DNA from: Neomelitea salexigens DSM 19753
GTDB lineage: Bacteria; Pseudomonadota; Gammaproteobacteria; Pseudomonadales; Spongiibacteraceae
DNA: 64,000 nucleotides
Assembly: GCF_000422345.1 (NCBI RefSeq)
Contig: NZ_AULP01000001.1
Span: forward strand, 434,001-498,000
Direction: 5' to 3'
How positions within the stretch are numbered: the stretch's first letter is position 1; each line of letters opens with the position of its first letter. The translations under genes were made by a program, and so were the position numbers. Of this stretch, positions 1 through 64,000 are shown piece after piece. The notes under the pieces are model-generated. The model had not been told where the DNA came from, searched no databases, and saw only the letters and a program-made list of their open reading frames with translations.

Positions 1-875
1 CTCTCCAAACCCGCAGCGAGTGCATTGTGCATACGGCGGTGGCGGGCCCACGCGTTCTCCAACCCCTCTTCCTGCAGCATGACCAACGACTCATGCAGGC
101 CATACAGAGCGTTGACGGGCGCCGTGTGGTGATAGGCGCGCTTACCACCTTCTCCCCAGTAACCCAGAATCAGGTTCATATCCAGGAACCAGCTTTGAAC
201 GGGGTGCTTGCGGGCTTTGATGGCCGCAATGGCAGCGTCACTAAAACTGACCGGGGACAAACCTGGCGTACACGACAGGCATTTCTGGCTGCCGGAATAG
301 ATGGCGTCGATCCCCCAGTCGTCAACGCGCAATTCCACACCGCCGAGAGAGGTAACGGCATCGACAATACTTAGGCAGTCATACTGACGCGCCAAGGCAC
401 ACAACGTTTTGGCATCACTCAGGGCGCCAGTAGACGTTTCCGCGTGAACAAACGCCACGACTTTTGCTTCGGGGTGCGCTTTCAGCGTCTCTTCGAGCTG
501 GGCCGGGTCAACAGGCTTTCCCCACTCGCCGTCAACGGTTACCGCGGTTGCACCGATGCGGGTCACGTTCTCGCGCATACGAGTACCAAAAACACCGTTG
601 ATACAAACGATAACGGTATCACCTGGCTCTACCAAATTAACAAAACACGCCTCCATACCGGCAGAACCCGGAGCGGAGATGGGCAAGGTTAATTCGTTAT
701 CGGTGTTAAAAGCGTATTTAAGCAGGCTCTTCAGCTCGTCCATCATTCCGACGAATAATGGATCAAGATGTCCCAGGGTTGGGCGGCCCAATGCCTCAAG
801 AATACGTGGGTGAACGTCTGAGGGGCCCGGCCCCATCAAGGTACGCACAGGAGGGTGGAAAGAAGAAATGCTCAT
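1..875 (-). CDS. Class V aminotransferase (alanine/serine-glyoxylate type), 3' end missing
   Basis: PLP-dependent aminotransferase of the alanine-glyoxylate / serine-glyoxylate family; it would transfer an amino group to glyoxylate in the cytosol. The frame opens at the ATG at 873-875 with AAAAGG a few bases upstream, and runs off the left edge of the window. The start of the protein reads MSISSFHPPVRTLMGPGPSD, and the GPGPS motif near the N-terminus is typical of the family. The motif SGSQKCLS gives the likely PLP-binding lysine, and VDAVTSLGG precedes it as in relatives. The C-terminal end is cut by the window, so the exact substrate (alanine, serine or other) cannot be decided. Family assignment is firm; the specific reaction is inferred. 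Confidence 0.85.
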   Translation of the reverse strand, partial: MSISSFHPPVRTLMGPGPSDVHPRILEALGRPTLGHLDPLFVGMMDELKSLLKYAFNTDNELTLPISAPGSAGMEACFVNLVEPGDTVIVCINGVFGTRMRENVTRIGATAVTVDGEWGKPVDPAQLEETLKAHPEAKVVAFVHAETSTGALSDAKTLCALARQYDCLSIVDAVTSLGGVELRVDDWGIDAIYSGSQKCLSCTPGLSPVSFSDAAIAAIKARKHPVQSWFLDMNLILGYWGEGGKRAYHHTAPVNALYGLHESLVMLQEEGLENAWARHRRMHNALAAGLE

Positions 876-973
876 AATCGGCCTTTTCAAAGTCAGTGAA
901 AAATTCAGCGGCACCCCAGCAGGGCGACCAAGGCAAAAACATGGCGCTATTGTAGGGCATCCGCGCACGCGCT

Positions 974-2359
974 TCACGGCTTTAGCGACTGCCACGTCAA
1001 ACGCTGACGAAAAGACTGCAATATGCGGTAATGATCGTAGTCAAAGGGCTGAGCCGCGTGCAGGCGCTGTTCGCAGTCATCGCACTTTGGGCGGCAACCG
1101 GTGAAAGTACCGAAATAACGCCAGCGATCGACCAGATGCCAGTCGACACGACTATCATCGCTACTCGGCTCAGCAATAAGTACTGGGCCGTCATAGGGCC
1201 AACTCTCCACACAACGCAGGGCGAGCTTCTTTTTGAGCAGCGCGTTGTATTGCTCTGGCGATTGCTCGCCACAGCAGGCGCCAGCGCAGTGGCCCAGTTG
1301 GTATGAAAAGCAGCTGCCACCTCGCTCCAAGCCCAGGCGCTGAGGGCACAAGCCATCACTTTTGACAAAGTCACGAAGCAACTGCTGCGCCTGCTTGCGG
1401 TGCTTAAAAAGACAAAACTCCGTCTCTGGTAATGGCTGATCTGCGGCTAAAAACTGCAGGCCGATGTAGCCATCCTCGTCTGGTCGCAGGCTCGCAGCAC
1501 AGAGCTCGCGCTGGCGGCGTAGCTGGCGGTTGTGCAACGGCATTGTCGTTTTTATCTCTGCACTTTCCTGAAGCAACGCCCCCAATTCACCTGCTGTCTC
1601 GCTGCACTCAATGCGGCGCAATTGCTGAACGATGCGCATGGCCTTACCTTGGCGGCCGCCCGCACTAAAGTGCGATAACACCCTGCTGCGCATCGCGACA
1701 CTTTTGCCTACATACAGCAGCGCGTCATTTTCGCCATAGAAGCGGTACACCCCCGGCCGGTCAGGAATCTCATCCAGCATTTCAGCGGTGATATGCACAG
1801 GCAGGGACGGTATTTTTAACTGAGCGTGCACTTCCGCTGTCACCCGCTCCTCCCCCAGGTCTGCGATCGCAAATTCTAAAAATGCCTTCAAGGCAAGCAC
1901 ATCTGCCATCGCGCGGTGGCGACAGTCTCGCTCGTAGCCAATTTGGCTGCACAACGCGTCCAAACCATGCTTCGACCAATCTGGGTACAAACTGCGGGCC
2001 AGCTTCAACGAGCAAAGCACTTTGGGCTTGTAGTCAAACCCCAGGCGTCGAAATGCCTGTTTGAGAAATGCAGCATCGAAGCGCGCGTTGTGGGCTACCA
2101 GCACTGCCCCCTCAAGGTATTCCATCAGCTGGGGCGCCAGCGACTCAAAGCTGGGCGCATCGACCAGCATCTCGGGAGTAATGCCTGTGAGTCGCTGAAT
2201 AAAAGAGGGAATATCGCGATGAACACGCAGCAGCGATTGCCAGGAGTGTTGCTCTTCAGCGTCGCGAATAATCACAGCAATCTCGGTGATTTCATCGCGC
2301 AATGCGGACGCACCCGTTGTTTCCAGGTCCAGCATTGCTAGGCGCATGTTTGACAGCAT
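974..2359 (-). CDS. DnaQ-like 3'-5' exonuclease fused to a GIY-YIG (UvrC/Cho-like) nuclease
   Basis: A two-nuclease protein of about 461 residues. The first 170 residues are a DEDDh exonuclease of the DNA polymerase III epsilon type (LDLETTG, HNARFDAAFL, HRAMADVLA). A GIY-YIG domain follows (PGVYRFYG, then LLYVGKS with a downstream Arg), and then a region like the N-terminal half of UvrC/Cho with several cysteines. This architecture suggests DNA repair or damage processing in the cytoplasm. I chose the ATG at 2357-2359, directly after GGGGAGGG; an in-frame start at 2401 and an ATG at 2345-2347 are alternatives. The gene is on its own, divergent from the next transcription unit. Architecture is seen directly; the cellular role is inferred. 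Confidence 0.85.
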   Translation of the reverse strand: MLSNMRLAMLDLETTGASALRDEITEIAVIIRDAEEQHSWQSLLRVHRDIPSFIQRLTGITPEMLVDAPSFESLAPQLMEYLEGAVLVAHNARFDAAFLKQAFRRLGFDYKPKVLCSLKLARSLYPDWSKHGLDALCSQIGYERDCRHRAMADVLALKAFLEFAIADLGEERVTAEVHAQLKIPSLPVHITAEMLDEIPDRPGVYRFYGENDALLYVGKSVAMRSRVLSHFSAGGRQGKAMRIVQQLRRIECSETAGELGALLQESAEIKTTMPLHNRQLRRQRELCAASLRPDEDGYIGLQFLAADQPLPETEFCLFKHRKQAQQLLRDFVKSDGLCPQRLGLERGGSCFSYQLGHCAGACCGEQSPEQYNALLKKKLALRCVESWPYDGPVLIAEPSSDDSRVDWHLVDRWRYFGTFTGCRPKCDDCEQRLHAAQPFDYDHYRILQSFRQRLTWQSLKP

Positions 2360-2463
2360 AACCCTCCCCACGGTGATCGGCAGCGCCGCCTTACATCGCA
2401 ATTAAACTAAATTCCGTACACCTTCACGAAACAACTCGCAAACCGATAGCATAGAGGTACACA

Positions 2464-2607
2464 ATGATTAATAGATTATGCGACTATTTTATCCGATTGT
2501 GGCAAGCGGCCCAGCCAGTTAAGCCCGCGGTTGTGCCGGTACCGATCAAATCGCAGACCACAGCGAAGAACTGCCATCGCAGCATTAACGAAGATGCAGA
2601 ATTTTAA
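2464..2607 (+). CDS. Small ORF, 47 aa, unknown
   Basis: An ATG preceded by AGAGGT at a good spacing opens a 47-codon frame beginning MINRLCDYFIRLWQAAQP and ending in NEDAEF. The stop codon overlaps the Shine-Dalgarno sequence (AAGGAG) of the glutathione peroxidase gene that follows, an arrangement expected for translationally linked genes. The N-terminal 15 residues could form an amphipathic helix and the middle is rich in Pro and Val. I recognise no family. It could be a real small protein, a leader peptide for the downstream gene, or chance; the ribosome site and junction are the only support. Confidence 0.4.
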   Translation: MINRLCDYFIRLWQAAQPVKPAVVPVPIKSQTTAKNCHRSINEDAEF

Positions 2608-2619
2608 GGAGTGAGCGAT

Positions 2620-3198
2620 ATGCTAGCCTGCCAAGGGAGATTTCTCACTGCCATCGCACTGTTGCTGGGCAGCCTAGCGGTGCAGGCCAAGCCCTCCACA
2701 GAGGGACATTGGCAATGCCCGGCAGGTTTGAACAACGAATTGGCAACACTTGAAGCGGGCACATTACAACTTTGCGACACGCTTCGCTCTGCAAAGGCTG
2801 TCGTCATCGTCAACACTGCCAGTCTGTGCGGCTACACGCCGCAATTCAAGGGACTGGAAGCCCTATACCAGCGTTTCAAAGACCAAGGGCTACTTGTACT
2901 CGGTGTACCCACTGCGGATTTCGGCAATCAGGAATATTCAGACAGCAAACGCACCGCGAAAGTCTGCCACGCAAATTTTGGTGTGAGTTTCCCCGTATTC
3001 CATCGCGGTTGTATTCGCTGCGATTCGCCCCACCCGCTGCTGGCGTTAGCGCAGGACAGTAGCGGAATCTCGCCAAGCTGGAACTTCTTCAAGACGGTGT
3101 TCGACCCGCAAACCGGTATTGGCCAAACCTTCCCGTCGGCAGTGACGCCACTCTCTGAGGAGCTCGTAAATGCCGTCACCGCCATTTTGGATCAATGA
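2620..3198 (+). CDS. Glutathione peroxidase family protein, exported
   Basis: Thiol peroxidase of the GPx/BtuE family, which reduces hydroperoxides. The protein of 192 residues starts with a signal peptide (hydrophobic residues 8-21, cleavage likely near VQA-K), so it probably works in the periplasm. The peroxidatic cysteine lies in NTASLCGYTPQ (Cys70 with this start) and the WNF motif appears as SPSWNFFKTVF. Extra cysteines (HRGCIRCDS) are unusual for the family and may serve as resolving or disulfide residues. The ATG at 2620 sits 8 nt after AAGGAG, a better start than the GTG at 2611. It overlaps the DUF3080 gene by 4 bp, so the two form an operon. Confidence 0.85.
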   Translation: MLACQGRFLTAIALLLGSLAVQAKPSTEGHWQCPAGLNNELATLEAGTLQLCDTLRSAKAVVIVNTASLCGYTPQFKGLEALYQRFKDQGLLVLGVPTADFGNQEYSDSKRTAKVCHANFGVSFPVFHRGCIRCDSPHPLLALAQDSSGISPSWNFFKTVFDPQTGIGQTFPSAVTPLSEELVNAVTAILDQ

Positions 3199-4244
3199 GG
3201 GCAGTCGTTCGCGGTCTCGTGGCCGCGACCTTTTCTATTGTCGCCGCATGCAGCAGCCACGATGAGCCCCATGCCGCCGCGTGGGACCGCTATATTAGCG
3301 GATTGCAGCGAGTGCTTGAGCGAGAGGCTGAGGCGGTTAGCGTTAGCAGCCCTAGCTACCCTCACCCGGCATCGGTAAAGCTCCCGATCAATGGCGATGA
3401 CATCAACCTGTTGGAATTCCTGCGTTTGCGCCGCTGCGCCCTGTCACAAACGCTGGCTAAACAGAATAGTATTTTGGGTCGGCACCGCGATAGCGCCACC
3501 GACCTGGTATTTAGCTTGCGATTTCTCGACGAGGTGGAACCCTGCATTGCCTATCTGAAATCGGAAGACGATAACGGCCTTGCCAATACCTTGGCAGCGG
3601 TGAGAGATCACAAACAGCAGCAGCTCGCCCACCGGCTTGCCAACGCACTGCTCGGCGGCAGGGAATACCGCCAACTTTGGAGCAGCTCACCAGACCAGCG
3701 CCAAGCTTACCCCGATGCGAATCAGGATCAGGCCACTCGCGCTCTGCAGCGCTGGCAGCACCTGCAACAACAGTGGTTGAACGGGCAACGCTACGACGCG
3801 CACACCGAAATTGTCGCCATACTGGAAACGCTACGCGCCGGGCTCGGCGGTGAAATGCTGCACTTCCAGGCCCAGGCACTGGCCGGCCTGCAACAGGCCA
3901 ATGCGCTCCTTCGGCAGCGTATTGATGGGCGACCACTGTGCTTGCAAGGGGCACCGACGCCGCGCGCTCAGCGCTACGCGGCAGTGCTGCACAGGCAGTT
4001 TATCGGCGCGATTCAAGTGCTCGCAGCGCAGAGTTATCGTCATCAGCATGCGCTGCTAACGGCAACGCGGGCTATCGAGACCACGCTAGCCGAGCATCTT
4101 GGCGACGCCGCCCTGCCCGCCGCCTACAATCAGTGGCAAACCGAGCGCGACGCACTGCTCAACGCAGTGACGGCAACCCACCGTAAGCATGTTTCGCTAA
4201 GCTCGCAACTCCTTAAACAGTGTGGGCTTTCTGCAAGCAACTAG
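3195..4244 (+). CDS. DUF3080 family lipoprotein
   Basis: A 349-residue protein with a lipoprotein signal (lipobox VAAC, mature N-terminal Cys around residue 19), expected to be anchored in the inner or outer membrane on the periplasmic side. The pattern LLEFLRLRRCALSQTL followed by NSILGRHRDSATDL is what I know from DUF3080 proteins of gammaproteobacteria; their function is unknown. The remainder is strongly helical and rich in Gln, Leu and Ala. Its ATG overlaps the TGA of the glutathione peroxidase gene (ATGA), which points to co-expression. The family call is from memory of its signature, so moderate certainty. Confidence 0.7.
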   Translation: MRAVVRGLVAATFSIVAACSSHDEPHAAAWDRYISGLQRVLEREAEAVSVSSPSYPHPASVKLPINGDDINLLEFLRLRRCALSQTLAKQNSILGRHRDSATDLVFSLRFLDEVEPCIAYLKSEDDNGLANTLAAVRDHKQQQLAHRLANALLGGREYRQLWSSSPDQRQAYPDANQDQATRALQRWQHLQQQWLNGQRYDAHTEIVAILETLRAGLGGEMLHFQAQALAGLQQANALLRQRIDGRPLCLQGAPTPRAQRYAAVLHRQFIGAIQVLAAQSYRHQHALLTATRAIETTLAEHLGDAALPAAYNQWQTERDALLNAVTATHRKHVSLSSQLLKQCGLSASN

Positions 4245-4269
4245 TGGCCTGCACATGACGTTCCATCCC

Positions 4270-4989
4270 TTACAAACGCAGCGTGAAATCCTTGCCATTG
4301 CGCGGGCGCCCAAACATTTGGCTGAGGCTGCGATAAATATCACTCTGCGGCGGTGGCGTTAAACTAATTTGACCGCGGGGTATTCCGCGCGAATCGAGCG
4401 TTACAGTGCCACGTAGGCGGTGAGGGTTAGCCTCATCGATGACGATCCGCAGTCTACCGGCATCGCAGCTGACCTCCGCTCGAATCTGCCCCAGGCTTTC
4501 CAAGCCGTCAATGTCACCGCTTAGCTGCCCTATTTCCACCTCCCCGGTGAGCGACTGACACCCCTGGGCGGTCATACTTGCCTCAGATGCCTGCGCATTG
4601 AATACGCCGTCAAAGCCCATCGCAGGTACCTGTATGGCCTCAAGTACAGGCGCCAAACGCCCTGTGGCAGTCAGCCCCGAAATCAGCAAGGTATCACCCT
4701 TAACACCGGCCGTTAGCGCCACGTTGGCGGGCTCGGCAACAGATAGAGTAAGGGGGTTCCCGGAAAAACTCTGCAGAGGAGACAGCTGCCAACTTACGCC
4801 GCGAAGCGTGACACCCTGAACTCCAACATGACTGAATTCGCCACGCCAAAGCGAGCCCTTGGCAACACCCAGCTCGACGCCAGCTAACTGCTCACCCACT
4901 ACATCGCTTAGCAGCCAAGCGGGAGCTCGCCAAACAACGCCGACGATAAAAAACAGTATGCAAACAACAATTATCGCTAAGCGCTTCAA
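4270..4989 (-). CDS. gspN: Type II secretion system protein N
   Basis: Last gene of the secretion operon. The 239-residue protein has one N-terminal membrane helix (IIVVCILFFIVGVVW) followed by a periplasmic beta-rich domain; the segment GVAKGSLWRGEFSHV and the C-terminal TLDSRGIPRGQISL are typical of GspN. GspN is an accessory inner-membrane component found only in some type II systems, and its exact role is not settled. It overlaps gspM by 4 bp. The 3' end lies only 25 bp from the converging DUF3080 gene, and I see no clear terminator there. Confidence 0.85.
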   Translation of the reverse strand: MKRLAIIVVCILFFIVGVVWRAPAWLLSDVVGEQLAGVELGVAKGSLWRGEFSHVGVQGVTLRGVSWQLSPLQSFSGNPLTLSVAEPANVALTAGVKGDTLLISGLTATGRLAPVLEAIQVPAMGFDGVFNAQASEASMTAQGCQSLTGEVEIGQLSGDIDGLESLGQIRAEVSCDAGRLRIVIDEANPHRLRGTVTLDSRGIPRGQISLTPPPQSDIYRSLSQMFGRPRNGKDFTLRL

Positions 4990-5468
4990 GCCTCGCCTCC
5001 TAATACCACTCGCAGCGACACTTTACCCGGCACATCTAATCGGCTCATTGAGACGGTGTGCAACGGCATGCCCGAAGCGACCAGGGCATCGATAAAACGC
5101 ACAATATTGTTGTAGTCGCTATTGCTAACCTGCACCGCATAGCGGCCGCCGCTCTGAGGCTCAATGCGGCTGATGGCAACTGTATACTGCCTGGCAGCGC
5201 TGGTGATTTGTTGCTGGGTGGAGCCGGTTACCGTTGCGACTTTACGACCGCTGCGTTGCGCCGCGCGCACTTTTGCTGCCGCATCTTGCATCCATAAATA
5301 CGCCTCTCGACGCTGCTCTAATCGCTCAGACGACTGCTGCTTAGCGCTGATCAAGGGCTGCCAAACGGCCAGCCAAATTAGCAGTGGGACACCGGCAATT
5401 AGCCCCACCAGCAAAATCGTGCGCTCTCGCTCGTTGCGGCTCTCGAACCAATTTATCAACGCGTTCAT
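4986..5468 (-). CDS. gspM: Type II secretion system protein M
   Basis: Inner-membrane platform protein that partners with GspL. The 160 residues have a short cytoplasmic start (MNALINWFESRNERERT), one membrane helix (TILLVGLIAGVPLLIWLAV), a coiled-coil stretch (ISAKQQSSERLEQRREAYLWM) and a small C-terminal ferredoxin-like domain. Length and layout match GspM. It overlaps gspL (upstream) and gspN (downstream) by 4 bp each, so translation is probably coupled. The assignment rests on position in the operon and this topology more than on a catalytic motif. Confidence 0.88.
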   Translation of the reverse strand: MNALINWFESRNERERTILLVGLIAGVPLLIWLAVWQPLISAKQQSSERLEQRREAYLWMQDAAAKVRAAQRSGRKVATVTGSTQQQITSAARQYTVAISRIEPQSGGRYAVQVSNSDYNNIVRFIDALVASGMPLHTVSMSRLDVPGKVSLRVVLGGEA

Positions 5469-6646
5469 TGCGCTGCCTCCCGCAGTTCAAGCTGCCCGCT
5501 GATCCCCTTATCCATCTGCCCAAAGGCGCCCCGCTCCACCTCAAAGCCCTGAGAGGCAAGTGCCGCCACCCAGCGATCGACGCCGTCGTAGCTGTCTGCT
5601 TCGACGAGTATTTTGATCGCGCTATTGGCATAGGTCATTTGCTGAATGCGCAGGGATACATTGCCTTTGCTGGCATTGGCAATCCGCTCCAGCCAGGGAA
5701 GGAAGTCACTGTCGCTGCGCACGCCCTCCAGAGCATTTAACTGACTGCGCATTTGACTACGCGCGTTCACGACTCGAGCACCGGGGAAAACATCGCGATA
5801 AATATCTACCATGCCCTGCTCGTACAATTCGATCTGGCGCCGGTTATCACGAACGTCCAAGGCCAATTGAATGAAATGAGTGAACAGCACCGTTAGTAGC
5901 AGTAGCACTGGCCAGCGAAATTGCTTCCATTGCGCCGCACTCTCATCGCGCAACGCATAGGCGCCGCTAAACAAGTTTACTGGCCAGGGCTGCCATAGTT
6001 TGGCAATCATCGCTAAGCGATGCTCAAAGACCTGTTGGCCTTGCTCATTTAAGCCAGCGGGCAGTTCAGTACCCTGCAGGTGGTATATTTGCGCGGAGGT
6101 ATCTTGACCTGCCGCTAGCTGCCACCAATAGCTGAGGTTATCTTTGGCGATGGCAATTGCCTGCTGTCCAATATGGGCGACTGCTCGCGTGTCATCGATC
6201 AGCGCAACATTGGCAGGCAGTGCAGCGTAATCGGGTACCACCGTTTTAATTTTCAAACCGCTGTTGGCCAGTAGGCCGTGCCACCGGTCCATGTATTGCC
6301 GGTCAACCACCAACACATCGGTGGATTCATTGGCACGTATAACGCCACAGGCCAGGTGAACCTGTTCCAGGTCACTGCACAGCTGCTCTTCCAGCAAAAA
6401 TGGCAGCGCCGATAAGCCAACGCGCCCCCCTTTTGGAAGCACGACCCGTTGCCAGCTCACCCACTCGCCCGGCACCACGACAAAGCAGGGCAGCGAAGCA
6501 AAGCGCTCGGCCAGTGTGGCAAGTGCGCTGGCTTGCGCATCGACAACACCACTGTCGAGCATTTGCTCGGCCTCGGTGTCCCACTGGAGCCATTGCACTG
6601 TAGGCTCACTGGGCGCCGGCATTGATAGCAGTAATCGTTCGCTCAA
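5465..6646 (-). CDS. gspL: Type II secretion system protein L
   Basis: Inner-membrane component that binds the ATPase GspE on the cytoplasmic side and GspM in the membrane and periplasm. The 393-residue protein has an actin-like cytoplasmic domain (residues 1-240, including PCFVVVPGEWVSWQRVVLP and LPFLLEEQL), a single membrane helix around residues 245-262 (PVLLLLTVLFTHFIQLAL) and a periplasmic ferredoxin-like domain. This is the normal GspL layout and length. It overlaps gspK and gspM by 4 bp. Confidence 0.9.
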   Translation of the reverse strand: MSERLLLSMPAPSEPTVQWLQWDTEAEQMLDSGVVDAQASALATLAERFASLPCFVVVPGEWVSWQRVVLPKGGRVGLSALPFLLEEQLCSDLEQVHLACGVIRANESTDVLVVDRQYMDRWHGLLANSGLKIKTVVPDYAALPANVALIDDTRAVAHIGQQAIAIAKDNLSYWWQLAAGQDTSAQIYHLQGTELPAGLNEQGQQVFEHRLAMIAKLWQPWPVNLFSGAYALRDESAAQWKQFRWPVLLLLTVLFTHFIQLALDVRDNRRQIELYEQGMVDIYRDVFPGARVVNARSQMRSQLNALEGVRSDSDFLPWLERIANASKGNVSLRIQQMTYANSAIKILVEADSYDGVDRWVAALASQGFEVERGAFGQMDKGISGQLELREAAQ

Positions 6647-7623
6647 AAAACTTCTCCATATTCCCGCGCATAGGCATAGGCTTTGCCATTGCGAAGTACA
6701 AAGCGACTGTATAAGCGCAGTCGGCGCTGCTCGTAAAACACATCGGCCAGCCCCAGAAAGTAACTGGACTTCACCCCCAGTCCCGCCTGGAATTCAGCGG
6801 CGACCTGTTGCCCTTCGGGAAGGCCCAAGCTGGCAATAAAACTCTCAACGGACGCCCAACCCTCCGCAGGACGCTCAGCAATAAGTCGCTGTATTTGCTC
6901 CACGGCCAGCAGGTTACCGATAGCTGCCGCCAATAGTGGGGCATCTTCCTCGCCCAGCGTATTAATATTCAAGCGGGTATCAAATTCGGGCAGCGCACAT
7001 AAAAAGGGCCGCAGCGCCTCCTGTTCCTCCGCGTCAAAATCGGCGAATAAGCCCAGCTCACTCACCGAGTCAATGGCCTGATTGGGCGGTAGATAGGGAT
7101 AATCCTCACCACTGTAGCTCAAATCTTCCGCCCCAAAAGGGCCCTCGGGCGAGAAGTCGCTATCCACCCAGTCGCTTAAGCGCTGGCCGATATACTCAGC
7201 GCGCTGAACATCGACCTCCACATTCAACAGCAACAACTCAAATACTTGTTGCGCGCCGCTCTTCTGGCCACTCTGTTCGCTGCCATCAGGCCGGTGCAAG
7301 CGATTGACATTAAAGCAAGCTTGCTGGTCGTCGATAAGCCCTGCGATAGAGCCGCCCTCCACGGGAAAAACAACATCGCGGCGCGCCCAGTTCTGGTTCA
7401 GTGCAATAACGTCCTCACCCGCCACATCTTCCAGCGACTTCGCGGCGATGTACTCGCCGCCCAACGCATACCAATAGGCCTGATCCATGTAGCGTTGATT
7501 CAACAGCCGCTGACTGCTGTAACGCACAGACTCCACCAGGTTCACTGACAACACCAACATAATGGAGACCATCAGCAATACCATTAGCAGCGCTGCACCG
7601 CGCTGCTTCGACGGCAGATTCAT
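6643..7623 (-). CDS. gspK: Type II secretion minor pseudopilin K
   Basis: Large minor pseudopilin at the tip of the pseudopilus, expected to form a complex with GspI and GspJ. I place the start at the ATG at 7621-7623 (MNLPSKQRG), which overlaps gspJ by 4 bp; the open frame further upstream lies inside gspJ. The prepilin leader ends in RG and is followed by AALLMVLLMVSIMLVLSVNL. As is usual for GspK, the Glu at mature position 5 is missing. The large alpha domain inserts after residue 100. Length of 326 aa is normal. Confidence 0.9.
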   Translation of the reverse strand: MNLPSKQRGAALLMVLLMVSIMLVLSVNLVESVRYSSQRLLNQRYMDQAYWYALGGEYIAAKSLEDVAGEDVIALNQNWARRDVVFPVEGGSIAGLIDDQQACFNVNRLHRPDGSEQSGQKSGAQQVFELLLLNVEVDVQRAEYIGQRLSDWVDSDFSPEGPFGAEDLSYSGEDYPYLPPNQAIDSVSELGLFADFDAEEQEALRPFLCALPEFDTRLNINTLGEEDAPLLAAAIGNLLAVEQIQRLIAERPAEGWASVESFIASLGLPEGQQVAAEFQAGLGVKSSYFLGLADVFYEQRRLRLYSRFVLRNGKAYAYAREYGEVF

Positions 7624-8228
7624 GGCACCAGCTCCGGTAGCACAACGTTCATCTCGATGCCTGGCCACGGGCCAACATCCAGCTCGACACGCAGGCCCTT
7701 GGGCTGCAGGGCATTTAACTGCGTGCTGGGCGGCCAAAAATTGGTCCAGCGACTGCCGTCATAAAAACTGACAACAAAGCGATCCACCCCTTCGAGCATC
7801 ACGCGTTTTTGCCAGGCGCTATTCTGTGTTGGGTCGGCAACGCCAGCACTGCGGCGTTGCAACTGCCCGTCTTCAAGGCGGTATTGCACACGCTCCAGGG
7901 TGCTGGCTAAACGCTGCCCCGGCAATACACGGCGGCCACCGTGAACAAACTCCAGCTCGCTGTTTTCACCAATCTGTTCAGCGACGATTCTTGCCCCCAT
8001 CGCGTCACCTTGTTCATCCCGGGGAATCCGCGGCGTAAGTTGCTCCAAATCCCGGCGCATCATCTGCAGGGCCAGTGCCAGGCGCTCCAGCTGGTATTGG
8101 CGCTTAGCTACCTGCTCTTGATTCGACAGTGCGCCGTTCAACATGGCGCTGGCCATTGCGCCCAACAAGGCCATGATGCCAATGGCAATCAGTAGCTCGA
8201 CAAGAGTAAACCCGCCCTGCCTGCGCAT
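7620..8228 (-). CDS. gspJ: Type II secretion minor pseudopilin J
   Basis: Minor pseudopilin with a prepilin peptidase site MRRQGG before FTLVELLIAIGIMALLGA; Glu5 of the mature protein is present. 202 residues. It would be processed and N-methylated by a GspO/PilD peptidase, which is not encoded in this window. The start codon shares one base with the stop of gspI and its end overlaps gspK by 4 bp. The C-terminal beta-sheet region (RFVVSFYDGSRWTNFWPPS) fits the GspJ family. Confidence 0.9.
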   Translation of the reverse strand: MRRQGGFTLVELLIAIGIMALLGAMASAMLNGALSNQEQVAKRQYQLERLALALQMMRRDLEQLTPRIPRDEQGDAMGARIVAEQIGENSELEFVHGGRRVLPGQRLASTLERVQYRLEDGQLQRRSAGVADPTQNSAWQKRVMLEGVDRFVVSFYDGSRWTNFWPPSTQLNALQPKGLRVELDVGPWPGIEMNVVLPELVP

Positions 8229-8590
8229 TACTGGCCCACCTTTTTAGGCATATAAGCGCTGCGGCTGGCTAAGGTGTCTTGTTCGCCAGAGAGCTGAACA
8301 CTGATATCCACTCGGCGGATGGCGGGGTCCGGTGTATCACTCAAGCGCCGACGCCAAACAAAATCGTAACCCGCAAGGCTTTTCTCCCCCAGATTACGGT
8401 TCCCGTAGCCCTCCCGTAGAATGTCTATCAGCAGATTTTGTGCGAGCAGGTCGGCAAATTGGCGCTTTTCTAACTCACCTGTGCTGAGGGTCGCTTCGCT
8501 CAAGCTCTTACTCAAGGCCACAGCTGCGGTAGCAAAAATCATCAGCGCGACCATGATCTCAAGCAGTGTAAACCCGCGTTGCTTCCTCAC
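8228..8590 (-). CDS. gspI: Type II secretion minor pseudopilin I
   Basis: Minor pseudopilin of 120 residues with leader MRKQRG and mature start FTLLEIMVALMIFATAAVAL, including Glu5. GspI is thought to nucleate the tip complex with GspJ and GspK. The motif LAQNLLIDILREG and the C-terminal WRRRLSDTPDPAIRRVDISV are typical for the family. It overlaps gspH by 4 bp and touches gspJ. Confidence 0.9.
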   Translation of the reverse strand: MRKQRGFTLLEIMVALMIFATAAVALSKSLSEATLSTGELEKRQFADLLAQNLLIDILREGYGNRNLGEKSLAGYDFVWRRRLSDTPDPAIRRVDISVQLSGEQDTLASRSAYMPKKVGQ

Positions 8591-9093
8591 CGCGCCGCCT
8601 CCGGCCGCAAGCGGTCATCAACACTGATGGAGCCGCCATCGGCAGATAATAGGCGCCATTGAAATGGACTGGTCTGGCCGTCGCCCAAAAACAGTATCTG
8701 GGGTGTCAATACGCGCCGGTCATCACCCTCAGGCAGATTTAATGGCTCGCCTGCTAACAGGATTTCACTGCGCAAGTCGTCGTCTATCTCCAAAGGTTTG
8801 GCTAATGGCCCTTGGGTAATAGCTGACCAGCCGTCGGCATTGCGGCTCAGAAAGCGGCCTTTATCGCCGTCCCATAACAAGCCCAAACTGCGGCCACTAA
8901 ACACCGCCTCCGCCCTTGCTGTGCGCAGCGCCAGCAGAATTACCGCGCGATTTTCGCGCAGCAGCTCTTCGCCACCTCTGCTGGGCAGAGTCAGAACGGC
9001 AACACCGCTCATCAGGCCAATAATAAAGATAACAACCAACAGCTCCAGCAAAGAGAAGCCGCGTTGACTACTCCTGCCAGTTGACGATGTCAC
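8587..9093 (-). CDS. gspH: Type II secretion minor pseudopilin H
   Basis: Minor pseudopilin of 168 residues; the prepilin leader MTSSTGRSSQRG is longer than in GspI and GspJ, and the mature start is FSLLELLVVIFIIGLMSGVA with Glu5. GspH links the tip complex to the main GspG fibre. The gene start lies 26 bp inside the 3' end of gspG, so the pair overlaps in different frames. Identification is by leader, order in the operon and the motif RAVILLALRTARAEAVFSG. Confidence 0.88.
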   Translation of the reverse strand: MTSSTGRSSQRGFSLLELLVVIFIIGLMSGVAVLTLPSRGGEELLRENRAVILLALRTARAEAVFSGRSLGLLWDGDKGRFLSRNADGWSAITQGPLAKPLEIDDDLRSEILLAGEPLNLPEGDDRRVLTPQILFLGDGQTSPFQWRLLSADGGSISVDDRLRPEAAR

Positions 9094-9511
9094 GGGCTAA
9101 CTCCTCACCGCCCTCTTCACCATCAGCTCCGGTGGAATACAGATCGTAGGGGCCGTGCTCACCAGGCTGGATGTAATTATAGGGGTTACCCCAGGGATCC
9201 TCAGGCAGGCGTTTAATATAGCCATTACTGCGATAATTTTTCGGTGAGGGGCCCGCTTCAGGCCGCTTGACCAGCGCCATTAGCCCTTGGTCGGTGGTTG
9301 GGTAAACGTGGTTATCCAACTTATACATATCCAGTGACTGTTCCAACACCGCTATATCTGCGCGGGCCTTCTCCACCATCGCTCGGTCTTGGTTTTGCAA
9401 CACATTCGGAGCAACAACGGCCACCAAGAGCCCCAAGATGACGATAACGACCATGATTTCCAACAGTGTGAAACCCTGTTGGCGGCGAGAACTCAATGCA
9501 CGCGACTCCAC
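9068..9511 (-). CDS. gspG: Type II secretion major pseudopilin G
   Basis: Major subunit of the pseudopilus. The 147-residue precursor has leader MESRALSSRRQQG and mature start FTLLEIMVVIVILGLLVAVV. The C-terminal calcium-binding loop is recognisable (YDLYSTGADGEEGGE), as is PEDPWGNPYNY, typical of GspG. Translation starts at a GTG with one of the best ribosome sites in the operon (TAGGAGG, spacing 5-6), which fits the need for many copies relative to the other components. Its 3' end overlaps gspH. Confidence 0.95.
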   Translation of the reverse strand: MESRALSSRRQQGFTLLEIMVVIVILGLLVAVVAPNVLQNQDRAMVEKARADIAVLEQSLDMYKLDNHVYPTTDQGLMALVKRPEAGPSPKNYRSNGYIKRLPEDPWGNPYNYIQPGEHGPYDLYSTGADGEEGGEELARDIVNWQE

Positions 9512-9520
9512 GTCGACCTC

Positions 9521-10738
9521 CTAAAACTGAGTAAGGTTATTCAATTGCAGTATCGGCAGCAGAATTGCCAACACGATCGCTAAGACTACCAGCCCCAAAA
9601 CCACGATTAACAGGGGTTCAAAAAGGCTGACAAACATTTGCACACGGGCCTGAAGCTCTCGCTCCAGGTTGGCGGCGGCGCGCTGAACCATCTGCTCCAA
9701 CTCACCACTGGACTCGCCGCTGGCGATCATATACACCGCCATTGGTGGCAATTCCGCTTCATCCTGTAAACACCGGCTGAAGCTCTTGCCCTCGCGCACC
9801 TGCTCACGCACGCGATCCATGCTTTGTTTTAAATGCTCATTGCCCAGCGTTGCACAGGCCACTTTCAGCGTTTCCAAAAACGGCACCCCCGACGACAGCA
9901 AAATCGCCAGCGTACGCAACATGCGCGCCGCGTCGAGCTCCAGCATTAGCAGCCCCCAAAGTGGCACCTTCAATACCCAGCGGTGGGCTCGCAAGCGCCG
10001 TTGCGGATCGCGCATCCATAAATAAACGCCCGACGCGATAGCCGCTATCGCAAAAATCATCACATACCAGTAGCTGGCGAGGCCGTCGCTGATGCTAATT
10101 AGTGCCCGTGTTAAAAACGGCAGCGTCTGATCATAGTGTTCAAACTGTGCGGTGACCTTTGGAACAACGTAGGTCATCAGCGCGGTAATGACGCCGATGG
10201 CGACAAAACACAATACCACGGGATAGAGCGCCGCCTGCACAATCACACCGCGCAGCTTTTGGCTGTCTTCGGTGTATTCTGCGAGCTGGTTTAACACCTC
10301 TGCCAGGTCACCGGATTTTTCGCCAGAGCTGACCAGAGCGCGGTAAACAGAGTTAAAAACGTGGGGGTGGTCGTTCAGGCCATCGGCGAGCGAATGCCCC
10401 TCCAATACTCGCGAACGCAATTCCAGAATTATACGCTTGAGTGCCTCTTTGCGGCTGTGCTTTGCCGTTGCCGCCAAGGCCTCTTCGACCGGTATTCCGG
10501 AATGTATCAGTGTTGCTAAGTGGCGGGTGAACAGCGCGAGATCGGCAATACCGATACGCGGCCGCGACAATGACAAGCCGCCCTTACCGGAAGATTTATC
10601 GCGAGTGGCTTTGACTTCTACCGGAAATAACTGCTGATCCCGCAGGGCTTGTCTTGCCATGCGGATCGAATCGGCTTCTACGATGCCCTTGCGACTGGCG
10701 CCGCCAGCGTCGAGTGCACGGTACTCAAAGGCCGGCAT
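9521..10738 (-). CDS. gspF: Type II secretion inner-membrane platform protein F
   Basis: Polytopic platform protein of 405 residues. It has two repeated GspF/PilC domains (LFTRHLATLIHSGIPVEEAL and ARMLRTLAILLSSGVPFLET) and three membrane helices, near residues 170-195, 220-240 and at the C-terminus (FVSLFEPLLIVVLGLVVLAI). It holds GspL, GspM and GspE together at the inner membrane. I prefer the ATG at 10736-10738, seven bases after GAGG, over a GTG two codons upstream. The start lies 14 bp inside gspE. Confidence 0.92.
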   Translation of the reverse strand: MPAFEYRALDAGGASRKGIVEADSIRMARQALRDQQLFPVEVKATRDKSSGKGGLSLSRPRIGIADLALFTRHLATLIHSGIPVEEALAATAKHSRKEALKRIILELRSRVLEGHSLADGLNDHPHVFNSVYRALVSSGEKSGDLAEVLNQLAEYTEDSQKLRGVIVQAALYPVVLCFVAIGVITALMTYVVPKVTAQFEHYDQTLPFLTRALISISDGLASYWYVMIFAIAAIASGVYLWMRDPQRRLRAHRWVLKVPLWGLLMLELDAARMLRTLAILLSSGVPFLETLKVACATLGNEHLKQSMDRVREQVREGKSFSRCLQDEAELPPMAVYMIASGESSGELEQMVQRAAANLERELQARVQMFVSLFEPLLIVVLGLVVLAIVLAILLPILQLNNLTQF

Positions 10739-12206
10739 CGGCACCCTCGCGAACGCTGCGCAATAGCTCGTCGAGGCTCGTTTGACCTTCGACCACCAAC
10801 CGCCGCCCCTCTGACATCAACGTTGTCATTCGGGCACTGGCGTAGCGTTGAATTTCCTGCTCGCCGGCGCGATTATGGATCATTTCCGCCAGCTCCCTGT
10901 CGATCACCAACAGTTCATAGACGCCCTGACGACCGCGATAGCCAGAGTGCTGGCATGCTTCACAGCCACCGGCATTGTAGGCTTGCTGACCCTCTAACTG
11001 GGTATCTCCCAGCAGGCGCGCTTCCGTCGCATCCAGTGTGATTGGCTGGCGGCAGGACTGACACAAACGACGCACCAGACGCTGCGCCAATACACCTTTT
11101 AAGCTCGACGCAATCAAGTAAGGCTCTACACCGATGTCGACCAGACGCGTAATGGCGCCAATGGCGGTATTGGTGTGCAAGGTCGATAACACCATGTGAC
11201 CGGTTAGCGACGCCTGTACGGCAATTTCGGCCGTCTCTTGGTCGCGAATCTCGCCGACCATCACGACATCGGGGTCCTGGCGAAGAATCGCCCGCAGGCC
11301 CCTCGCGAAGGTCATACCCACTTTGGCATGCACTTGCGTCTGACCGATCCCTTCAATGTCGTACTCTACCGGGTCTTCCACGGTGAGAATATTCCGCTTG
11401 CGGTCGTTCAAGGCCATCAACCCGGCATAAAGCGTAGTGGTTTTACCGGAGCCAGTTGGCCCGGTCACCAGGATAATACCATTGGGCTGGTGCAGCAGGT
11501 CGGTCAGTTTGGCCAGTGTTCTCTCAGGCATACCGAGATGAGAGAGATCGATTCTCGCGGCCTGTTTATCCAGCAGGCGCATCACCACGCGCTCGCCATA
11601 ATTCGATGGAATGGTCGACACCCGCACATCCACCGACCGCCCGGCGATTCGCAGTGACACGCGACCATCCTGGGGCACACGCTTTTCCGCAATATCCAGG
11701 CGAGACATCACCTTTATGCGCGACACCAGTAAGGGGGCGAGGCGACGGTTGGGTGTTAATACTTCTTGAAGAATGCCGTCCACTCGCAAGCGAACCGACA
11801 TGGTTTTCTCGTAGGTTTCAATATGAATATCGGAGGCGTCGCGCTTTAGCGCTTCGCCGAACAAGGCATTAATCAGGCGGATAACTGGCGCGTCATCCTG
11901 CGCGTCCAACAGGTCCTGAGACTCGGGGATCTCCTCCGCCAAGCGGTCAAGATCCACTTCGTCGCTGATATCGCCCATCGCCGACATCGCATCGCCCTGC
12001 TGGCGCTGAAAAGCCTCGTTAATCTTCTCTTGCAGTGCTTCCTCATCACATAACGCCATTGAAAATGGCGCATTCAGCGCTCGCTGAACCTCGGCCAAGG
12101 CAGGCGCTGGCGTGGTGCGGCAAACCAACACTTGAGGGCCATGCTCGCCATCCTCCACCAACAGGCGATTAGTGCGTGCGAAGGCGTAACTTAAAGGGCG
12201 CGACAT
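10725..12206 (-). CDS. gspE: Type II secretion ATPase E
   Basis: Cytoplasmic hexameric ATPase that drives pseudopilus assembly. The 493-residue protein contains the N1E/N2E part that binds GspL, Walker A (GPTGSGKTTT), Asp box (ILTVEDPVEYDIEGIGQTQV), Walker B (DPDVVMVGEIRDQETAEIA), the His box (LSTLHTN) and the four-cysteine zinc motif (LCQSC ... CEACQHSG). All key residues look intact. The ATG shares one base with the gspD stop codon (TGATG), so translation is likely coupled to the secretin gene. Confidence 0.95.
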   Translation of the reverse strand: MSRPLSYAFARTNRLLVEDGEHGPQVLVCRTTPAPALAEVQRALNAPFSMALCDEEALQEKINEAFQRQQGDAMSAMGDISDEVDLDRLAEEIPESQDLLDAQDDAPVIRLINALFGEALKRDASDIHIETYEKTMSVRLRVDGILQEVLTPNRRLAPLLVSRIKVMSRLDIAEKRVPQDGRVSLRIAGRSVDVRVSTIPSNYGERVVMRLLDKQAARIDLSHLGMPERTLAKLTDLLHQPNGIILVTGPTGSGKTTTLYAGLMALNDRKRNILTVEDPVEYDIEGIGQTQVHAKVGMTFARGLRAILRQDPDVVMVGEIRDQETAEIAVQASLTGHMVLSTLHTNTAIGAITRLVDIGVEPYLIASSLKGVLAQRLVRRLCQSCRQPITLDATEARLLGDTQLEGQQAYNAGGCEACQHSGYRGRQGVYELLVIDRELAEMIHNRAGEQEIQRYASARMTTLMSEGRRLVVEGQTSLDELLRSVREGADAGL

Positions 12207-14392
12207 CAGGCTTGGCCATCCTCAGCGCCGTCACAGCGGCGCGGCATCTTCGAGCCAGCGCGCACTCGACGGCTGCATTCATCCTTACGCCACTCTATGG
12301 GCTCGGCCGTAACCGGCGCTTCCTCTGCGGGACTGGCAGCGGCGCCCTGCTGCGCCGGCGGCTGCGGCGCTGGCGCATTCTCCGGTGCGGATTCAGTGTT
12401 GGCGGGTGGCGATGCCTTAACCGGCGGCTCAGCGAGCGTTTCGCGGGGCAGCAAATCTACCGGCGACGGCTCCAGGCCGGACCATTCTGGTAGTACCGAT
12501 AGCTCGGTGAACGGGAACAAGGAAATACCGGATGCGGCTTTAGCCAACTGCTCTGTACGAATAAAGTTGTACTTTCTGCCACTGAGCTCAGAGAGCGTTG
12601 CCTGGTCACGGACAATCGTTGGCCGGATAAACACCATCAAATTGCGCTTGGACATGCTGGTGTTATCCGCACGAAACAATCTGCCCAACAGGGGGATATC
12701 CCCCAACAAAGGCACCTTCGCCGTCTGCTCATTGACCTGATCATCAATAAGGCCGCCTAACACGATTGTTGCACCGTCGTTCACCAGTACCGTCGTTTTA
12801 ATGGTGCGCTTATTAGTAATTACATCGGCGGCATTCGTTGCCGGGCTGAGCGAGGACACCTCCTGCTCAATCGTCATTTGCACAGCATCCCCGTCGTTAA
12901 TCTGCGGCGTCATCAGGAGCTTGGTCCCGACTTCTTGCCGCTCGATGGTCTGGAAAGGGTTGGTATTTGTGGAACTCGCAGTCGAGCCGGTGATGACAGG
13001 GATTTCCTGCCCCACCAGAATAGACGCCTCTTCATTATCAAGGGTGAGTAGACTGGGTGTAGAGAGAATATTTGACTCCGAGTCACTCGCCAACGCCGAA
13101 ACCAAGGTGGCAAAACTAAAGCCGTCTGACAGCTTCCCCAGACCTATGGCAGCGCCCTTGACCGTTGACGCAGCCGCCGCCGCTGCATCACTGCCGGCCA
13201 ACAGGCTAATAATTCCCGGTGTACCGCTGGTACCCGATGCACCGCCGCCGAAATTGATGCCACCTGCAGGTGTGCTGCCCTCTTGAGACCCTCTAAATAG
13301 CCACTGTACCCCTAGCTCTTTAGCCTTACTGTCAGTAACTTCAATAATGATGGCTTCGACCAGCACCTGCGCACGACGAATATCCAGGTCGCGGATGATT
13401 TTTTCCAAGTCAGAAATAATGTGCGGACTACCCGACATAACAATGGAATTGGTCTGCTCGTGTGCCTCGATATTAATTGATGACGACACACCCGGCGCCG
13501 CATTTCGACCCGCGCTCTGATCCTCTTTAACAATGGTGTCGCTTATGCTTTTTAAGACTTTGGCTAACTCTTCTGCTTTGGCGTACTTCAAATACCTAAC
13601 GCGAATATTCGACTGGCTGGACACCTCGCTATCGAGGTCAGCAACTAGCCTTCGCAGATAACTACGCGCCTCGTCGTCACCAAATAGAATAAGCGTATTC
13701 GTCCGTGGGTCTGCCGCGACAACAGGCTTGGATGATCCCCGTTTGCGCGTTTGTTGCGACAGCACTTTGTTTAAAACGCGCTCCACCTCTTCCGCCGAGG
13801 AGTTGCGCAACACCACGGTCTCCATCAACTGGGAGTCGACAGAGTTAACGGCCGAGATGATAGACATCAGGCGGCGAACATTGGATTCGCGATCGGTAAT
13901 CAAGATGATGTTGGCGTCGGAGTAACTGGTGATTACCCCGACTTTATTATCGACGAGGGGCCGTAATGACTTCACCAGCTCGTCGGAATCTGCGTTCTGT
14001 AGCTGCGCAATGCGGGTAATGATGGACTCACTGCGACCTACTGCAGCAGAGGAGCGCTGGACTTCAATGCCTTCTATTTTCGCCGCCTGATTTGGAATAA
14101 CTTTGAGCACACCGTCGCCGGCCTCGACCGCAGAGTAGCCCTCTACCCCAAGTTGCAGCAGAAAGATTTGATAAAGTTCATCGGCGTCGAGTTTTCTGTG
14201 GCTCTGAACGCTGACTTTGCCCTTAACTCGGCTATCTACAACAATAGTTTTGCCCGTCAATTTGGCAACCGTATCGATAAATTCACCGATATCAACATTT
14301 TGCATGTCGAGCTCGAAGCGTTCGGCGTAAGCAGCTTGCAGCGGCGCGGCCATTACCACCAGCAGTGATAGGCTTAGGAGAAAAGTTTTCAT
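12206..14392 (-). CDS. gspD: Type II secretion outer-membrane secretin D
   Basis: Secretin that forms the outer-membrane channel. The 728-residue precursor has a signal peptide (MKTFLLSLSLLVVMAAPLQA), domains N0 to N3 (residues about 25-330), and the secretin beta-barrel domain with the glycine-rich cap-gate region and VPLLGDIPLLGRLF. After the barrel comes an unusual Pro/Ala/Glu-rich linker of roughly 50 residues and a basic tail with two cysteines (DECSRRVRAGSKMPRRCDG), which is where an S-domain would normally be. It overlaps gspC by 4 bp and gspE by one base. Confidence 0.95.
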   Translation of the reverse strand: MKTFLLSLSLLVVMAAPLQAAYAERFELDMQNVDIGEFIDTVAKLTGKTIVVDSRVKGKVSVQSHRKLDADELYQIFLLQLGVEGYSAVEAGDGVLKVIPNQAAKIEGIEVQRSSAAVGRSESIITRIAQLQNADSDELVKSLRPLVDNKVGVITSYSDANIILITDRESNVRRLMSIISAVNSVDSQLMETVVLRNSSAEEVERVLNKVLSQQTRKRGSSKPVVAADPRTNTLILFGDDEARSYLRRLVADLDSEVSSQSNIRVRYLKYAKAEELAKVLKSISDTIVKEDQSAGRNAAPGVSSSINIEAHEQTNSIVMSGSPHIISDLEKIIRDLDIRRAQVLVEAIIIEVTDSKAKELGVQWLFRGSQEGSTPAGGINFGGGASGTSGTPGIISLLAGSDAAAAAASTVKGAAIGLGKLSDGFSFATLVSALASDSESNILSTPSLLTLDNEEASILVGQEIPVITGSTASSTNTNPFQTIERQEVGTKLLMTPQINDGDAVQMTIEQEVSSLSPATNAADVITNKRTIKTTVLVNDGATIVLGGLIDDQVNEQTAKVPLLGDIPLLGRLFRADNTSMSKRNLMVFIRPTIVRDQATLSELSGRKYNFIRTEQLAKAASGISLFPFTELSVLPEWSGLEPSPVDLLPRETLAEPPVKASPPANTESAPENAPAPQPPAQQGAAASPAEEAPVTAEPIEWRKDECSRRVRAGSKMPRRCDGAEDGQA

Positions 14393-15267
14393 ATATCCAG
14401 TCTTTTGCTCAAAATCGTATTGTTGCGCTGCACAAGCAGCTCGAAGGATTGCGTGGTTTCCATCAGCTTCATTAATTCGGTAGTCGGCAACTCCGACAAC
14501 GACTGGCCATTCACAGATAAAACGACATCGCCCGGCTTCAAATCAAGTAGCTTAAAAAGGCGTGGATCGCGCCCAGGCTTCATCTCATAGCCAATGAGCT
14601 GCTCGCCCTCCATGACCGGGCTCGCGGCAAAAAAGCGCGCCAAACGCAGCGGGCTATTTTGAATCGTCTGCCGCGGGTCGCCAATAAGATCACGGATTTC
14701 AGCACGATTCAGGTCGATCACATCGCCATTAGCCGCTGAAGGAGTAGCTGTCGCGCTAATCCCCTGGCTCACGCGGCGTTTTTGCAGTTCAATTTTTTCC
14801 TGCTTGCGGTTGTTCTCAATCACAATGTGGTCAGGCATTACCGCCAACAGTTTCACGGCCCCGGCGACTTCTATCTTTTCTCCCACGCCGTAGGCTTTCG
14901 TCTTGCTGCCGTGGCGCAGAATCGCCACGCCGCTGTCTTTACTGCCGGCGACAACGCCAAGCACGGTAATTTTCAGACGGCTGCGCTTGATATCCTTCTG
15001 GATCGTCTGCTCATCCACCGCCGCCTTGGGTGGCTCGCCAAACAGGGGGACGGCGAGCAAAGACTGAACACTGTAGTCGGGGCCATTGCCTGTCGCAACA
15101 TCAACCGTGGCAACGCTGGCAGGGGGCAACGTTGGCGTGCGCAAGATGCTGGCGACACTCCAAAATAGCTCGGTCAGCAACACAATCAACAACACTAAAA
15201 GCAAGGCGCTGATGGCGGAGCGCAACTGGGAGCTACGCAAAATTTTTACTACCGCCAATTTATCCAC
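14389..15267 (-). CDS. gspC: Type II secretion system protein C
   Basis: Inner-membrane protein that links the platform to the secretin. The 292 residues comprise a short cytoplasmic start, one membrane helix (ISALLLVLLIVLLTELFWSV), the HR domain that contacts GspD (LKITVLGVVAGSKDSGVAIL ... YGVGEKI) and a C-terminal PDZ domain (PGRDPRLFKLLDLKPGDVVL, VNGQSL). Translation starts at a GTG (MDKLAVV). It is the first gene of the 12-gene operon; the promoter must lie in the 180 bp upstream. A PDZ-containing paralogue is encoded about 0.8 kb upstream. Confidence 0.93.
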   Translation of the reverse strand: MDKLAVVKILRSSQLRSAISALLLVLLIVLLTELFWSVASILRTPTLPPASVATVDVATGNGPDYSVQSLLAVPLFGEPPKAAVDEQTIQKDIKRSRLKITVLGVVAGSKDSGVAILRHGSKTKAYGVGEKIEVAGAVKLLAVMPDHIVIENNRKQEKIELQKRRVSQGISATATPSAANGDVIDLNRAEIRDLIGDPRQTIQNSPLRLARFFAASPVMEGEQLIGYEMKPGRDPRLFKLLDLKPGDVVLSVNGQSLSELPTTELMKLMETTQSFELLVQRNNTILSKRLDI

Positions 15268-15414
15268 AGTTGTACATCATCCCTACCGTTGTAGCTAAGC
15301 GACGCATAGTAGAGAAACAGTGTGACATTTTTCTTACCACGAACGACGCCTTTGCAAGGTTTTAGCCAGTGCCAGCTAGGCTTGCAATGCCCTTTTCATC
15401 AAACCGTCATCAAA

Positions 15415-15434
15415 GCCGGGCAAAGCTACCCGGC
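15415..15434 (-). terminator. Hairpin after the DUF3012 gene
   Basis: Inverted repeat with 6-bp GC-only arms (GCCGGG / CCCGGC) and an 8-nt loop, 16 bp beyond the stop of the DUF3012 lipoprotein gene in the direction of its transcription. The tract after it is only weakly T-rich (TTTGATG), so it is a plausible but not strong intrinsic terminator. The rest of the 15268-15450 interval holds nothing else I can name and must contain the gspC promoter. Confidence 0.4.
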
Positions 15435-15450
15435 CTGGACAGGCTTATCA

Positions 15451-15618
15451 CTATTTAAATACGCAGTGTTTGGTGTAGTCGCTTGCCTCGTTGACGCTCC
15501 AATCACCTTTGGGCTTTTCCTTCATCGCCGCGCACCATGCCTCGGAACCCACTTCAGGAGCACAGGCTGCAGCCAACAACAGTGAAGATAGTAACAAGGC
15601 TTTTTTTATCATTTGCAT
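15451..15618 (-). CDS. Small DUF3012 lipoprotein, 55 aa
   Basis: A 55-residue precursor with a lipoprotein signal ending in the lipobox AAAC (MQMIKKALLLSSLLLAAAC), followed by a mature part of about 36 residues containing EVGSEAWCAAMKEKPKGDW and ending in KHCVFK. The motif W-C-x-x-M-x-x-K-P-K-x-x-W and the second cysteine near the end match the DUF3012 family of small lipoproteins, whose function is not known. The start has AGAGGT five bases upstream; the ATG two codons later is an alternative. The two cysteines of the mature domain may form a disulfide in the periplasm. Confidence 0.8.
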   Translation of the reverse strand: MQMIKKALLLSSLLLAAACAPEVGSEAWCAAMKEKPKGDWSVNEASDYTKHCVFK

Positions 15619-15727
15619 AATTACCTCTGGTCTTGGACAGTTGAACGACGCTTTTGCGCCAAATCCGGCCTAGTGTAACAGAGGCAATGTGCGAGGCGCA
15701 CAGTGGAAGGTAATTTTTGAGGGGTGC

Positions 15728-15759
15728 TGCACTCTGCTGAAAACTACCGGCAGAGTGCA
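15728..15759 (-). terminator. Hairpin downstream of the rubredoxin gene
   Basis: A perfect 10-bp inverted repeat (TGCACTCTGC / GCAGAGTGCA) with a 12-nt loop lies 10 bp past the rubredoxin stop codon. There is no T-run directly after it on the minus strand, so it may act as a transcript-stabilising hairpin or a weak terminator. Confidence 0.45.
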
Positions 15760-15769
15760 GCGTCAGTGA

Positions 15770-15943
15770 CTAAGCCTCAACCATATCGAAGTCGAACTTA
15801 CTGATACCGCAATCGGGGCACTCCCAGTCTTCGGGAACATCGTCCCAGCGTGTGCCAGCCGGAATACCGTCATCGGGAATACCCTCTGCCTCATCATAAA
15901 TGAAGCCACAGATAACACATTCCCATTTTTTATAGTCGCTCAT
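15770..15943 (-). CDS. Rubredoxin
   Basis: Small iron electron carrier of 57 residues. The two CxxC pairs that bind the iron are ECVICG (Cys9, Cys12) and ECPDCG (Cys42, Cys45), with the usual [20 protein letters not shown] between them. I chose the ATG at 15941-15943, preceded by GGAGAG; the frame is open four codons further. Rubredoxins of this kind pass electrons to alkane hydroxylases or oxidative stress enzymes, but no partner or rubredoxin reductase gene is next to it, so the partner is unknown. Confidence 0.95.
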
Positions 15944-16080
15944 CGTTCTCTCCATACAGTGCTGCGAGGCAGCTGAGTCGCCGCTATTGTTTGGCTCAGT
16001 ATACTACCCGAGAGACCGACAAAATATTAAGGAAAGTCAATCATTTCGCAAGGAAAGGCGCATCGAAGTCTGCAAAGCAA

Positions 16081-16893
16081 CTACTCGGCTGCGAGACGAA
16101 TCATTGCCTGAACGGTTGCCGGCAAGGACACCAATACTATCTTGGTGCTCTGTTGATTCTGCGCCAAAGTAATGGTGATCGCCTCCACCTCATCGAGACG
16201 CTCATACAAGTCGCTCAACGCCTCGCTATCGCTCAGCGCAATGCCATTCACGGCGTGCAAGCGATCACCGCTACGAAGCGGCAGCTGGGAAAAAAGGCGT
16301 TCATCTTTGCCCGGGTAAAGGTAGTACTCCCGCTCACCGGAGTCCGACTTTTTACGCTCTACTTTCACCGCCCCGCGCAGCGACAGTGGTGAGGTGTACA
16401 AGCGCTCAAGGTATTCAGCAACCAATGTGGTGACTGCATTGTTGCCGCGCAGATCAACGGTCTCCACCCTCGCTGCCGGCTGGGCCCTGCCAGTCGCCAG
16501 AGGCTTATAGTGGAAACCACTGCCGCCAATGGGCAGCAATTGGTATGCCCCACAACTGTCCAGCAAGAGGCTCTCGTCCAGAATTTCCGCAACGCGCAGA
16601 CAGGGCGCCGCCAAAGTGTCACCCGACCGAACAAAGCGCTCCTGACCATCAACCGCAACCAGGGCCTGCTCGCTACCCTGCGCTTGCTGCACGGACAAAC
16701 CCACAACGACTCTGCGGATCTCGGGCTCCTCACCAAACCACTGCGCGTCGTCCGCGTTAAATATTTCTGACTCTTCGGCCAGCGTCTCAGCATCTGGCGC
16801 TGTCGAGTAGGCCTGAACCACAGCCAGCACAACGCCGGCAGTAGCTGCCAGTAGCAATATCGACAATATGCCGGAACGTTTAGTCACTGCCAT
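16081..16893 (-). CDS. Orphan GspC-like protein with PDZ-type C-terminal domain
   Basis: A 270-residue protein with one N-terminal membrane helix (ILSILLLAATAGVVLAVVQA), a periplasmic domain resembling the GspC HR region (EIRRVVVGLSVQQAQGSEQ ... RFVRSGDTL) and a C-terminal PDZ-like domain (LYPGKDERLFSQLPLRSGDR, VNGIALSD). The last part lines up clearly with the PDZ domain of the gspC product in the operon close by (KPGRDPRLFKLLDLKPGD, VNGQSL). Two cysteines (APCLRV and LDSCGAY) could form a disulfide. The start at the ATG 16891-16893 has GGGGAA upstream. I infer a role tied to type II secretion, perhaps as alternative GspC; this has not been shown. Confidence 0.7.
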   Translation of the reverse strand: MAVTKRSGILSILLLAATAGVVLAVVQAYSTAPDAETLAEESEIFNADDAQWFGEEPEIRRVVVGLSVQQAQGSEQALVAVDGQERFVRSGDTLAAPCLRVAEILDESLLLDSCGAYQLLPIGGSGFHYKPLATGRAQPAARVETVDLRGNNAVTTLVAEYLERLYTSPLSLRGAVKVERKKSDSGEREYYLYPGKDERLFSQLPLRSGDRLHAVNGIALSDSEALSDLYERLDEVEAITITLAQNQQSTKIVLVSLPATVQAMIRLAAE

Positions 16894-16978
16894 GGTAAAT
16901 TCCCCAAAGATGCCGGCAAGCTCGCTATAATGCGCCGACATTGATCGCCTATTTTACGTTTGTCAGAGCATCCACGCC

Positions 16979-17935
16979 ATGCAAATTCATCTCGCCCCGA
17001 TGGAGGGTGTCGTCAACGCACGCATGCGCGCACTGCTGACCAGTGCAGGCGGCATCGACCGCTGTATTACCGAGTTTGTTCGCGTCACCAACCAATTGCT
17101 GCCGCCAAGGGTGTTCCATCGCCTCTGCCCTGAACTGCAACTCGATGGCAAAACCCCCAGTGGCGTTCCTGTGTACGTTCAATTGCTGGGCAGCGAGCCG
17201 TTACCGATGGCCGACAATGCGGCGCGCGCCGCCGAGTTAGGTGCGCTGGGCGTCGACCTAAACTTTGGCTGTCCGGCTAAATGCGTCAATCGCCATCGAG
17301 GCGGCTCTGTGCTGCTGGACGAGCCCGAACTGATCCACAACATCGTGAGTGAAATCCGAGCGGCACTCCCCAAGCACTGTCCTTTGACCGTAAAAATCCG
17401 CCTAGGTTACCGCGACCGCAGCCGATTTTTGGATGTCGTTGCCGCCATTGTGGACGGCGGCGCCCAGCAGCTGACAGTGCACGCTCGCACACGCGACGAC
17501 GGTTACACGCCGCCTGCCCACTGGCACGAAATTGCCCCCGCAGGCGAGCGTTTCGCAATACCCATTGTCGCGAACGGCGAGATATGGAGCCCTACAGATG
17601 CCGAAAAATGCCTAAAAGACAGCGGTTGCAGCAATATTATGCTGGGTAGAGGAATTCTGTCGCGCCCAGACCTCGCCCTGTCGATTAAAGCCGCGCAGGC
17701 CGGCAATGGCTACCAAGACAAAGACTGGCAACAAATATTTCCAATGGTGTGCGAGCTATTTCAGGACAGCCTGGTCAACTGTGCGCCCCGTCATGTTGGC
17801 GGCCCCGTGAAGCAGTGGCTGGGATATTTGCGCCGCCACTACCCAGAGGCCGCAGGGCTATTCGAAGAGATTAAACGCCTACGCGCGCCGCAAGATCTGC
17901 AGGCTGCGTTACTGGATCACCAGCAAGCAGCCTGA
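16979..17935 (+). CDS. dusC: tRNA-dihydrouridine synthase C
   Basis: FMN-dependent reductase that makes dihydrouridine in tRNA; the DusC branch modifies U16. The 318-residue protein has the TIM-barrel motifs of the family: LAPMEGVVNARMR at the N-terminus, VDLNFGCPAKCVNRHRGGS with the catalytic cysteine, TVKIRLGYRDR, LTVHARTRDDGY and IVANGEIW. The short C-terminal helical domain (WLGYLRRHYPEA) fits. Divergent from the GspC-like gene, with an 85-bp shared upstream region. Confidence 0.92.
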   Translation: MQIHLAPMEGVVNARMRALLTSAGGIDRCITEFVRVTNQLLPPRVFHRLCPELQLDGKTPSGVPVYVQLLGSEPLPMADNAARAAELGALGVDLNFGCPAKCVNRHRGGSVLLDEPELIHNIVSEIRAALPKHCPLTVKIRLGYRDRSRFLDVVAAIVDGGAQQLTVHARTRDDGYTPPAHWHEIAPAGERFAIPIVANGEIWSPTDAEKCLKDSGCSNIMLGRGILSRPDLALSIKAAQAGNGYQDKDWQQIFPMVCELFQDSLVNCAPRHVGGPVKQWLGYLRRHYPEAAGLFEEIKRLRAPQDLQAALLDHQQAA

Positions 17936-17942
17936 GAAGGAT

Positions 17943-18416
17943 TCAGCCAAGATCTGACTTGAGGTAGTTCAATTCATCCACCGCACCGCTATCGGTCTGG
18001 GACAAGACGAATTTCTCAACTTTGCCGCCAACCAGTGGGATCTTTGCCTTGCAGCGATGACTGACGCGGTATTCACACCCGCTACCTTTTGGCTGAAGTG
18101 ACATTTCGGCAGATAGCACCACCGGCTGGCCATCTACGGTAATCTGAATGGTACCGGACCATCCGTCACCATCTGCCTGCCACTCTTCGACAAATTTGAG
18201 CGTTTGCTTCGGGTTAAAAACCTTAGCCAGTACTGACGGCAATTCCCTCGTCACTTCACGCGTCATATGCACGGTAAGCGTGTCACCGTGATCCTCAATT
18301 TCGCAATCGGCGCTGAGTTCGCCCAGCGCTAAACTGCGTTCCACACGAAAATCAGGGTCTTGAAGTCGGTTCCATACCGTTTCCAGATCCTGCTCAAATT
18401 GCAAACTTACCGTCAT
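17943..18416 (-). CDS. DUF2505 family protein
   Basis: A 157-residue protein that resembles the SRPBCC-like DUF2505 family: MTVSLQFEQDLETVWNRLQD at the start, PKQTLKFVEEWQADG in the middle and YRVSHRCKAKIPLVGGKVEK near the end. No signal peptide, so cytoplasmic. Families with this helix-grip fold usually bind hydrophobic ligands, but no ligand is known for this one. The ATG at 18414-18416 follows AAGGGAG with spacing 5. It converges on dusC with only 7 bp between the stops. Confidence 0.75.
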   Translation of the reverse strand: MTVSLQFEQDLETVWNRLQDPDFRVERSLALGELSADCEIEDHGDTLTVHMTREVTRELPSVLAKVFNPKQTLKFVEEWQADGDGWSGTIQITVDGQPVVLSAEMSLQPKGSGCEYRVSHRCKAKIPLVGGKVEKFVLSQTDSGAVDELNYLKSDLG

Positions 18417-18493
18417 GAGCACTCCCTTCGCGCTAGGCGCTTATTTTTTTAAGAGCCTGCAGTTTACACTCAATCCGGCACTTTCCACAGACG

Positions 18494-18904
18494 CTATCGC
18501 GACATAAACTGCCGCTGCAGGATCATGCCGGCAAGCATTGCCAGGGCAAACACAACAAAGTGACCTATGCCGCTGAGTATCGCTACCAGCGCCGGCGCGG
18601 GACAAAGACCACTCAAGCCCCACCCCATGCCAAACAGCACGGCTCCGGCCACTAGCTTGCGATCAATATCCTTGCGTTCGGGCAAGTGAAAACGCTCAGC
18701 AAATTTCGGTTTACCCGCTTTAAAAACGAAAAAATAGGCGGGTGTTGCAACGATGAGCGCTGCGCCCATAACAAAGGCCAAACTCGGATCCCACACCCCA
18801 AACAGGTCGAGGAAATTCTGCACTTTGGCCGGATTGGCCATTCCGGAAATCGCAATACCGGCGCCAAATAAAGCCCCCGCCAACACAATGACAATATTCT
18901 TCAC
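18494..18904 (-). CDS. YeeE/YedE family membrane protein, second half-transporter
   Basis: A 136-residue membrane protein of the YeeE/YedE (sulfur transport) family. It has four hydrophobic segments and the conserved GMGWGLSGLCPAPALV motif, whose cysteine is typical for this family. Translation starts at a GTG (VKNIVIVLAG) after GGAGAAGG, and overlaps the first-half gene by 4 bp. Two-gene half-transporters of this kind (PmpA/PmpB-like) are believed to import thiosulfate or related reduced sulfur compounds; the substrate here is inferred. Confidence 0.85.
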   Translation of the reverse strand: MKNIVIVLAGALFGAGIAISGMANPAKVQNFLDLFGVWDPSLAFVMGAALIVATPAYFFVFKAGKPKFAERFHLPERKDIDRKLVAGAVLFGMGWGLSGLCPAPALVAILSGIGHFVVFALAMLAGMILQRQFMSR

Positions 18905-19341
18905 AGGCCTTCTCCCAGTACATGGCGCATCACAAATACCGTAACAAAGCCGCTCAACATGAACAGGCAAGTAGCAACAATTGAGCGCCAGGAAAAACGC
19001 GAGATGCCGCATACGCCGTGACCAGACGTGCAACCCGAGCCCATCGACGTACCGACACCAACGAGTACGCCTGCGGCCACCAACACCGGCGTCGACACCA
19101 GCGGCTGAATATCATCCAGTGCCCCGCTTAGCGCCGCTGTTGCGCCCGCCCCGATGAATAAGCCCAACAGGAACAGCAGTCGCCAGTTACGCTCCTCACC
19201 GCGATCCAAGGCCGCCCCGGCAACGATTCCAGATATCCCGGCAATACGGCCCACAGACCACATAAGCAAAACCGCTGACAAGCCAATTAAGGCGCCACCA
19301 AAAGCTGATATATAGGGGGTAAAGGTTGTAGCTTCTACCAT
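18901..19341 (-). CDS. YeeE/YedE family membrane protein, first half-transporter
   Basis: A 146-residue membrane protein with four hydrophobic segments and the signature GSGCTSGHGVCGISRFSWRS, in which the cysteines are characteristic of the thiosulfate-transporter family TsuA/YeeE. The ATG at 19339-19341 (MVEATTFTPY) has GGAGAG upstream. It is followed by the second half-gene with a 4-bp overlap, so both probably make one heteromeric transporter. No sulfurtransferase or BigR-like regulator is adjacent, which is usual for this pair in other genomes. Confidence 0.87.
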   Translation of the reverse strand: MVEATTFTPYISAFGGALIGLSAVLLMWSVGRIAGISGIVAGAALDRGEERNWRLLFLLGLFIGAGATAALSGALDDIQPLVSTPVLVAAGVLVGVGTSMGSGCTSGHGVCGISRFSWRSIVATCLFMLSGFVTVFVMRHVLGEGL

Positions 19342-19389
19342 ACTACTCTCCGTTGTTAGGCAGGCCTGAGGAGAGCAAATAGTACGAGC

Positions 19390-19421
19390 AGCCCCGCTGC
19401 GGTTCAAGCTCAAGCGGGGCT
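19390..19421 (-). terminator. Hairpin after the patatin gene
   Basis: Perfect 9-bp GC-rich inverted repeat (AGCCCCGCT / AGCGGGGCT) with a 14-nt loop, about 20 bp beyond the stop codon of the patatin gene. No T-run follows on the minus strand, so termination efficiency is uncertain. Confidence 0.4.
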
Positions 19422-19439
19422 TAGCGAGAGATTATTGAC

Positions 19440-20942
19440 TTAGGCGCGACGGCTTCGCGGCATTTCTGCGCCGAGGTGGTGTTGGTGATGCTTACCCAGT
19501 CGCACCATCTCTTCATCTTCATAGCGCTCCAAAATATCTGCCAACTTCCGGCTAATCTTGGTGCTGGTACGAATCATTTCAATCTTCGGCCAGGTCGCTC
19601 GCTCCCCTTCTTTGATAAAGAAGCGCAATTGATCTTCCGTCAGCTCATTGAGAAGCTTGCGCGGATCAAAAAAGCGGTAGCGTGGGATGATATTAATGTC
19701 CCCGGTGTACTCTTGACTGATGACCGCATTGGCCATATTTGCCAGCCGTCGCACCTTCGGTGAGGACTTAAAGTATTTTTGAATCAGGCCGTTGCTAACC
19801 TTATACCACTCTTTAAGGCTGCGCATTGTAAAGTGCCTCAGTGACTTAACGACACCCGCCTGATCCGACTTCGCATCGTGCAACATCCACAGCACAATGG
19901 GATTGGTCTGGCTGACAATAAAGTGGTTTACGCCGTACAGGCGGGATAAACGCTTAGCAGGCAAATCGTCACTGAAGGAGCCATCGATCCAACGGCGCGT
20001 TGCCAAATAGGGCTGTGGGTGTCCGTGGACGTTTTTCGCCTCCAACATCACTGGCGGAAATACGCCGGGTACTGCACACGATGCGAGAACCGCTTTGCGA
20101 ATATAGACGTTGGGCGAGGCAACCGCATTGAGTAGGCGAGAAGTCTGGTGAACATCGGACGGCGAGACCGAAATGTTAATGTGGCGACCGGTTTTTTCAA
20201 AGGCCTCCTGGAAGGTCATATCCGGCACCAGCTTAGCGATCTTCTCCTTGAGCATGCGGTGATTGATGCGGGGAGTCGTGCTGGACAGGTCGTTGTTGAC
20301 CAGTTCCATTTCTAAGCGCAATTCCTGCAACAAGTTATCGGTATCGAGGAAATACCCCAACTCTTCGTCAGTTTTTGTGCCGAGCACGGCGGCGATCAGC
20401 GAGCCGGCACTGGCGCCGGAGATGACGTCGGGCAATAGGTCTTGCTCAATCAGCGCCTTAACCACGCCTACGTGGAAATTCCCCAGTATCGCCCCGCCAC
20501 TGAGCATTAAGGCCGACTTTCCATAACACTTATTAGCGCGACGGAAAAAGTCCAGGCGCTCCACAAAGCCGGGCTGGTCACAGTCCAAGTTACTCAGATG
20601 ATCCAGGGCATCGACAATGGCATCGACGTAGTCGCCAATGAGCTCTTTGGTACCAAATTTTGCACGGGAGTACAGCACAGGCTTACCCATGCCTCCCATA
20701 TTGCCGTGTATCCCCTCATTGAGGGTAAACAGCAGCCCAATATTGTCGTTGTTCTCGCGGAAATACCTGAGCCGCTCGAGCCGAGAGCGAATCGAGGCGT
20801 AATCGTACAAGCTAGTCTTGTCGATCTTCTTCCAGTGAGCTCGGCCCGAGCTGCGGTCGTGTTCCTGAGCCAGCGACTTCCACTCATCAAAGCTGGAGGC
20901 TTCCTGCAATTTCTTGTCGAGCTTCTTAATTGTAGAGGGCAT
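19440..20942 (-). CDS. Patatin-like phospholipase with N-terminal DUF3336
   Basis: Serine lipase-type acyl hydrolase of 500 residues. The N-terminal 130 residues (SSFDEWKSLAQEHDRSSG ... LRYFRENNDNIGLLFTLNEG) match DUF3336, which precedes the patatin domain in yeast Tgl3-5-like and bacterial proteins. The patatin domain has the oxyanion loop GGAILGNFHVG, the nucleophile elbow GASAG and the catalytic aspartate in WIDGSFSDDLP. It probably cleaves acyl chains from phospholipids or triacylglycerols at the membrane. Start chosen at the ATG 20940-20942 with AGGAAG upstream. It follows the beta-lactamase-like gene on the same strand after a 143-bp gap. Confidence 0.9.
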   Translation of the reverse strand: MPSTIKKLDKKLQEASSFDEWKSLAQEHDRSSGRAHWKKIDKTSLYDYASIRSRLERLRYFRENNDNIGLLFTLNEGIHGNMGGMGKPVLYSRAKFGTKELIGDYVDAIVDALDHLSNLDCDQPGFVERLDFFRRANKCYGKSALMLSGGAILGNFHVGVVKALIEQDLLPDVISGASAGSLIAAVLGTKTDEELGYFLDTDNLLQELRLEMELVNNDLSSTTPRINHRMLKEKIAKLVPDMTFQEAFEKTGRHINISVSPSDVHQTSRLLNAVASPNVYIRKAVLASCAVPGVFPPVMLEAKNVHGHPQPYLATRRWIDGSFSDDLPAKRLSRLYGVNHFIVSQTNPIVLWMLHDAKSDQAGVVKSLRHFTMRSLKEWYKVSNGLIQKYFKSSPKVRRLANMANAVISQEYTGDINIIPRYRFFDPRKLLNELTEDQLRFFIKEGERATWPKIEMIRTSTKISRKLADILERYEDEEMVRLGKHHQHHLGAEMPRSRRA

Positions 20943-21085
20943 GGTCTTCCTGTTTTGGCCGTGTAACAAGGCAATCACACATCACCGTAGCAGCTTGTGT
21001 GCGAACCGAGTATCAGCACTGATGCTTAGTTCACTAGTGCCAGTTAGTTATACAATAATAACAGAGTCGGCGAACAATAAAATGA

Positions 21086-22396
21086 CTAGGTGTTCAACGA
21101 AAATCGCGGCATTTTACTGTTCAATATCTCCATGTTCTTGCATGGCGCGCACCGCGTGCTGATTCCGTCCACCAAGCCGAGCAAGCTCAGTATGTGATTG
21201 CCCACAACGGGCTTGCCGGTATTGAGAATGGACACCGCGATATCCCGCTGGGGGTCTGCCCAACAGAGGATATTAGAAAATCCTAAGTGCCCGTATGCGT
21301 AGGGCGTATTACGTCCGTATACCCCAATGTGGCGGCCACCTAACATGGCGCCAGCACTATATCGCATAGGAATAATCAGCGAGCGATCAAATTGTGGGCG
21401 CGCCGCTTCCCTAGTAAGGCGGTTGACTGTCAGCGGCGATAATACCTGCTTGCCCTGCCACTCCCCTTGCTGCACCAGCATTTGAAAAAAACGACTGGCT
21501 TCTTCAGCCGTCGCGTACAGGTTGCCCGCTGGGATTTGCGCATTCAAGAAGTCTGCGGTGTTGGACAAATGCACAACGGAATCGACGTCGGTTCCCAGCA
21601 CCTTCTCCAAATGCCGACCTACCGGGCCGATATTTGCCACACCACTAATATAATTTTCTGCAACGTGATGGTGGTCCGCTTCTTCTAGCCCGTAACGGAA
21701 AAAGCGCATGCCCATTGGCTTGCGGATCACCTCATCAAGGTAGGTATTGATGTCTTTGCCTGTACATATTCGAATAAGTTCGGCGAGCACGAAACCACCG
21801 GTGATTGCATGGTAGGCAACGACCCTGCCGTCTTCACACAAGGCCGGTTCCGCGCAGATTTTCTCCAGCGCGGCCTGCGGATCGAAAAGAATGTCGGTTG
21901 GCGTACCCGGCGGCACACCTGGAACGCCCGCGCGATGCGCCAATAACTGGTAAATGGTGATATTTGCCTTACCACCTTGAGCAAATTCGGGAATGTAGTG
22001 ACTGACCGGATTGAGGAGGTCAATCAGTCCATCTTCGGCAAGTTTGTGGACCAGTACCGCCGTTACTACCTTGGAGGCGGAAAATAAGCACACGGGGGTA
22101 TTAAGCTCAGCAACCTCCGGTGAGCCGCTTTCCAAGCCGCGTGCGTAGCCAATACTGCGATTAATCAAAAGCTTACCGTTGCGACGAAGAGTCATGCTAA
22201 CCATTGGATGCATACCACTGCGGTGTAAAGCCTCAGCTTTCTGCCATATCGCATCGACATCGCCTGCTTCCATTCCCGTCCCTTCGGGAGAAAGTTCAGC
22301 GCTATCAATAATCGCTTTACTCGTGGTGAGGTACTCGGCACCCGGCGCACGAAAAATCTTGTTACTCAATGACTTACATTGCTTGGAAAGCAGCAT
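21086..22396 (-). CDS. Beta-lactamase-fold serine hydrolase (class C / EstB-like)
   Basis: A 436-residue member of the beta-lactamase-related hydrolases (EstB/LACTB type). The serine-lysine pair is in FSASKVVTAVLVHKLAEDG; the second motif reads YHAITGG in place of the common Y-x-N, and GHLGFSNILCWADP stands where the third (H/K-x-G) motif is expected. No export signal is seen, so it likely acts in the cytoplasm as an esterase or lipase. The ATG at 22394-22396 has only a weak ribosome site. Its position upstream of a patatin gene suggests a shared role in lipid ester turnover, which is inference. Confidence 0.82.
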   Translation of the reverse strand: MLLSKQCKSLSNKIFRAPGAEYLTTSKAIIDSAELSPEGTGMEAGDVDAIWQKAEALHRSGMHPMVSMTLRRNGKLLINRSIGYARGLESGSPEVAELNTPVCLFSASKVVTAVLVHKLAEDGLIDLLNPVSHYIPEFAQGGKANITIYQLLAHRAGVPGVPPGTPTDILFDPQAALEKICAEPALCEDGRVVAYHAITGGFVLAELIRICTGKDINTYLDEVIRKPMGMRFFRYGLEEADHHHVAENYISGVANIGPVGRHLEKVLGTDVDSVVHLSNTADFLNAQIPAGNLYATAEEASRFFQMLVQQGEWQGKQVLSPLTVNRLTREAARPQFDRSLIIPMRYSAGAMLGGRHIGVYGRNTPYAYGHLGFSNILCWADPQRDIAVSILNTGKPVVGNHILSLLGLVDGISTRCAPCKNMEILNSKMPRFSLNT

Positions 22397-22555
22397 AACT
22401 ACACTCTTTGGTCGACACAGCGCCCCGGAAATCAGGTTACTGCACAATAACGCACAGTTATAGCATGCCAAAAGAGTGTGAACTAGAGCCGAAATGGAGT
22501 AGAAATCCGGGCATTTGAGTAAATTGTGGCAGGAATTCCAGTCAAACAGGACTTA

Positions 22556-24217
22556 TCAGGAATTGGCCTGAGCCCTGTCATCTAGCAGCGGCGCTGGGCG
22601 ACCGTGCAAATACCCCTGACTAAAATCGACACCTAAATCACGCAGCTTGTCTTGCACTGACTCTCGCTCGACAAACTCTGCGATGGTCCGCTTACCCAGT
22701 ACATGACTGATGTCATTAATAGATCGCACCATGGCCTCGTGCACGGGGTTGGTGTCCATATCGTGGACAAAGAGCCCATCTATTTTGACAAAATCTACCG
22801 GCAGTTCTTGTAGGTATCCGAAGGACGACATGCCTGTACCAAAATCATCGAGCGCGAACTGTCCGCCCAGTTCATGCACGCGCTCAATAAAGCGCGTCAC
22901 TACGGAATAATTGGTGATCGCAACCGTTTCAGTAATTTCGAAGCAAATCAGCCCCGGATCAACATGACCACGGCGAAGTTTTCTATAGACAAACTCCAGG
23001 AAGGCTTCCTGACACAGCGACTGCCCGGAGATATTAACCGAAAACATATTTTCGCCAGGCTTTAACTGCGGATTCGCGCGAAGGTATGCAATGGCGGCAT
23101 TCACAACCCACCGGTCTATCTGCGGCATGAGGCCAAAGCGCTCCGCCGCTGGCATAAATTGCCCGGGGCTGAGCAGCTCGCCTTTGTACTTCATGCGAAG
23201 CAACAACTCGCTATAGCATAGCTTTGAGGTGTCATCACCTAGCGCTACGATGTGCTCGCGCACCAGACAAAAGTCATCGTTGCTCAGGGCTTCGTTTATA
23301 CGGTGCACCCAATCCATCTCATCGTGCAGGCGACTGAGGTTTTTATCCTGTACATCGTATATGTGAACGCGATCTCGGCCATCATCCTTGGCGGAGTACA
23401 TCGCCACGTCGGCCTGACTCATCACGGTCTGACGCTCCAGGGAATACTGGTCAATAAGGACAACGCCAATACTTACCGATACTCGGTGGCTGATATTACC
23501 CCAGCTGAAATTGATGCGCTTAACTGCCTTAACCAAACGCGAGGCAACAGCGCGGGCTTCAAACGCGTCCACATTGCTTAGTAGTACACCAAACTCATCA
23601 CCGCCCAATCGGTAAAGTAGGTCGCCGGTAAACAATTCATCATGTATACACTCCCCTACCACCTTAATCAGGTTGTCACCCGCGCCATGCCCGCTGGTAT
23701 CGTTGATTAACTTAAATTGGTCAATATCGATGTAGAGCAATGCATGAGTGCGGGAGCTGGTGGCGGCGTCATTCACCAAGTTATCAATACGGTGCTCGAA
23801 CTCCTTTCGCCCCTCCAAGGAGGTTAATGGGTCGAGATGGCTCACAGCGCCGGCATTGTCGAGATTCGACAAGGTATGAGATGCAAGCATGAGACTGTAA
23901 CCCACTTGCTCTCCCGCCCCATTGTGAACAGGCGACACGCAGGCTGCCAACTCGGCTTCGTGCGCGCCTCCGTCTGCTGATAAACGAAGCCTCGCTTCAT
24001 GACCCTGCAAGCTGATGTCATTCAGCGCGGCCGCCGTTAACGTGCCGCCATACTCATCCTTTAACCCGAGCGCTTCGCTGACCGGCTTGCCGCACACATC
24101 GCCACCCTTTACCGCTAACAACCGTTCAGCCGCTGGGTTCAGATAACAGATGTTAACCTCGCTATCTGCGCACAGTATCGCCCGTGAGAGGCCCGAAACG
24201 ATCCAGTCAGCACGCAT
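22556..24217 (-). CDS. PAS-GGDEF-EAL cyclic-di-GMP signalling protein
   Basis: A 553-residue cytoplasmic protein with an N-terminal PAS domain (residues about 1-110, ILCADSEVNICYLNPAAERL), a GGDEF domain with the intact motif RLGGDEFGVLL, and an EAL domain. In the EAL domain the signature is SELLLR instead of EALLR, but the metal-binding residues are kept (CFEITETVAI, ALDDFGTGMSS, VDFVKIDGLFV), so phosphodiesterase activity is likely. The inhibitory RxxD site five residues before GGDEF is absent (it reads FTGD). It may make and break c-di-GMP, with the balance controlled by PAS. It ends a run of signalling genes, 10 bp after the receiver-kinase gene. Confidence 0.9.
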   Translation of the reverse strand: MRADWIVSGLSRAILCADSEVNICYLNPAAERLLAVKGGDVCGKPVSEALGLKDEYGGTLTAAALNDISLQGHEARLRLSADGGAHEAELAACVSPVHNGAGEQVGYSLMLASHTLSNLDNAGAVSHLDPLTSLEGRKEFEHRIDNLVNDAATSSRTHALLYIDIDQFKLINDTSGHGAGDNLIKVVGECIHDELFTGDLLYRLGGDEFGVLLSNVDAFEARAVASRLVKAVKRINFSWGNISHRVSVSIGVVLIDQYSLERQTVMSQADVAMYSAKDDGRDRVHIYDVQDKNLSRLHDEMDWVHRINEALSNDDFCLVREHIVALGDDTSKLCYSELLLRMKYKGELLSPGQFMPAAERFGLMPQIDRWVVNAAIAYLRANPQLKPGENMFSVNISGQSLCQEAFLEFVYRKLRRGHVDPGLICFEITETVAITNYSVVTRFIERVHELGGQFALDDFGTGMSSFGYLQELPVDFVKIDGLFVHDMDTNPVHEAMVRSINDISHVLGKRTIAEFVERESVQDKLRDLGVDFSQGYLHGRPAPLLDDRAQANS

Positions 24218-24227
24218 CGCTCGCCCC

Positions 24228-25421
24228 TTACTCGCTCAGAGGAATGGTGAAGTAAAAGGTCGATCCCTTGCCGACTTCAGACTCCAACCAGATTTTCCCG
24301 CCGTGCCAGCGCACAATTTTTTCGCATATCGCCAGCCCCACACCAGACTCTTTGGAGACGCCCTCGGTGCTATCGCGGTGGAACAAGTTAAACAAGCTGG
24401 TGTGCTGCTCAGGGCTGATACCTCGACCAGTATCCGTCACCGAAAACAACCAATTCCGCTCATGGGTAACGGCATTGATGTAAATGTCTGGAGCGTGACC
24501 TTCTGTAAAGCGAATGGCATTGCTGATCAAGTTTTGGAATAGCTGAACCATTTGCCGGTGGCAGGCGTGAATCGTGGGCAATGTCTCACAGTGGAGATTG
24601 GCGCTGCTAGCGCGAAATTCAGCATCGAGATTCACCAGCACCTCGTGGATCACCGCATTGCAGTCGACCGTTTCACGGCTCTCGTTGAAACGCCCAACCG
24701 ACGTCAGGGCAACGAGTTTATTCAACGCCGATTGCATCGCATAAATATTTTCCCGCATATCCATGACATCCTCGGCAATCGCAGCAGGTAATGCCTCCTG
24801 CTTTTGCGAGGACAAACGCCGAATCGTACCGACAACGTCGTTTAACGGCACCTGCAGGTCTCTTGCCGCCAAGTGAGACAACTGCTCAATTTCATTGACT
24901 AAGCCGATAAGCTGGTGACGGCTTCTCGCCAGGGAAACCAAGTCGCGATAGGATGATAAAGCCGTGTAAATAACCGAGAACAAACGGTCCTGAGTAAGCT
25001 CCGTTTTCGCGCGGTAGTCATTGATATCATAGACTTTGAGTACCCGCCTCTCTGGAGCCAGGCCGGGCTGCCCAGTTCGCAATACAATGCGAACAAAATG
25101 ATTGCCAAGGTCCTGACGAATATATTGCGCCACATCCAAACCGGCACTGTCCGTTTCCATCACAACGTCCAGCAAAATAATTGCCACATCGGGATTGTCG
25201 CGAATCATGGCCTTCGCTTCAGCGCCCGAGTATGCGCTGATAAACTCCAATTGCCGGCCGCCAAAGGTGAAGTCATGCAGTGCCAAACGCGTCACTACAT
25301 GGATTTCTTCTTCATCGTCGACGATCAAGATCTTCCACGTTTTTAGCGCCTGATTTGGCGTTTGATTTTCACCCTGTATCGAGGTGTCTGCCGCCAGCAT
25401 TAGGGGGTCATCGATAGCCAC
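24228..25421 (-). CDS. Receiver-kinase hybrid lacking the phospho-acceptor histidine
   Basis: A 397-residue protein with an N-terminal CheY-like receiver (acidic pair in IVDDEEE, phospho-acceptor Asp85 in IILLDVVMET) and a C-terminal histidine-kinase-like part. The DHp helix reads HLAARDLQVPL where relatives have ASHDLQEPL, so the usual His is Arg187; the only nearby His is four residues earlier. The ATP-binding domain looks complete (NLISNAIRFT, DTGRGIS, GVGLAICEKIV). It may be a pseudokinase that binds ATP or a partner kinase and is controlled by phosphorylation at Asp85. The receiver is closely similar to that of the gene just upstream, 2 bp away. Confidence 0.85.
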   Translation of the reverse strand: MAIDDPLMLAADTSIQGENQTPNQALKTWKILIVDDEEEIHVVTRLALHDFTFGGRQLEFISAYSGAEAKAMIRDNPDVAIILLDVVMETDSAGLDVAQYIRQDLGNHFVRIVLRTGQPGLAPERRVLKVYDINDYRAKTELTQDRLFSVIYTALSSYRDLVSLARSRHQLIGLVNEIEQLSHLAARDLQVPLNDVVGTIRRLSSQKQEALPAAIAEDVMDMRENIYAMQSALNKLVALTSVGRFNESRETVDCNAVIHEVLVNLDAEFRASSANLHCETLPTIHACHRQMVQLFQNLISNAIRFTEGHAPDIYINAVTHERNWLFSVTDTGRGISPEQHTSLFNLFHRDSTEGVSKESGVGLAICEKIVRWHGGKIWLESEVGKGSTFYFTIPLSE

Positions 25422-25423
25422 TG

Positions 25424-26419
25424 TTATCTCCCACTCCCGTCATCGCCCTTTCCATCTCGCAGGCTATCTATTAATTCCACGTTATCGTGCGCGATCGCCA
25501 CGTTCCTTACAAATAATTCAATCATTTGGATATCGGGAACCGAAAAATCATCTCGCGCGGAAACGTACAATAATTGCTCGGTTCCAGCCTGTGTTTGGTA
25601 ATAACTCACCCAGTAATTGTCGCCATAGTTATTGGTCTTTTTCTCAAACGCGCTACGCAAGCGCTCACGTGTCACCTCATCAAATGCACTGCAACTCACT
25701 TCGCCCTCAAAATCCGTAAATTTACCTGCCGAGGCCAGTATCTGTAGTTTACGCGCACTGGCTTCGGCTACGATTCCCGAAGCACGAATCAGCATCGCAT
25801 CACGATTCAGGTATAACAACGCGATCATCTGCTCGAGCACACCGTCATAAAAAGCATGCATTTGCCTGCGCTCGAAAATTGCTGCAGAGGCCTCAATGAC
25901 CCGCAATAGTCCGCGCCGATTATTATCTAACGCACTGAGATCCCTAAAGGAGCGCAGAGCAGTATAGACGGTAGAAAATAATTTCTGGCGGGTCAGTTCG
26001 GTTTTTTCCTTATAATCATTGATGTCGTAGCGCGTAATCACCTCGTGCTCAGGCGCCTGTCCTGCCTGCCCCGTACGCAGGATAATTCGCACCAAGTTAT
26101 TGCCGAGCTCTTCACGAATATAACGTGCCAGCTCCAACCCCGCATGATCAGTTTCCATAACGACGTCCAACAAAATCACGGCGATATCGTCGTGTTGCTG
26201 AAGTAGCGCTTGTGCTTCGGCGGCCGAATACGCACTGATCATCTGCAAACCGCGCCCGCCTAGCTCGAAATCTTCCAGAGCAAGCCTCGTCACTGAGTGC
26301 ACGACTTTTTCGTCGTCAACCACCAACAGCACCCAGGGGTCACTGTGTCTGCAGCTCGCAGCGGGACTGTCGGCCGCCAGTTGTAATTTATCGTTTTCTT
26401 GCGACACGCTATTATCCAT
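25424..26419 (-). CDS. Response regulator with DUF3369 domain
   Basis: A 331-residue regulator with a receiver domain (VVDDEK, phospho-acceptor Asp85 in VILLDVVMET, lysine in YKEKTELT) followed by a DUF3369 region (LRVIEASAAIFERRQMHAFY, LEQMIALLYLN). In many proteins DUF3369 lies between a receiver and an HD-GYP phosphodiesterase; here the protein stops after DUF3369, so no output enzyme is present. It may act through protein contacts with the next gene product. I chose the ATG at 26417-26419 (MDNSVSQEND), which overlaps the end of the kinase gene by 8 bp. Confidence 0.85.
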   Translation of the reverse strand: MDNSVSQENDKLQLAADSPAASCRHSDPWVLLVVDDEKVVHSVTRLALEDFELGGRGLQMISAYSAAEAQALLQQHDDIAVILLDVVMETDHAGLELARYIREELGNNLVRIILRTGQAGQAPEHEVITRYDINDYKEKTELTRQKLFSTVYTALRSFRDLSALDNNRRGLLRVIEASAAIFERRQMHAFYDGVLEQMIALLYLNRDAMLIRASGIVAEASARKLQILASAGKFTDFEGEVSCSAFDEVTRERLRSAFEKKTNNYGDNYWVSYYQTQAGTEQLLYVSARDDFSVPDIQMIELFVRNVAIAHDNVELIDSLRDGKGDDGSGR

Positions 26420-27629
26420 TGTTAATTTGCGCTCCCGGGTGAATATTCGCAGGGAAGCGGATCCTAACTTCCACACCGCAACCAGGCTCACTGTGTAGTT
26501 CAATGGTGCCTAGCAATTGCACAGTTACCAAATTGTAGACAATATGCATGCCCAGCCCGCTACCGCCCCTGCTTCGCCGGGTAGTAAAGAACGGCTCAAA
26601 GACCTGCCCCAAATGCTCTGGAGCGATTCCGCGCCCATCATCGCGATAGACCAACTCAACCTCCCCGCCATCTTGGCGAACATCCAGCTGCAGGCGACCC
26701 TCCTCCCCTCTTTCATAGCCATGGGTAATTGAGTTCATCACTAAGTTAGTCAGTACCTGAGACAAGGCGCCCGGATAATTAAACACACGGATATCATCAT
26801 TAACCGTCATGTCGTAGCGTAGCGAAGTTCCCTTAAGCTGGGGGCTTAGACTGCGCCAAACCTCTGACAAATAAACGCCCAAATCAAATTCACGCAGACC
26901 ATCCGCACTCTGATCAACAGCGACCTGTTTAAAACTGCTGACAAGTTCCGCCGCGCGGCTGAGATTACTGAGCAGCAATTCACAGTGCTGCTCAGTATTG
27001 TCGAAAAAGTCATTGAGTTCCCGATGTCCTAGCTCGCCAGCCTGGTATTTTCTGCGCACGTCGATGATTCGGCTACTCATGCTAGAAACTGCCGTGACAC
27101 CGACACCTACCGGCGTATTGATCTCATGCGCAACGCCTGCAACCAGTCCGCCCAAGGACGCCATTTTCTCAGTCGTTACCAGCTGCTCCTGCGCCGTTTT
27201 TAAACGACGCAGCGTCGCTGCCAGTTCGGCATTGCTTACCGCAACCTCGCTCACCTTCAATTCGAGCTCGCGCTGCGCAGCGACAAATTTTGCTTCTCTG
27301 GAGGCCATCGCGGCAAGCATTGCACTCAGTCCCTCCCCCAACCCCTTTAACTCGCCCCTAGGGATCTCCAAGCTAGGCGCCACGCCATTAGCCTGCTCAG
27401 CATTTCGCAAGGTATTGGCCAAACGCATCAAAACAGAGAAATAGGGGCGACTCAAAACGTAAAAAGTGGCGTAGCCGAGAGCCAAAGAAAGAAGGGAAAA
27501 AACGGTGATTTGTATTAGATCGACGCGCAGTTTTGCTAACACGAACAAAGTCGATAGCACTGCGACGGTGACGAGCAGAGCGATTAACGCCGACGCTCTC
27601 AACGTGAGGATTGGATAGCCGCGACTCAA
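26412..27629 (-). CDS. Membrane sensor histidine kinase
   Basis: A 405-residue kinase with two adjacent membrane helices (ALIALLVTVAVLSTLFVLA and ITVFSLLSLALGYATFYVL) and almost no periplasmic loop, a HAMP-like linker, a coiled coil (KFVAAQRELELKVSEVAVSN), the DHp motif GVAHEINTPVG with His168, and an ATPase domain (NLVMNSITHGY, DDGRGIAPEHLG, GGSGLGMHIV). The lack of a sensing loop suggests it reads a membrane or internal signal. Translation begins at a TTG with GGAGG seven bases before it; no in-frame ATG is close. It is the first gene of the signalling cluster, and its best guess partners are the two receiver proteins that follow. Confidence 0.88.
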   Translation of the reverse strand: MSRGYPILTLRASALIALLVTVAVLSTLFVLAKLRVDLIQITVFSLLSLALGYATFYVLSRPYFSVLMRLANTLRNAEQANGVAPSLEIPRGELKGLGEGLSAMLAAMASREAKFVAAQRELELKVSEVAVSNAELAATLRRLKTAQEQLVTTEKMASLGGLVAGVAHEINTPVGVGVTAVSSMSSRIIDVRRKYQAGELGHRELNDFFDNTEQHCELLLSNLSRAAELVSSFKQVAVDQSADGLREFDLGVYLSEVWRSLSPQLKGTSLRYDMTVNDDIRVFNYPGALSQVLTNLVMNSITHGYERGEEGRLQLDVRQDGGEVELVYRDDGRGIAPEHLGQVFEPFFTTRRSRGGSGLGMHIVYNLVTVQLLGTIELHSEPGCGVEVRIRFPANIHPGAQINNG

Positions 27630-27778
27630 TCCACATCCTCCCTTCCGTTAGCTACTGTGAAAGCCCGCCGCCCTAAGTATCTCGAGCCATTTATGTAACG
27701 TAGTTAACAGCGGCAGCGGCACAAAAAATATCGTGTGTACTACCTATCTACTGACAATCATACGAATATCTAGCAGCC

Positions 27779-29101
27779 TCAAACGCTAAACATCATATCC
27801 ACGCGCTCGTCGCGAAATAAATCGACACCAGGTGCCAGTAGCTCCATATATCGATCGAAATACAGAAATTGCTTTAATAGCATCGTGAATGAACGCGGAA
27901 AACGAATACCATAGTTTCTGGCGATACCACCCAGGTCACTCAACAGCGCGTTCACACCATCGCCGGTGTTATTCTCCAATACACGCACTGGGTCCAGCGC
28001 ATTCAGGTTGGTAAATAGCGCGGTAATATCCTCTGTAAGCGCCTCTACATCCACCTCCTCGCGTGTGATACCAACGGCCACCATTGCCTCGGCCATCATT
28101 CGGTAGTTCTGCGAACTTACGCCATTAAATAGCGCAAACATCGCCTGCCATGCCTCCGGCTGGATACGGCCCACCATACCAAAATCAATGAAGCCGACAC
28201 GACCATCATCAAGCAACAGTAAATTGCCACTGTGCAAATCGGCGTGGAAGAAGGAACACTGAGTCAAACTCGCAAACCAGGTATTCAGGGCATTAAACAG
28301 CCCCTCACTGGGGTCTCTCCCGCCCAGAAGGCCCTGATCGGTTAGCGCACAACCATAAAGCCTTTCCATAGTCAGCACACGCGCAGAAGATGCCTTTGGA
28401 TAGGGCTTGGGCGCAGTCACCCGATCATTGCCTGTATCTACAAGAAAACGCCGAAAAACGTTGAGGTTATCCGCTTCTTTGACGAAATCGCACTCATCGA
28501 TCATCGACTGGTACATTTCAGCAACCAGCCCCGCCACCGCATCGCGGTCTGTATTGGGAACAATAAGTTCCAGTACCCGCGTAAGCACATATACCGTATT
28601 CATGTCAGTCGTCAGTACAGCCCGAACGCCCGGCTTTTGCACTTTAACAACGACATCTTCGCCCGTTTTCAGGGTTGCCGCGTGGACCTGCGCAATGGAC
28701 GCAGACGCCAGCGCTGTTTCATCAAAACGCTGATAAATCTCCTCTAGAGGGCGACCCAGCTCCTGTTCAACGATCTGCCTGATCTTCGTGAATGCGATCG
28801 CCGGGGTTTGATCCAGGCAGGCCTGGAACTCATCGACATAATCTTTCGGGAAAATGGACGGTGAGCTCGCAATGAACTGACCAAACTTTATGTACGTAGC
28901 GCCCAGCGCTTCGAACAACTCGCGCAACTCCGCGGGTTTCGGCTGGCGCCACTGAAGCAACCATTTCATGGCCTGAGGGCACACGGTGGCGACCGTTTGC
29001 GCAAACCGCAGTGATCCGCGAAGCCCCAATTCCGCGATACCGATATTGCGGCCAGCGGAAAGCTCGGGAATCAGTGGTTTAAAGCGGGGAATTGTAGCCA
29101 T
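27779..29101 (-). CDS. ABC1/UbiB-family atypical kinase-like protein
   Basis: A 440-residue member of the ABC1/ADCK/UbiB family, whose members support ubiquinone biosynthesis or lipid homeostasis through an atypical ATPase fold. The KxGQ motif (YIKFGQFIASSPSIFP), the alanine-rich loop (ALASASIAQVHAA), the catalytic-loop-like HADLHSGNLLL and the DFG motif (FIDFGMVGRI) are present. It lacks the two C-terminal membrane helices of classical UbiB and no ubi genes are nearby, so I leave the symbol empty. Start ATG with AGAGGAC upstream. Confidence 0.88.
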   Translation of the reverse strand: MATIPRFKPLIPELSAGRNIGIAELGLRGSLRFAQTVATVCPQAMKWLLQWRQPKPAELRELFEALGATYIKFGQFIASSPSIFPKDYVDEFQACLDQTPAIAFTKIRQIVEQELGRPLEEIYQRFDETALASASIAQVHAATLKTGEDVVVKVQKPGVRAVLTTDMNTVYVLTRVLELIVPNTDRDAVAGLVAEMYQSMIDECDFVKEADNLNVFRRFLVDTGNDRVTAPKPYPKASSARVLTMERLYGCALTDQGLLGGRDPSEGLFNALNTWFASLTQCSFFHADLHSGNLLLLDDGRVGFIDFGMVGRIQPEAWQAMFALFNGVSSQNYRMMAEAMVAVGITREEVDVEALTEDITALFTNLNALDPVRVLENNTGDGVNALLSDLGGIARNYGIRFPRSFTMLLKQFLYFDRYMELLAPGVDLFRDERVDMMFSV

Positions 29102-29197
29102 CAGTGCGTCCTCTCTACCTGCGTAAGCACAGGGGTCTGTTGGCTATTATCGCCTATTGCACTGCTGCGGCATAGCGAACAGCCCCAGACAATGCGC

Positions 29198-29215
29198 CAT
29201 TACAGCACTGTAATG
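29198..29215. promoter_or_regulatory. Perfect 18-bp palindrome-like operator candidate
   Basis: In the 176-bp divergent region between the UbiB-like and the acetoacetate decarboxylase-like genes there is an inverted repeat with 8-bp perfect arms (CATTACAG / CTGTAATG) around a 2-bp centre. Size and symmetry suit a dimeric repressor such as TetR or MarR. No regulator gene is adjacent, so the binding protein is unknown. Confidence 0.4.
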
Positions 29216-29277
29216 TCGTAACACTCATCGACTGGCTACAATCTAGCCATCGAAATAACAATAATCTGGGCTCAGCC

Positions 29278-30108
29278 ATGCAAGACACCGCTATCCACGC
29301 AACCGAACAAGAGGTTGAGGGCAAACACACCGACGATGTATGCAAGCACATTAGCGACGGCTGCTACGACATTGACGGTAAGCAGGTCGACCTGCCGGTG
29401 CATGTTAACGACGCCGCTATGTTGATGAATATCTATACCGTAGACAGCCAGAAAGCGCAGGCATTGATTGCAGATACCGGTTTCAAAGTGGTGGAGCTCT
29501 GGCCCGGCAAAGCACTCATGCAGCTTCTTGCCGTGGATTATCGGGAAAATGACCTGGGGGACTACAACGAGGCGGCCATTGTCTTCCCCGTGCTAACACC
29601 AGGCGAGTCACAACCACTGCCGGTTTTCGGCGCAATGTGGCGCGTTATGCGCGGCAAACTCGCTAACTACGTCTATCGAATGCCGGTAAACCAAGGCTTT
29701 ACCACCCATGCCGGGCGCTATATTTGGGGCTTTCCCAAATGGGTTACCGATGTTGATGTGCACTTTAATGAGCACGAGGCACGCGCCCGCTTTAAAGACG
29801 ACGATCAACTGGTCTTCGAAATCAGTGCAAAAGCCGGTGGAAAGAGCAAAGCGCCGGCACAAGAAGCGCCATCGCTAGCCGTGCGCAACGGCAAAGCCTG
29901 GAAGACCGTGGGCATTACCGAAGGCGAAGGCCTGCGATTCAGCATGGGGGGAAACCCGCCTAGAATTGGCGAGGAGCACCCATTGGCGAAGACTTTACGC
30001 GCACTGGGCTTACCGAAAAAACCGCTGTGCAGTGTGTCGATGGCACGCGCCAAACTTCGCTTTGAGGGCCCCGAGGCGGTGGCGATCGGCCAGCCTTTTA
30101 GCCGCTAA
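29278..30108 (+). CDS. Acetoacetate decarboxylase-like protein
   Basis: A 276-residue protein of the acetoacetate decarboxylase (ADC) superfamily. The segment YRMPVNQGFTTHAGRYIWGFPKWVTDV contains the GFPK motif in which ADC proteins carry the Schiff-base lysine. Cytoplasmic, no signal peptide. In many bacteria ADC-like proteins have other substrates than acetoacetate, so the reaction is not certain. The ribosome site is poor; an unusual feature is the acidic, His-rich N-terminal 35 residues. It is divergent from the UbiB-like gene and converges with marC, overlapping its end by 11 bp. Confidence 0.8.
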   Translation: MQDTAIHATEQEVEGKHTDDVCKHISDGCYDIDGKQVDLPVHVNDAAMLMNIYTVDSQKAQALIADTGFKVVELWPGKALMQLLAVDYRENDLGDYNEAAIVFPVLTPGESQPLPVFGAMWRVMRGKLANYVYRMPVNQGFTTHAGRYIWGFPKWVTDVDVHFNEHEARARFKDDDQLVFEISAKAGGKSKAPAQEAPSLAVRNGKAWKTVGITEGEGLRFSMGGNPPRIGEEHPLAKTLRALGLPKKPLCSVSMARAKLRFEGPEAVAIGQPFSR

Positions 30109-30769
30109 TCTGCTGGGGCGCTGACACGGCGCCCAACAGGCCACTCTGGGCAATGCCGTCAAATAGAAACTGCATTGCCAAGGCACACAACAGAACCCCA
30201 AACACACGGCTCACCATGTGCATACCGGTGACGCCAAGCAATGTTTGCAAACGGCTCGCCAGCAATAACGCCGCCAGCGTCACCAGTAACACCAATAGTA
30301 GCGCGAGCGCCACCGCCCCCTGCTGGAGATAATCTCCCTCGGCGTGGGCCATTAGCAGAATCACCGCGCCAATCGCTCCCGGTCCGGCAATTAATGGCGT
30401 TGCCAGGGGGAACACGGCAATATCTGCCTTCGCTTCCGCCTCTTTCCGCTCTTCTCGCGTTGCTGTGGTGGCGCCGCTGCCATTTGCCGCCACCATATCG
30501 ATACCAATCAGCAGTAATAGCACACCACCGGCAGCCCGCAGCGCAGCAAGCGATATACCGAGAATACTCAGAATCCACTCGCCGAGCAGCGCAAAAAGAA
30601 ACAAAATGACCGAGGCCACTAACACGCCTCGCATGGCCGTCAGGCGGCGTTCTTTCGCATCCAGGTCCCCAGAGAAAATGGCGAACATCGCCGCGACATC
30701 AATGGGGCCGATCGTTGCGAAAAAGGTGGTAAACGCAACACTGAATGCTTCTAACACACCGCTAGGCAC
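30098..30769 (-). CDS. MarC family integral membrane protein
   Basis: A 223-residue protein with six hydrophobic segments of the MarC family ([20 protein letters not shown] at the start, [20 protein letters not shown] in the middle, [20 protein letters not shown] near the end). The conserved P-x-x-x-P-x-I-A-G-P-G motif is clear. MarC proteins are inner-membrane proteins without a settled function despite the historic name. Translation starts at a GTG inside the pyrD stop region, an 8-bp overlap, so the gene is probably co-transcribed with pyrD. Confidence 0.88.
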
Positions 30770-31790
30770 GAGTGATCGCTCGCTTGGCGCCGCTCACCGC
30801 ATCACGAATCAATGCGGGGCCGCGGTAGATAAACCCGGTATACACTTGCAGCAGGGACGCACCCGCCGCCACTTTTTCGGCCGCCGACGCATCGTCACTA
30901 ATACCGCCTACCCCGATGATGGGCAGACGTCCGGCCAACTCGTCACTTAATATTTTCACCACCGCGGTGGATGCCTCACGCACGGGTGCGCCGCTCAATC
31001 CACCGGCCTCATCACCATGGGGCAGCCCAGCCACCCGTTCACGGGCGATCGTCGTGTTTGTGGCAATCACCGCATCGATTCCCGCTTCAACAAACGCCTT
31101 AGCAACATCTCTGACATCGCCCTCGGCCATATCCGGTGCGATCTTCACCGCGATGGGCACATAGCGGCCATGCTGCTTAGCAAGCTCAGCTTGCGAGTTC
31201 TTTAGCGCTTTCAACAGCTGGCGCAAGGGCTCACCAAATTGAAGGTCTCGCAGCCCAGGCGTATTCGGGGACGACAAGTTCACCGTTACATAACTGGCCA
31301 ATGGATAGACTTTGCGAAGGCAATGTAAATAGTCATCTACCGCTTGCTCCGCGGGCGTATCTTTATTCTTACCGATATTAATACCGAGCACACCGTCGTA
31401 ACGGCTTGCCTCGACGGCGCTAACCAGCGCATCGACACCGTCGTTATTAAAGCCCATACGATTGATAATGGCCTGGGCGGCGGGCAAACGAAATAACCTC
31501 GGCAAGGGGTTACCGGGCTGAGCGCGCGGGGTGACCGTGCCCACTTCAATAAAACCGAAGCCCAGTGCCGCCAGTGCATCGATATGGCGTGCATTTTTAT
31601 CGAGACCTGCCGCAAGGCCAACCGGGTTGGGAAAACGAATCCCCATCACTTCAACCGGGCACGGCGCCGGCTTAGCTCTGAGCAGCCTTGTTAAGCCCAA
31701 GCGGTGGGCGAGGTCTAACGACTTCAATGAGAAATTGTGGGCAGTCTCCGCTGACATGCGGAACAACAGGGGGCGAATCAACGAATACAT
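30762..31790 (-). CDS. pyrD: Dihydroorotate dehydrogenase (quinone), class 2
   Basis: Oxidises dihydroorotate to orotate in pyrimidine synthesis with quinone as acceptor, at the inner membrane. The 342-residue protein has the N-terminal amphipathic membrane-binding helix ([20 protein letters not shown]), then [20 protein letters not shown], the catalytic-serine region [17 protein letters not shown], the substrate loop [10 protein letters not shown] and the FMN phosphate site [12 protein letters not shown]. Length is standard for class 2. Confidence 0.96.
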
Positions 31791-31859
31791 GTATGGGCCC
31801 TTATAAAATTTGGCGCCAGCATAGCGAAATGCGGCGCCGGGAAAAAGCCCGAGCCTCGA

Positions 31860-32489
31860 TCACGCCGAGGTATGCAAACCACACTCGCGGTTTTCCGCGA
31901 CCTTGGTGGGATCAAAATAATGCTTGCAGCTGGGCAGCTGGTGCGCGGCCATGTAGGCCTGAACGTCGTCTTCTGTCCAATAAAAAATTGGCGCCACTTT
32001 CAAGATGCCCCGCCCGTCCCACGACAAAACGTCCAGGCTTTGACGAAAGGCCGTTTCTTCTTTTCGAATTCCGGTTAGCCAAATTTTCGGCTTAATCTCT
32101 TCGAAAGCACGATTAAACGGTTCAAGCTTCACCTGTCGCGTAAATTCGCGATGTAGCTCGGGGTTATCGTCCGGGTGTGGAATCCCCCCCATCAAGGCGT
32201 TGCGGCGCTCTGCCGTCATTTCAGGGATGTACACCTTCAGGTTGGGCTTTAGCAGCTTGATCAATTTTTCCGCCACGCGGTAGGTATCCGGCACGTTGTA
32301 GCCACTGTCAGCCCAGACAATCGGCATGCTCGGATCCACATCGGTGATCAGCTTCAGCATCACAGCGGCATTCTGCGAGAAGCTCGTAGACGACATCGCC
32401 GGCTGCCCCAGCGATACCGCCCAGCGGATAATCTCTTCCGCGGGCCGGTCACGCAGCTCTGCATTCAATGTGTCTATATCAATGTCCAT
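31860..32489 (-). CDS. cysH: Phosphoadenylyl-sulfate reductase, thioredoxin-dependent
   Basis: Reduces PAPS to sulfite in assimilatory sulfate reduction. The 209-residue protein contains the nucleotide loop SSTSFSQNAAVMLKLI, IVWADSGYNVPDTYR, LTGIRKEETAFRQSL and the catalytic cysteine in RECGLH (Cys203). The CC pair that binds an iron-sulfur cluster in APS reductases is missing, so this is the PAPS-using type. I chose the ATG at 32487-32489 (MDIDIDTLNA). A pair of direct repeats lies about 85-115 bp upstream and may bind a CysB-like regulator. Confidence 0.93.
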   Translation of the reverse strand: MDIDIDTLNAELRDRPAEEIIRWAVSLGQPAMSSTSFSQNAAVMLKLITDVDPSMPIVWADSGYNVPDTYRVAEKLIKLLKPNLKVYIPEMTAERRNALMGGIPHPDDNPELHREFTRQVKLEPFNRAFEEIKPKIWLTGIRKEETAFRQSLDVLSWDGRGILKVAPIFYWTEDDVQAYMAAHQLPSCKHYFDPTKVAENRECGLHTSA

Positions 32490-32572
32490 GATCGTCTTCA
32501 CTGCCAATATTACGGTCGGCAACTTTACCACATGATTGCAGGAAAACAATAAAAACCTATAAAAATCAGCTA

Positions 32573-32604
32573 GTTATAACAAACGAGAATATTGTTATAA
32601 CAAA
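32573..32604 (-). promoter_or_regulatory. cysH: Tandem GTTATAAC repeats in front of cysH, putative CysB-like site
   Basis: Two identical 11-mers (GTTATAACAAA, at 32573-32583 and 32594-32604) are spaced 21 bp start to start, two helical turns, in the 133-bp gap between pepN and cysH. Each core GTTATAAC is itself a palindrome. TTAT/ATAA half-sites are typical of LysR-type CysB boxes, and cysH is a known CysB target in other gammaproteobacteria. Binding here is an inference. Confidence 0.45.
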
Positions 32605-32622
32605 TTCGATTTTTATAGCGCA

Positions 32623-35274
32623 CTAGTCTTTCAGGCTTTTAGACACAACCTCATAGACATCGCTGCTCAGCTCCGGCTCCGCCAGAATGCGCTCAAGCTG
32701 GCCCCTCATACGCTGTTGCACGTCGGGCGTATATTTCCGCCATTTGCTCAGTGGCCCCAATAACCGCGAGGCGATCTGTGGGTTACGTTGATTGAGCTCG
32801 ATGACTCTGTCGGCGAGAAAGGCATAGCCTGCGCCGTCTTCGCTGTGGAAATTCACCACATTTTGACCACAGAACGCCCCCACCAATGCCCGCACTTTAT
32901 TGGGATTGGCAGCATCGTAGGCGGGGTGTGACATCAACTCAACTACCCGCTCAAGGGTGCCGGGCAGGCGGCACATCGCCTGTACCTGGAACCACTGATT
33001 AATCACCAAGGGCTCGTGCTGCCAGTCTTGATAGAAGCGCTGCAAGGCTTCTGACTTGTAGGGCATATCACTATTTACAATCGCATTTAATGCCGCACTT
33101 CGATCGGTCATATTGCGACTGGTTTCAAATTGCTCGCGCGCCACTTCTGGCCCATGCGAGGTGTACATCAAATAGGACAGCGCCACATTTTTCAGGCTTC
33201 GGCGAGCAATTTGCTCAGCACTCGGCCGGTAGTCCTCATCGCTTGCGCAACGGCGATAGGCCGCCTGCAGAGGTTCAACAAGCGCGGTAGCAATACCCTT
33301 GCGCAAGGCTTCACGGGCATGGTGAATAGCATGCACATCGACCGGCGAAATCAACTCTGCCAAGTACGCTTCCGAGGGCAATTGCAACATCAACGCCACC
33401 ATTGCGGGATCGAGCTGCGCGTCTTCTAAAAGTTGCCGGCAGGCATCCAGGTAATCTTGCGCAACCTCAGCGGCCTTTCCTGCAGCTTGCGCCGCAAGGG
33501 CATGGCGAATTTCTGCCAAACCGAGCTGCTGGCTGGCGTCCCAACGACAAAAACCATCGCTATCGCTCTGCATGATGCGCAACAGGTCAGCACGCTGATA
33601 ATTCATGCTTAACTTCACTGGCGCTGAGAAACCGCGCAATAAACTGGGAACCGGCGGCTCAATGACATTCTCAAAGACAAACTGCTGCTTGACCTCGGTG
33701 ACATCGAGCACCATCTCAGTGTTGTCCGCCGTCTCCGTATCTTGTGGCTGCCCCTTAAGCTGCAGAGGAAGCTGCCCCGCTTCGCCGAGTAAGGCCACTT
33801 TAAGAGGGATATGAAAAGGCGCCTTTTCCGCCTGCCCCGGCGTGGCAGGGCAGGACTGCGAGATGCTGAGCGTGTAGCGTTGAGCCTGTGCATCATATTC
33901 GCCCTGCACCGAAAGCTGAGGAGTGCCCGCCTGGGAATACCAAAGACGGAATTGGCCTAAGTCCACGCCACTGGCATCTTCCATTGCCTTAACAAAGTCT
34001 TCGCAAGTAACCGCCTGGCCGTCATGGCGCGCGAAATACAAATCACTACCCGCGCGGAAGCGCTCAGGCCCCAGCAAAGTGTGAATCATGCGCACGACTT
34101 CGGCGCCCTTCTCGTAGACGGTGACCGTGTAGAAGTTGGAGATCTCAATAAAGGAATCGGGGCGCACGGGGTGGGCCATCGGGCCCGCATCCTCAGCAAA
34201 CTGGGCGGTACGCAGCAGCGTAACGTCTTCGACGCGTTTTACGGTCGGCGATCCCATGTCAGCGGAAAATTCCGCATCCCGGAAAACGGTGAAGCCTTCC
34301 TTCAAACTAAGCTGAAACCAATCCCGGCACGTCACACGATTCCCAGACCAATTGTGGAAATACTCGTGGGCAACAACCCCTTCCACACGCTGAAAGCCTG
34401 CGTCGGTCGTCGTTTCCGGCTTTGCCAACACGCAGGAGGTATTGAAGATATTCAGGCTTTTGTTTTCCATCGCGCCCATATTGAAGTCATCGACGGCAAC
34501 GATATTAAACAGCTCAAGATCGTACTCCCGACCGTAAACCTCCTCGTCCCAACGCATCGCATTTTTCAGCGACTGCATGGCGTGATCGCACTTATCGAGG
34601 TCTTTCTCTTCTACATATATGTGCAGGGCAACATCACGACCACTCATGGTGGTAAAACTGTCGCTGATACGCGACAGCTTTCCAGCCACCAGGGCAAATA
34701 AATAGGCGGGTTTCGGAAACGGGTCGTGCCACACACTGCGCTGAAGGCCGTTGTCCAGTGTTTCGGTAGCGGTGCAGTTGCCGTTGGACAACAACACGGG
34801 GTAGGCATCCGCATCAGCAATAATTTCTACATCGAACACCGACATCACATCGGGTCGATCCAGATAGTAGGTAATTTTGCGAAAGCCCTCTGCCTCGCAC
34901 TGCGTGCAAAACATACCGCTGGATTTATACAGCCCCTCCAGCGAGGTATTTTTTTGGGGGTATATTCGCGTTTTGCACTCCAGCTCAAAGGCCTCGGGCA
35001 CACGATGGATACAAAGCAGCTCGCCCTGCTGCTCCCAGCCGCCCTCAGGTAAAACATCCCCATTAATCGCCAGTGACAACAACTCCAGCTCAGCACCGTG
35101 CAGCTCCAGGCTCTGCGAGGCCGTCTCTGCGGCGGGGTTGCGCCGCATTGTCAGGCGAGATGTTACCTCGGTGGAGCGTTCACCCAGATGAAAACTGAGG
35201 GAAGTTTTGTCGATCAGATAGTCGGGAACGCGATAGTCTTTCAGGTAAATCGTACTGGGCTGCGCGTCGCGCAT
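32623..35274 (-). CDS. pepN: Aminopeptidase N (M1 family)
   Basis: Cytoplasmic zinc aminopeptidase of 883 residues. It shows the substrate motif GAMEN (NMGAMENKSLNIFN), the zinc-binding HEYFHNWSGNRVT and the downstream Glu in LKEGFTVFRDAEF, plus the M1 C-terminal helical domain. The N-terminal AQPSTIYLKDYRVPDYLIDK and length match the gammaproteobacterial PepN. It removes N-terminal residues in peptide turnover. No gene is fused or broken. Confidence 0.96.
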   Translation of the reverse strand: MRDAQPSTIYLKDYRVPDYLIDKTSLSFHLGERSTEVTSRLTMRRNPAAETASQSLELHGAELELLSLAINGDVLPEGGWEQQGELLCIHRVPEAFELECKTRIYPQKNTSLEGLYKSSGMFCTQCEAEGFRKITYYLDRPDVMSVFDVEIIADADAYPVLLSNGNCTATETLDNGLQRSVWHDPFPKPAYLFALVAGKLSRISDSFTTMSGRDVALHIYVEEKDLDKCDHAMQSLKNAMRWDEEVYGREYDLELFNIVAVDDFNMGAMENKSLNIFNTSCVLAKPETTTDAGFQRVEGVVAHEYFHNWSGNRVTCRDWFQLSLKEGFTVFRDAEFSADMGSPTVKRVEDVTLLRTAQFAEDAGPMAHPVRPDSFIEISNFYTVTVYEKGAEVVRMIHTLLGPERFRAGSDLYFARHDGQAVTCEDFVKAMEDASGVDLGQFRLWYSQAGTPQLSVQGEYDAQAQRYTLSISQSCPATPGQAEKAPFHIPLKVALLGEAGQLPLQLKGQPQDTETADNTEMVLDVTEVKQQFVFENVIEPPVPSLLRGFSAPVKLSMNYQRADLLRIMQSDSDGFCRWDASQQLGLAEIRHALAAQAAGKAAEVAQDYLDACRQLLEDAQLDPAMVALMLQLPSEAYLAELISPVDVHAIHHAREALRKGIATALVEPLQAAYRRCASDEDYRPSAEQIARRSLKNVALSYLMYTSHGPEVAREQFETSRNMTDRSAALNAIVNSDMPYKSEALQRFYQDWQHEPLVINQWFQVQAMCRLPGTLERVVELMSHPAYDAANPNKVRALVGAFCGQNVVNFHSEDGAGYAFLADRVIELNQRNPQIASRLLGPLSKWRKYTPDVQQRMRGQLERILAEPELSSDVYEVVSKSLKD

Positions 35275-35299
35275 ACTGCTCTCCTCAAAGGCGGATGAT

Positions 35300-36142
35300 C
35301 TACAGCGCTGGGCTGCTCAACTCCAGCTGGTAACCGCCGTATTTACGAATATTAATCACACCGGTGTCAAAGATCAGATACTGACCTTTAATTCCCATTA
35401 AGGTGCCTTCTGCAAGGGGGACTTTATCCAGATTAAATGACTTCACCTTGGTGGGGTACTCCACCACGGGATAGCGAATATGCTGAACGTCCGCATCATC
35501 GATGGTTTGGATAGCCTGCAGACCGAAGCGCTTCTGCAGTGCGTCGATCTCGTCGCTACAGACGTCCGCCAGCTGGTCGCGGCGCGCGTATAAATCCTGC
35601 TCAGGAGGGGTGCCCTTCAGCATCGCCTGCCAGCTGGTTTTATCGGCCACATGCGCCTTGTAAGCGCTTTCGACCAAGCCGGACTGCAATCGATTGCTCA
35701 CCCGAAAAATCGGCAGCGCGGCTACCGCACCTTGATCGATCCAGCGCGTCGGAAGCTGAGTGCCACGGGTGATTCCCACCTTCACCCCAGACGAGTTCGC
35801 CAAGTACACGATGTGGTCGATCATGCAGTGCGCCTCTCCCCACTCAGGTTCTCGGCAACTGCCTTCAAAATAGTGGCACTTTTCGGGGCTGACAATACAG
35901 CTGTCGCACTGTGCCAGGCGCTGAAAGCAGGGATAGCAGTACCCTTGACTGAAACTTTTCTTAGACAAGCGGCCGCAGTGCACACAGTGAATTTGCTGTT
36001 GGTAGGCCAGCGTCACACGACTGCCAATCAGCGGGTTCATTGGCACCGACTGCTGCCCCAGCGTCAGCGTGTACTGGGCTTCGTTATCTTCCAGAGCGGT
36101 GCGCATTTTCGATGCGGCCCCGGCTACATTCGATAAAGCCAT
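35300..36142 (-). CDS. DUF2797 family zinc-ribbon-like protein
   Basis: A 280-residue cytoplasmic protein of the DUF2797 family. Cysteines stand in CVHCGRLSKKSFSQGYCYPC and again in QCDSCIVSPEKCHYFEGSC, which suggests two zinc or metal clusters; a segment VYLANSSGVKVGITRGTQLP follows that recalls the start of a GIY-YIG fold. The ATG at 36140-36142 shares one base with the stop of the DUF1315 gene, so the two are translationally coupled. The function of the family is not known to me. Confidence 0.8.
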   Translation of the reverse strand: MALSNVAGAASKMRTALEDNEAQYTLTLGQQSVPMNPLIGSRVTLAYQQQIHCVHCGRLSKKSFSQGYCYPCFQRLAQCDSCIVSPEKCHYFEGSCREPEWGEAHCMIDHIVYLANSSGVKVGITRGTQLPTRWIDQGAVAALPIFRVSNRLQSGLVESAYKAHVADKTSWQAMLKGTPPEQDLYARRDQLADVCSDEIDALQKRFGLQAIQTIDDADVQHIRYPVVEYPTKVKSFNLDKVPLAEGTLMGIKGQYLIFDTGVINIRKYGGYQLELSSPAL

Positions 36143-36414
36143 CAGGAGTCGGCCCACTTTATCGGCTTTTCAGCGCCGTTATCGCCGTGGCCGTCGCAGC
36201 TATCCCCCTCGGATTTACTGCCTTTATCAATGTACCCCACCCGCTGTTCTTCGGGCTTACGGCGGTGGTCGTAGGCGATAACCGCGTCCATACAATGTGC
36301 TCGCTGCTCGTCGGTTAACACGCGGCCATCGGGCCATTTGCCAATTTCCAGCGCGCGCTTAAGCGAGGCATAAATTGCCGGATCCAAATTATCGATCAGT
36401 TTTTCAAAATCCAT
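36142..36414 (-). CDS. YeaC-like DUF1315 protein
   Basis: A 90-residue protein of the DUF1315/YeaC family: MDFEKLIDNLDPAIYASLKR, then ALEIGKWPDGRVLTDEQRAH and the C-terminal-side motif CMDAVIAYDHRRKPEEQRVG. The last 25 residues are acidic and low in complexity (SKSEGDSCDGHGDNG). Cytoplasmic, function unknown. I chose the second in-frame ATG (36412-36414), because family members begin at this point. The upstream rhomboid gene is 60 bp away on the same strand, so they may form one operon with nadK. Confidence 0.8.
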   Translation of the reverse strand: MDFEKLIDNLDPAIYASLKRALEIGKWPDGRVLTDEQRAHCMDAVIAYDHRRKPEEQRVGYIDKGSKSEGDSCDGHGDNGAEKPIKWADS

Positions 36415-36474
36415 AGCGCCCTCCACAGGCCGCTCGTGAAAGACGAGAATTATAACAGAGTGAGTAGTGCTGGC

Positions 36475-37317
36475 TTATACGCTTTTGCGCCGCAAAAACG
36501 ATGCGCCAATGCCGAGCAAAAAGCCCATAATCAAACCAGAAAGGTGGGCAGTGTTGGCGATCTCCCCCAGCCCGAGTAAGCGGGTAAAGCCTGCCATACA
36601 CACCACAAGCCACACCAGCATGACCACGGCAACGCCCTTCACCAGTGGCAGTGACTCGGCTGGCCGCAGTCGGTTCCAAACAATGATATAGCCAAGCAAG
36701 CCATAGATAACGCCCGACATACCGCCAAATAGCGACACCGACATCATCGCCTGCGCCATGTTTGAGGCCGCTGCAATAAGTACAACCATCGCTATCAGCG
36801 TCACACTGCCCTGCCGCTGCTCGATCATCCCGCCCAATTCCCATAACCACAGGCCATTAAAGGCGATATGCAGCAGACCGAAATGAAGAAACATCGGGGT
36901 TAACAGCCGCCACCACTGCCCAACTGGCCAGTCGGCGACAATCTTACCCGCGCCGAGATCCAAGGGGTAAAAGCTCAGCGAAGACACCGCTCGAAAGCTG
37001 CTGTCCACAACCGGTAACAGCGCCCCCAGAATACTGAGTAACAACAACACCGCCACCGCCGGCCGCTGGCGAAGCGAGCGCGACTGCACTGGCTGAGGCT
37101 CTGCCACTGAGTGGCGAGTAATATGCAGCTCGCCACTGCGCAACTTTTGGTAGAGCTCTGCCACCACGGCAACCTGCTCCTCATCACCAACGCGAAGAAT
37201 TTGACTCCCCCCCTCTTCAGCAATGTGGTGGGCAACACCCTGTTGCCACAGCAAAGCGGAAAAATCGGCTAAATTCTCATCGAGAGGAAGGCGTAGCGCG
37301 ATGTAGTATTCAGTCAT
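36475..37317 (-). CDS. glpG: Rhomboid intramembrane serine protease GlpG
   Basis: A 280-residue inner-membrane protease. The N-terminal 80 residues form the cytoplasmic domain (MTEYYIALRLPLDENLADFS), followed by six membrane helices. The catalytic serine is in FGGMSGVIYGLLG and the catalytic histidine in ANTAHLSGLIMGFLLG; the WR-type loop reads WWRLLTPMFLHFGLLHIAFN. It cleaves membrane helices near their extracytoplasmic face. The ATG at 37315-37317 lies inside the end of nadK (8-bp overlap), which argues for this start over an earlier one. Confidence 0.93.
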   Translation of the reverse strand: MTEYYIALRLPLDENLADFSALLWQQGVAHHIAEEGGSQILRVGDEEQVAVVAELYQKLRSGELHITRHSVAEPQPVQSRSLRQRPAVAVLLLLSILGALLPVVDSSFRAVSSLSFYPLDLGAGKIVADWPVGQWWRLLTPMFLHFGLLHIAFNGLWLWELGGMIEQRQGSVTLIAMVVLIAAASNMAQAMMSVSLFGGMSGVIYGLLGYIIVWNRLRPAESLPLVKGVAVVMLVWLVVCMAGFTRLLGLGEIANTAHLSGLIMGFLLGIGASFLRRKSV

Positions 37318-38203
37318 CGTCATCCCCGGCTGGCAGATGCGCGCCCCAGCCCAATTTATCGCGACAGCTGGCATAAAAGCTGTGATCAAGCGGGTGGATG
37401 AGCTTCATACGGTGCGGCTTTTTACGCACCGTAATCACATCGCCCGGCTGGCTGGTCATGCGCAACTGGCCGTCGCACGTCACCGGTGGCTGCGCGGTGT
37501 TGCAGTCGCACACCACCATGCTTATCTCGCTTTTGCCATCAATAACGATAGGGCGACTGCTCAGGGTGTGCGGGAACATTGGTACGATGACGATTGCATC
37601 CAAACGCGGGTGCATAATGGGGCCACCGGCAGACAGCGAGTACGCGGTAGACCCTGTGGGTGTTGAGATAATTAAACCATCGGAGCGCTGGCGGTAGACA
37701 AACTCGCCGTCGACAAATAGCTCGAACTCCATCATATGGCCGCTGGTGCCCGAGTTGAGCACCACATCGTTGAGGGCGTCGCCTTTACCTACGCGCTCAC
37801 CACCGCGCATCAGTTCCACGTCCAACAGGAAGCGCTTTTCCAGGCGGTAATGGCCATCCAATACCGCACCGACTTGGCTCTCTATTTCATCGGGTGAAAT
37901 GTCGGTGAGAAACCCCAAGCGGCCGCGGTTCACGCCAAGCACAGGGGCATTGTGTCGCGCCAAGGTCCGCGCGGCGCCCAACAGGCTACCGTCGCCGCCC
38001 ACCACAATGATCAAGTCGCAAATTTCACCGATCATCCGGCGACTGCAAACCCGGAGGCCATGACCAGACATTAAACCGGCGATTTGCTCGTCAAGTACGG
38101 CGCTGAGCTCTCTCTGCTGGAGATAGTCCAACAGGCGTTTAAGCGTGACGGCGACACCGTTGCCTTCTCGGCCGATGACCCCTATATTGCGGAACTGTTC
38201 CAT
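37310..38203 (-). CDS. nadK: NAD kinase
   Basis: Phosphorylates NAD to NADP in the cytoplasm. The 297-residue protein has the GGDG motif (IIVVGGDGSLLGAARTLARH), NRGRLGFLTDI, the NE/D region (LNDVVLNSGTSGHMMEFEL), and TPTGSTAYSLSAGGPIMHP, all as in Pseudomonas-type NadK. I place the start at the ATG 38201-38203 (MEQFRNIGVIGRE), by likeness to relatives; earlier in-frame ATGs at 38218 and 38233 are possible, and the ribosome site is weak. The C-terminal tail ends in GDDDD. Confidence 0.95.
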   Translation of the reverse strand: MEQFRNIGVIGREGNGVAVTLKRLLDYLQQRELSAVLDEQIAGLMSGHGLRVCSRRMIGEICDLIIVVGGDGSLLGAARTLARHNAPVLGVNRGRLGFLTDISPDEIESQVGAVLDGHYRLEKRFLLDVELMRGGERVGKGDALNDVVLNSGTSGHMMEFELFVDGEFVYRQRSDGLIISTPTGSTAYSLSAGGPIMHPRLDAIVIVPMFPHTLSSRPIVIDGKSEISMVVCDCNTAQPPVTCDGQLRMTSQPGDVITVRKKPHRMKLIHPLDHSFYASCRDKLGWGAHLPAGDDDD

Positions 38204-38269
38204 AATTACTGCTGCCATGCGCGGGGCCGCCATTATAACCAGCCCACGTGAATACAATGCAAACCTTGT

Positions 38270-39163
38270 GTGCGTCTGAGCAAACCAGGATACCAATCTA
38301 TCAAGCCATTAGACCTACAGCACTTCGCCTCAGCCTATACACGCGCCCTGGCATGGGCTTGTTTTTCAGCGCCGCTGGTGAACATCGGCGACCATCCGGC
38401 GCTTGCGCTCACCCCAGAGCGAATGGCATGGCTTCAGTCGCTGGACAACAACGACCAACCACTGCGAAAACACCTACAAGAGCGCTGCAAAAGCCCACGC
38501 TTAGGGCTGGTCTTCGAGTCCTTGTGGCACTTTTTTCTCGAACAGGATCGCAGCACCGAACTGATCGCTCACAACTTACCCGTCAGAAATGCCCGCGGCC
38601 GAACCCTGGGCGAGTTCGATATCCTCTATCACGACCACACCCTGCAGCAGAGCTTCCACCTGGAGCTGGCGGTTAAGTTCTTTCTCGCCACGCGCCCGGG
38701 TGACATTCCACTATCGGCGTGGCTGGGGCCCAATAGCGCAGATCGCCTCGACCGCAAGCTCGAGAGACTGGAAACACACCAGCTACCGCTAGCTAACAGC
38801 CCGGAGGGGGCTTTAGCCATGTCAAATGTCGGTATCGAGCACTGCAAAGCGCAACTGAGGGTGGCGGGCTTCCTGTTTTATCCACAAGGGAATCGCGCAA
38901 CAAGCACCTGCCTCAATAACGACCACCCTAAGGGAACGTGGTTTTCGGTTCAGCAATTCACCGCGCAGAAAACCAAAAAAGAGCAGGCAACATGGCGTCT
39001 ATTAGAAAAACCTCACTGGCTATCGGCAGACTACCAGCAAACCCAGGATATCGAGAAAGCGCTCGCGCTGGCCGCCGAGCGCCCGCAAATGTTGATAAAT
39101 CAAAAGTTAGAGCGCTGCTTTGTTGTCCCCGAGCATTGGCCGCTAAGCCCCAACACAGATTGA
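38270..39163 (+). CDS. DUF1853 family protein
   Basis: A 297-residue cytoplasmic protein of the DUF1853 family. Recognisable stretches are VRDLAWAC-like (YTRALAWACFSAPLV), PRLGLVFESLWHFFLEQ, LGEFDILYHD and HLELAVKFFLATR. The E-x-D-x-L-Y and H-L-E-L-A-V-K motifs resemble the active site of PD-(D/E)xK nucleases, which I note as an idea only. Translation probably begins at GTG 38270; no ATG is available near. It is divergent from nadK and its 3' end overlaps the converging desulfhydrase gene by 64 bp. Confidence 0.75.
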   Translation: MRLSKPGYQSIKPLDLQHFASAYTRALAWACFSAPLVNIGDHPALALTPERMAWLQSLDNNDQPLRKHLQERCKSPRLGLVFESLWHFFLEQDRSTELIAHNLPVRNARGRTLGEFDILYHDHTLQQSFHLELAVKFFLATRPGDIPLSAWLGPNSADRLDRKLERLETHQLPLANSPEGALAMSNVGIEHCKAQLRVAGFLFYPQGNRATSTCLNNDHPKGTWFSVQQFTAQKTKKEQATWRLLEKPHWLSADYQQTQDIEKALALAAERPQMLINQKLERCFVVPEHWPLSPNTD

Positions 39164-40044
39164 TTAAAAAGTGCTGGGTAGCCACTTCTCCCCTGCAAGC
39201 CACCGGAGTGAATAACCAGCACCCGGGACTCCCCCGCTAACTCGCCGCGCTTATGCATTGCGTCGACGGCAAAGCAAAGCTTTGCGGTATAAACGGGGTC
39301 AAGCGGCACGCGCTGCTGTGCCTCAAAGCGCAGAATAAACTTGCTCAGCTCATCATTGACACGGCCAAAGCCCTTACCCGCAAAACGATGATCTAGCTGC
39401 CAGTTTTGCCGCGGCGAACCTAAGTCGTCGAGTATTTGCGCGATATCGCGCGCCATAAAGGCCTCTGCCTTGAGAACAGGTATACCCAGTACACGTGTCG
39501 AGCCCGCGACCGCCGACGCCAATCCCGCAAGCGTTGCGCCCGTGCCACAGGCCGCAACAATCAATGAGTAGCCAGCACCACCGCCTGGCAGCAGCGACGC
39601 AATATCCGCACAACCCGACGCGCCGAGCGCATTGGCGCCGCCCTCGGGAATAAAATACGGGCGATCAAAGCCGCGCATAAGGCTGGCAATATATTCAGGA
39701 TCGTGCCGTCGGCGGTAGTCACTGCGACTCAGATGAACCAGGCGCATGCCCCAGCGCTGAAGGTCTGCCATGCAGGGCGTCAATTGATCGTCATCCGCGC
39801 GAATAAATGCCGCCGTCGGCCAGCGATTGTGGTGCCCCCATGCTGCCAGGGCATGCAAGTGATTGGAATACGCGCCCCCCAGGCTCACCAAACACCGCGC
39901 GCCCTGCTTACGGGCTACGGCAATATTTTCGCGCAGCTTGAACCACTTATTACCAGGGGCCAGCGCATCAAAGCGATCAAGACGCAGCATATCCACTTTG
40001 GGAGAGTGATAAGCGTCAAGCGGTTGAATCAGGGACTCAGCCAC
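39100..40044 (-). CDS. D-cysteine desulfhydrase / ACC deaminase-like PLP enzyme
   Basis: A 314-residue PLP enzyme of fold type II. The likely PLP lysine is in APGNKWFKLREN, the phosphate-binding loop in ACGTGATLAGLASAV, and SLGGAYSNHLHALAAWG is typical for the ACC deaminase/D-cysteine desulfhydrase family. Bacterial proteins of this length more often act as D-cysteine desulfhydrases than true ACC deaminases; I did not resolve that here. Starts at a GTG 8 bp inside the end of the coiled-coil gene. The last 20 residues extend past the usual end of the fold and overlap DUF1853 in antisense. Confidence 0.85.
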   Translation of the reverse strand: MAESLIQPLDAYHSPKVDMLRLDRFDALAPGNKWFKLRENIAVARKQGARCLVSLGGAYSNHLHALAAWGHHNRWPTAAFIRADDDQLTPCMADLQRWGMRLVHLSRSDYRRRHDPEYIASLMRGFDRPYFIPEGGANALGASGCADIASLLPGGGAGYSLIVAACGTGATLAGLASAVAGSTRVLGIPVLKAEAFMARDIAQILDDLGSPRQNWQLDHRFAGKGFGRVNDELSKFILRFEAQQRVPLDPVYTAKLCFAVDAMHKRGELAGESRVLVIHSGGLQGRSGYPALFNQSVLGLSGQCSGTTKQRSNF

Positions 40045-41395
40045 CGCGATGATCTTTGCAGCGGTCGCTCTCCCCTTCGCGGAATAACTTGGGGCGCATA
40101 ACTTTGATCAGCGGTTGCCCACAGTATTCGCCGGCGGGATTTTGGTGCCGACAAATCGGCAGCCGGTAATGCTGCAACCAACGCTGATAGCGTTCCACAC
40201 TCACCTCGCAGCGGTGGGCAGCAAATGACTGCGGGTCGCGCAAATAAGACGGCATTTCTTCTCGGTCGATCACCAGGTGCTCAATACCCGGGTGATAGGC
40301 AACAAACACGACGCCTTTCTCTGCCATATCTTGCAGCATTTTGCTGTCGTCATTGAGCAACAGCTCTCGGTTCTGCTCTCGCAGTCGGCTCAGCTCACTG
40401 CGCAACTCCACAATCTCCGTGGAGCGCTGATAGAGCTCATTTTCACGGCGATTCAAGCGCTCTTCAAATTCTACCGCCTGCTGCTGCAGATTAAGCTTTA
40501 GTTCCTTCTCATAGCTCTTGCGCAATTTTTCTAATTCTTCGGAATAAGCACCCTGGCTGCCTGCCGACTCCAGTAAACCTTCATATTCGGTTTTTTGCTC
40601 ATCGAGCAGCTGTTGCTGCTTATTTAGGCTGGCCTCAAGTTGACGCCGCTGCGCCACCTCGCCCGCCAGCATCTCTTTTAACGCCGCAAGCTCGTCATTT
40701 TTTTCCGTTAGTTGGCGACTGAACTCCTCTTCAGCGGTCTCAAAACGTGACTGATGCTTTTGCTGCACTGTTGCCAGGCGCAACTGCTCCGCGCTCTTTA
40801 AGGCCTTGAGCCGCTCCCGGTAGCGACGATGGAAAATGGGGGTAGCCGAGTCAGCCGTCGCGGAAACCGACGGCTCCGCATCCCCCCCCTGCGGGGGTAC
40901 ATGGCGGCGAAAGAAATCCGATACCGTTGTTTGCTCGGGCCCGGTGTTCAGGGCATCGCTGACAATACCCAAGCGGTTGCGCTGCACCGCGGCGACCAGA
41001 GCCGAAAAGGTCTGGTGCCCTTCCATTACTGGATCCCAGAGTTGATTGCGATACCAAGACACCGGGCAAGCGCTGTGACAAGCAACTTTCGTTACACCCC
41101 CACCCAGGTCGGGGCCGAAACTGGCATGATCAAGTAAGTGGCGAAGCGGGATATTCCAATTTCCGGTGATACGGCCGCGCTTGTCAAAGCTGATGACAAA
41201 AAAAACCGCTCCGGTAATTTTCATTTCTGTGTTGATTTGTACAAACACCGCCTGCAATTGCTGGCCTGCAAAATCCGGCACACCGACAACGTCGTCCAGC
41301 ACCGCTTCGAACTCGGCGAAGAACATCTCCTTCACAACCTCGCCGTCGCGAATAAACATAATGGCTTCGGTAAGTGCCGACACAGAACTCTCCAC
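40037..41395 (-). CDS. Coiled-coil protein with C-terminal Cys/His cluster, unknown
   Basis: A 452-residue protein without membrane helices. Residues 1-150 form a globular N-terminal domain (VKEMFFAEFEAVLDDVVGVP, HSACPVSWYRNQLWDPVMEG). Residues 195-360 are a long charged coiled coil (RRYRERLKALKSAEQLRL, EFSRQLTEKNDELAALKEML, REQNRELLLND). The C-terminus has cysteines and a His that could bind zinc (LPICRHQNPAGEYCGQPL ... RCKDH). Comparable Pseudomonas proteins are sometimes labelled chromosome-segregation-like because of the coiled coil; I would not assign that role. It overlaps the desulfhydrase gene by 8 bp. Confidence 0.75.
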   Translation of the reverse strand: MESSVSALTEAIMFIRDGEVVKEMFFAEFEAVLDDVVGVPDFAGQQLQAVFVQINTEMKITGAVFFVISFDKRGRITGNWNIPLRHLLDHASFGPDLGGGVTKVACHSACPVSWYRNQLWDPVMEGHQTFSALVAAVQRNRLGIVSDALNTGPEQTTVSDFFRRHVPPQGGDAEPSVSATADSATPIFHRRYRERLKALKSAEQLRLATVQQKHQSRFETAEEEFSRQLTEKNDELAALKEMLAGEVAQRRQLEASLNKQQQLLDEQKTEYEGLLESAGSQGAYSEELEKLRKSYEKELKLNLQQQAVEFEERLNRRENELYQRSTEIVELRSELSRLREQNRELLLNDDSKMLQDMAEKGVVFVAYHPGIEHLVIDREEMPSYLRDPQSFAAHRCEVSVERYQRWLQHYRLPICRHQNPAGEYCGQPLIKVMRPKLFREGESDRCKDHRGG

Positions 41396-41535
41396 AACAA
41401 ATCTTCACTAGCAGTAATATAGCGCTAAATCGGCGACACAAAGGGCACACGACATAGAATTGTGACACAACAGATTGCGGAGTTTACAACTTGAAAAAGA
41501 AGATAGGTATAGAAGAAAGGAGGTCTTTTACATGG

Positions 41536-41556
41536 CGCTAAAGAGAAGCTTTAGCG
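41536..41556 (-). terminator. Hairpin after the tRNA pair
   Basis: Perfect 8-bp inverted repeat (CGCTAAAG / CTTTAGCG) with a 5-nt loop, 10 bp beyond the 3' end of tRNA-Asp in the direction of transcription. There is no clear T-run after it, so it could be a processing or weak termination signal. Confidence 0.4.
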
Positions 41557-41565
41557 TGTTAAAGT

Positions 41566-41642
41566 TGGCGGACCGGACGGGACTCGAACCCGCGACCTCC
41601 GGCGTGACAGGCCGGCATTCTAACCAACTGAACTACCGGTCC
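41566..41642 (-). tRNA. tRNA-Asp(GTC)
   Basis: A 77-nt cloverleaf starting GGACCGGTAGTTCAG and ending with encoded CCA. The acceptor stem pairs GGACCGG with CCGGTCC, the discriminator base is G, the anticodon loop is CTGTCAC (anticodon GTC), and the T-arm carries GGTTCGAGTCC. It is the second of two tRNAs transcribed from one promoter, 23 bp after tRNA-Val. Confidence 0.97.
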
Positions 41643-41665
41643 GCATACTTTAAACAACCTCGATT

Positions 41666-41741
41666 TGGTGGGTGATGACGGGATCGAACCGCCGACCCTC
41701 TGCTTGTAAGGCAGATGCTCTCCCAGCTGAGCTAATCACCC
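41666..41741 (-). tRNA. tRNA-Val(TAC)
   Basis: A 76-nt tRNA starting GGGTGATTAGCTCAGC and ending in encoded CCA. The acceptor stem pairs GGGTGAT with ATCACCC, the discriminator is A, the anticodon loop reads CTTACAA (anticodon TAC) and the T-arm has GGTTCGATCCC. It is the promoter-proximal tRNA of the pair. Confidence 0.97.
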
Positions 41742-41761
41742 CTCTCAATCGAGTGAGGCGC

Positions 41762-41789
41762 ATTCTACAGTAATCGCTTTTCTTGTCAA
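41762..41789 (-). promoter_or_regulatory. Sigma-70 promoter of the tRNA-Val/tRNA-Asp unit
   Basis: On the minus strand TTGACA (41784-41789) and TAGAAT (41762-41767) are spaced by 16 bp, close to the sigma-70 consensus, and lie about 20 bp before tRNA-Val. The discriminator that follows is GC-rich (GCGCC), the pattern seen in stable-RNA promoters under stringent control. The AT-rich tract upstream (AAAATTTTAAAAAAAC) may serve as an UP element. Confidence 0.8.
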
Positions 41790-41986
41790 ACCTCTCCGAT
41801 AAGTTTTTTTAAAATTTTATGAAAAAAACGCTATCCAACTGATTTCGCTTATTTTTCGTACAAAAGGAAGCTCATTAATTGTTCATTCTGCACAGCAAAT
41901 GAACAATTGGATTTAGCGGCATGCTGTACAGCTTATACACAGCTGATTACCATAGCCGCCCCACTCGTTCAGCCAGAGATTAATCT

Positions 41987-42352
41987 GTGGAAATTTTCAA
42001 AGAATTTACTTTTGAAGCCGCTCACCGCCTGCCCAACGTTCCCGAGGGGCACAAATGTGCACGACTGCATGGGCACAGCTTTCTATTACGCATAGTGGTC
42101 GGCGGGGAACCTGATAGCCACACCGGGTGGATTATGGACTTCGGTGATATCAAAGCTGCCGTTAAGCCGATTATCGACCAATTGGATCACTACTATCTCA
42201 ACGACATCCCCGGCCTAGAGAATCCGACAAGTGAAAACTTGGCGATCTGGATTTGGCAGAAGCTCAAGCCGCAATTACCTGCGCTACTTCGGGTCGAAAT
42301 GCGTGAAACCTGCACCAGCGGCTGCAGTTATGCAGGGCCCACCGCGCACTGA
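41987..42352 (+). CDS. queD: 6-carboxytetrahydropterin synthase
   Basis: Converts dihydroneopterin triphosphate to 6-carboxytetrahydropterin in queuosine synthesis. The 121-residue protein has zinc ligands in FEAAHRL and LHGHSF, the catalytic cysteine in [30 protein letters not shown] and the C-terminal ETCTSGC. It is nearly standard length, and closely resembles the E. coli enzyme. It starts at a GTG ([13 protein letters not shown]); the ribosome site is weak. No other que genes are adjacent. A TTATACACA sequence lies 46 bp upstream. Confidence 0.95.
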
Positions 42353-42817
42353 AACGCACCACCGATGAGCATTACCGTGCGCCACACTGCAACATGGTGG
42401 CGTTTGGTAACACGTTACATAAATCAACTATTGACGTAACACTTATTCACAGTTAGGGCTGCGATAGCAAATGTGGCATGCTTAGCGCTCAAAAGTCATA
42501 CAAAAAATCACGAAAACGCCACAACCTACTGTTTTAATTGACTTTTGTAATAATGGCTAAATTTTGAACAATTTGTTACAAGGCCGATTCCATCGTACTT
42601 AGCGCCACAAACTGACAACTTACCCACCAACTTATCCACAGATTATGTGGAAAACTGGTAACCTCAGTGCAAAACTTCAAGCGTTACCATAGGGAATACG
42701 TTAGACACAATCGCGCGCCTCAAATTTATTCAACAAATTTGTTATATGGGCGGCGCAAGTAAGGATAAATACGGATAAGCCGAGGCGGCAGGGGCCTCGG
42801 CGGAGATATAGGTAAGA
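42353..42817. other. AT-rich gene-free interval with DnaA-box-like 9-mers
   Basis: I see no coding frame in these 465 bp between the converging queD and oxidoreductase genes. The interval is AT-rich compared with its surroundings and holds two exact matches to TTATNCACA (42443-42451 and 42632-42640), with TGTGGAAAA, a near match in the opposite orientation, at 42646-42654; another exact match is upstream of queD at 41933-41941. It also has an inverted repeat GTAAC-AC-GTTAC near 42407 and TTGAC sequences. No rRNA, tRNA or known ncRNA was recognised. Confidence 0.4.
42779..42801 (-). terminator. Hairpin after the oxidoreductase gene
   Basis: Perfect 8-bp GC-rich stem (GCCGAGGC / GCCTCGGC) with a 7-nt loop, 16 bp past the stop codon of the quinone-oxidoreductase-like gene. 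The minus-strand tract after it (TTATCCGTATTTATCC) is only moderately T-rich. Confidence 0.5.
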
Positions 42818-43837
42818 TCAAGCCATTTCGAGCACGACTTTTCCGGCAATTTCGCCCCGGTCAAGACGCTGATGAATCTCAATAATGTCATCTAAGCGTG
42901 CGCGCTCAGCAATAACAGGTTGTAGCTCTCCCGCAGCCAACATGGCAAACAAGGCTTTTACATCGGCAATAAAATCCTCTGGCTGCTTCTCACGACGCGT
43001 TTGGATATTGTAGAACCGGGTTTTCTTGCCATCGGGCAGCAACTTCCACAGGCCTAACAATTTGGCAAAGCCAAATATCACACTAGGCACGCTCTCCTCC
43101 CCCGTTGTCAGTTGCAGGGCGCCAAAGCCCACCAGGCATCCCCCCGACTTAAGACAGCGATATGAACGCGACCAGTTTTTGCCGCCAATGGTGTCAAAGA
43201 CCGCATCGACGCCTTCGCCACCGGTTAAACGCTTTATCTCGGCCTCAAAGTCACTGCTGCGATAATCAATATGGGTTGCTCCAAAACGCTCAATCACCTC
43301 TTTTTTAGACGCAGAGCCGGTGCCGTACATTTTTAGCCCCATATGGCGCCCCAGCTCCAATAATGCCGTGCCCACAGCACCACCGGCAGCGTGAATAAGG
43401 CAGCTCTGCCCCTCGCGCATATTGGCCTCGCGGGTCAGCATTTGGTAGGCCGTGGTATATGACAGGATCATACACACCGCCGACGCCGCATCTAAATTAG
43501 GCGGCGCGGGCACGACTTGGCTTGCAGGCACACAGAGATACTCGGTGTAGCCGCCAATCACAGGCATATCCGCCACCGCATCGCCGACCGAAAAGTCGCT
43601 AACCCCTTCACCAACGGCATCAACAACACCGAACCAGTCGTAACCCGGTGTAAAGGGCGGCTTCTCTTTCACGCCAACGTACTGCCCTTGGCGAATAATG
43701 GTGTCTGTAAAGCCGGTGCCAGCAGCCAGCACTTTCACACGCAATTCGCCTACGCCGGGCTCGGGTAATGCAGCCTCCCTTTTGATGGCCAGTTTCTCCG
43801 GGCCGCCAAAAGCTGTTAATTCCACTCGCCGATACAT
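42818..43837 (-). CDS. Quinone oxidoreductase-like medium-chain dehydrogenase
   Basis: A 339-residue NADPH-dependent oxidoreductase of the zinc-free medium-chain family (quinone oxidoreductase / VAT-1 type). The N-terminal GroES-like domain contains PPFTPGYDWFGVVDAVGEGV and the nucleotide site is CLIHAAGGAVGTALLELGR. Zinc-binding cysteines are absent, as in QOR proteins. Cytoplasmic; the natural substrate is not predictable. The gene is transcribed on its own, with a strong terminator of the next upstream gene between them. Confidence 0.85.
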   Translation of the reverse strand: MYRRVELTAFGGPEKLAIKREAALPEPGVGELRVKVLAAGTGFTDTIIRQGQYVGVKEKPPFTPGYDWFGVVDAVGEGVSDFSVGDAVADMPVIGGYTEYLCVPASQVVPAPPNLDAASAVCMILSYTTAYQMLTREANMREGQSCLIHAAGGAVGTALLELGRHMGLKMYGTGSASKKEVIERFGATHIDYRSSDFEAEIKRLTGGEGVDAVFDTIGGKNWSRSYRCLKSGGCLVGFGALQLTTGEESVPSVIFGFAKLLGLWKLLPDGKKTRFYNIQTRREKQPEDFIADVKALFAMLAAGELQPVIAERARLDDIIEIHQRLDRGEIAGKVVLEMA

Positions 43838-43865
43838 GCCTTTTCTCCTGTGCTGTCACTCAAAC

Positions 43866-43889
43866 TAAAAAGAGGCCATTCGGCCTCTT
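43866..43889 (-). terminator. Rho-independent terminator of the PQQ dehydrogenase gene
   Basis: 8-bp perfect stem (AAGAGGCC / GGCCTCTT) with the tetraloop-like ATTC, followed on the minus strand by a run of T (TTTTTAG). It lies 23 bp after the stop codon of the PQQ dehydrogenase gene. This is one of the best intrinsic terminators in the window. Confidence 0.75.
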
Positions 43890-43911
43890 CATAAGGGCTT
43901 GCTATACGACG

Positions 43912-46068
43912 CTAGGTCAGTAAGCCAACCAACCAGGCCAAACCAGAAAAGAACCAGGCCTTAATATCGCGCCACCACTGTGGTTGCTCGCGCAGTTCTT
44001 TATTGATATTTGCCTGTTCAAGAATATACGCGTGAACGGCGTAGGCCTGCTCCTCGTTGAGTACATCGCCAAAGCCGACCATCCCGAGCTTACTCATTAC
44101 CCCATCAAGCACTATGGCATTGAAATTGTCATGAAATGCTCGGGGCAAGTGACGAAGATCAGGAATTGCGCCATTCGAAATAACTTCTGTGCCGTGGCAC
44201 GCGCTGCAATAGGCGTAATAGAGTTCACGGCCTTCGTTTAAAACTGCCTCGTCGTGGGTCAGTCTCGGTGGCGGCTCGTGAAGTTGCTTTTCAGGATTGT
44301 CGGGCAATACACCCGAGGCGCCGAGCTTGAACGTAAGCACCCGGCTCGGCGGCGGCGCATGTTCTCTTTCCAGACCGGCAATCAAGCCGAAGGCACCGCC
44401 CCATCCGACCAAAATACTTACGTACTGCTCACCGTCTAGTTGGTAGCTGACCGGCGGCGCCATAACGCCGGTTTTCGCATCGAAGGTCCACAGTTTGTCA
44501 CCGGTTTTAGCATCGACGGCAATCACCTCGCCCTCGGCAGTGCCCTGGAAGACAAGCCCGCCTGCGGTCGCCAATAATCCGCCGTTCCACGTCAACTTAT
44601 GAGGCAGCTCCCACGCCGCAGTTTGGGTTCCCGGATCCCACGCCAGCAGCGAGCCACGCGTCATTTTGGTGGTCATTAACTGCGCCAAAATTGGGTCCGG
44701 CAGCGGCGGCTGTTGCAAGGGGATACCGAGATTCCACTGACCCCAGCGATGCAAGTAGTCCTGCACGTCCTCGTACTGGAACAAGCTGCTGATCGCAGGG
44801 ATATACACATAACCCGTCTCGGGGCTGTAGGCCATTGGCTGCCAGTTGTGCGCCCCCATTGATGAGGGACGGATCAATTCAGGGCCGTCGGGGTAGCGGG
44901 CAATGTCGGTTTCTACTGGGCGCCCTGTCGCCATATCGTAATGCGTTGCCCAATTCACATCGGCATAGGGCTCAGCAGAGAGTAATTGGCCATTCTCACG
45001 ATCAATCACGAAGAAGAAGCCATTTTTCGGCGCGTGCCAGATCACTTTACGCGTGGCGCCATCCACCTCCATATCGGCGAGCATGATGTGCTGAGTCGCC
45101 GTGTAGTCCCATGTTTCAGCAGGCGTCTCTTGGTAATGCCAGAGGTATTCACCAGTGTCGGGATCCAGGGCAACTATGGACGAGAGGTAAAGGTTGTCAC
45201 CCCCTTCAGGGCTGCGAACGCGGTGATTCCAAGGGGAGCCGTTACCCACACCAATGTACAGCTGATCTAACTCATCGTCGTAGACAATGCTGTCCCACAC
45301 GGTGCCACCACCGCCGTACTCCCACCACTTGCCCGTCCAGCTCTCGGCAGCTTTGCGCATTGCATCGTTTTCAAAGCCATCGGCGGGGTTGCCGGGAACG
45401 GTATAAAAGCGCCAGCGCAACTCACCGGTGTCGGCATCAAACGCGCTGACAAATCCCCGCACGCCATATTCAGCCCCGCCGTTACCAATAAATACCAAGC
45501 CTTTCGCAACGCGAGGCGCTCCGGTAATGGTGTAGGGGTAGGCCTTGATATCGGCGCTTTGCACCTCCCAAATCACCTCGCCTCTGGCAGCGTCTAAGGC
45601 GATCAAGCGCGCATCGAGACTGCCTACGAAGACTTTACCTTCGTAAACGGCAACACCTCGGTTAACAACATCGCAGCAGGCCATTTTTGCCCACTCGCGA
45701 GGCACTTTCGGGTCGTACTTCCACAGCAGCTCGCCACTGCGCGCATCGAGTGCGTAGACCACACTCCAGTTGCCTGTTACGTACATCACGCCATCAACAA
45801 TGATGGGCGTTGCTTCCAAACCCCGGTTGTATTCCGTGTCAAAAGACCAAGCGAGCCCAAGATCGGTGACATTGTCGTGGTTAATCTGCGCAAGTTCGCT
45901 ATAGCGCTGCTCTCGGTAGTCCTTGCCGTAGCTGAGCCAGTTTTCATGAGGATTGCTGGCGATCTCGGCGGTACCCACCTCTTTGGCGGTAAGGGCAAAT
46001 GCCGAGCTACCAACTACCATACTAACGAGGGTCAGCAGTAACGCTGCCCAGCGATATCGATCTGTCAT
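43912..46068 (-). CDS. PQQ-dependent alcohol dehydrogenase with cytochrome c domain
   Basis: Periplasmic quinohaemoprotein dehydrogenase of 718 residues. A signal peptide (MTDRYRWAALLLTLVSMVVG) is followed by eight W-motif blades; the adjacent cysteines MACCDVVNRG form the disulfide that stacks on PQQ. The C-terminal cytochrome c domain has CSACH for haem attachment and SKLGM as the likely axial Met. The protein ends with a hydrophobic helix (WFFSGLAWLVGLL) that may anchor it in the membrane. It oxidises alcohols and passes electrons to the respiratory chain; which alcohol is unknown. No pqq biosynthesis genes are in view. Confidence 0.92.
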   Translation of the reverse strand: MTDRYRWAALLLTLVSMVVGSSAFALTAKEVGTAEIASNPHENWLSYGKDYREQRYSELAQINHDNVTDLGLAWSFDTEYNRGLEATPIIVDGVMYVTGNWSVVYALDARSGELLWKYDPKVPREWAKMACCDVVNRGVAVYEGKVFVGSLDARLIALDAARGEVIWEVQSADIKAYPYTITGAPRVAKGLVFIGNGGAEYGVRGFVSAFDADTGELRWRFYTVPGNPADGFENDAMRKAAESWTGKWWEYGGGGTVWDSIVYDDELDQLYIGVGNGSPWNHRVRSPEGGDNLYLSSIVALDPDTGEYLWHYQETPAETWDYTATQHIMLADMEVDGATRKVIWHAPKNGFFFVIDRENGQLLSAEPYADVNWATHYDMATGRPVETDIARYPDGPELIRPSSMGAHNWQPMAYSPETGYVYIPAISSLFQYEDVQDYLHRWGQWNLGIPLQQPPLPDPILAQLMTTKMTRGSLLAWDPGTQTAAWELPHKLTWNGGLLATAGGLVFQGTAEGEVIAVDAKTGDKLWTFDAKTGVMAPPVSYQLDGEQYVSILVGWGGAFGLIAGLEREHAPPPSRVLTFKLGASGVLPDNPEKQLHEPPPRLTHDEAVLNEGRELYYAYCSACHGTEVISNGAIPDLRHLPRAFHDNFNAIVLDGVMSKLGMVGFGDVLNEEQAYAVHAYILEQANINKELREQPQWWRDIKAWFFSGLAWLVGLLT

Positions 46069-46133
46069 AGTGAGCCCCAGTGACTGTCGTTTATTATTGA
46101 TTTATGTCGAGAATGGGGCCGTGAAGCTCGCGT

Positions 46134-46709
46134 CTACTGCTTTTTCAGCCCGCGCATTCCCTTATAAAAATTGGCAATTTCTGCCAAGTCAGCATCGTAA
46201 TCCCCGGTAGGGAAAAACGCCGGGCCCAGGCCCATTGTTTTTGTGTTGCTATCCACATAACCCAGGATCACCGGTACACCGGCGGCTTGAGCGATATGGT
46301 AAAAGCCGCCTTTCCAGCGGTTCACCGCGCTGCGCGTACCCTCAGGGGTAATAATCAACATCAGCTCGTCGCGCTGACTGAATTCCTCAGCCATCTGCTC
46401 GACCATGTTGTGTTTTTTGCGACGGTCGACGGCGATACCACCAAACCACTTCATAGTGGCGCCGAGGGGGCCGCGGGGAAACAGGGTATGTTTTCCCATC
46501 CAGTGGACATCCAGCCCCAGAACGAAGGCAATTACCATCATGGTTGGAAAGTCCCAATTACTGGTATGTGGCACCGCGATCAGTACGCATTTTTTGTGCT
46601 CTGGCTTTTCACCCAATATTTTCCACCCCAACAGACGCGTGGTGAGCTTGAAAAACGGCCGGAGGAAAAAGCGGATGAGCGCACTCTTGAAAATCGTATT
46701 TTTTTGCAT
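46134..46709 (-). CDS. 1-acyl-glycerol-3-phosphate acyltransferase-like protein
   Basis: A 191-residue acyltransferase of the PlsC superfamily. The catalytic motif is HTSNWD and the second motif is ITPEGTRS; VPVILGYVDSNTKTMGLGP follows. It is shorter than typical PlsC and belongs to the group with IAVPHTSNWDFPTMM, often seen in marine gammaproteobacteria. It probably transfers acyl chains to a lysolipid at the inner membrane; the acceptor is not clear. The gene stands alone, 65 bp from the PQQ dehydrogenase start on the same strand. Confidence 0.85.
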   Translation of the reverse strand: MQKNTIFKSALIRFFLRPFFKLTTRLLGWKILGEKPEHKKCVLIAVPHTSNWDFPTMMVIAFVLGLDVHWMGKHTLFPRGPLGATMKWFGGIAVDRRKKHNMVEQMAEEFSQRDELMLIITPEGTRSAVNRWKGGFYHIAQAAGVPVILGYVDSNTKTMGLGPAFFPTGDYDADLAEIANFYKGMRGLKKQ

Positions 46710-46772
46710 TGATTATTATCACCGAGGCAGCATCTAAGGCGCTGCAGGTTACAGGTAGTTTACCAATAGAAG

Positions 46773-46809
46773 AAAGGGGAACAAGCTCGGTCGAGCAAAA
46801 TCCCCCTTT
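46773..46809 (-). terminator. Hairpin after the crotonase gene
   Basis: An outer 7-bp stem (AAAGGGG / CCCCTTT) encloses a smaller hairpin (GCTC / GAGC). It lies 27 bp past the stop of the enoyl-CoA hydratase-family gene, and the minus strand continues with TTTCTTC. A plausible intrinsic terminator. Confidence 0.45.
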
Positions 46810-46835
46810 CCTAAACGAATAGTAATCTTGGCTGA

Positions 46836-47666
46836 CTAGTCTTTAAAATCAGGCGACTCGCCGTTTGCCGCTGAGATTGCCAGCATTGCATCCTCTTGGC
46901 TGAGCATTCCCGCATTCCATGTGGCGACATAGTTCAAGGCATCTTCAACACTGTGGTCACGGCTGTAACGGATCATTTCCTTGGTGCCCCGCACGGCCAA
47001 CGGTGACTTGCGAGCAATGCTCTGCGCCAGCTCTGATACCGCCTCTATCATTTCCTCGTAGGAGTTGTAGGCGGTATTGACCAGTCCGATGCGCTCCGCT
47101 TCCGCCGCACCCACGTTACGACCGCTCAGCGCCAACTCGCTAACACGGCCCGGGGAAATGAGCTTGGGAAGACGCTGCAAGGTGCCTACGTCAGCGACGA
47201 TGCCAATATCGATTTCCTTGATAGAGAACTGTGCATTATCGGCACAGAAGCGCATATCACAGGCGCTGATCATATCGATACCGCCGCCGACACAGTTCCC
47301 CTGAATCGCCGCAATTACCGGCTTTCGACACAGCTCAATGGCCGTTAAATTGGCCTGTAGCGACTTGATATGGCGCCGAAACCATTCGATGCGACGACCC
47401 AACTCGGGTTGCTTCGCCATGACCTCAGCCAAACCGGCAAACATTCCCAGGTCGATACCCGCACAGAAATTCTTGCCCTCGCCGCACAATACAACAGCCC
47501 GTACGCTGCTCTCGCCATCACACCACTCAAAGCATTCTTGAAGCTCACTCCACATAGCCTCATTCATCGCATTGGCTTTGTCGGGGCGGTTTAGCGCAAC
47601 CCACGCCACATGCTGCTCCATACGCAGCGCCAGGGTTTCATATACGGGGGGTTCAACAATATTCAT
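46836..47666 (-). CDS. Enoyl-CoA hydratase/isomerase family, dienoyl-CoA isomerase-like
   Basis: A 276-residue crotonase-fold enzyme. The oxyanion-hole segments are FCAGIDL and QGNCVGGGIDM. The stretch EIDIGIVADVGTLQRLPKLI matches the Glu and Asp of eukaryotic delta-3,5-delta-2,4-dienoyl-CoA isomerase (ECH1), which shifts double bonds during beta-oxidation of unsaturated acyl chains; this function is therefore the best guess. Start ATG at 47664-47666 overlaps the nitroreductase gene by 4 bp; it is the last of three coupled genes. Confidence 0.87.
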   Translation of the reverse strand: MNIVEPPVYETLALRMEQHVAWVALNRPDKANAMNEAMWSELQECFEWCDGESSVRAVVLCGEGKNFCAGIDLGMFAGLAEVMAKQPELGRRIEWFRRHIKSLQANLTAIELCRKPVIAAIQGNCVGGGIDMISACDMRFCADNAQFSIKEIDIGIVADVGTLQRLPKLISPGRVSELALSGRNVGAAEAERIGLVNTAYNSYEEMIEAVSELAQSIARKSPLAVRGTKEMIRYSRDHSVEDALNYVATWNAGMLSQEDAMLAISAANGESPDFKD

Positions 47667-48226
47667 AGTCCAGTCCACTTCTCAACAAATTCGTCCGGCG
47701 CCAATTCAGGCAAGGGTTTGACTGCGCCATCGCGACTGCCGACGTATAAAAATCCAATAACTTCTTCGTTTTCTCGCATACCCAGCCCAGCCATGACCTG
47801 CGGGTCGAAAGCGTGATCGCCAGTGCGCCAAATAGCCGCGTAGCCCAGCGCCTCAAGCGCCAACAAGCTCGCATGTGCCGCGCAGCCAGCGGAAAGTAAT
47901 TGCTCAATTTTTGGCACCTTTGGGTGCGCTTGCACAAGCGCTGACACCACCAGAATCATTGGCGCACGCAGCGGTTGACGGCGAAAGCGCTGCAAATCCG
48001 CTTCGCCAAGTGCCGGGTTTCGGCGTTTGGCGGCATCGGCGTAAAGCTCGCCAAGCCGTGCGCGCGCATCACCCTCAATCACTCTGAAGCGCCATGGCCG
48101 CAGGCGGGCGTGATCCGGGGCACGGGCCGCCGCGGCAAACACGTCGGCCATTTCATTTTCACTCGGCGCTGGCTCAACTAATTTGCTGGCAGAGTTTCGC
48201 TGTTGCAACAACTGTAACGCGTCCAT
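47663..48226 (-). CDS. Nitroreductase family protein (YdjA-like)
   Basis: A 187-residue FMN-dependent oxidoreductase of the small YdjA-type nitroreductase branch. Motifs are LLQQRNSASKLVEPAPS at the start, AAARAPDHARLRPWRFRV for FMN binding, and GYAAIWRTGDHAFDPQVMAG. The substrate is unknown. The ATG at 48224-48226 shares a base with the stop of the SRPBCC gene (TGATG) and its stop overlaps the crotonase gene, so all three are likely translated together. Confidence 0.85.
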   Translation of the reverse strand: MDALQLLQQRNSASKLVEPAPSENEMADVFAAAARAPDHARLRPWRFRVIEGDARARLGELYADAAKRRNPALGEADLQRFRRQPLRAPMILVVSALVQAHPKVPKIEQLLSAGCAAHASLLALEALGYAAIWRTGDHAFDPQVMAGLGMRENEEVIGFLYVGSRDGAVKPLPELAPDEFVEKWTGL

Positions 48227-48738
48227 CACTGCCCCTCTCCGACTGCCTGAGTATCAGCGTGTTTAGCCGGCTCGTCAGCCTGGGATTCGTAATAGGCTTT
48301 CATATTGAGACTAATGGTGCGGATGATTCCACGAAAGGCGCCAGCCATCAGCCGACGATATAGGAGTCGCCCAAAGCCTCCCCACCGCATATCAAACATG
48401 AGACTGGTCGTCAGCGCGGTTTGGCCGTGCCCGGCGTCTTCCAGGCGATAGCGAAACTGGGCTTTTTTAAAGGGCGCTGCAGGCCCTTTATGCTCGCGGT
48501 GCAAACGGATAACAAAGCCGCTACCTTCACTCCACTCGGTAACGGTTTCATCCATCCAACGGCCCATTTTTTGGTATACCCGACGGCTAGCGCCGACGCC
48601 GTGCCGCTGTTCACCATGGAGCTCACAGCGCAGCACACCGGGAACATAGTGATGGGCCAACGTCAGATCTTGCAGCAACGCCCAGGCTCGATCTCTGGGC
48701 AGTTTAATCAACACCCGAGAGCTCGCTTCGTGATTCAT
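48226..48738 (-). CDS. SRPBCC (START-like) family protein
   Basis: A 170-residue helix-grip protein: SSRVLIKLPRDRAWALLQDL at the start, HYVPGVLRCELHGEQRHGVG in the middle and a C-terminal helix (MAGAFRGIIRTISLNMKAYY). Such proteins bind hydrophobic molecules or act as hydrolases or cyclases; none is known here. I chose the ATG at 48736-48738 with GAGGAC upstream, because upstream residues (MSAHLCRARQ...) do not fit the family. First of three coupled genes. Confidence 0.75.
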   Translation of the reverse strand: MNHEASSRVLIKLPRDRAWALLQDLTLAHHYVPGVLRCELHGEQRHGVGASRRVYQKMGRWMDETVTEWSEGSGFVIRLHREHKGPAAPFKKAQFRYRLEDAGHGQTALTTSLMFDMRWGGFGRLLYRRLMAGAFRGIIRTISLNMKAYYESQADEPAKHADTQAVGEGQ

Positions 48739-48875
48739 GTATTCTCGTCCTCTATTCTCGCACCCCTGACGGGACGAGTATTCAATCATGAATCCCGCGT
48801 TCTGTCTTGCTCGACACAAATGTGCCGACATCTAGCGATAGGAGGGTTTTTTAGGGAAAGGGTGCGAGGACGCTC

Positions 48876-49301
48876 TCAGCCCATGGCAAAGCGCTTATCG
48901 AAATCGGCCGCAAAACGCTCTATCCACTCAGCAGCAGCCTCTTCGCCAGTAAGCACGCGTCCTTCATTTTCGGCGACCTGTTGGCGATAGGCCTCTATTT
49001 GACAGACCTGCTCCACCATGCGAGCCCGGTAGGCGTCGCGCCCGGAGCAGAATTCAATACCCAATTGGTACTGTTGACCACGACGGCGACACCACACCAC
49101 ACGGCCCAAGCCGATATAGTCGAACGATAGCGACGGCACGCGAAATCGAATATCACAACCAGGCTTTACCGGCGTTTCCACCTGGCAACACAGGCCCGCA
49201 ACACTGACATCGCAAGCTTGAGCAAGACAAACGCCCGGCTCTTCGACAACTTCGACATCAACCGGAATATTACTTGGGTGGCGTAAATACTCTCGCATCA
49301 T
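48876..49301 (-). CDS. PilZ-domain c-di-GMP receptor candidate
   Basis: A 141-residue protein with a PilZ domain. The two c-di-GMP-binding motifs are present: RxxxR in MREYLRHP and DxSxxG in DVSVAGLCC, and the domain ends with LGIEF. A helical C-terminal part follows (RMVEQVCQIEAYRQQVAENE). It likely responds to c-di-GMP, perhaps from the GGDEF-EAL protein encoded at 22.5-24.2 kb or others. Function of its partner is unknown. Monocistronic. Confidence 0.88.
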   Translation of the reverse strand: MMREYLRHPSNIPVDVEVVEEPGVCLAQACDVSVAGLCCQVETPVKPGCDIRFRVPSLSFDYIGLGRVVWCRRRGQQYQLGIEFCSGRDAYRARMVEQVCQIEAYRQQVAENEGRVLTGEEAAAEWIERFAADFDKRFAMG

Positions 49302-49412
49302 GCTCCCCCTTTATCTGACGATTTCTACACCGTCAGTTGGCCAGAAAAAAACGCAAAACAGCATCCGTAGTTGCCGGAGGGTATTTAGCCGATATCCGAG
49401 GGGTAACGATTC

Positions 49413-51299
49413 TTACTGCGCATCCTCACTGGCCAGCCAGGATGTGTAGGGCGATGTATTGGGCAGTTCCACGCGCTTCAGCCAACCGGCAATGCCGATA
49501 CTATCGGCCTGTATATCCAGGTCATCAGATTCAAGCACCCCCTCACCAAACTGGTACCGCACCGACAGCTCACCCCGAAGGGCCGCTTCATCATAGGCAT
49601 TCGCTTGAGCGACAGACTCTTCTCGGCGCTCGCAGTAGCCTTTCCAAGCGCGGCTGCCGTGACGCCCCCGCAATAAGCGTTCAGTGAATTGCGGCGACAA
49701 CAGGCACACACTGGCGTTGTTACCACCAAAGCCTTTGGCATTTAGAATTGCCGCATCCATGCTGTCTTTTTCAAGTTCGAGATGCGACATGGGCAAGTGC
49801 AGGTTGCTGCGCTGCACGTCGTCGGCAATATGGTCAATGGTGGTGATACCCGGCAGGATATTGTCGCGCCATATCCCCAGGCTGGAGACTAACTGATCGC
49901 CGGAGGCCGCGCCGATACTATGACCCAGGTAGGCTTTAATAGCGGCAACAGGCCAGCGCTCAATCCCGAAGGCCTTGGCGGTTTCGTTAAGGATATGCGA
50001 TTCACTCACACGGTTTTGCGGCGTGCTGGTGCCATGCGCCTGAACGAATGAGCGCGTCTTCAGCGCGTGCTCGCCAATAATCGCCCCCGCCGCTGAGGTT
50101 GCCTTGGCAACAGTGAGGTAATTCCCCACGCCCGGCGATGAAATGGACTTTTTATAGCCATCGGCATTTACAAAGACCTCGGGCACCGCGGCATGCACCT
50201 GTGCACCCAACTCAAGGGCCAGCGCGTCGTCAAACAACACGACGAACTGACTCGCCTCAGCAATGGTAAATCCGCAGTTGCTGCTGAACGGTCGACTTGC
50301 CCTGCGATAATCCGCTTCGCTACGCGCTGAACCGGCATCCAACTTAAGCAAGTCAGCATCCGTGGCCAAGGCCCCCATGGTGGCGTAACCGTCCATCACG
50401 CGCGGATCTATTCCCGCTTCTGCTGCCCCCACCACCGCAACGCGCACGGCACCACTGCGGATGTCTTGCACGGCCTGACGCAGGTTGTAGAAAAACGTCG
50501 CACAAGCTCCCAAGCTGGGCCCAGTGCCGCCGACATTCCCCAACACATAGGCGCTGACAAAATCGGCGGGCATATCGGCTAAGCCCAGTGCCAGCTGCTT
50601 CGAACTAACGCGGCCACCGTTTGCGCGCGCGGCCAGCAGGCCACCAAAGCCCGCATCATCGAGCTGCGCCATTGCCGAGCTGGCGTACACAGATATTTGG
50701 TCAGGGTGGACACTGGCACGCACCGTATCCCAATCGATCCCAATCGACTGCAGGGCATCGGACGCCCCGAATACTGATAACTGCAAGCCCCGCGGATGGT
50801 TGCGGGCATTATAGTAATTGCTGGGGTCAAAGCCCGTTGGCAGTTGCCCCGCACTGGAAACATCCATTTTGCGATGCGTCGGCAACAGCATATCCAGTCC
50901 ACCGTCGAGGGTAACCGCCACCTTACCGCCACCGATATCACGCAGCGCCCAACCCTCAGGCACGCGCTCGGGCAATTGCTTGGCGGATGTCACAAACTCA
51001 AACTGCCCCGCTCCCCCTTCTAGGTGCAGTCGCTTGTTCCAGGCCACCTGCTCGACATCAAAAGCCGCGGACTCGATTTTGCGAATCAGGGTATGCGCCA
51101 GTATATGCTGGCGGCGCTCCGCCTCTGGCATGCAGTCATCCACGCCCATCAAGGCAGCAAGGCTTTGCAGGGTTCGCTGCTGCGCCGCCAGCGGCAGCGC
51201 GTCAAGCACCAGGCGGCGATAGCCGTGATGAAAAGAACTGCGCCCTGCAGGATTAACGCCGCCAAAACCGACAACCACGGGTAAATGACTCACTGACAC
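49413..51299 (-). CDS. fabY: FabY-type beta-ketoacyl-ACP synthase
   Basis: A 628-residue ketoacyl synthase that matches the length and start of FabY (Pseudomonas PA5174), which starts fatty acid synthesis in place of FabH. Near the N-terminus is PVVVGFGGVNPAGRSSFHHG. The catalytic cysteine is in GPSLGACATFFYNL, and the two histidines in VQAHGTSTPQNRVSE and YLGHSIGAASGDQ. It starts at a GTG with GAGG upstream; a second GTG two codons later is possible. It is divergent from an AraC-type regulator gene. Confidence 0.9.
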   Translation of the reverse strand: MSVSHLPVVVGFGGVNPAGRSSFHHGYRRLVLDALPLAAQQRTLQSLAALMGVDDCMPEAERRQHILAHTLIRKIESAAFDVEQVAWNKRLHLEGGAGQFEFVTSAKQLPERVPEGWALRDIGGGKVAVTLDGGLDMLLPTHRKMDVSSAGQLPTGFDPSNYYNARNHPRGLQLSVFGASDALQSIGIDWDTVRASVHPDQISVYASSAMAQLDDAGFGGLLAARANGGRVSSKQLALGLADMPADFVSAYVLGNVGGTGPSLGACATFFYNLRQAVQDIRSGAVRVAVVGAAEAGIDPRVMDGYATMGALATDADLLKLDAGSARSEADYRRASRPFSSNCGFTIAEASQFVVLFDDALALELGAQVHAAVPEVFVNADGYKKSISSPGVGNYLTVAKATSAAGAIIGEHALKTRSFVQAHGTSTPQNRVSESHILNETAKAFGIERWPVAAIKAYLGHSIGAASGDQLVSSLGIWRDNILPGITTIDHIADDVQRSNLHLPMSHLELEKDSMDAAILNAKGFGGNNASVCLLSPQFTERLLRGRHGSRAWKGYCERREESVAQANAYDEAALRGELSVRYQFGEGVLESDDLDIQADSIGIAGWLKRVELPNTSPYTSWLASEDAQ

Positions 51300-51414
51300 A
51301 CCACCTCAACAACACTGCTCGAATTTCCTAGCCAGCAGTGTACGCAGGCAATGCCATGGACATAGTGATATATTAGCCATTAAATATGGTATTTACGACA
51401 ACAGTGTCAACATT

Positions 51415-52434
51415 ATGCAGAGCCAACGACAGATAAGCCTACTCGGCTTTAACCACGCCCTAGCCACCAGTCTCTGCTTGCCGATGGAGCTCCTGCAGTC
51501 CTGCAACCATATATTTCGCAGCCGGCGGCAGAGCGCCCCTGCCAAACTATCGACGATTAGCCTGGAGCCCTCCCCTATCAGGGTTTCCGGGGGATTTCAG
51601 CTGGACGTCGATGAGGTATTGAGCGATAAGCGCCCGCTAAACGACTGGCCTCAGCCCGATATTTTGATTATTGCCAGTCGCTGGCGCCACCCGCTTCGCG
51701 GTGGCCCCCAGCGCCGGGATGTACAGCAATGGCTCCGCCAGCTAGCCTTGCGCGGCTGCGAAATTTGCGCCGTTGGTAACGCCAGCTACTTTCTCGCCGA
51801 GGCCGGTTTGCTCGACAACCGGCCGGCCACCACACACTGGCACTATTTCGACGACTTCGAGCAACGCTATCCCAATGTTCAAATGCAGCGCGACCACTTA
51901 ATCACCCAGGCTGGCTCGCTGTACTGCACCGGCAGCGTGAATAGCGCCGCCGACCTTATTATCCACCTCATCGATCGACACTGGGGGCCGGAGATTGCGC
52001 AGCGGGCAACACAGCAATTTTCCCCAGAAAGCCGCCAGCCCTTCGCCAACCAGGCCTACCGGGGCGAGCACAGCGCCCGACACGGCGACGAAGTTATCGC
52101 CCTGGCCCAAAGCTGGATGCATCGACACCTCGCCGACACGATCAACATGAAAGAATTGGCTGAGCGCAGCGGGCTAAGTCAGCGCAGTTTTCAGCGCCGC
52201 TTTCACCACGCTTGTGGTCAGTCACCACTGCAGTACTTACAGCGGCTTAGGCTGGATGCCGCGCGAGAATTACTCAAGAATACCAACTTGGCTATCGAGG
52301 ATATCAGCCCACTATGCGGCTATAGCGACGTCAGCTACTTTGGCAAACTATTCAGGCAGTACTATTCCATGACGCCCGGGCAGTTTCGCCGCAGCGTGCG
52401 ACGCAAACTCTTCGCCATCGATAGCGGCAACTGA
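51415..52434 (+). CDS. GlxA-type AraC family transcriptional regulator
   Basis: A 339-residue regulator with an N-terminal DJ-1/PfpI-like domain (residues 8-190, including PLNDWPQPDILIIASRWRHP, EICAVGNASYFLAEAGLL) and a C-terminal AraC helix-turn-helix domain (MKELAERSGLSQRSFQRRFH ... CGYSDVSYFGKLFRQYYSMT). The usual cysteine of the DJ-1 elbow is replaced (AVGNASYFL), so the domain is likely only a sensor. It sits divergent from fabY with a 115-bp shared region, so fabY or itself may be its target; that is inference. Confidence 0.88.
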   Translation: MQSQRQISLLGFNHALATSLCLPMELLQSCNHIFRSRRQSAPAKLSTISLEPSPIRVSGGFQLDVDEVLSDKRPLNDWPQPDILIIASRWRHPLRGGPQRRDVQQWLRQLALRGCEICAVGNASYFLAEAGLLDNRPATTHWHYFDDFEQRYPNVQMQRDHLITQAGSLYCTGSVNSAADLIIHLIDRHWGPEIAQRATQQFSPESRQPFANQAYRGEHSARHGDEVIALAQSWMHRHLADTINMKELAERSGLSQRSFQRRFHHACGQSPLQYLQRLRLDAARELLKNTNLAIEDISPLCGYSDVSYFGKLFRQYYSMTPGQFRRSVRRKLFAIDSGN

Positions 52435-52522
52435 ACACTCATCAACACAGAGCAGAACAACACTGGCGACGCCCTCTATCAAGCGTCATAATCGCGATCC
52501 ATTGAACCGCCGAGGAAATACC

Positions 52523-53383
52523 ATGCCCGCTATTGGACGCATGAACACACTCACCGTCAGCCGCATTACCAGTGCCGGCACCTATCTGGATGGCGGCCAA
52601 CTCGGCGATATTTTTCTCAATGCCCGCCAAAGCCCGCAGAATTGTAGCGTTGGCGACGTATTGGAGGTTTTCGTCCTGCACGACAACGATGGCAGCTTGA
52701 TCGCCTCTCAACAACGCCCCGAGCTGTTGTGCAATGAAGTGGGGCTGCTGCGGGTTAGCGCGACCACCACGGTGGGCGCCTTCCTGGACTGGGGGCTGAA
52801 TAAAGAGCTGTTGCTCCCCCACAGCGAACAGCTTGGCACCGTGCGAGAGGGCCAGGCGGTACTGGTAATGGTATACACCGATCTGCGCGGCAGACTGGTC
52901 GCCACAATGCGACTGGACAGACATATTGCCGACAGTCTGCACGATCTCCCCGATAACGCTAAACAGCGCCTACGCAGCGGCGACCGCGTTAGCATTCACG
53001 TCGCGAGCAAAACCGAGTTAGGCTATAAATGTGTCGTAAACCATTGCGCCTGGGGTCTTCTGTACGACAGTGAACTGAATAAGCCACTGCGTCGCGGCGA
53101 ACGTTTATCGGGATGGATACAACGCGTCCGCCCGGACCAGCGCCTGGATTTGACGCTGAACAAGCCAGCCCGGGAACGCGCGCCGGATATCGCCGAACTC
53201 ATATTGCGGCAACTAGACGCCAATGACGGCTTCCTCGCGCTCGGTGACAAAAGCCCACCCGAGGCGATCAAGCGTATTTTCGGTGTCAGTAAAAAAGCCT
53301 TCAAGCAAGGCCTAAGCCGGCTATATAAAGAACGAAAAATTATTATCAGCGACCGCGGAATCACCCTTAACAAGGGTGAATAA
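52523..53383 (+). CDS. CvfB family S1-type RNA-binding protein
   Basis: A 286-residue protein of the CvfB family with tandem S1-like OB domains and a C-terminal winged helix. Recognisable parts are VGAFLDWGLNKELLLPHSEQ, GYKCVVNHCAWGLLYDSEL and PPEAIKRIFGVSKKAFKQGL. It binds nucleic acid in the cytoplasm; CvfB proteins influence expression of other genes in Gram-positive bacteria. The ATG at 52523 follows GAGGAAATACC; an in-frame ATG seven codons upstream is less likely. Confidence 0.88.
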   Translation: MPAIGRMNTLTVSRITSAGTYLDGGQLGDIFLNARQSPQNCSVGDVLEVFVLHDNDGSLIASQQRPELLCNEVGLLRVSATTTVGAFLDWGLNKELLLPHSEQLGTVREGQAVLVMVYTDLRGRLVATMRLDRHIADSLHDLPDNAKQRLRSGDRVSIHVASKTELGYKCVVNHCAWGLLYDSELNKPLRRGERLSGWIQRVRPDQRLDLTLNKPARERAPDIAELILRQLDANDGFLALGDKSPPEAIKRIFGVSKKAFKQGLSRLYKERKIIISDRGITLNKGE

Positions 53384-53412
53384 ATCGCGATTGTATAGAG
53401 GGTACACTTCCC

Positions 53413-53826
53413 ATGCAGGACACCAGCTTTGTCGAGACCGCCACCATCCCCCTGCGCCTGAGCGCCATCGATAGCGATGGTTTTCCGGTGGTTTGCTCGC
53501 TGTGGTTTTACTATCGCAATGGCTGCTTCTACTGCGCCAGCCACCGTTCGTCAAAAATTATTCGGCTGCTGGAAGCCAACCCTAACTGCGGCTTTGAAGT
53601 CGCGGTGAACTCCATTCCCTATCGCGGCGTAAGGGGCAAGGCCGTCGCCGAACTGACCAGCGACAGCCAGGGCGAGGTATTGTCATCACTAATCGAGCGC
53701 TATCTCGGCGATAGCAACCACGACCTGGCCAACTGGCTGCTCAGCCGCAAGGCAGATGAGGTGGCTATCTGTCTGCACCCCAAAACGTTCTCCAGCTGGG
53801 ATTTCAGCGCGCGCATGACAGACTAA
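53413..53826 (+). CDS. Pyridoxamine 5'-phosphate oxidase-like flavin-binding protein
   Basis: A 137-residue split-barrel protein of the PNPOx-like family, which binds FMN or F420. Motifs are RLSAIDSDGFPVVCSLWFYY, FYCASHRSSKIIRLLEANPN and YRGVRGKAVAEL. It is too short to be a full PdxH, so it belongs to the general PNPOx-like group with unknown substrate. It follows cvfB after 29 bp on the same strand and may be co-transcribed. Confidence 0.83.
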   Translation: MQDTSFVETATIPLRLSAIDSDGFPVVCSLWFYYRNGCFYCASHRSSKIIRLLEANPNCGFEVAVNSIPYRGVRGKAVAELTSDSQGEVLSSLIERYLGDSNHDLANWLLSRKADEVAICLHPKTFSSWDFSARMTD

Positions 53827-53840
53827 CTCGCGAAGTGCGA

Positions 53841-56800
53841 TTACTCACCACCGCGCTTCAAACGCTCGCCCAAGCTGGCCATCAACACATAGAACAACGG
53901 CACAAAGACCGTAGCCACAAAAGTGGCCATCAGCATACCGCCAATCACACTAGTCCCCAGCGCAATACGACTAGCAGCGCCGGCACCACTGGACAGTGCC
54001 AGCGGCAAGCAGCCCAGAGTAAAGGCCAGTGAGGTCATAACAATGGGACGAAAACGCAGGCGAACCGCTTCCATTGCGGCATCCACAATAGCCATACCTT
54101 TGTCGCGCTGCTGCATGGCAAACTCAACAATCAAGATGGCGTTCTTACTCGCCAAGCCAATCAAACACACCATGCCGATCTGGAAGTAAATATCGTTATC
54201 CAGGCCGCGCAGCCATGCCGCAAGTACCGCCCCAAGCAAGGCAAAGGGCACCGACATCACCACCGCGGTCGGCATCAACCAGCGTTCGTACTGCGCCGCC
54301 AAAATGAGAAAGACGATCACAATCGCCAGGATGAAGGCCTTGCTGGAATTACCGCTCGACGACTTTTCTTGGTAGGCGCTGCCTACCCAGCCGATGTTGA
54401 AGTCTCGGCCGAGCGCCTCTGCAGCAACGCGCTCTAGCGCCGCAATGGCCTCACCAGAGCTGTAACCAGGCGCCGCCGACCCCAGTACCTTGGCCGCATT
54501 AAAGCCGTTGAAACGGGTGACCGCATCGGGGCCCACTACCCGCTCTACGGTTAATAGCGAGCCCAATGGAATCAAGCTGCCTTCCTGCGAGCGCACAAAG
54601 ACCTTCCCCAAGTCGTCCGGGGACTGCCGAAATTCTTCTTCAGACTGCAAATTCACCTGAAAGCTGCGCCCGAATAGCGTGAAGTCATTCACGTACAAAC
54701 TGCCAAAGGTCGCCTGCATCGTGCTGAATACATCGGCAACAGGAACGCCCAGACTCATAGCTTTTTCCCGGTCCAGCGTGAGCTTGTACTGCGGCGTATC
54801 CATTTGGAATGTGCTGTATACGCGGCTCAACTCCGGCTGCTGGTTCGCCGCCGCCACCAAGCGCCAAACGGCGGTATTTAAGTCTTGCAGGCTGCCGTCG
54901 CCCCGATTTTGCAGGTAAAACTCAAAGCCGCCGGTGCTGCTCAAGCCGATTATGGGCGGCGGATTGAATGCCATCATTCGCCCATCGAGCAGGTCAGCAC
55001 CTAAAGCCGGTATGGCGCGGGCTTGGGAAATAGCGTCCTGGCCCGGCTGCTCTCGCTCGGACCAGTCGTCAAACATAATGAAAGACGCTGCGGCATTCGT
55101 CTTCAAGGTGGAGGCGAGAATATCGAAGCCGGAGAAGGTCATGATGGACTTGACCCCCGGCTGATCCAGAACGCGCGTAGCCATCGCGTCTGCCACTGCA
55201 CTGGTACGCGACAGAGAAGCCGCCGGAGGTGTGCTGTAGGCCATCATGACATAGCCCTGATCTTCGGCGGGCACCAAGCCCGCTGGCATACGTGAGAAGA
55301 CCAACAACGTGACCGCCACAAGCAGGACAAACAGGCCAGACGCCCGCCAGCGATGGCGCAGAAAACTGGCGGTAATACGAATATATAGCTCGCGCAGCCA
55401 GTCAAAGGCGCGCTCAAAGCCGGCAAGGAAACCGTGACGTGGCTCTTCGCTATGAACGTGTTGCTTTAACATTAGCGCGCAAAGTGCCGGGGTCAGGGTG
55501 AGCGCCACAATCCCGGAGAGCACCACCGACACCGTGATCGCCACGGCAAACTGCCGGTACATTTCCCCCGTTAAACCGTCGACAAAAATCACCGGCAGGA
55601 ACACCGCAGATAGCACTAACACGATGGCCACCAGAGGGCCGCTGACCTCTTCCATCGCTTGGCGCACGGCGTCCATGGCTGAGCATTTTTGCTCGGCCAT
55701 AATACGCTCGACGTTTTCAATCACGATGATCGCGTCGTCAACAACAATACCGATGGCCAGGATCAAGCCGAACAGCGTTAGCAGGTTGATCGAGTAGCCA
55801 AGAATATACAGCCCGGCGAAGGTTCCCACGATCGATACGGGAATCGCCAACAGTGGAATGAAAGTGGCGCGCACATTTTGCAGGAACAAAAACATCACCA
55901 GGATCACCAGCAGCAATGCCTCGAAAAACGTGGCAACCACTTCCTTGATCGAATGCTCTACAAATACCGTCGCGTCAAAAGCCAGTTCTATATCCACACC
56001 ATCTGGTGCGTTTTCTTTAACCTTGGCCATCACTTGCTGAGCGGCTTTGGCGGTTTCCAGGGCATTGGCACCCGGGCGTAGATACATCGCCACGGGGACC
56101 GCCGGTTCGCCGTTAAAACTGCCGCGAAACGAGTAATCTTTCGCGCCTAGCTCAACCCTGGCAATGTCCCCCAAATGCAGACTGGCAGAATTCGGCTCGG
56201 CGCGAATAATGATGTTTTCAAACTCTTCTACCGTCGCCAGCCGTCCTTGCGTGCTCACGGCATAGGTAAAGGGTTGATCGCTGGACACTGGCTCTGCGCC
56301 AAAACTGCCCGCCGCAAAATTGGCATTTTGCTCGCGAATAGCTCTGGCGACGTCTGCCGGTGTCAGGCCCAACTCAGCCAGTCGGTCAGGCTGAAGCCAA
56401 ATACGCATGGAATAGTCGCGCGCGCCCATCAACCGCGCGCTGCCAATACCCGGCAGGCGGCGCAGCTCATCGATAACATTGAGTAGCGCATAGTTGCTTA
56501 AATAGATGGCATCGTACTGGGGCAATTCCGACGACAGCGAAAAAATCATCAGGATATCGGTCGAGCGTTTATCTACCGTGATCCCCAAACGCTTTACGGC
56601 CTCGGGAAGGCGGTTTTCTGCGACCGCCACACGATTGCTCACATCAATAGCGGCCTGGTCTGGGTCGGTGCCCGTCGCGAAGGTGATATTGATACTGACC
56701 CGCCCCGCCGCGGAGGCTTGGGTATTCATGTACAACATCCCTTCCACCCCGTTCAGCTCTTGCTCCAACGGGGCCGCAACGGTCTCAGCCAGGGTTTCCG

Positions 56801-56963
56801 CATTCGCCCCGGGATAGGCGGCGGTAACAACGATCTGTGGTGGCAGGATTTGTGGGTATAGCGAGATCGGCAACTGACCGACCGCGGTGGCACCTGCGAT
56901 CAAAATTAGCAGTGACAGAACAATCGACAATACCGGCCGTTCGATAAAAAAACGCGCACTCAT
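53841..56963 (-). CDS. RND efflux pump permease, HAE1 type
   Basis: A 1040-residue AcrB/MexB-like drug-proton antiporter with twelve membrane helices and two large periplasmic loops. The N-terminus is MSARFFIERPVLSIVLSLLI, and the proton-relay aspartates in helix 4 are present (LAIGIVVDDAIIVIENVERI). It forms an efflux complex with the adaptor encoded just upstream and an outer-membrane TolC-like channel, not found here. The 4-bp overlap with the adaptor gene shows an operon. Substrates are hydrophobic compounds in general, specifics unknown. Confidence 0.93.
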   Translation of the reverse strand: MSARFFIERPVLSIVLSLLILIAGATAVGQLPISLYPQILPPQIVVTAAYPGANAETLAETVAAPLEQELNGVEGMLYMNTQASAAGRVSINITFATGTDPDQAAIDVSNRVAVAENRLPEAVKRLGITVDKRSTDILMIFSLSSELPQYDAIYLSNYALLNVIDELRRLPGIGSARLMGARDYSMRIWLQPDRLAELGLTPADVARAIREQNANFAAGSFGAEPVSSDQPFTYAVSTQGRLATVEEFENIIIRAEPNSASLHLGDIARVELGAKDYSFRGSFNGEPAVPVAMYLRPGANALETAKAAQQVMAKVKENAPDGVDIELAFDATVFVEHSIKEVVATFFEALLLVILVMFLFLQNVRATFIPLLAIPVSIVGTFAGLYILGYSINLLTLFGLILAIGIVVDDAIIVIENVERIMAEQKCSAMDAVRQAMEEVSGPLVAIVLVLSAVFLPVIFVDGLTGEMYRQFAVAITVSVVLSGIVALTLTPALCALMLKQHVHSEEPRHGFLAGFERAFDWLRELYIRITASFLRHRWRASGLFVLLVAVTLLVFSRMPAGLVPAEDQGYVMMAYSTPPAASLSRTSAVADAMATRVLDQPGVKSIMTFSGFDILASTLKTNAAASFIMFDDWSEREQPGQDAISQARAIPALGADLLDGRMMAFNPPPIIGLSSTGGFEFYLQNRGDGSLQDLNTAVWRLVAAANQQPELSRVYSTFQMDTPQYKLTLDREKAMSLGVPVADVFSTMQATFGSLYVNDFTLFGRSFQVNLQSEEEFRQSPDDLGKVFVRSQEGSLIPLGSLLTVERVVGPDAVTRFNGFNAAKVLGSAAPGYSSGEAIAALERVAAEALGRDFNIGWVGSAYQEKSSSGNSSKAFILAIVIVFLILAAQYERWLMPTAVVMSVPFALLGAVLAAWLRGLDNDIYFQIGMVCLIGLASKNAILIVEFAMQQRDKGMAIVDAAMEAVRLRFRPIVMTSLAFTLGCLPLALSSGAGAASRIALGTSVIGGMLMATFVATVFVPLFYVLMASLGERLKRGGE

Positions 56964-58210
56964 TGCACGACCTCACTGGCTGGCTGAGACAGTGCCCCCA
57001 CTTTCAAGCGGACGGGTTGGTCTGCAAAGTTGGGCTTGGGGCCGTAATTGTGCGTTAACGCTATTCGCTGCGGCGCCAGTAACGATGACGGTCGCACACG
57101 CACCAAGCCCTCTACCACCACTTCCTCCCCCACCTTTAAGCCGGCATCGATAATACGCCCGCCATCCACTTCCAAACCGAGTCGCACCTGCCTTACCTCG
57201 GCGCGTTGCTGCGCATCCACTACATAAACGAAGCTGCCCTTCGCGTTTTGCAGCACGGCCCGTTCAGGCAGCACCAAGGCATTACGGCTGTACAAACCCT
57301 GCAATCGCACCCTTACAAATTGTCCAGGCAGCAAGCTGCCGTCAGGGTTGGCCACGGTCGCGCGAAACTGCACAGTACCCGTACGCCGATCAATGGTGCT
57401 GTCGCTAAAATCGATATGCCCCAGGTGTGGGTGCTGTTGGTTACCGGCCGTCTCTATCAGCACGGCGCGCTGGCTCTCGTCGTAGCTCAACTCACCATCC
57501 TTGAGCATACGCCGCAGTAGCAGCACCATTTCATCTGGCAGGGAAATGTTTACCCACAGCGGGTCTAACTGGGTAATGGTAGTGAGCAGGCTATTATTCG
57601 GGCCGACCAGCGAGCCCTCGGAAACCCGCTCACGACTGGTCATGCCTGATATTGGTGCCCTCACCTTGCAATAGTCTAAATTGATCTGCGCAGCGCGCAC
57701 TTCGGCCTCTGCCAGCTGCACTGCTGCCCGGGCCTGCTCCAGCCCGGACTCGGCATCGTCCCTATCGCGCTGACTAATGGCGTTGCTTTGAATCAGCTCG
57801 CTGGCACGCCGCCAACGGCGCTCGGCCGACGACAAACTGGCTCGCGCGTTCGCCAGCTGAGCACGGCTACGGCTCAGGGCAACTTCAAAAGGTGCCGCAT
57901 CAATTTCGTACAGTAATTGGCCCGCCTCGACCCGCGCGCCCTCGGTATAGCGCCGGTGCAATAAGATACCCTCCACTCGCGCGCGAACCTGAACCTCTTT
58001 CGAGCTTTCCATACTGCCCGGGTATTGCCCCCCAACAGGGACATCCTCGGCTTTCAAAACGACCGTCTTCACTGGCTGCGCGCGCTCCTCTGGCGCTGGC
58101 GGCGGCGCTTGATCGCACCCAACAACGAGCAACAGCATTGCTACGGCAACCAGCACGTGGCGAAAATGGCGTGAATTTCCGATGCCGAGCAGCGGCGCAT
58201 GAGCGTTCAT
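56960..58210 (-). CDS. RND efflux periplasmic adaptor (membrane fusion protein)
   Basis: A 416-residue lipoprotein adaptor of the AcrA/MexA family. The signal ends in the lipobox LLVVGC, followed by a Pro-rich linker, the lipoyl/hairpin region (VRARVEGILLHRRYTEGARV, RAQLANARASLSSAERRWRR) and the beta-barrel domain (PISGMTSRERVSEGSLVGPN). It couples the permease to an outer-membrane channel. I chose the ATG at 58208-58210 (MNAHAPLLG) with GGAAG upstream. The operator region with a long palindrome lies 31 bp upstream. Confidence 0.92.
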   Translation of the reverse strand: MNAHAPLLGIGNSRHFRHVLVAVAMLLLVVGCDQAPPPAPEERAQPVKTVVLKAEDVPVGGQYPGSMESSKEVQVRARVEGILLHRRYTEGARVEAGQLLYEIDAAPFEVALSRSRAQLANARASLSSAERRWRRASELIQSNAISQRDRDDAESGLEQARAAVQLAEAEVRAAQINLDYCKVRAPISGMTSRERVSEGSLVGPNNSLLTTITQLDPLWVNISLPDEMVLLLRRMLKDGELSYDESQRAVLIETAGNQQHPHLGHIDFSDSTIDRRTGTVQFRATVANPDGSLLPGQFVRVRLQGLYSRNALVLPERAVLQNAKGSFVYVVDAQQRAEVRQVRLGLEVDGGRIIDAGLKVGEEVVVEGLVRVRPSSLLAPQRIALTHNYGPKPNFADQPVRLKVGALSQPASEVVQ

Positions 58211-58240
58211 AGAGGGGACTTCCGAGCCAATCAATCAGGC

Positions 58241-58282
58241 CGGGTACTTTACATACATGCATGCACGTATGTAAAGTACCCG
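58241..58282. promoter_or_regulatory. 42-bp palindromic operator of the RND pump / TetR pair
   Basis: Two perfect 16-bp arms, CGGGTACTTTACATAC and its reverse complement, are separated by 10 bp (ATGCATGCAC) in the 112-bp region between the adaptor gene and the divergent tetR. The core TTTACATAC-N10-GTATGTAAA has the size and composition of TtgR/AcrR-type operators that control RND pumps. Binding by the adjacent TetR protein is the natural inference. Confidence 0.75.
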
Positions 58283-58322
58283 GCAATTATAAAACTGTTA
58301 TTTTCAATGGCATGCAGAACCT

Positions 58323-58946
58323 ATGAGACGCTCTAAAGAAGACGCGGAAGCCACCCGAGAGAGCCTGTTAGGCGCCGCCGAACAGATGTTTGCTGAACAG
58401 GGCATTCACAACACACGACTCAGCGATGTGGCAAAGGCGGTTGGTGTGACACGGGGGGCCATTTACTGGCACTTCAAAAATAAGGATGAATTGATTAGCG
58501 CAATCATCGATCGCCTGAGCACCCCACTTGAAACGGCGATGCAAGCACTGCTCAAAGAGGCGGCCTCGGGCACAATGACCCTAGAGGCACTGGCAGAGAC
58601 CCTTGTGTTTTCTTACCAACGCTTACTGGAAGTGCCGGCAGCAGAAAAAATCACCCGCTTCGCCATGCGCTACAGTCTCTGCAATGAATCGCCGGTTGTC
58701 AGCGCTCAGCTCACTCGAAATCGGGACCAAAATATCGCCCGGCTAACGCAAATTATCAGTTACGCGCAGCAGCACGAGCTTGTGCGCAAGGATCGCAGCG
58801 CCCGCCAATTGGCACTTTATATTCGCGCGCACATTATGGGCATCTATCATCAACACCTGTCCTCATCAGAGCTTTACCCCAATGGACTCGAGGATATTCG
58901 CTTGTCGATCAAGCTGCTGTTCGAAGGACTGAGAGCCGACGCTTAA
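58323..58946 (+). CDS. TetR family regulator of the RND efflux operon
   Basis: A 207-residue AcrR/TtgR-type repressor. The N-terminal helix-turn-helix is TRLSDVAKAVGVTRGAIYWH followed by FKNKDELISAI; the C-terminal ligand-binding domain (ETLVFSYQRLLEVPAAEKIT) fits the AcrR group. It is divergent from the pump genes and its gene starts 41 bp after the palindrome, so it probably represses the pump and itself until an efflux substrate binds. Confidence 0.9.
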   Translation: MRRSKEDAEATRESLLGAAEQMFAEQGIHNTRLSDVAKAVGVTRGAIYWHFKNKDELISAIIDRLSTPLETAMQALLKEAASGTMTLEALAETLVFSYQRLLEVPAAEKITRFAMRYSLCNESPVVSAQLTRNRDQNIARLTQIISYAQQHELVRKDRSARQLALYIRAHIMGIYHQHLSSSELYPNGLEDIRLSIKLLFEGLRADA

Positions 58947-58966
58947 ATGTGCCGCGCCGAGGCCTG

Positions 58967-61351
58967 TTATGCGTTCTCAGAGGGCACCGCAGCCTCCAAA
59001 CTCACTGGCAAGCTGATCGTGAAAACACTGCCCTCACCCGGGGTGGAAGAAACGGTGATTTCACCGCCGAGTTGTTGGCGAACAATACTGTAAACCAAAT
59101 GCAAACCGAGGCCAGCACTCGCCGCATTGGAGCCGCGACGGGTAGTAAAGAACGGTTCAAAGATACGCTCTCGCACGGCATCCGCCATCCCCTGACCATC
59201 ATCACTGAATCGCAATACAACGGTTTTTTCCGCGCGCACCACCGATAGGGTAATTCTGCCCTGCTGCCCCGCAACAAACGCGTGACTCAGCGCATTGTTC
59301 ATTAAGTTGACGATAACCTGGGTCAACCCGCCCGGGGCCGTTTCGATATAGATGTCGCGGGGGCACTCGAATTTCACGTCGTGTCCTGCACGACGATAAC
59401 TCGGAGAGAGGTGCAGCAACACATCGTGAAGGTAGTCATGCGGGTTAATTTGCCGGCGATCCTCAGAGGATTGATCCACAGACACTTGCTTAAAACTGCC
59501 TATCAAATTTCCGGCGCGCTGTAGATTATCCAGCACCATGGTTGCCGCTTCATTCATACGCAGCAGAATTGCATTGCGGCGCTGCTTGTCCGCTTCGTCA
59601 GGCACCAGTTCTGTAAAGGCCTCAAGTCGCTCCAGGTCGGCCTTAAACGTGGACTGCGCGGTAATGGCAATACCGATAGGGGTATTCAATTCATGGGCAA
59701 AACCGGCAACCATTCCGCCCAGCGCGGCCAGTTTTTCTGCCTCGACCAACTGCCCTTGCGCATCGCGCAATTGTTTGACGGTTTCAGCCAACTCGCGCCC
59801 GGATTCATCGGAGTGATACTTTGCCCCGGTCAATACCAGCAGCGACATCCCCAACAATCCGACAAACAACAATCCGGTGGCCAATACCCCCCAGGGCATC
59901 ACCGAACGACTATCGACCAAGAATTGCTGATTCCCACTGATCTCTAGACGCCAGGTTTGATCGGCAAACCCCAGCTCCCACACACGCCGAAATATCTCAC
60001 CTTTGCCATCACTCTCGCGGCCATCTGCGGCAAAAAGAAGCTGGGGCTCGCTCTCATCACTTAATAAACGCAGGGAAATACCCTGCAAGCTCTCGCCCTG
60101 GAGAGCCGCAGACATCAGATCCCCCAGGCGAAACACACCGGCAACATAGCCCTCCAACGCCCCGCCTTTTATCACGGGGAAGTAAACAACCTCGCCCAGT
60201 TGTTGCCCCCGCTCTTGTATCAAGCGCATTGGCGCTGTCGCTGAGGCCTCACCACTGGTAGCCGCCTTCATTAATGCATTGCGAGCAACCGGGTTAGAAC
60301 TGATATCGTAGCCATAGGCACGGCGATTATTGCTTAGTGGTTGTATATAGCGGATCACCACGTAACTTTCGCGGTTCGACGCCCGCATCCGTGTACCGTT
60401 GCGATCGACCTCTGTAAACACCACAGGTTCGCCCAACTCCTGGCTCATTATGCGCTCTAGCTCACCTCGCTCCGCATGGGCTATTACACGATTCCAGGCG
60501 ATGCCCTGGAAGCCGGGATTGCGCTGCAAGGCTCCCTGAACAAAACGCCTAAAGTCCTCCGGCGACACCTCAGATGATGACGCAAAGAACGCCTGCGCCG
60601 CGTAAAGGCTCTCAAAGTAACTATTCAGTACGGCATCGCTGCGCTGATACAACTGCCCCGCGTGGCGCTCAAAGGCCATCTCCTGGCGAGACAATTCCCA
60701 ACGGCTAGCGAACACGTATAGAAGAACAATGACAACAGATGCGAGCAACAGGACCCATGGCAATACGCGGTTTCGACTCTGCCAAATTCCCCTGGGTTGA
60801 GCTCGGTAGACAAAAATCAACGGGGCGACCAACATCACCCCAAGACCATCCCCCACCCACCAGGTGAACCAATTGTAAGGGATGTTTCCTGCCGCCAGCG
60901 CGCCAGCCTGCCACAGCGCAGCAGTCCCCACACTGGCGTTGAGCATACTGCCACCGCCGCACACCAGCACAATAAACTTCAGCACATCGCCACTGGTATC
61001 CAAGGTGATGGGGTAGCCAATGAAGCGCCGCAACAAATACACCGACACCACCGCCTGCAAGGCGGCACCCAACGCGATAATAAAAGGCAGCTGGGCGGAC
61101 GCTGCCCACGCCACTACCCCCTCCCCCCAGGTCAAAGCTCCGTAGCTATTAACCGCAAAAGAACCCAGCGCGATGGCAGGCCAAAACCGGTAGCCGTGCA
61201 GGAGTATCACCGCCAGCGCAATACCCGCCGAGGGCCAAATCGCCGTGGCATACCCAGGGGGGATCGCCAGCAACAATGCCAAACGCCCAACTAGAAAATA
61301 GCTGAGCGCCGTGAGCACGAAGACTTGCAGCGACGCTTTAGATATCTGCAT
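58967..61351 (-). CDS. MASE1-CHASE sensor histidine kinase
   Basis: A 794-residue hybrid-topology kinase. Residues 1-200 form a MASE1 multi-helix membrane domain (ATAIWPSAGIALAVILLHGY), then a helix and a CHASE periplasmic domain (VQGALQRNPGFQGIAWNRVI, VRYIQPL-type VIRYIQPLSNNRRAYGYDIS), another helix (GVLATGLLFVGLLGMSLLVL), a DHp motif (GMVAGFAHELNTPIG) and an ATPase domain (NLMNNALSHAF, DDGQGMADAV, SAGLGLHLVYSIV). The kinase part is a close paralogue of the kinase at 26.4-27.6 kb. I chose the ATG at 61349-61351, which overlaps the stop of a short leader frame; no response regulator gene is adjacent. Confidence 0.88.
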   Translation of the reverse strand: MQISKASLQVFVLTALSYFLVGRLALLLAIPPGYATAIWPSAGIALAVILLHGYRFWPAIALGSFAVNSYGALTWGEGVVAWAASAQLPFIIALGAALQAVVSVYLLRRFIGYPITLDTSGDVLKFIVLVCGGGSMLNASVGTAALWQAGALAAGNIPYNWFTWWVGDGLGVMLVAPLIFVYRAQPRGIWQSRNRVLPWVLLLASVVIVLLYVFASRWELSRQEMAFERHAGQLYQRSDAVLNSYFESLYAAQAFFASSSEVSPEDFRRFVQGALQRNPGFQGIAWNRVIAHAERGELERIMSQELGEPVVFTEVDRNGTRMRASNRESYVVIRYIQPLSNNRRAYGYDISSNPVARNALMKAATSGEASATAPMRLIQERGQQLGEVVYFPVIKGGALEGYVAGVFRLGDLMSAALQGESLQGISLRLLSDESEPQLLFAADGRESDGKGEIFRRVWELGFADQTWRLEISGNQQFLVDSRSVMPWGVLATGLLFVGLLGMSLLVLTGAKYHSDESGRELAETVKQLRDAQGQLVEAEKLAALGGMVAGFAHELNTPIGIAITAQSTFKADLERLEAFTELVPDEADKQRRNAILLRMNEAATMVLDNLQRAGNLIGSFKQVSVDQSSEDRRQINPHDYLHDVLLHLSPSYRRAGHDVKFECPRDIYIETAPGGLTQVIVNLMNNALSHAFVAGQQGRITLSVVRAEKTVVLRFSDDGQGMADAVRERIFEPFFTTRRGSNAASAGLGLHLVYSIVRQQLGGEITVSSTPGEGSVFTISLPVSLEAAVPSENA

Positions 61352-61383
61352 TAGATGTCTGCACGTTGAGCGCTCAGACGCAT
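61351..61383 (-). CDS. Putative 10-aa leader peptide before the MASE1 kinase
   Basis: A short frame, MRLSAQRADI, opens at an ATG with a strong ribosome site (AAGGAAGG, spacing 6) and ends in TAA that overlaps the kinase start as TAATG. The kinase itself has no good ribosome site. This arrangement suggests that the kinase is translated by coupling to the leader. It may also be chance, since the peptide has no special composition; a longer frame starting further upstream could instead be the kinase start. Confidence 0.35.
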   Translation of the reverse strand: MRLSAQRADI

Positions 61384-61711
61384 GATTAACCTTCCTTCTA
61401 CCGCGCACTCGACAATACCGCTGTCACCGAGCTATCGCCCACCACAAACCGTTAGTTCAACAGTAGTCTAGAGAAAAGCCCCCGGCGAACTAATAGGTAA
61501 ATTCGCCTAAGACGCCCTCGGGAGTATCGACATCGAGGATCGATGCCATCAGCCAAATGAATTAGGCCATAACGAAAATTTATAACAAATTGAAGTAATT
61601 AGCTTAAATTAGCGCACCGCGGTTTTATCGCTTCTTGGCGCTCAATGTAATATGCTATGCCGCTTTTACAAAACGCAACACCAAACCAAAATCAACAATG
61701 GATCTTTAAAG
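61384..61711. other. Gene-free interval between the MASE1 kinase and pntAA
   Basis: This 328-bp stretch must hold promoters for both divergent units. I see a small inverted repeat (CATCGA-GGA-TCGATG at 61531-61545) and an AT-rich stretch near 61565-61610, but no coding frame or RNA gene. The pntAA start has only a loose ribosome site (GGATC, ten bases from the ATG). Confidence 0.4.
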
Positions 61712-62845
61712 ATGCTCTTAGGAATTCCAAAAGAACTCGCCTCTGGGGAGAATCGAGTTGCGATCATTCCGAGCGATGCCAAGAAATTGGTCCGCGCGGG
61801 AGCCGCAGTTCAGATTGAAGCGGGGCTCGGCTTGGGCAGCGGTTTTAGCGATCAGGAATACGTCGATGCCGGCGCAACCGTTGTCGCAGACCGCAATGCG
61901 GTACTCTCTTCAGCAGACGTCGTCTTGCGCATTAGCAAGCCCTCTATTGAAGAAATCAAGCAACTCAAAGCCGGCTGCATTCACGTCAGCTACCTGGACC
62001 CTTTCAACGAGCACGAGCTGATTAAGGCCTTCCGCGACCAGCAAGTGACGGCGATCAGCATGGAGATGATTCCACGCAGCACGCGCTCACAAAAAATGGA
62101 CGCGCTCAGCTCGCAGGCCAGCCTGGCTGGTTATGTGATGGTGCTGCTGGCAACCACTAAACTGCCACGTATCCTGCCAATGATGATGACGCCAGCCGGT
62201 ACATTGAAGCCCGCTACCGTATTCATCATCGGTGCCGGTGTTGCCGGTCTGCAAGCTATTGCCACTGCAAAACGCCTGGGCGCCAAAGTCGTTGCCTTTG
62301 ATACCCGCGACGTCGTTGCTGAGCAGGTTCGTTCGCTGGGCGGCAAGTTCCTCGAAATCGACCTCGGTGAAACCGGGCAAACCAAAGATGGTTATGCTGT
62401 CGAGCTCACCGAAGAGCAGCGTCAACTGCAGCTCGAAGGTCAGAAGAAACAGATTGCCGAGTCCGACATCGTTATTACCACTGCCCAGGTATTCGGTCGC
62501 AAGCCGCCTGTACTGGTCACCAAAGACATGGTTGCTGGCATGAAGCCCGGCAGCGTGATTGTCGATATGGCCGCGGAAACCGGCGGTAACGTCGAAGGCT
62601 CTGTAGCCGGCGAAACCGTTGAAGTGGACGGCGTAACAATCATTGGTAACGGCAACTGGGCTAACTACGTTAGCCGCGACGCCAGCCAAATGTACTCATC
62701 CAACCTTTTCAACTTGGTTGACGAAGGCTGGGATAAAGAAAAACAAGCGATGGTTATCGACTTCGAAAACGACATTCTGCAAGGCTGTGTAATCACTCAT
62801 AGCGGCGAAATCGTTAACGACACCATCAAAAACCTGATTAAGTAG
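61712..62845 (+). CDS. pntAA: NAD(P) transhydrogenase subunit alpha part 1 (NAD-binding)
   Basis: Soluble NAD-binding subunit of the proton-translocating transhydrogenase that makes NADPH from NADH. The 377-residue protein starts MLLGIPKELASGENRVAIIP and contains IIGAGVAGLQAIATAKRLGA for the dinucleotide and SLGGKFLEIDL; the mobile loop ends with KDGYAVELTEEQ. The ATG at 61712 fits the family start, although the frame is open 20 codons further. It is the first gene of a three-gene operon, the split arrangement common in many bacteria. Confidence 0.95.
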   Translation: MLLGIPKELASGENRVAIIPSDAKKLVRAGAAVQIEAGLGLGSGFSDQEYVDAGATVVADRNAVLSSADVVLRISKPSIEEIKQLKAGCIHVSYLDPFNEHELIKAFRDQQVTAISMEMIPRSTRSQKMDALSSQASLAGYVMVLLATTKLPRILPMMMTPAGTLKPATVFIIGAGVAGLQAIATAKRLGAKVVAFDTRDVVAEQVRSLGGKFLEIDLGETGQTKDGYAVELTEEQRQLQLEGQKKQIAESDIVITTAQVFGRKPPVLVTKDMVAGMKPGSVIVDMAAETGGNVEGSVAGETVEVDGVTIIGNGNWANYVSRDASQMYSSNLFNLVDEGWDKEKQAMVIDFENDILQGCVITHSGEIVNDTIKNLIK

Positions 62846-62854
62846 GAGACAAAG

Positions 62855-63139
62855 ATGGAAATTGTATTTCTTGCTTTCATCTTGATGCTGTCGATATTTC
62901 TCGGCTTCGAGCTGATCAACAAAGTACCCGCAACGCTGCACACTCCGCTGATGTCGGGCTCAAACGCTATTTCTGGGATCACCCTGGTCGGTGCACTGAC
63001 CTCGGCAGGTGCCGAGCACACCCAGCTGGCAACCGTTCTTGGTACTGCCGCTGTCGCGTTTGCCACCATCAACGTTATCGGCGGCTATATGGTTACCGAC
63101 CGTATGCTGGCCATGTTTAAGAAAAAAGAGGACGCATAA
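62855..63139 (+). CDS. pntAB: NAD(P) transhydrogenase subunit alpha part 2 (membrane)
   Basis: Small membrane subunit of 94 residues with three membrane helices (VFLAFILMLSIFLGFELINK, GITLVGALTSAG, VLGTAAVAFATINVIGGYMV). The sequence VPATLHTPLMSGSNAISGIT is the conserved signature of this segment in the fused PntA protein. It is 9 bp after pntAA and 3 bp before pntB. Together the subunits form the proton channel. Confidence 0.95.
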   Translation: MEIVFLAFILMLSIFLGFELINKVPATLHTPLMSGSNAISGITLVGALTSAGAEHTQLATVLGTAAVAFATINVIGGYMVTDRMLAMFKKKEDA

Positions 63140-63142
63140 ACC

Positions 63143-64000
63143 ATGGGTACTGAATTGCTGGTCAATCTGTCCTATGTGGCAGCGGCCGTACTGTTTATTT
63201 TTGGCCTTAAAATGCTGGGCTCACCCGCCACAGCACGTAAAGGTAACTTTGTATCAGCGGTAGGTATGTTTATCGCTGTGGTCGTCACCTTGCTCGACCA
63301 AAGCATTATCGATTACAAGTGGATCGCGGTGGGTATCGCGGTTGGCGGTATTATCGGCGCCGTTGTTGCGCGCTCTGTCGCCATGACGTCAATGCCTGAG
63401 ATGGTTGCTCTGTTTAACGGCTTTGGCGGTATCGCCAGTTTGCTGGTTGGCTGGGCCGCTCTGTACGGCATGGACGCTAGCACCTTCCAAATGGTCACGA
63501 TCGTTCTGTCGATCCTGATCGGTGGCATCACTTTCACTGGCTCTTTGATTGCCTACGGCAAGCTGAGCGAGAGAATGCCTGGGCGTCCACTGGTATTTGC
63601 TGGCCAGCGCTTTTTCAACATCGCGCTGATTATTGCCATCATTGCTTGCTCAGTATTGTTTGCTATGAATCCCGACGTAAGCCTTTACCTCTACTTGGTA
63701 ATCGGCCTGTCGTGTTTGCTGGGTGTCATGCTGGTAATCCCCATCGGCGGTGCCGATATGCCAGTGGTTATCTCCCTGCTTAACAGCTACTCAGGCCTTG
63801 CAGCCTGTGCCGCGGGTTTCGCGATCAACAACATCATCCTGATCGTCGCCGGTTCGCTGGTTGGCGCAAGTGGTATCATCCTGACTCAAATCATGTGTAA
63901 AGCCATGAACCGTTCACTGAGCAATGTATTGTTCAGCGGCTTCAGTGCTGTTGCAGGTGGTGGTGGCGCTGCCAAAATTGAAGGCGAAGCCAAGGCCATG
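63143..64000 (+). CDS. pntB: NAD(P) transhydrogenase subunit beta, truncated by the window
   Basis: The first 286 residues of the beta subunit: about eight membrane helices and the start of the link to the NADP-binding domain, which lies outside the window. The N-terminus is MGTELLVNLSYVAAAVLFIF; signatures are ALFNGFGGIASLLVG, IGGADMPVVISLLNSYSGLA and GFAINNIILIVAG. It begins 3 bp after pntAB. The end is cut by the window edge, not broken. Confidence 0.95.
   Translation, partial: MGTELLVNLSYVAAAVLFIFGLKMLGSPATARKGNFVSAVGMFIAVVVTLLDQSIIDYKWIAVGIAVGGIIGAVVARSVAMTSMPEMVALFNGFGGIASLLVGWAALYGMDASTFQMVTIVLSILIGGITFTGSLIAYGKLSERMPGRPLVFAGQRFFNIALIIAIIACSVLFAMNPDVSLYLYLVIGLSCLLGVMLVIPIGGADMPVVISLLNSYSGLAACAAGFAINNIILIVAGSLVGASGIILTQIMCKAMNRSLSNVLFSGFSAVAGGGGAAKIEGEAKAM

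Follow-up and report, generated by a model that had tools for sequence, protein, structure and literature searches.

A stand-alone GspC-type gene beside dusC in Neomelitea salexigens: a probable survivor of a displaced type II secretion system, perhaps serving as a PDZ receptor

The window analysed here, a stretch of 64,000 nucleotides from Neomelitea salexigens DSM 19753, carries a type II secretion system (T2SS) operon and, a short distance away, a second gene of the GspC type that stands alone (SAC, for stand-alone GspC-type gene). SAC lies between a rubredoxin gene and the divergent dusC. The features are listed in Table 1, in which the letters of gspG to gspN in the resident operon are putative, assigned from gene order and typical features. 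The coordinates in the earlier note proved exact, and to them we add the minus strand, on which that note was silent. The motifs it quoted were also recovered, YLYPGKDERLF and VNGIAL in SAC against MKPGRDPRLF and VNGQSL in the operon GspC. When the two window proteins were aligned by BLASTP, a 33-residue stretch alone rose above noise (48% identity, E 2e-7), so that the resemblance, though genuine, is confined to a short stretch. With an upstream ATG at 16941 the ORF would be 286 aa long; the start was nevertheless taken as 16893, because GGGGA sits just 5′ of it and because the extension was matched, by eye, in the nearest relative only, among 19. A search of 15200-17100 for signals of co-regulation of dusC and SAC gave no promoter-like sites, and terminator-like sites were not above those of shuffled sequences.

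Table 1. Genes and domains at the SAC locus (window positions unless a locus is named).
Feature	Position	Strand	Basis
SAC (stand-alone GspC-type gene), 270 aa	16081..16893	minus	translation; homologues; GspC fold
SAC inner-membrane helix, residues 5-30	16804..16881	minus	AlphaFold2; hydrophobic in 20 aligned members (by eye)
SAC juxtamembrane helix and motif, residues 35-57	16723..16791	minus	AlphaFold2 helix 35-46; conservation
SAC HR domain, residues 60-123	16525..16716	minus	VIA-align to 3oss_C
SAC Cys98 and Cys114 codons, in HR	16600-16602, 16552-16554	minus	18/20 members
SAC pre-PDZ helix and PDZ, residues 146-257	16123..16458	minus	VIA-align, Foldseek
dusC, divergent neighbour	16979..17935	plus	NCBIfam NF007838, E 1e-87, below cut-off
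Rubredoxin gene, 3′ of SAC	15770..15943	minus	NCBIfam NF045768, E 2e-19, below cut-off
Resident operon gspC	14389..15267	minus	TIGR01713, 125 bits, over cut-off
Resident gspD (secretin)	12206..14392	minus	TIGR02517, 552.8 bits, over cut-off
Resident gspE	10725..12206	minus	TIGR02533, over cut-off
Resident gspF	9521..10744	minus	TIGR02120, over cut-off
Resident gspG to gspN	4270..9511	minus	ORF order and translations
oadGAB (sodium-pumping oxaloacetate decarboxylase) of G019, at dusC	L051:9699-13207		NCBIfam names OadG, OadA, OadB

An AlphaFold2 model of SAC, built on 20 aligned rows (pLDDT 83, pTM 0.71), showed helices at residues 5-30 and 35-46 followed by two beta-rich domains. With VIA-align, the first of these was placed on the HR domain of ETEC GspC (3oss_C; Z 9.2, 63 residues, rmsd 2.3). 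PilP domains (2y4y, 2ivw) followed closely at Z 8.2-8.7; as rows within one Z unit are counted as tied, HR alone cannot separate GspC from PilP. Residues 162-257 were placed on the PDZ of PulC (5hj1, Z 9.0) and 152-257 on that of EpsC (2i4s, Z 8.6). The top three Foldseek hits were GspC PDZ domains (EpsC, PulC), and the best four matches of profile A1 among PDB sequences were all GspC (E 2e-15 to 3e-12). The architecture proposed earlier, an inner-membrane helix followed by HR and PDZ, is thus borne out, and since both domains match those of GspC, structural comparison revealed neither a different fold nor an unrelated PDZ family. PilP, GspB and DegP-type PDZ proteins were tried as homes for SAC and dropped, as none outranked GspC for either domain, a missing row not being counted as exclusion.

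Family models agreed at the level of the whole group. The NCBIfam GspC models TIGR01713 and NF041515 matched all 20 SAC members known from the family at E ≤ 0.01 (best 2e-14). The window SAC matched both, with scores short of their cut-offs (E 6e-9 and 4e-8); at 35.8 bits against a curated cut-off of 101.6 bits it falls outside the TIGR01713 equivalog. A Pfam scan of the window SAC gave no family at E ≤ 1; among the 20 members, PF11356 (T2SSC) matched six at E ≤ 0.1 and PF16537 (T2SSB) gave one weak match (E 0.035). Between the membrane helix and HR, profile A1 displays a motif, E-x-x-IFNADxA-x-x-FGEDP, with E41, F45, A50, F53, G54 and P57 invariant, which by eye is the counterpart of the LFG motif preceding the GspC HR. 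Judging by the register of strands 99-104 and 108-113 in the model, Cys98 and Cys114 are predicted to lie opposite one another on a hairpin, and may form a disulfide. Both cysteines are missing from the sister genus.

SAC was compared with three known proteins. With GspC (EpsC, PulC, OutC; TIGR01713), whose second periplasmic domain is a PDZ or a coiled coil, it shares the order of TM helix, HR and PDZ, and GspC is its top structural match for both domains. It differs by having no adjoining gspD, by its score below the TIGR01713 cut-off, by the drifted first strand of its HR, and by the Cys pair and juxtamembrane motif of its own. GspB/OutB (4wfw), usually encoded beside gspA, is likewise an accessory TM and HR protein present besides GspC, and its HR matched that of SAC at Z 8.0. 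It is described in part of PMC9239104 as TM plus HR, whereas SAC has a PDZ too and so differs from GspB. PilP, a lipoprotein according to a passage of PMC3169554, is like SAC in the fold of HR, but the TM helix and the PDZ of SAC set the two apart; PilP belongs in a pilMNOPQ cluster, whereas SAC sits at dusC, and a pilMNOPQ-like cluster (by ORF order and translations) was found on contig C5.

The family of the window (f1) consists of the window's genus (g1) and a sister genus (g2). SAC was found in 20 of its 21 genomes, that is in 18/18 of g1 and 2/3 of g2, the g2 genome without it being 70% complete, and the frame was open in all 20. A stop counted once inside the match in each of G001, G012, G018 and G015 was, by coordinates, the frame's own end, these matches reaching the frame end or overrunning it by a few codons. 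In G013, of genus g1, SAC was 96% and the gspC match 100% identical to those of the window, which is therefore a near relative of G013. Over the order, the SAC profile matched in 68 of 293 genomes. Only the 13 f1 genomes sampled gave matches from its first positions; those of the other 55 began at position 41 or later. Forty-eight matches from 47 of these 55 genomes were fetched. No orphan gspC outside f1 was seen among 46 of the 48, gspD being next in all 46, and the remaining two (L112, L128) stop at contig ends. Within f1, all 20 SAC genomes also hold gspC and gspD; gspD directly adjoins SAC in none of them, the nearby gspD following its own gspC. The earlier claim of an additional GspC-type protein that stands alone and is not among the standard T2SS genes is supported.

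SAC adjoins dusC divergently in 19 of the 20 genomes, the window included, and in the other, G019, oadGAB alone lies in between. In 17/20 genomes (window included) the resident gspC has the orientation of SAC and lies 0.7-1.8 kb away, and the operon is on another contig than SAC in G010, G018 and G019. Linkage to dusC in 20/20 against 17/20 for the operon makes dusC the stable neighbour of SAC. The closeness to the secretion operon pointed out earlier thus holds in 17 genomes but is not the stable feature, and of the two neighbours whose synteny was to be followed, dusC is kept throughout, while rubredoxin is near (≤ 1.5 kb) in 17/20 only (16/19 relatives and the window). The order in G019 is dusC, oadG-oadA-oadB, SAC, with 52 bp between oadB and SAC; a 482-codon ORF overlaps the SAC end there. 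In G018, SAC is immediately followed by a glucose/sorbosone dehydrogenase-like gene (PF07995, L050:6906-8129). Searches for OadB gave no match in the seven g1 genomes covered, nor in G018 and G020 (70% complete), and oadGAB queries did not match the window by tblastn.

The same place is occupied by a different gsp operon in other families. Such an operon was found at dusC in 5/5 loci of f14, 2/2 of f30, 8/8 of f47 and 1/11 of f40, with dusC and gspC 0.4-4.6 kb apart. In 14 of the 16 loci oadB lies between the two (oadG and oadA were read from ORF lists in part of the 14); it is missing in two f47 genomes, as in g1 and G018. More generally, of the 45 loci outside f1 with an operonic gspC, 17 have oadB 180-770 bp upstream of it (tblastn match edges): f14 5/5, f30 2/2, f4 2/2, f45 1/1, f47 6/8, f40 1/11, and none in the other nine families. 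The f4 and f45 stretches examined contain no dusC, and the locus counts omit L112, L128, L137 and the window itself. In f1 operons, oadB upstream of gspC was observed in 0/20. The GspC linked to dusC and oadGAB in these families thus has the genomic position of SAC; it heads a gsp operon, whereas SAC stands alone and is shorter (242-279 aa, against 290-418 aa for gspC open frames with starts unrefined). gspD adjoins gspC in 45/45 loci outside f1, and also in L137. A comparison of 11 stretches at the far end of order-type operons, made for a scar of the lost gspD-N, yielded one rubredoxin case only. In G246, whose T2SS is at dusC, a rubredoxin gene (L186:8354-8527) 77% identical to that of the window lies about 5 kb 3′ of gspN.

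The origin of the resident operon was addressed with trees of GspD+E+F. With 50 rows (7/21 f1 operons kept; G033 and G158 absent because of cut genes), f1 was placed with f37 (99, starred), outside the clade of dusC-linked and related systems. With 33 rows, a set that omits six long rows and eleven near-duplicates of the 50, f1 again joined f37 (100, starred), and grouping of f1 with the order-type families was rejected (dlnL 121, p 1e-5). In the rpoB tree, by contrast, f1 grouped (90/91, not starred) with the order-type families, and f1 with f37 was rejected (dlnL 71, p 0.001); rpoB was recovered in 24 of 30 genomes, f29, f11 and f31 having no row. Judging by these trees, the resident T2SS operon of f1 is foreign in origin. 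Among 274 genomes of the class, a sample that includes neither g2 nor f37, 133 matched the window GspD at E ≤ 1e-100, the best besides its own at 47% identity. Family f5 (L062, G024) fell with the order-type systems in GspD+E+F and with f8, f36 and f37 in rpoB; as it changes sides between the trees, T2SS transfers may not be rare in the order.

From the dusC/oadB position, together with an operon foreign to f1, it follows that SAC is, most likely, the gspC that survived when an ancestral T2SS was displaced, which as a statement of history alone we regard as probable. The ancestral operon would have lain 3′ of oadGAB and divergently from dusC, as the gsp operon does in several families of the order. 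In the f1 ancestor, before g1 and g2, gspD-N of the old system would have been lost and a T2SS of foreign type gained, while the old gspC would have stayed at the dusC locus, retained by selection. The rubredoxin gene 3′ of SAC may mark where the lost operon once ended.

A motif preceding the PDZ, Y..[RKQ]L[YFL]..P.[SA]L, bears on the same question. It was found in 20/20 SAC and in 23/37 order-type GspC, against 0/21 operon gspC of f1 and 0/8 others. By family it is present in f47 (8/8), f40 (10/11), f14 (3/5), f45 (1/1) and f29 (1/1), so that it is common in the dusC/oadGAB-linked GspC of f47, f40, f14 and f45, and absent from f30 and f4, both oadB-linked, and from f16, f11 and f31. Profile A1 scored 82-133 bits on GspC of f47, f40, f14, f29 and a few more, and 37-67 bits on those of f16, f8, f5 and others, which is like the 41-73 bits on the f1 operon gspC, so that these scores too are weak support. 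An HMM of order-type GspC outscored an HMM of f1 GspC on all 20 SAC; as it also scored the f8 and f5 GspCs about twofold over the f1 HMM, these controls behave alike and the HMM scores support an order-type origin of SAC weakly.

Phylogeny of GspC itself was tried with four quick trees and eight clade questions (six AU tests, two by free tree). An earlier tree, which omits six long GspC rows and the G018 SAC, favoured SAC with order-type GspC by 9.5 lnL. The PDZ and HR+PDZ trees omit eight GspC rows and keep 10/21 f1 gspC and 10/20 SAC. HR+PDZ put SAC with order-type about 12 lnL better than SAC with the f1 operon, PDZ alone put SAC with the f1 operon gspC about 2 lnL better, and in each case neither was rejected. 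The free trees joined SAC, the f1 operon and f37 (SH-aLRT 89 for PDZ and 47 for HR+PDZ, not starred). This check, which had been proposed from the start, leans one way with PDZ and the other with HR+PDZ. As a decider of origin it was dropped, SAC being on a long branch, and the history therefore rests on position and on the incongruence of the operon.

The rival on history alone is a tandem duplication, in which the resident gspC gave rise to a copy on the spot. This copy would have remained at dusC and evolved quickly, and the operon would have moved away later in g2 and G010. The arrangement in 17/20 genomes, SAC and gspC being close and in the same orientation, is what a duplication would also leave; SAC with the f1 operon gspC was not rejected in the AU tests (p 0.30, 0.37 and 0.67), and the mild preference of PDZ alone and the free trees cited above go the same way. 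Against it, SAC in G019 stands where gspC follows oadB in the other type of T2SS, f1-type operons were never found next to oadB (0/20), and SAC in general shares its pre-PDZ motif with most order-type GspC, not with the gspC of its own genome. The motif, and above all the oadB position, favour a relic over a tandem copy, and we consider the duplication rather unlikely. The word paralogue used earlier, in the sense of a copy of the operon gspC, is doubtful in view of the synteny and the foreign operon.

Evidence for selection came from comparisons within the family. In three usable pairs of five (two were saturated; Nei-Gojobori, own script), dN/dS was 0.09, 0.20 and 0.20 for SAC against 0.00, 0.06 and 0.06 for gspC in the same pairs. 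Domains have not drifted equally. Mean identity within g1 was 0.41 for HR and 0.49 for PDZ in SAC, against 0.76 and 0.68 in the operon gspC, which gives an HR/PDZ ratio of 0.84 for SAC compared with 1.11 for the f1 operon, 1.18 for f40 and 0.98 for f47. The stretch 31-58 after the TM helix, with 55% identity, stands above HR; the TM helix and the linker are poorly conserved. The SAC consensus has lost the L-x-G-V-V-like first strand of GspC HRs, and the G-D region of HR is missing in the G018 SAC.

Two published observations help to interpret this pattern. In the XpsCLM model, described in part of PMC11981180, the L/M-binding site of GspC lies on the membrane side of the flexible linker before HR. 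In V. cholerae, according to passages of PMC12369372, one known T2SS substrate relies fully on the PDZ and others partly. With the membrane-side helix and the PDZ kept and HR drifting, and given the PDZ reliance in V. cholerae, we read SAC, tentatively and at somewhat short of an even chance, as a receptor whose PDZ would bind a few clients at the resident platform or close to it. The TM helix would hold SAC in the inner membrane; its juxtamembrane helix, at the modelled GspL/GspM site, may join or sit beside the resident platform; its PDZ may capture a subset of exported proteins poorly recognised by the new GspC; and the drifted HR would no longer be the main clamp on the secretin. A change in substrate choice through SAC, as suggested earlier, would be plausible. 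That SAC would be a clampless adaptor, having outlived its own machine and feeding the old substrate set through its PDZ into the foreign T2SS, is a more doubtful proposal.

In the other reading of the earlier note, SAC would form a second assembly with GspD, replacing or mixing with GspC. The HR fold is kept, and parts of PMC9239104 describe GspB as an extra HR protein binding the same N0 domain, and the OutC HR as binding N0 weakly and also contacting N1/N2, so that loss of the N0 strand need not end contact with the secretin. This has to be weighed against the loss in SAC of the very strand which, in the ETEC complex, forms most of the hydrogen bonds with N0 of GspD (PMC3169554, in part), the HR/PDZ ratio below those of the three operon sets, and the G018 HR lacking its G-D region. 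Because HR is the most drifted domain of SAC relative to the operon GspCs, the second assembly is disfavoured and looks improbable to us, and a membrane-tethered PDZ receptor is favoured over a second GspC-GspD clamp as the likelier function.

Equally hard to defend is the proposal that SAC has left secretion and become a periplasmic PDZ protein acting on envelope proteins, by DegP-like recognition or by docking to a PilQ or Tad secretin. PDZ domains are general peptide binders, the genome has three further secretins, and SAC persists in genomes that lack both oadB and the old T2SS; but SAC occurs only alongside a T2SS, with gspC and gspD in 20/20 SAC genomes, and GspC PDZs rank first for its PDZ. 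Of the four secretin matches of the genome, one was the operon GspD; by eye, one of the others belonged to a PilMNOPQ-like cluster and two to Tad-like clusters. A second T2SS without a gspC of its own, as a partner for SAC, was dropped on these assignments of the other three. The second secretin cluster (secretin with PF13629) contains two short genes about 1.8 kb apart, L068:11277-11663 and L068:13122-13505 (G000:C7), whose proteins are 95% identical, have a prepilin-like start (by eye) and match no Pfam family at E ≤ 0.001. Least probable by far is a decaying relic without function: SAC does evolve faster than gspC, and its TM helix and linker are poorly conserved, but its frame is open in 20/20 genomes across two genera and its dN/dS is well below 1.

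The joint reading that we retain, a relic gspC of a replaced T2SS which may act as a tethered PDZ receptor, has in our judgement a little better than an even chance as a whole. Among the open-licence PMC papers listed by the searches, titles and abstract openings showed no report of such a stand-alone GspC, nor was a case met in the portions considered of PMC2386152, on gsp clusters in Saccharophagus, of PMC6617341, on the Legionella T2SS, or of PMC6668835, on the type IV filament superfamily. The parts are known already; what appears new is, most likely, a stand-alone GspC retained after replacement of its machine.

In part of its discussion, PMC12369372 describes as unclear the role of the GspC PDZ, either an adaptor broadening the range of substrates or a vestige. 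If the joint reading is true, SAC, with its PDZ better kept than its HR, would offer a natural experiment on this point in a marine genus that can be cultured, and would show one T2SS swapped for another with a single part retained. If SAC is moreover the clampless adaptor proposed above, the resident machine would be a two-receptor T2SS, in which the choice of substrate is separated from the clamp on the secretin.
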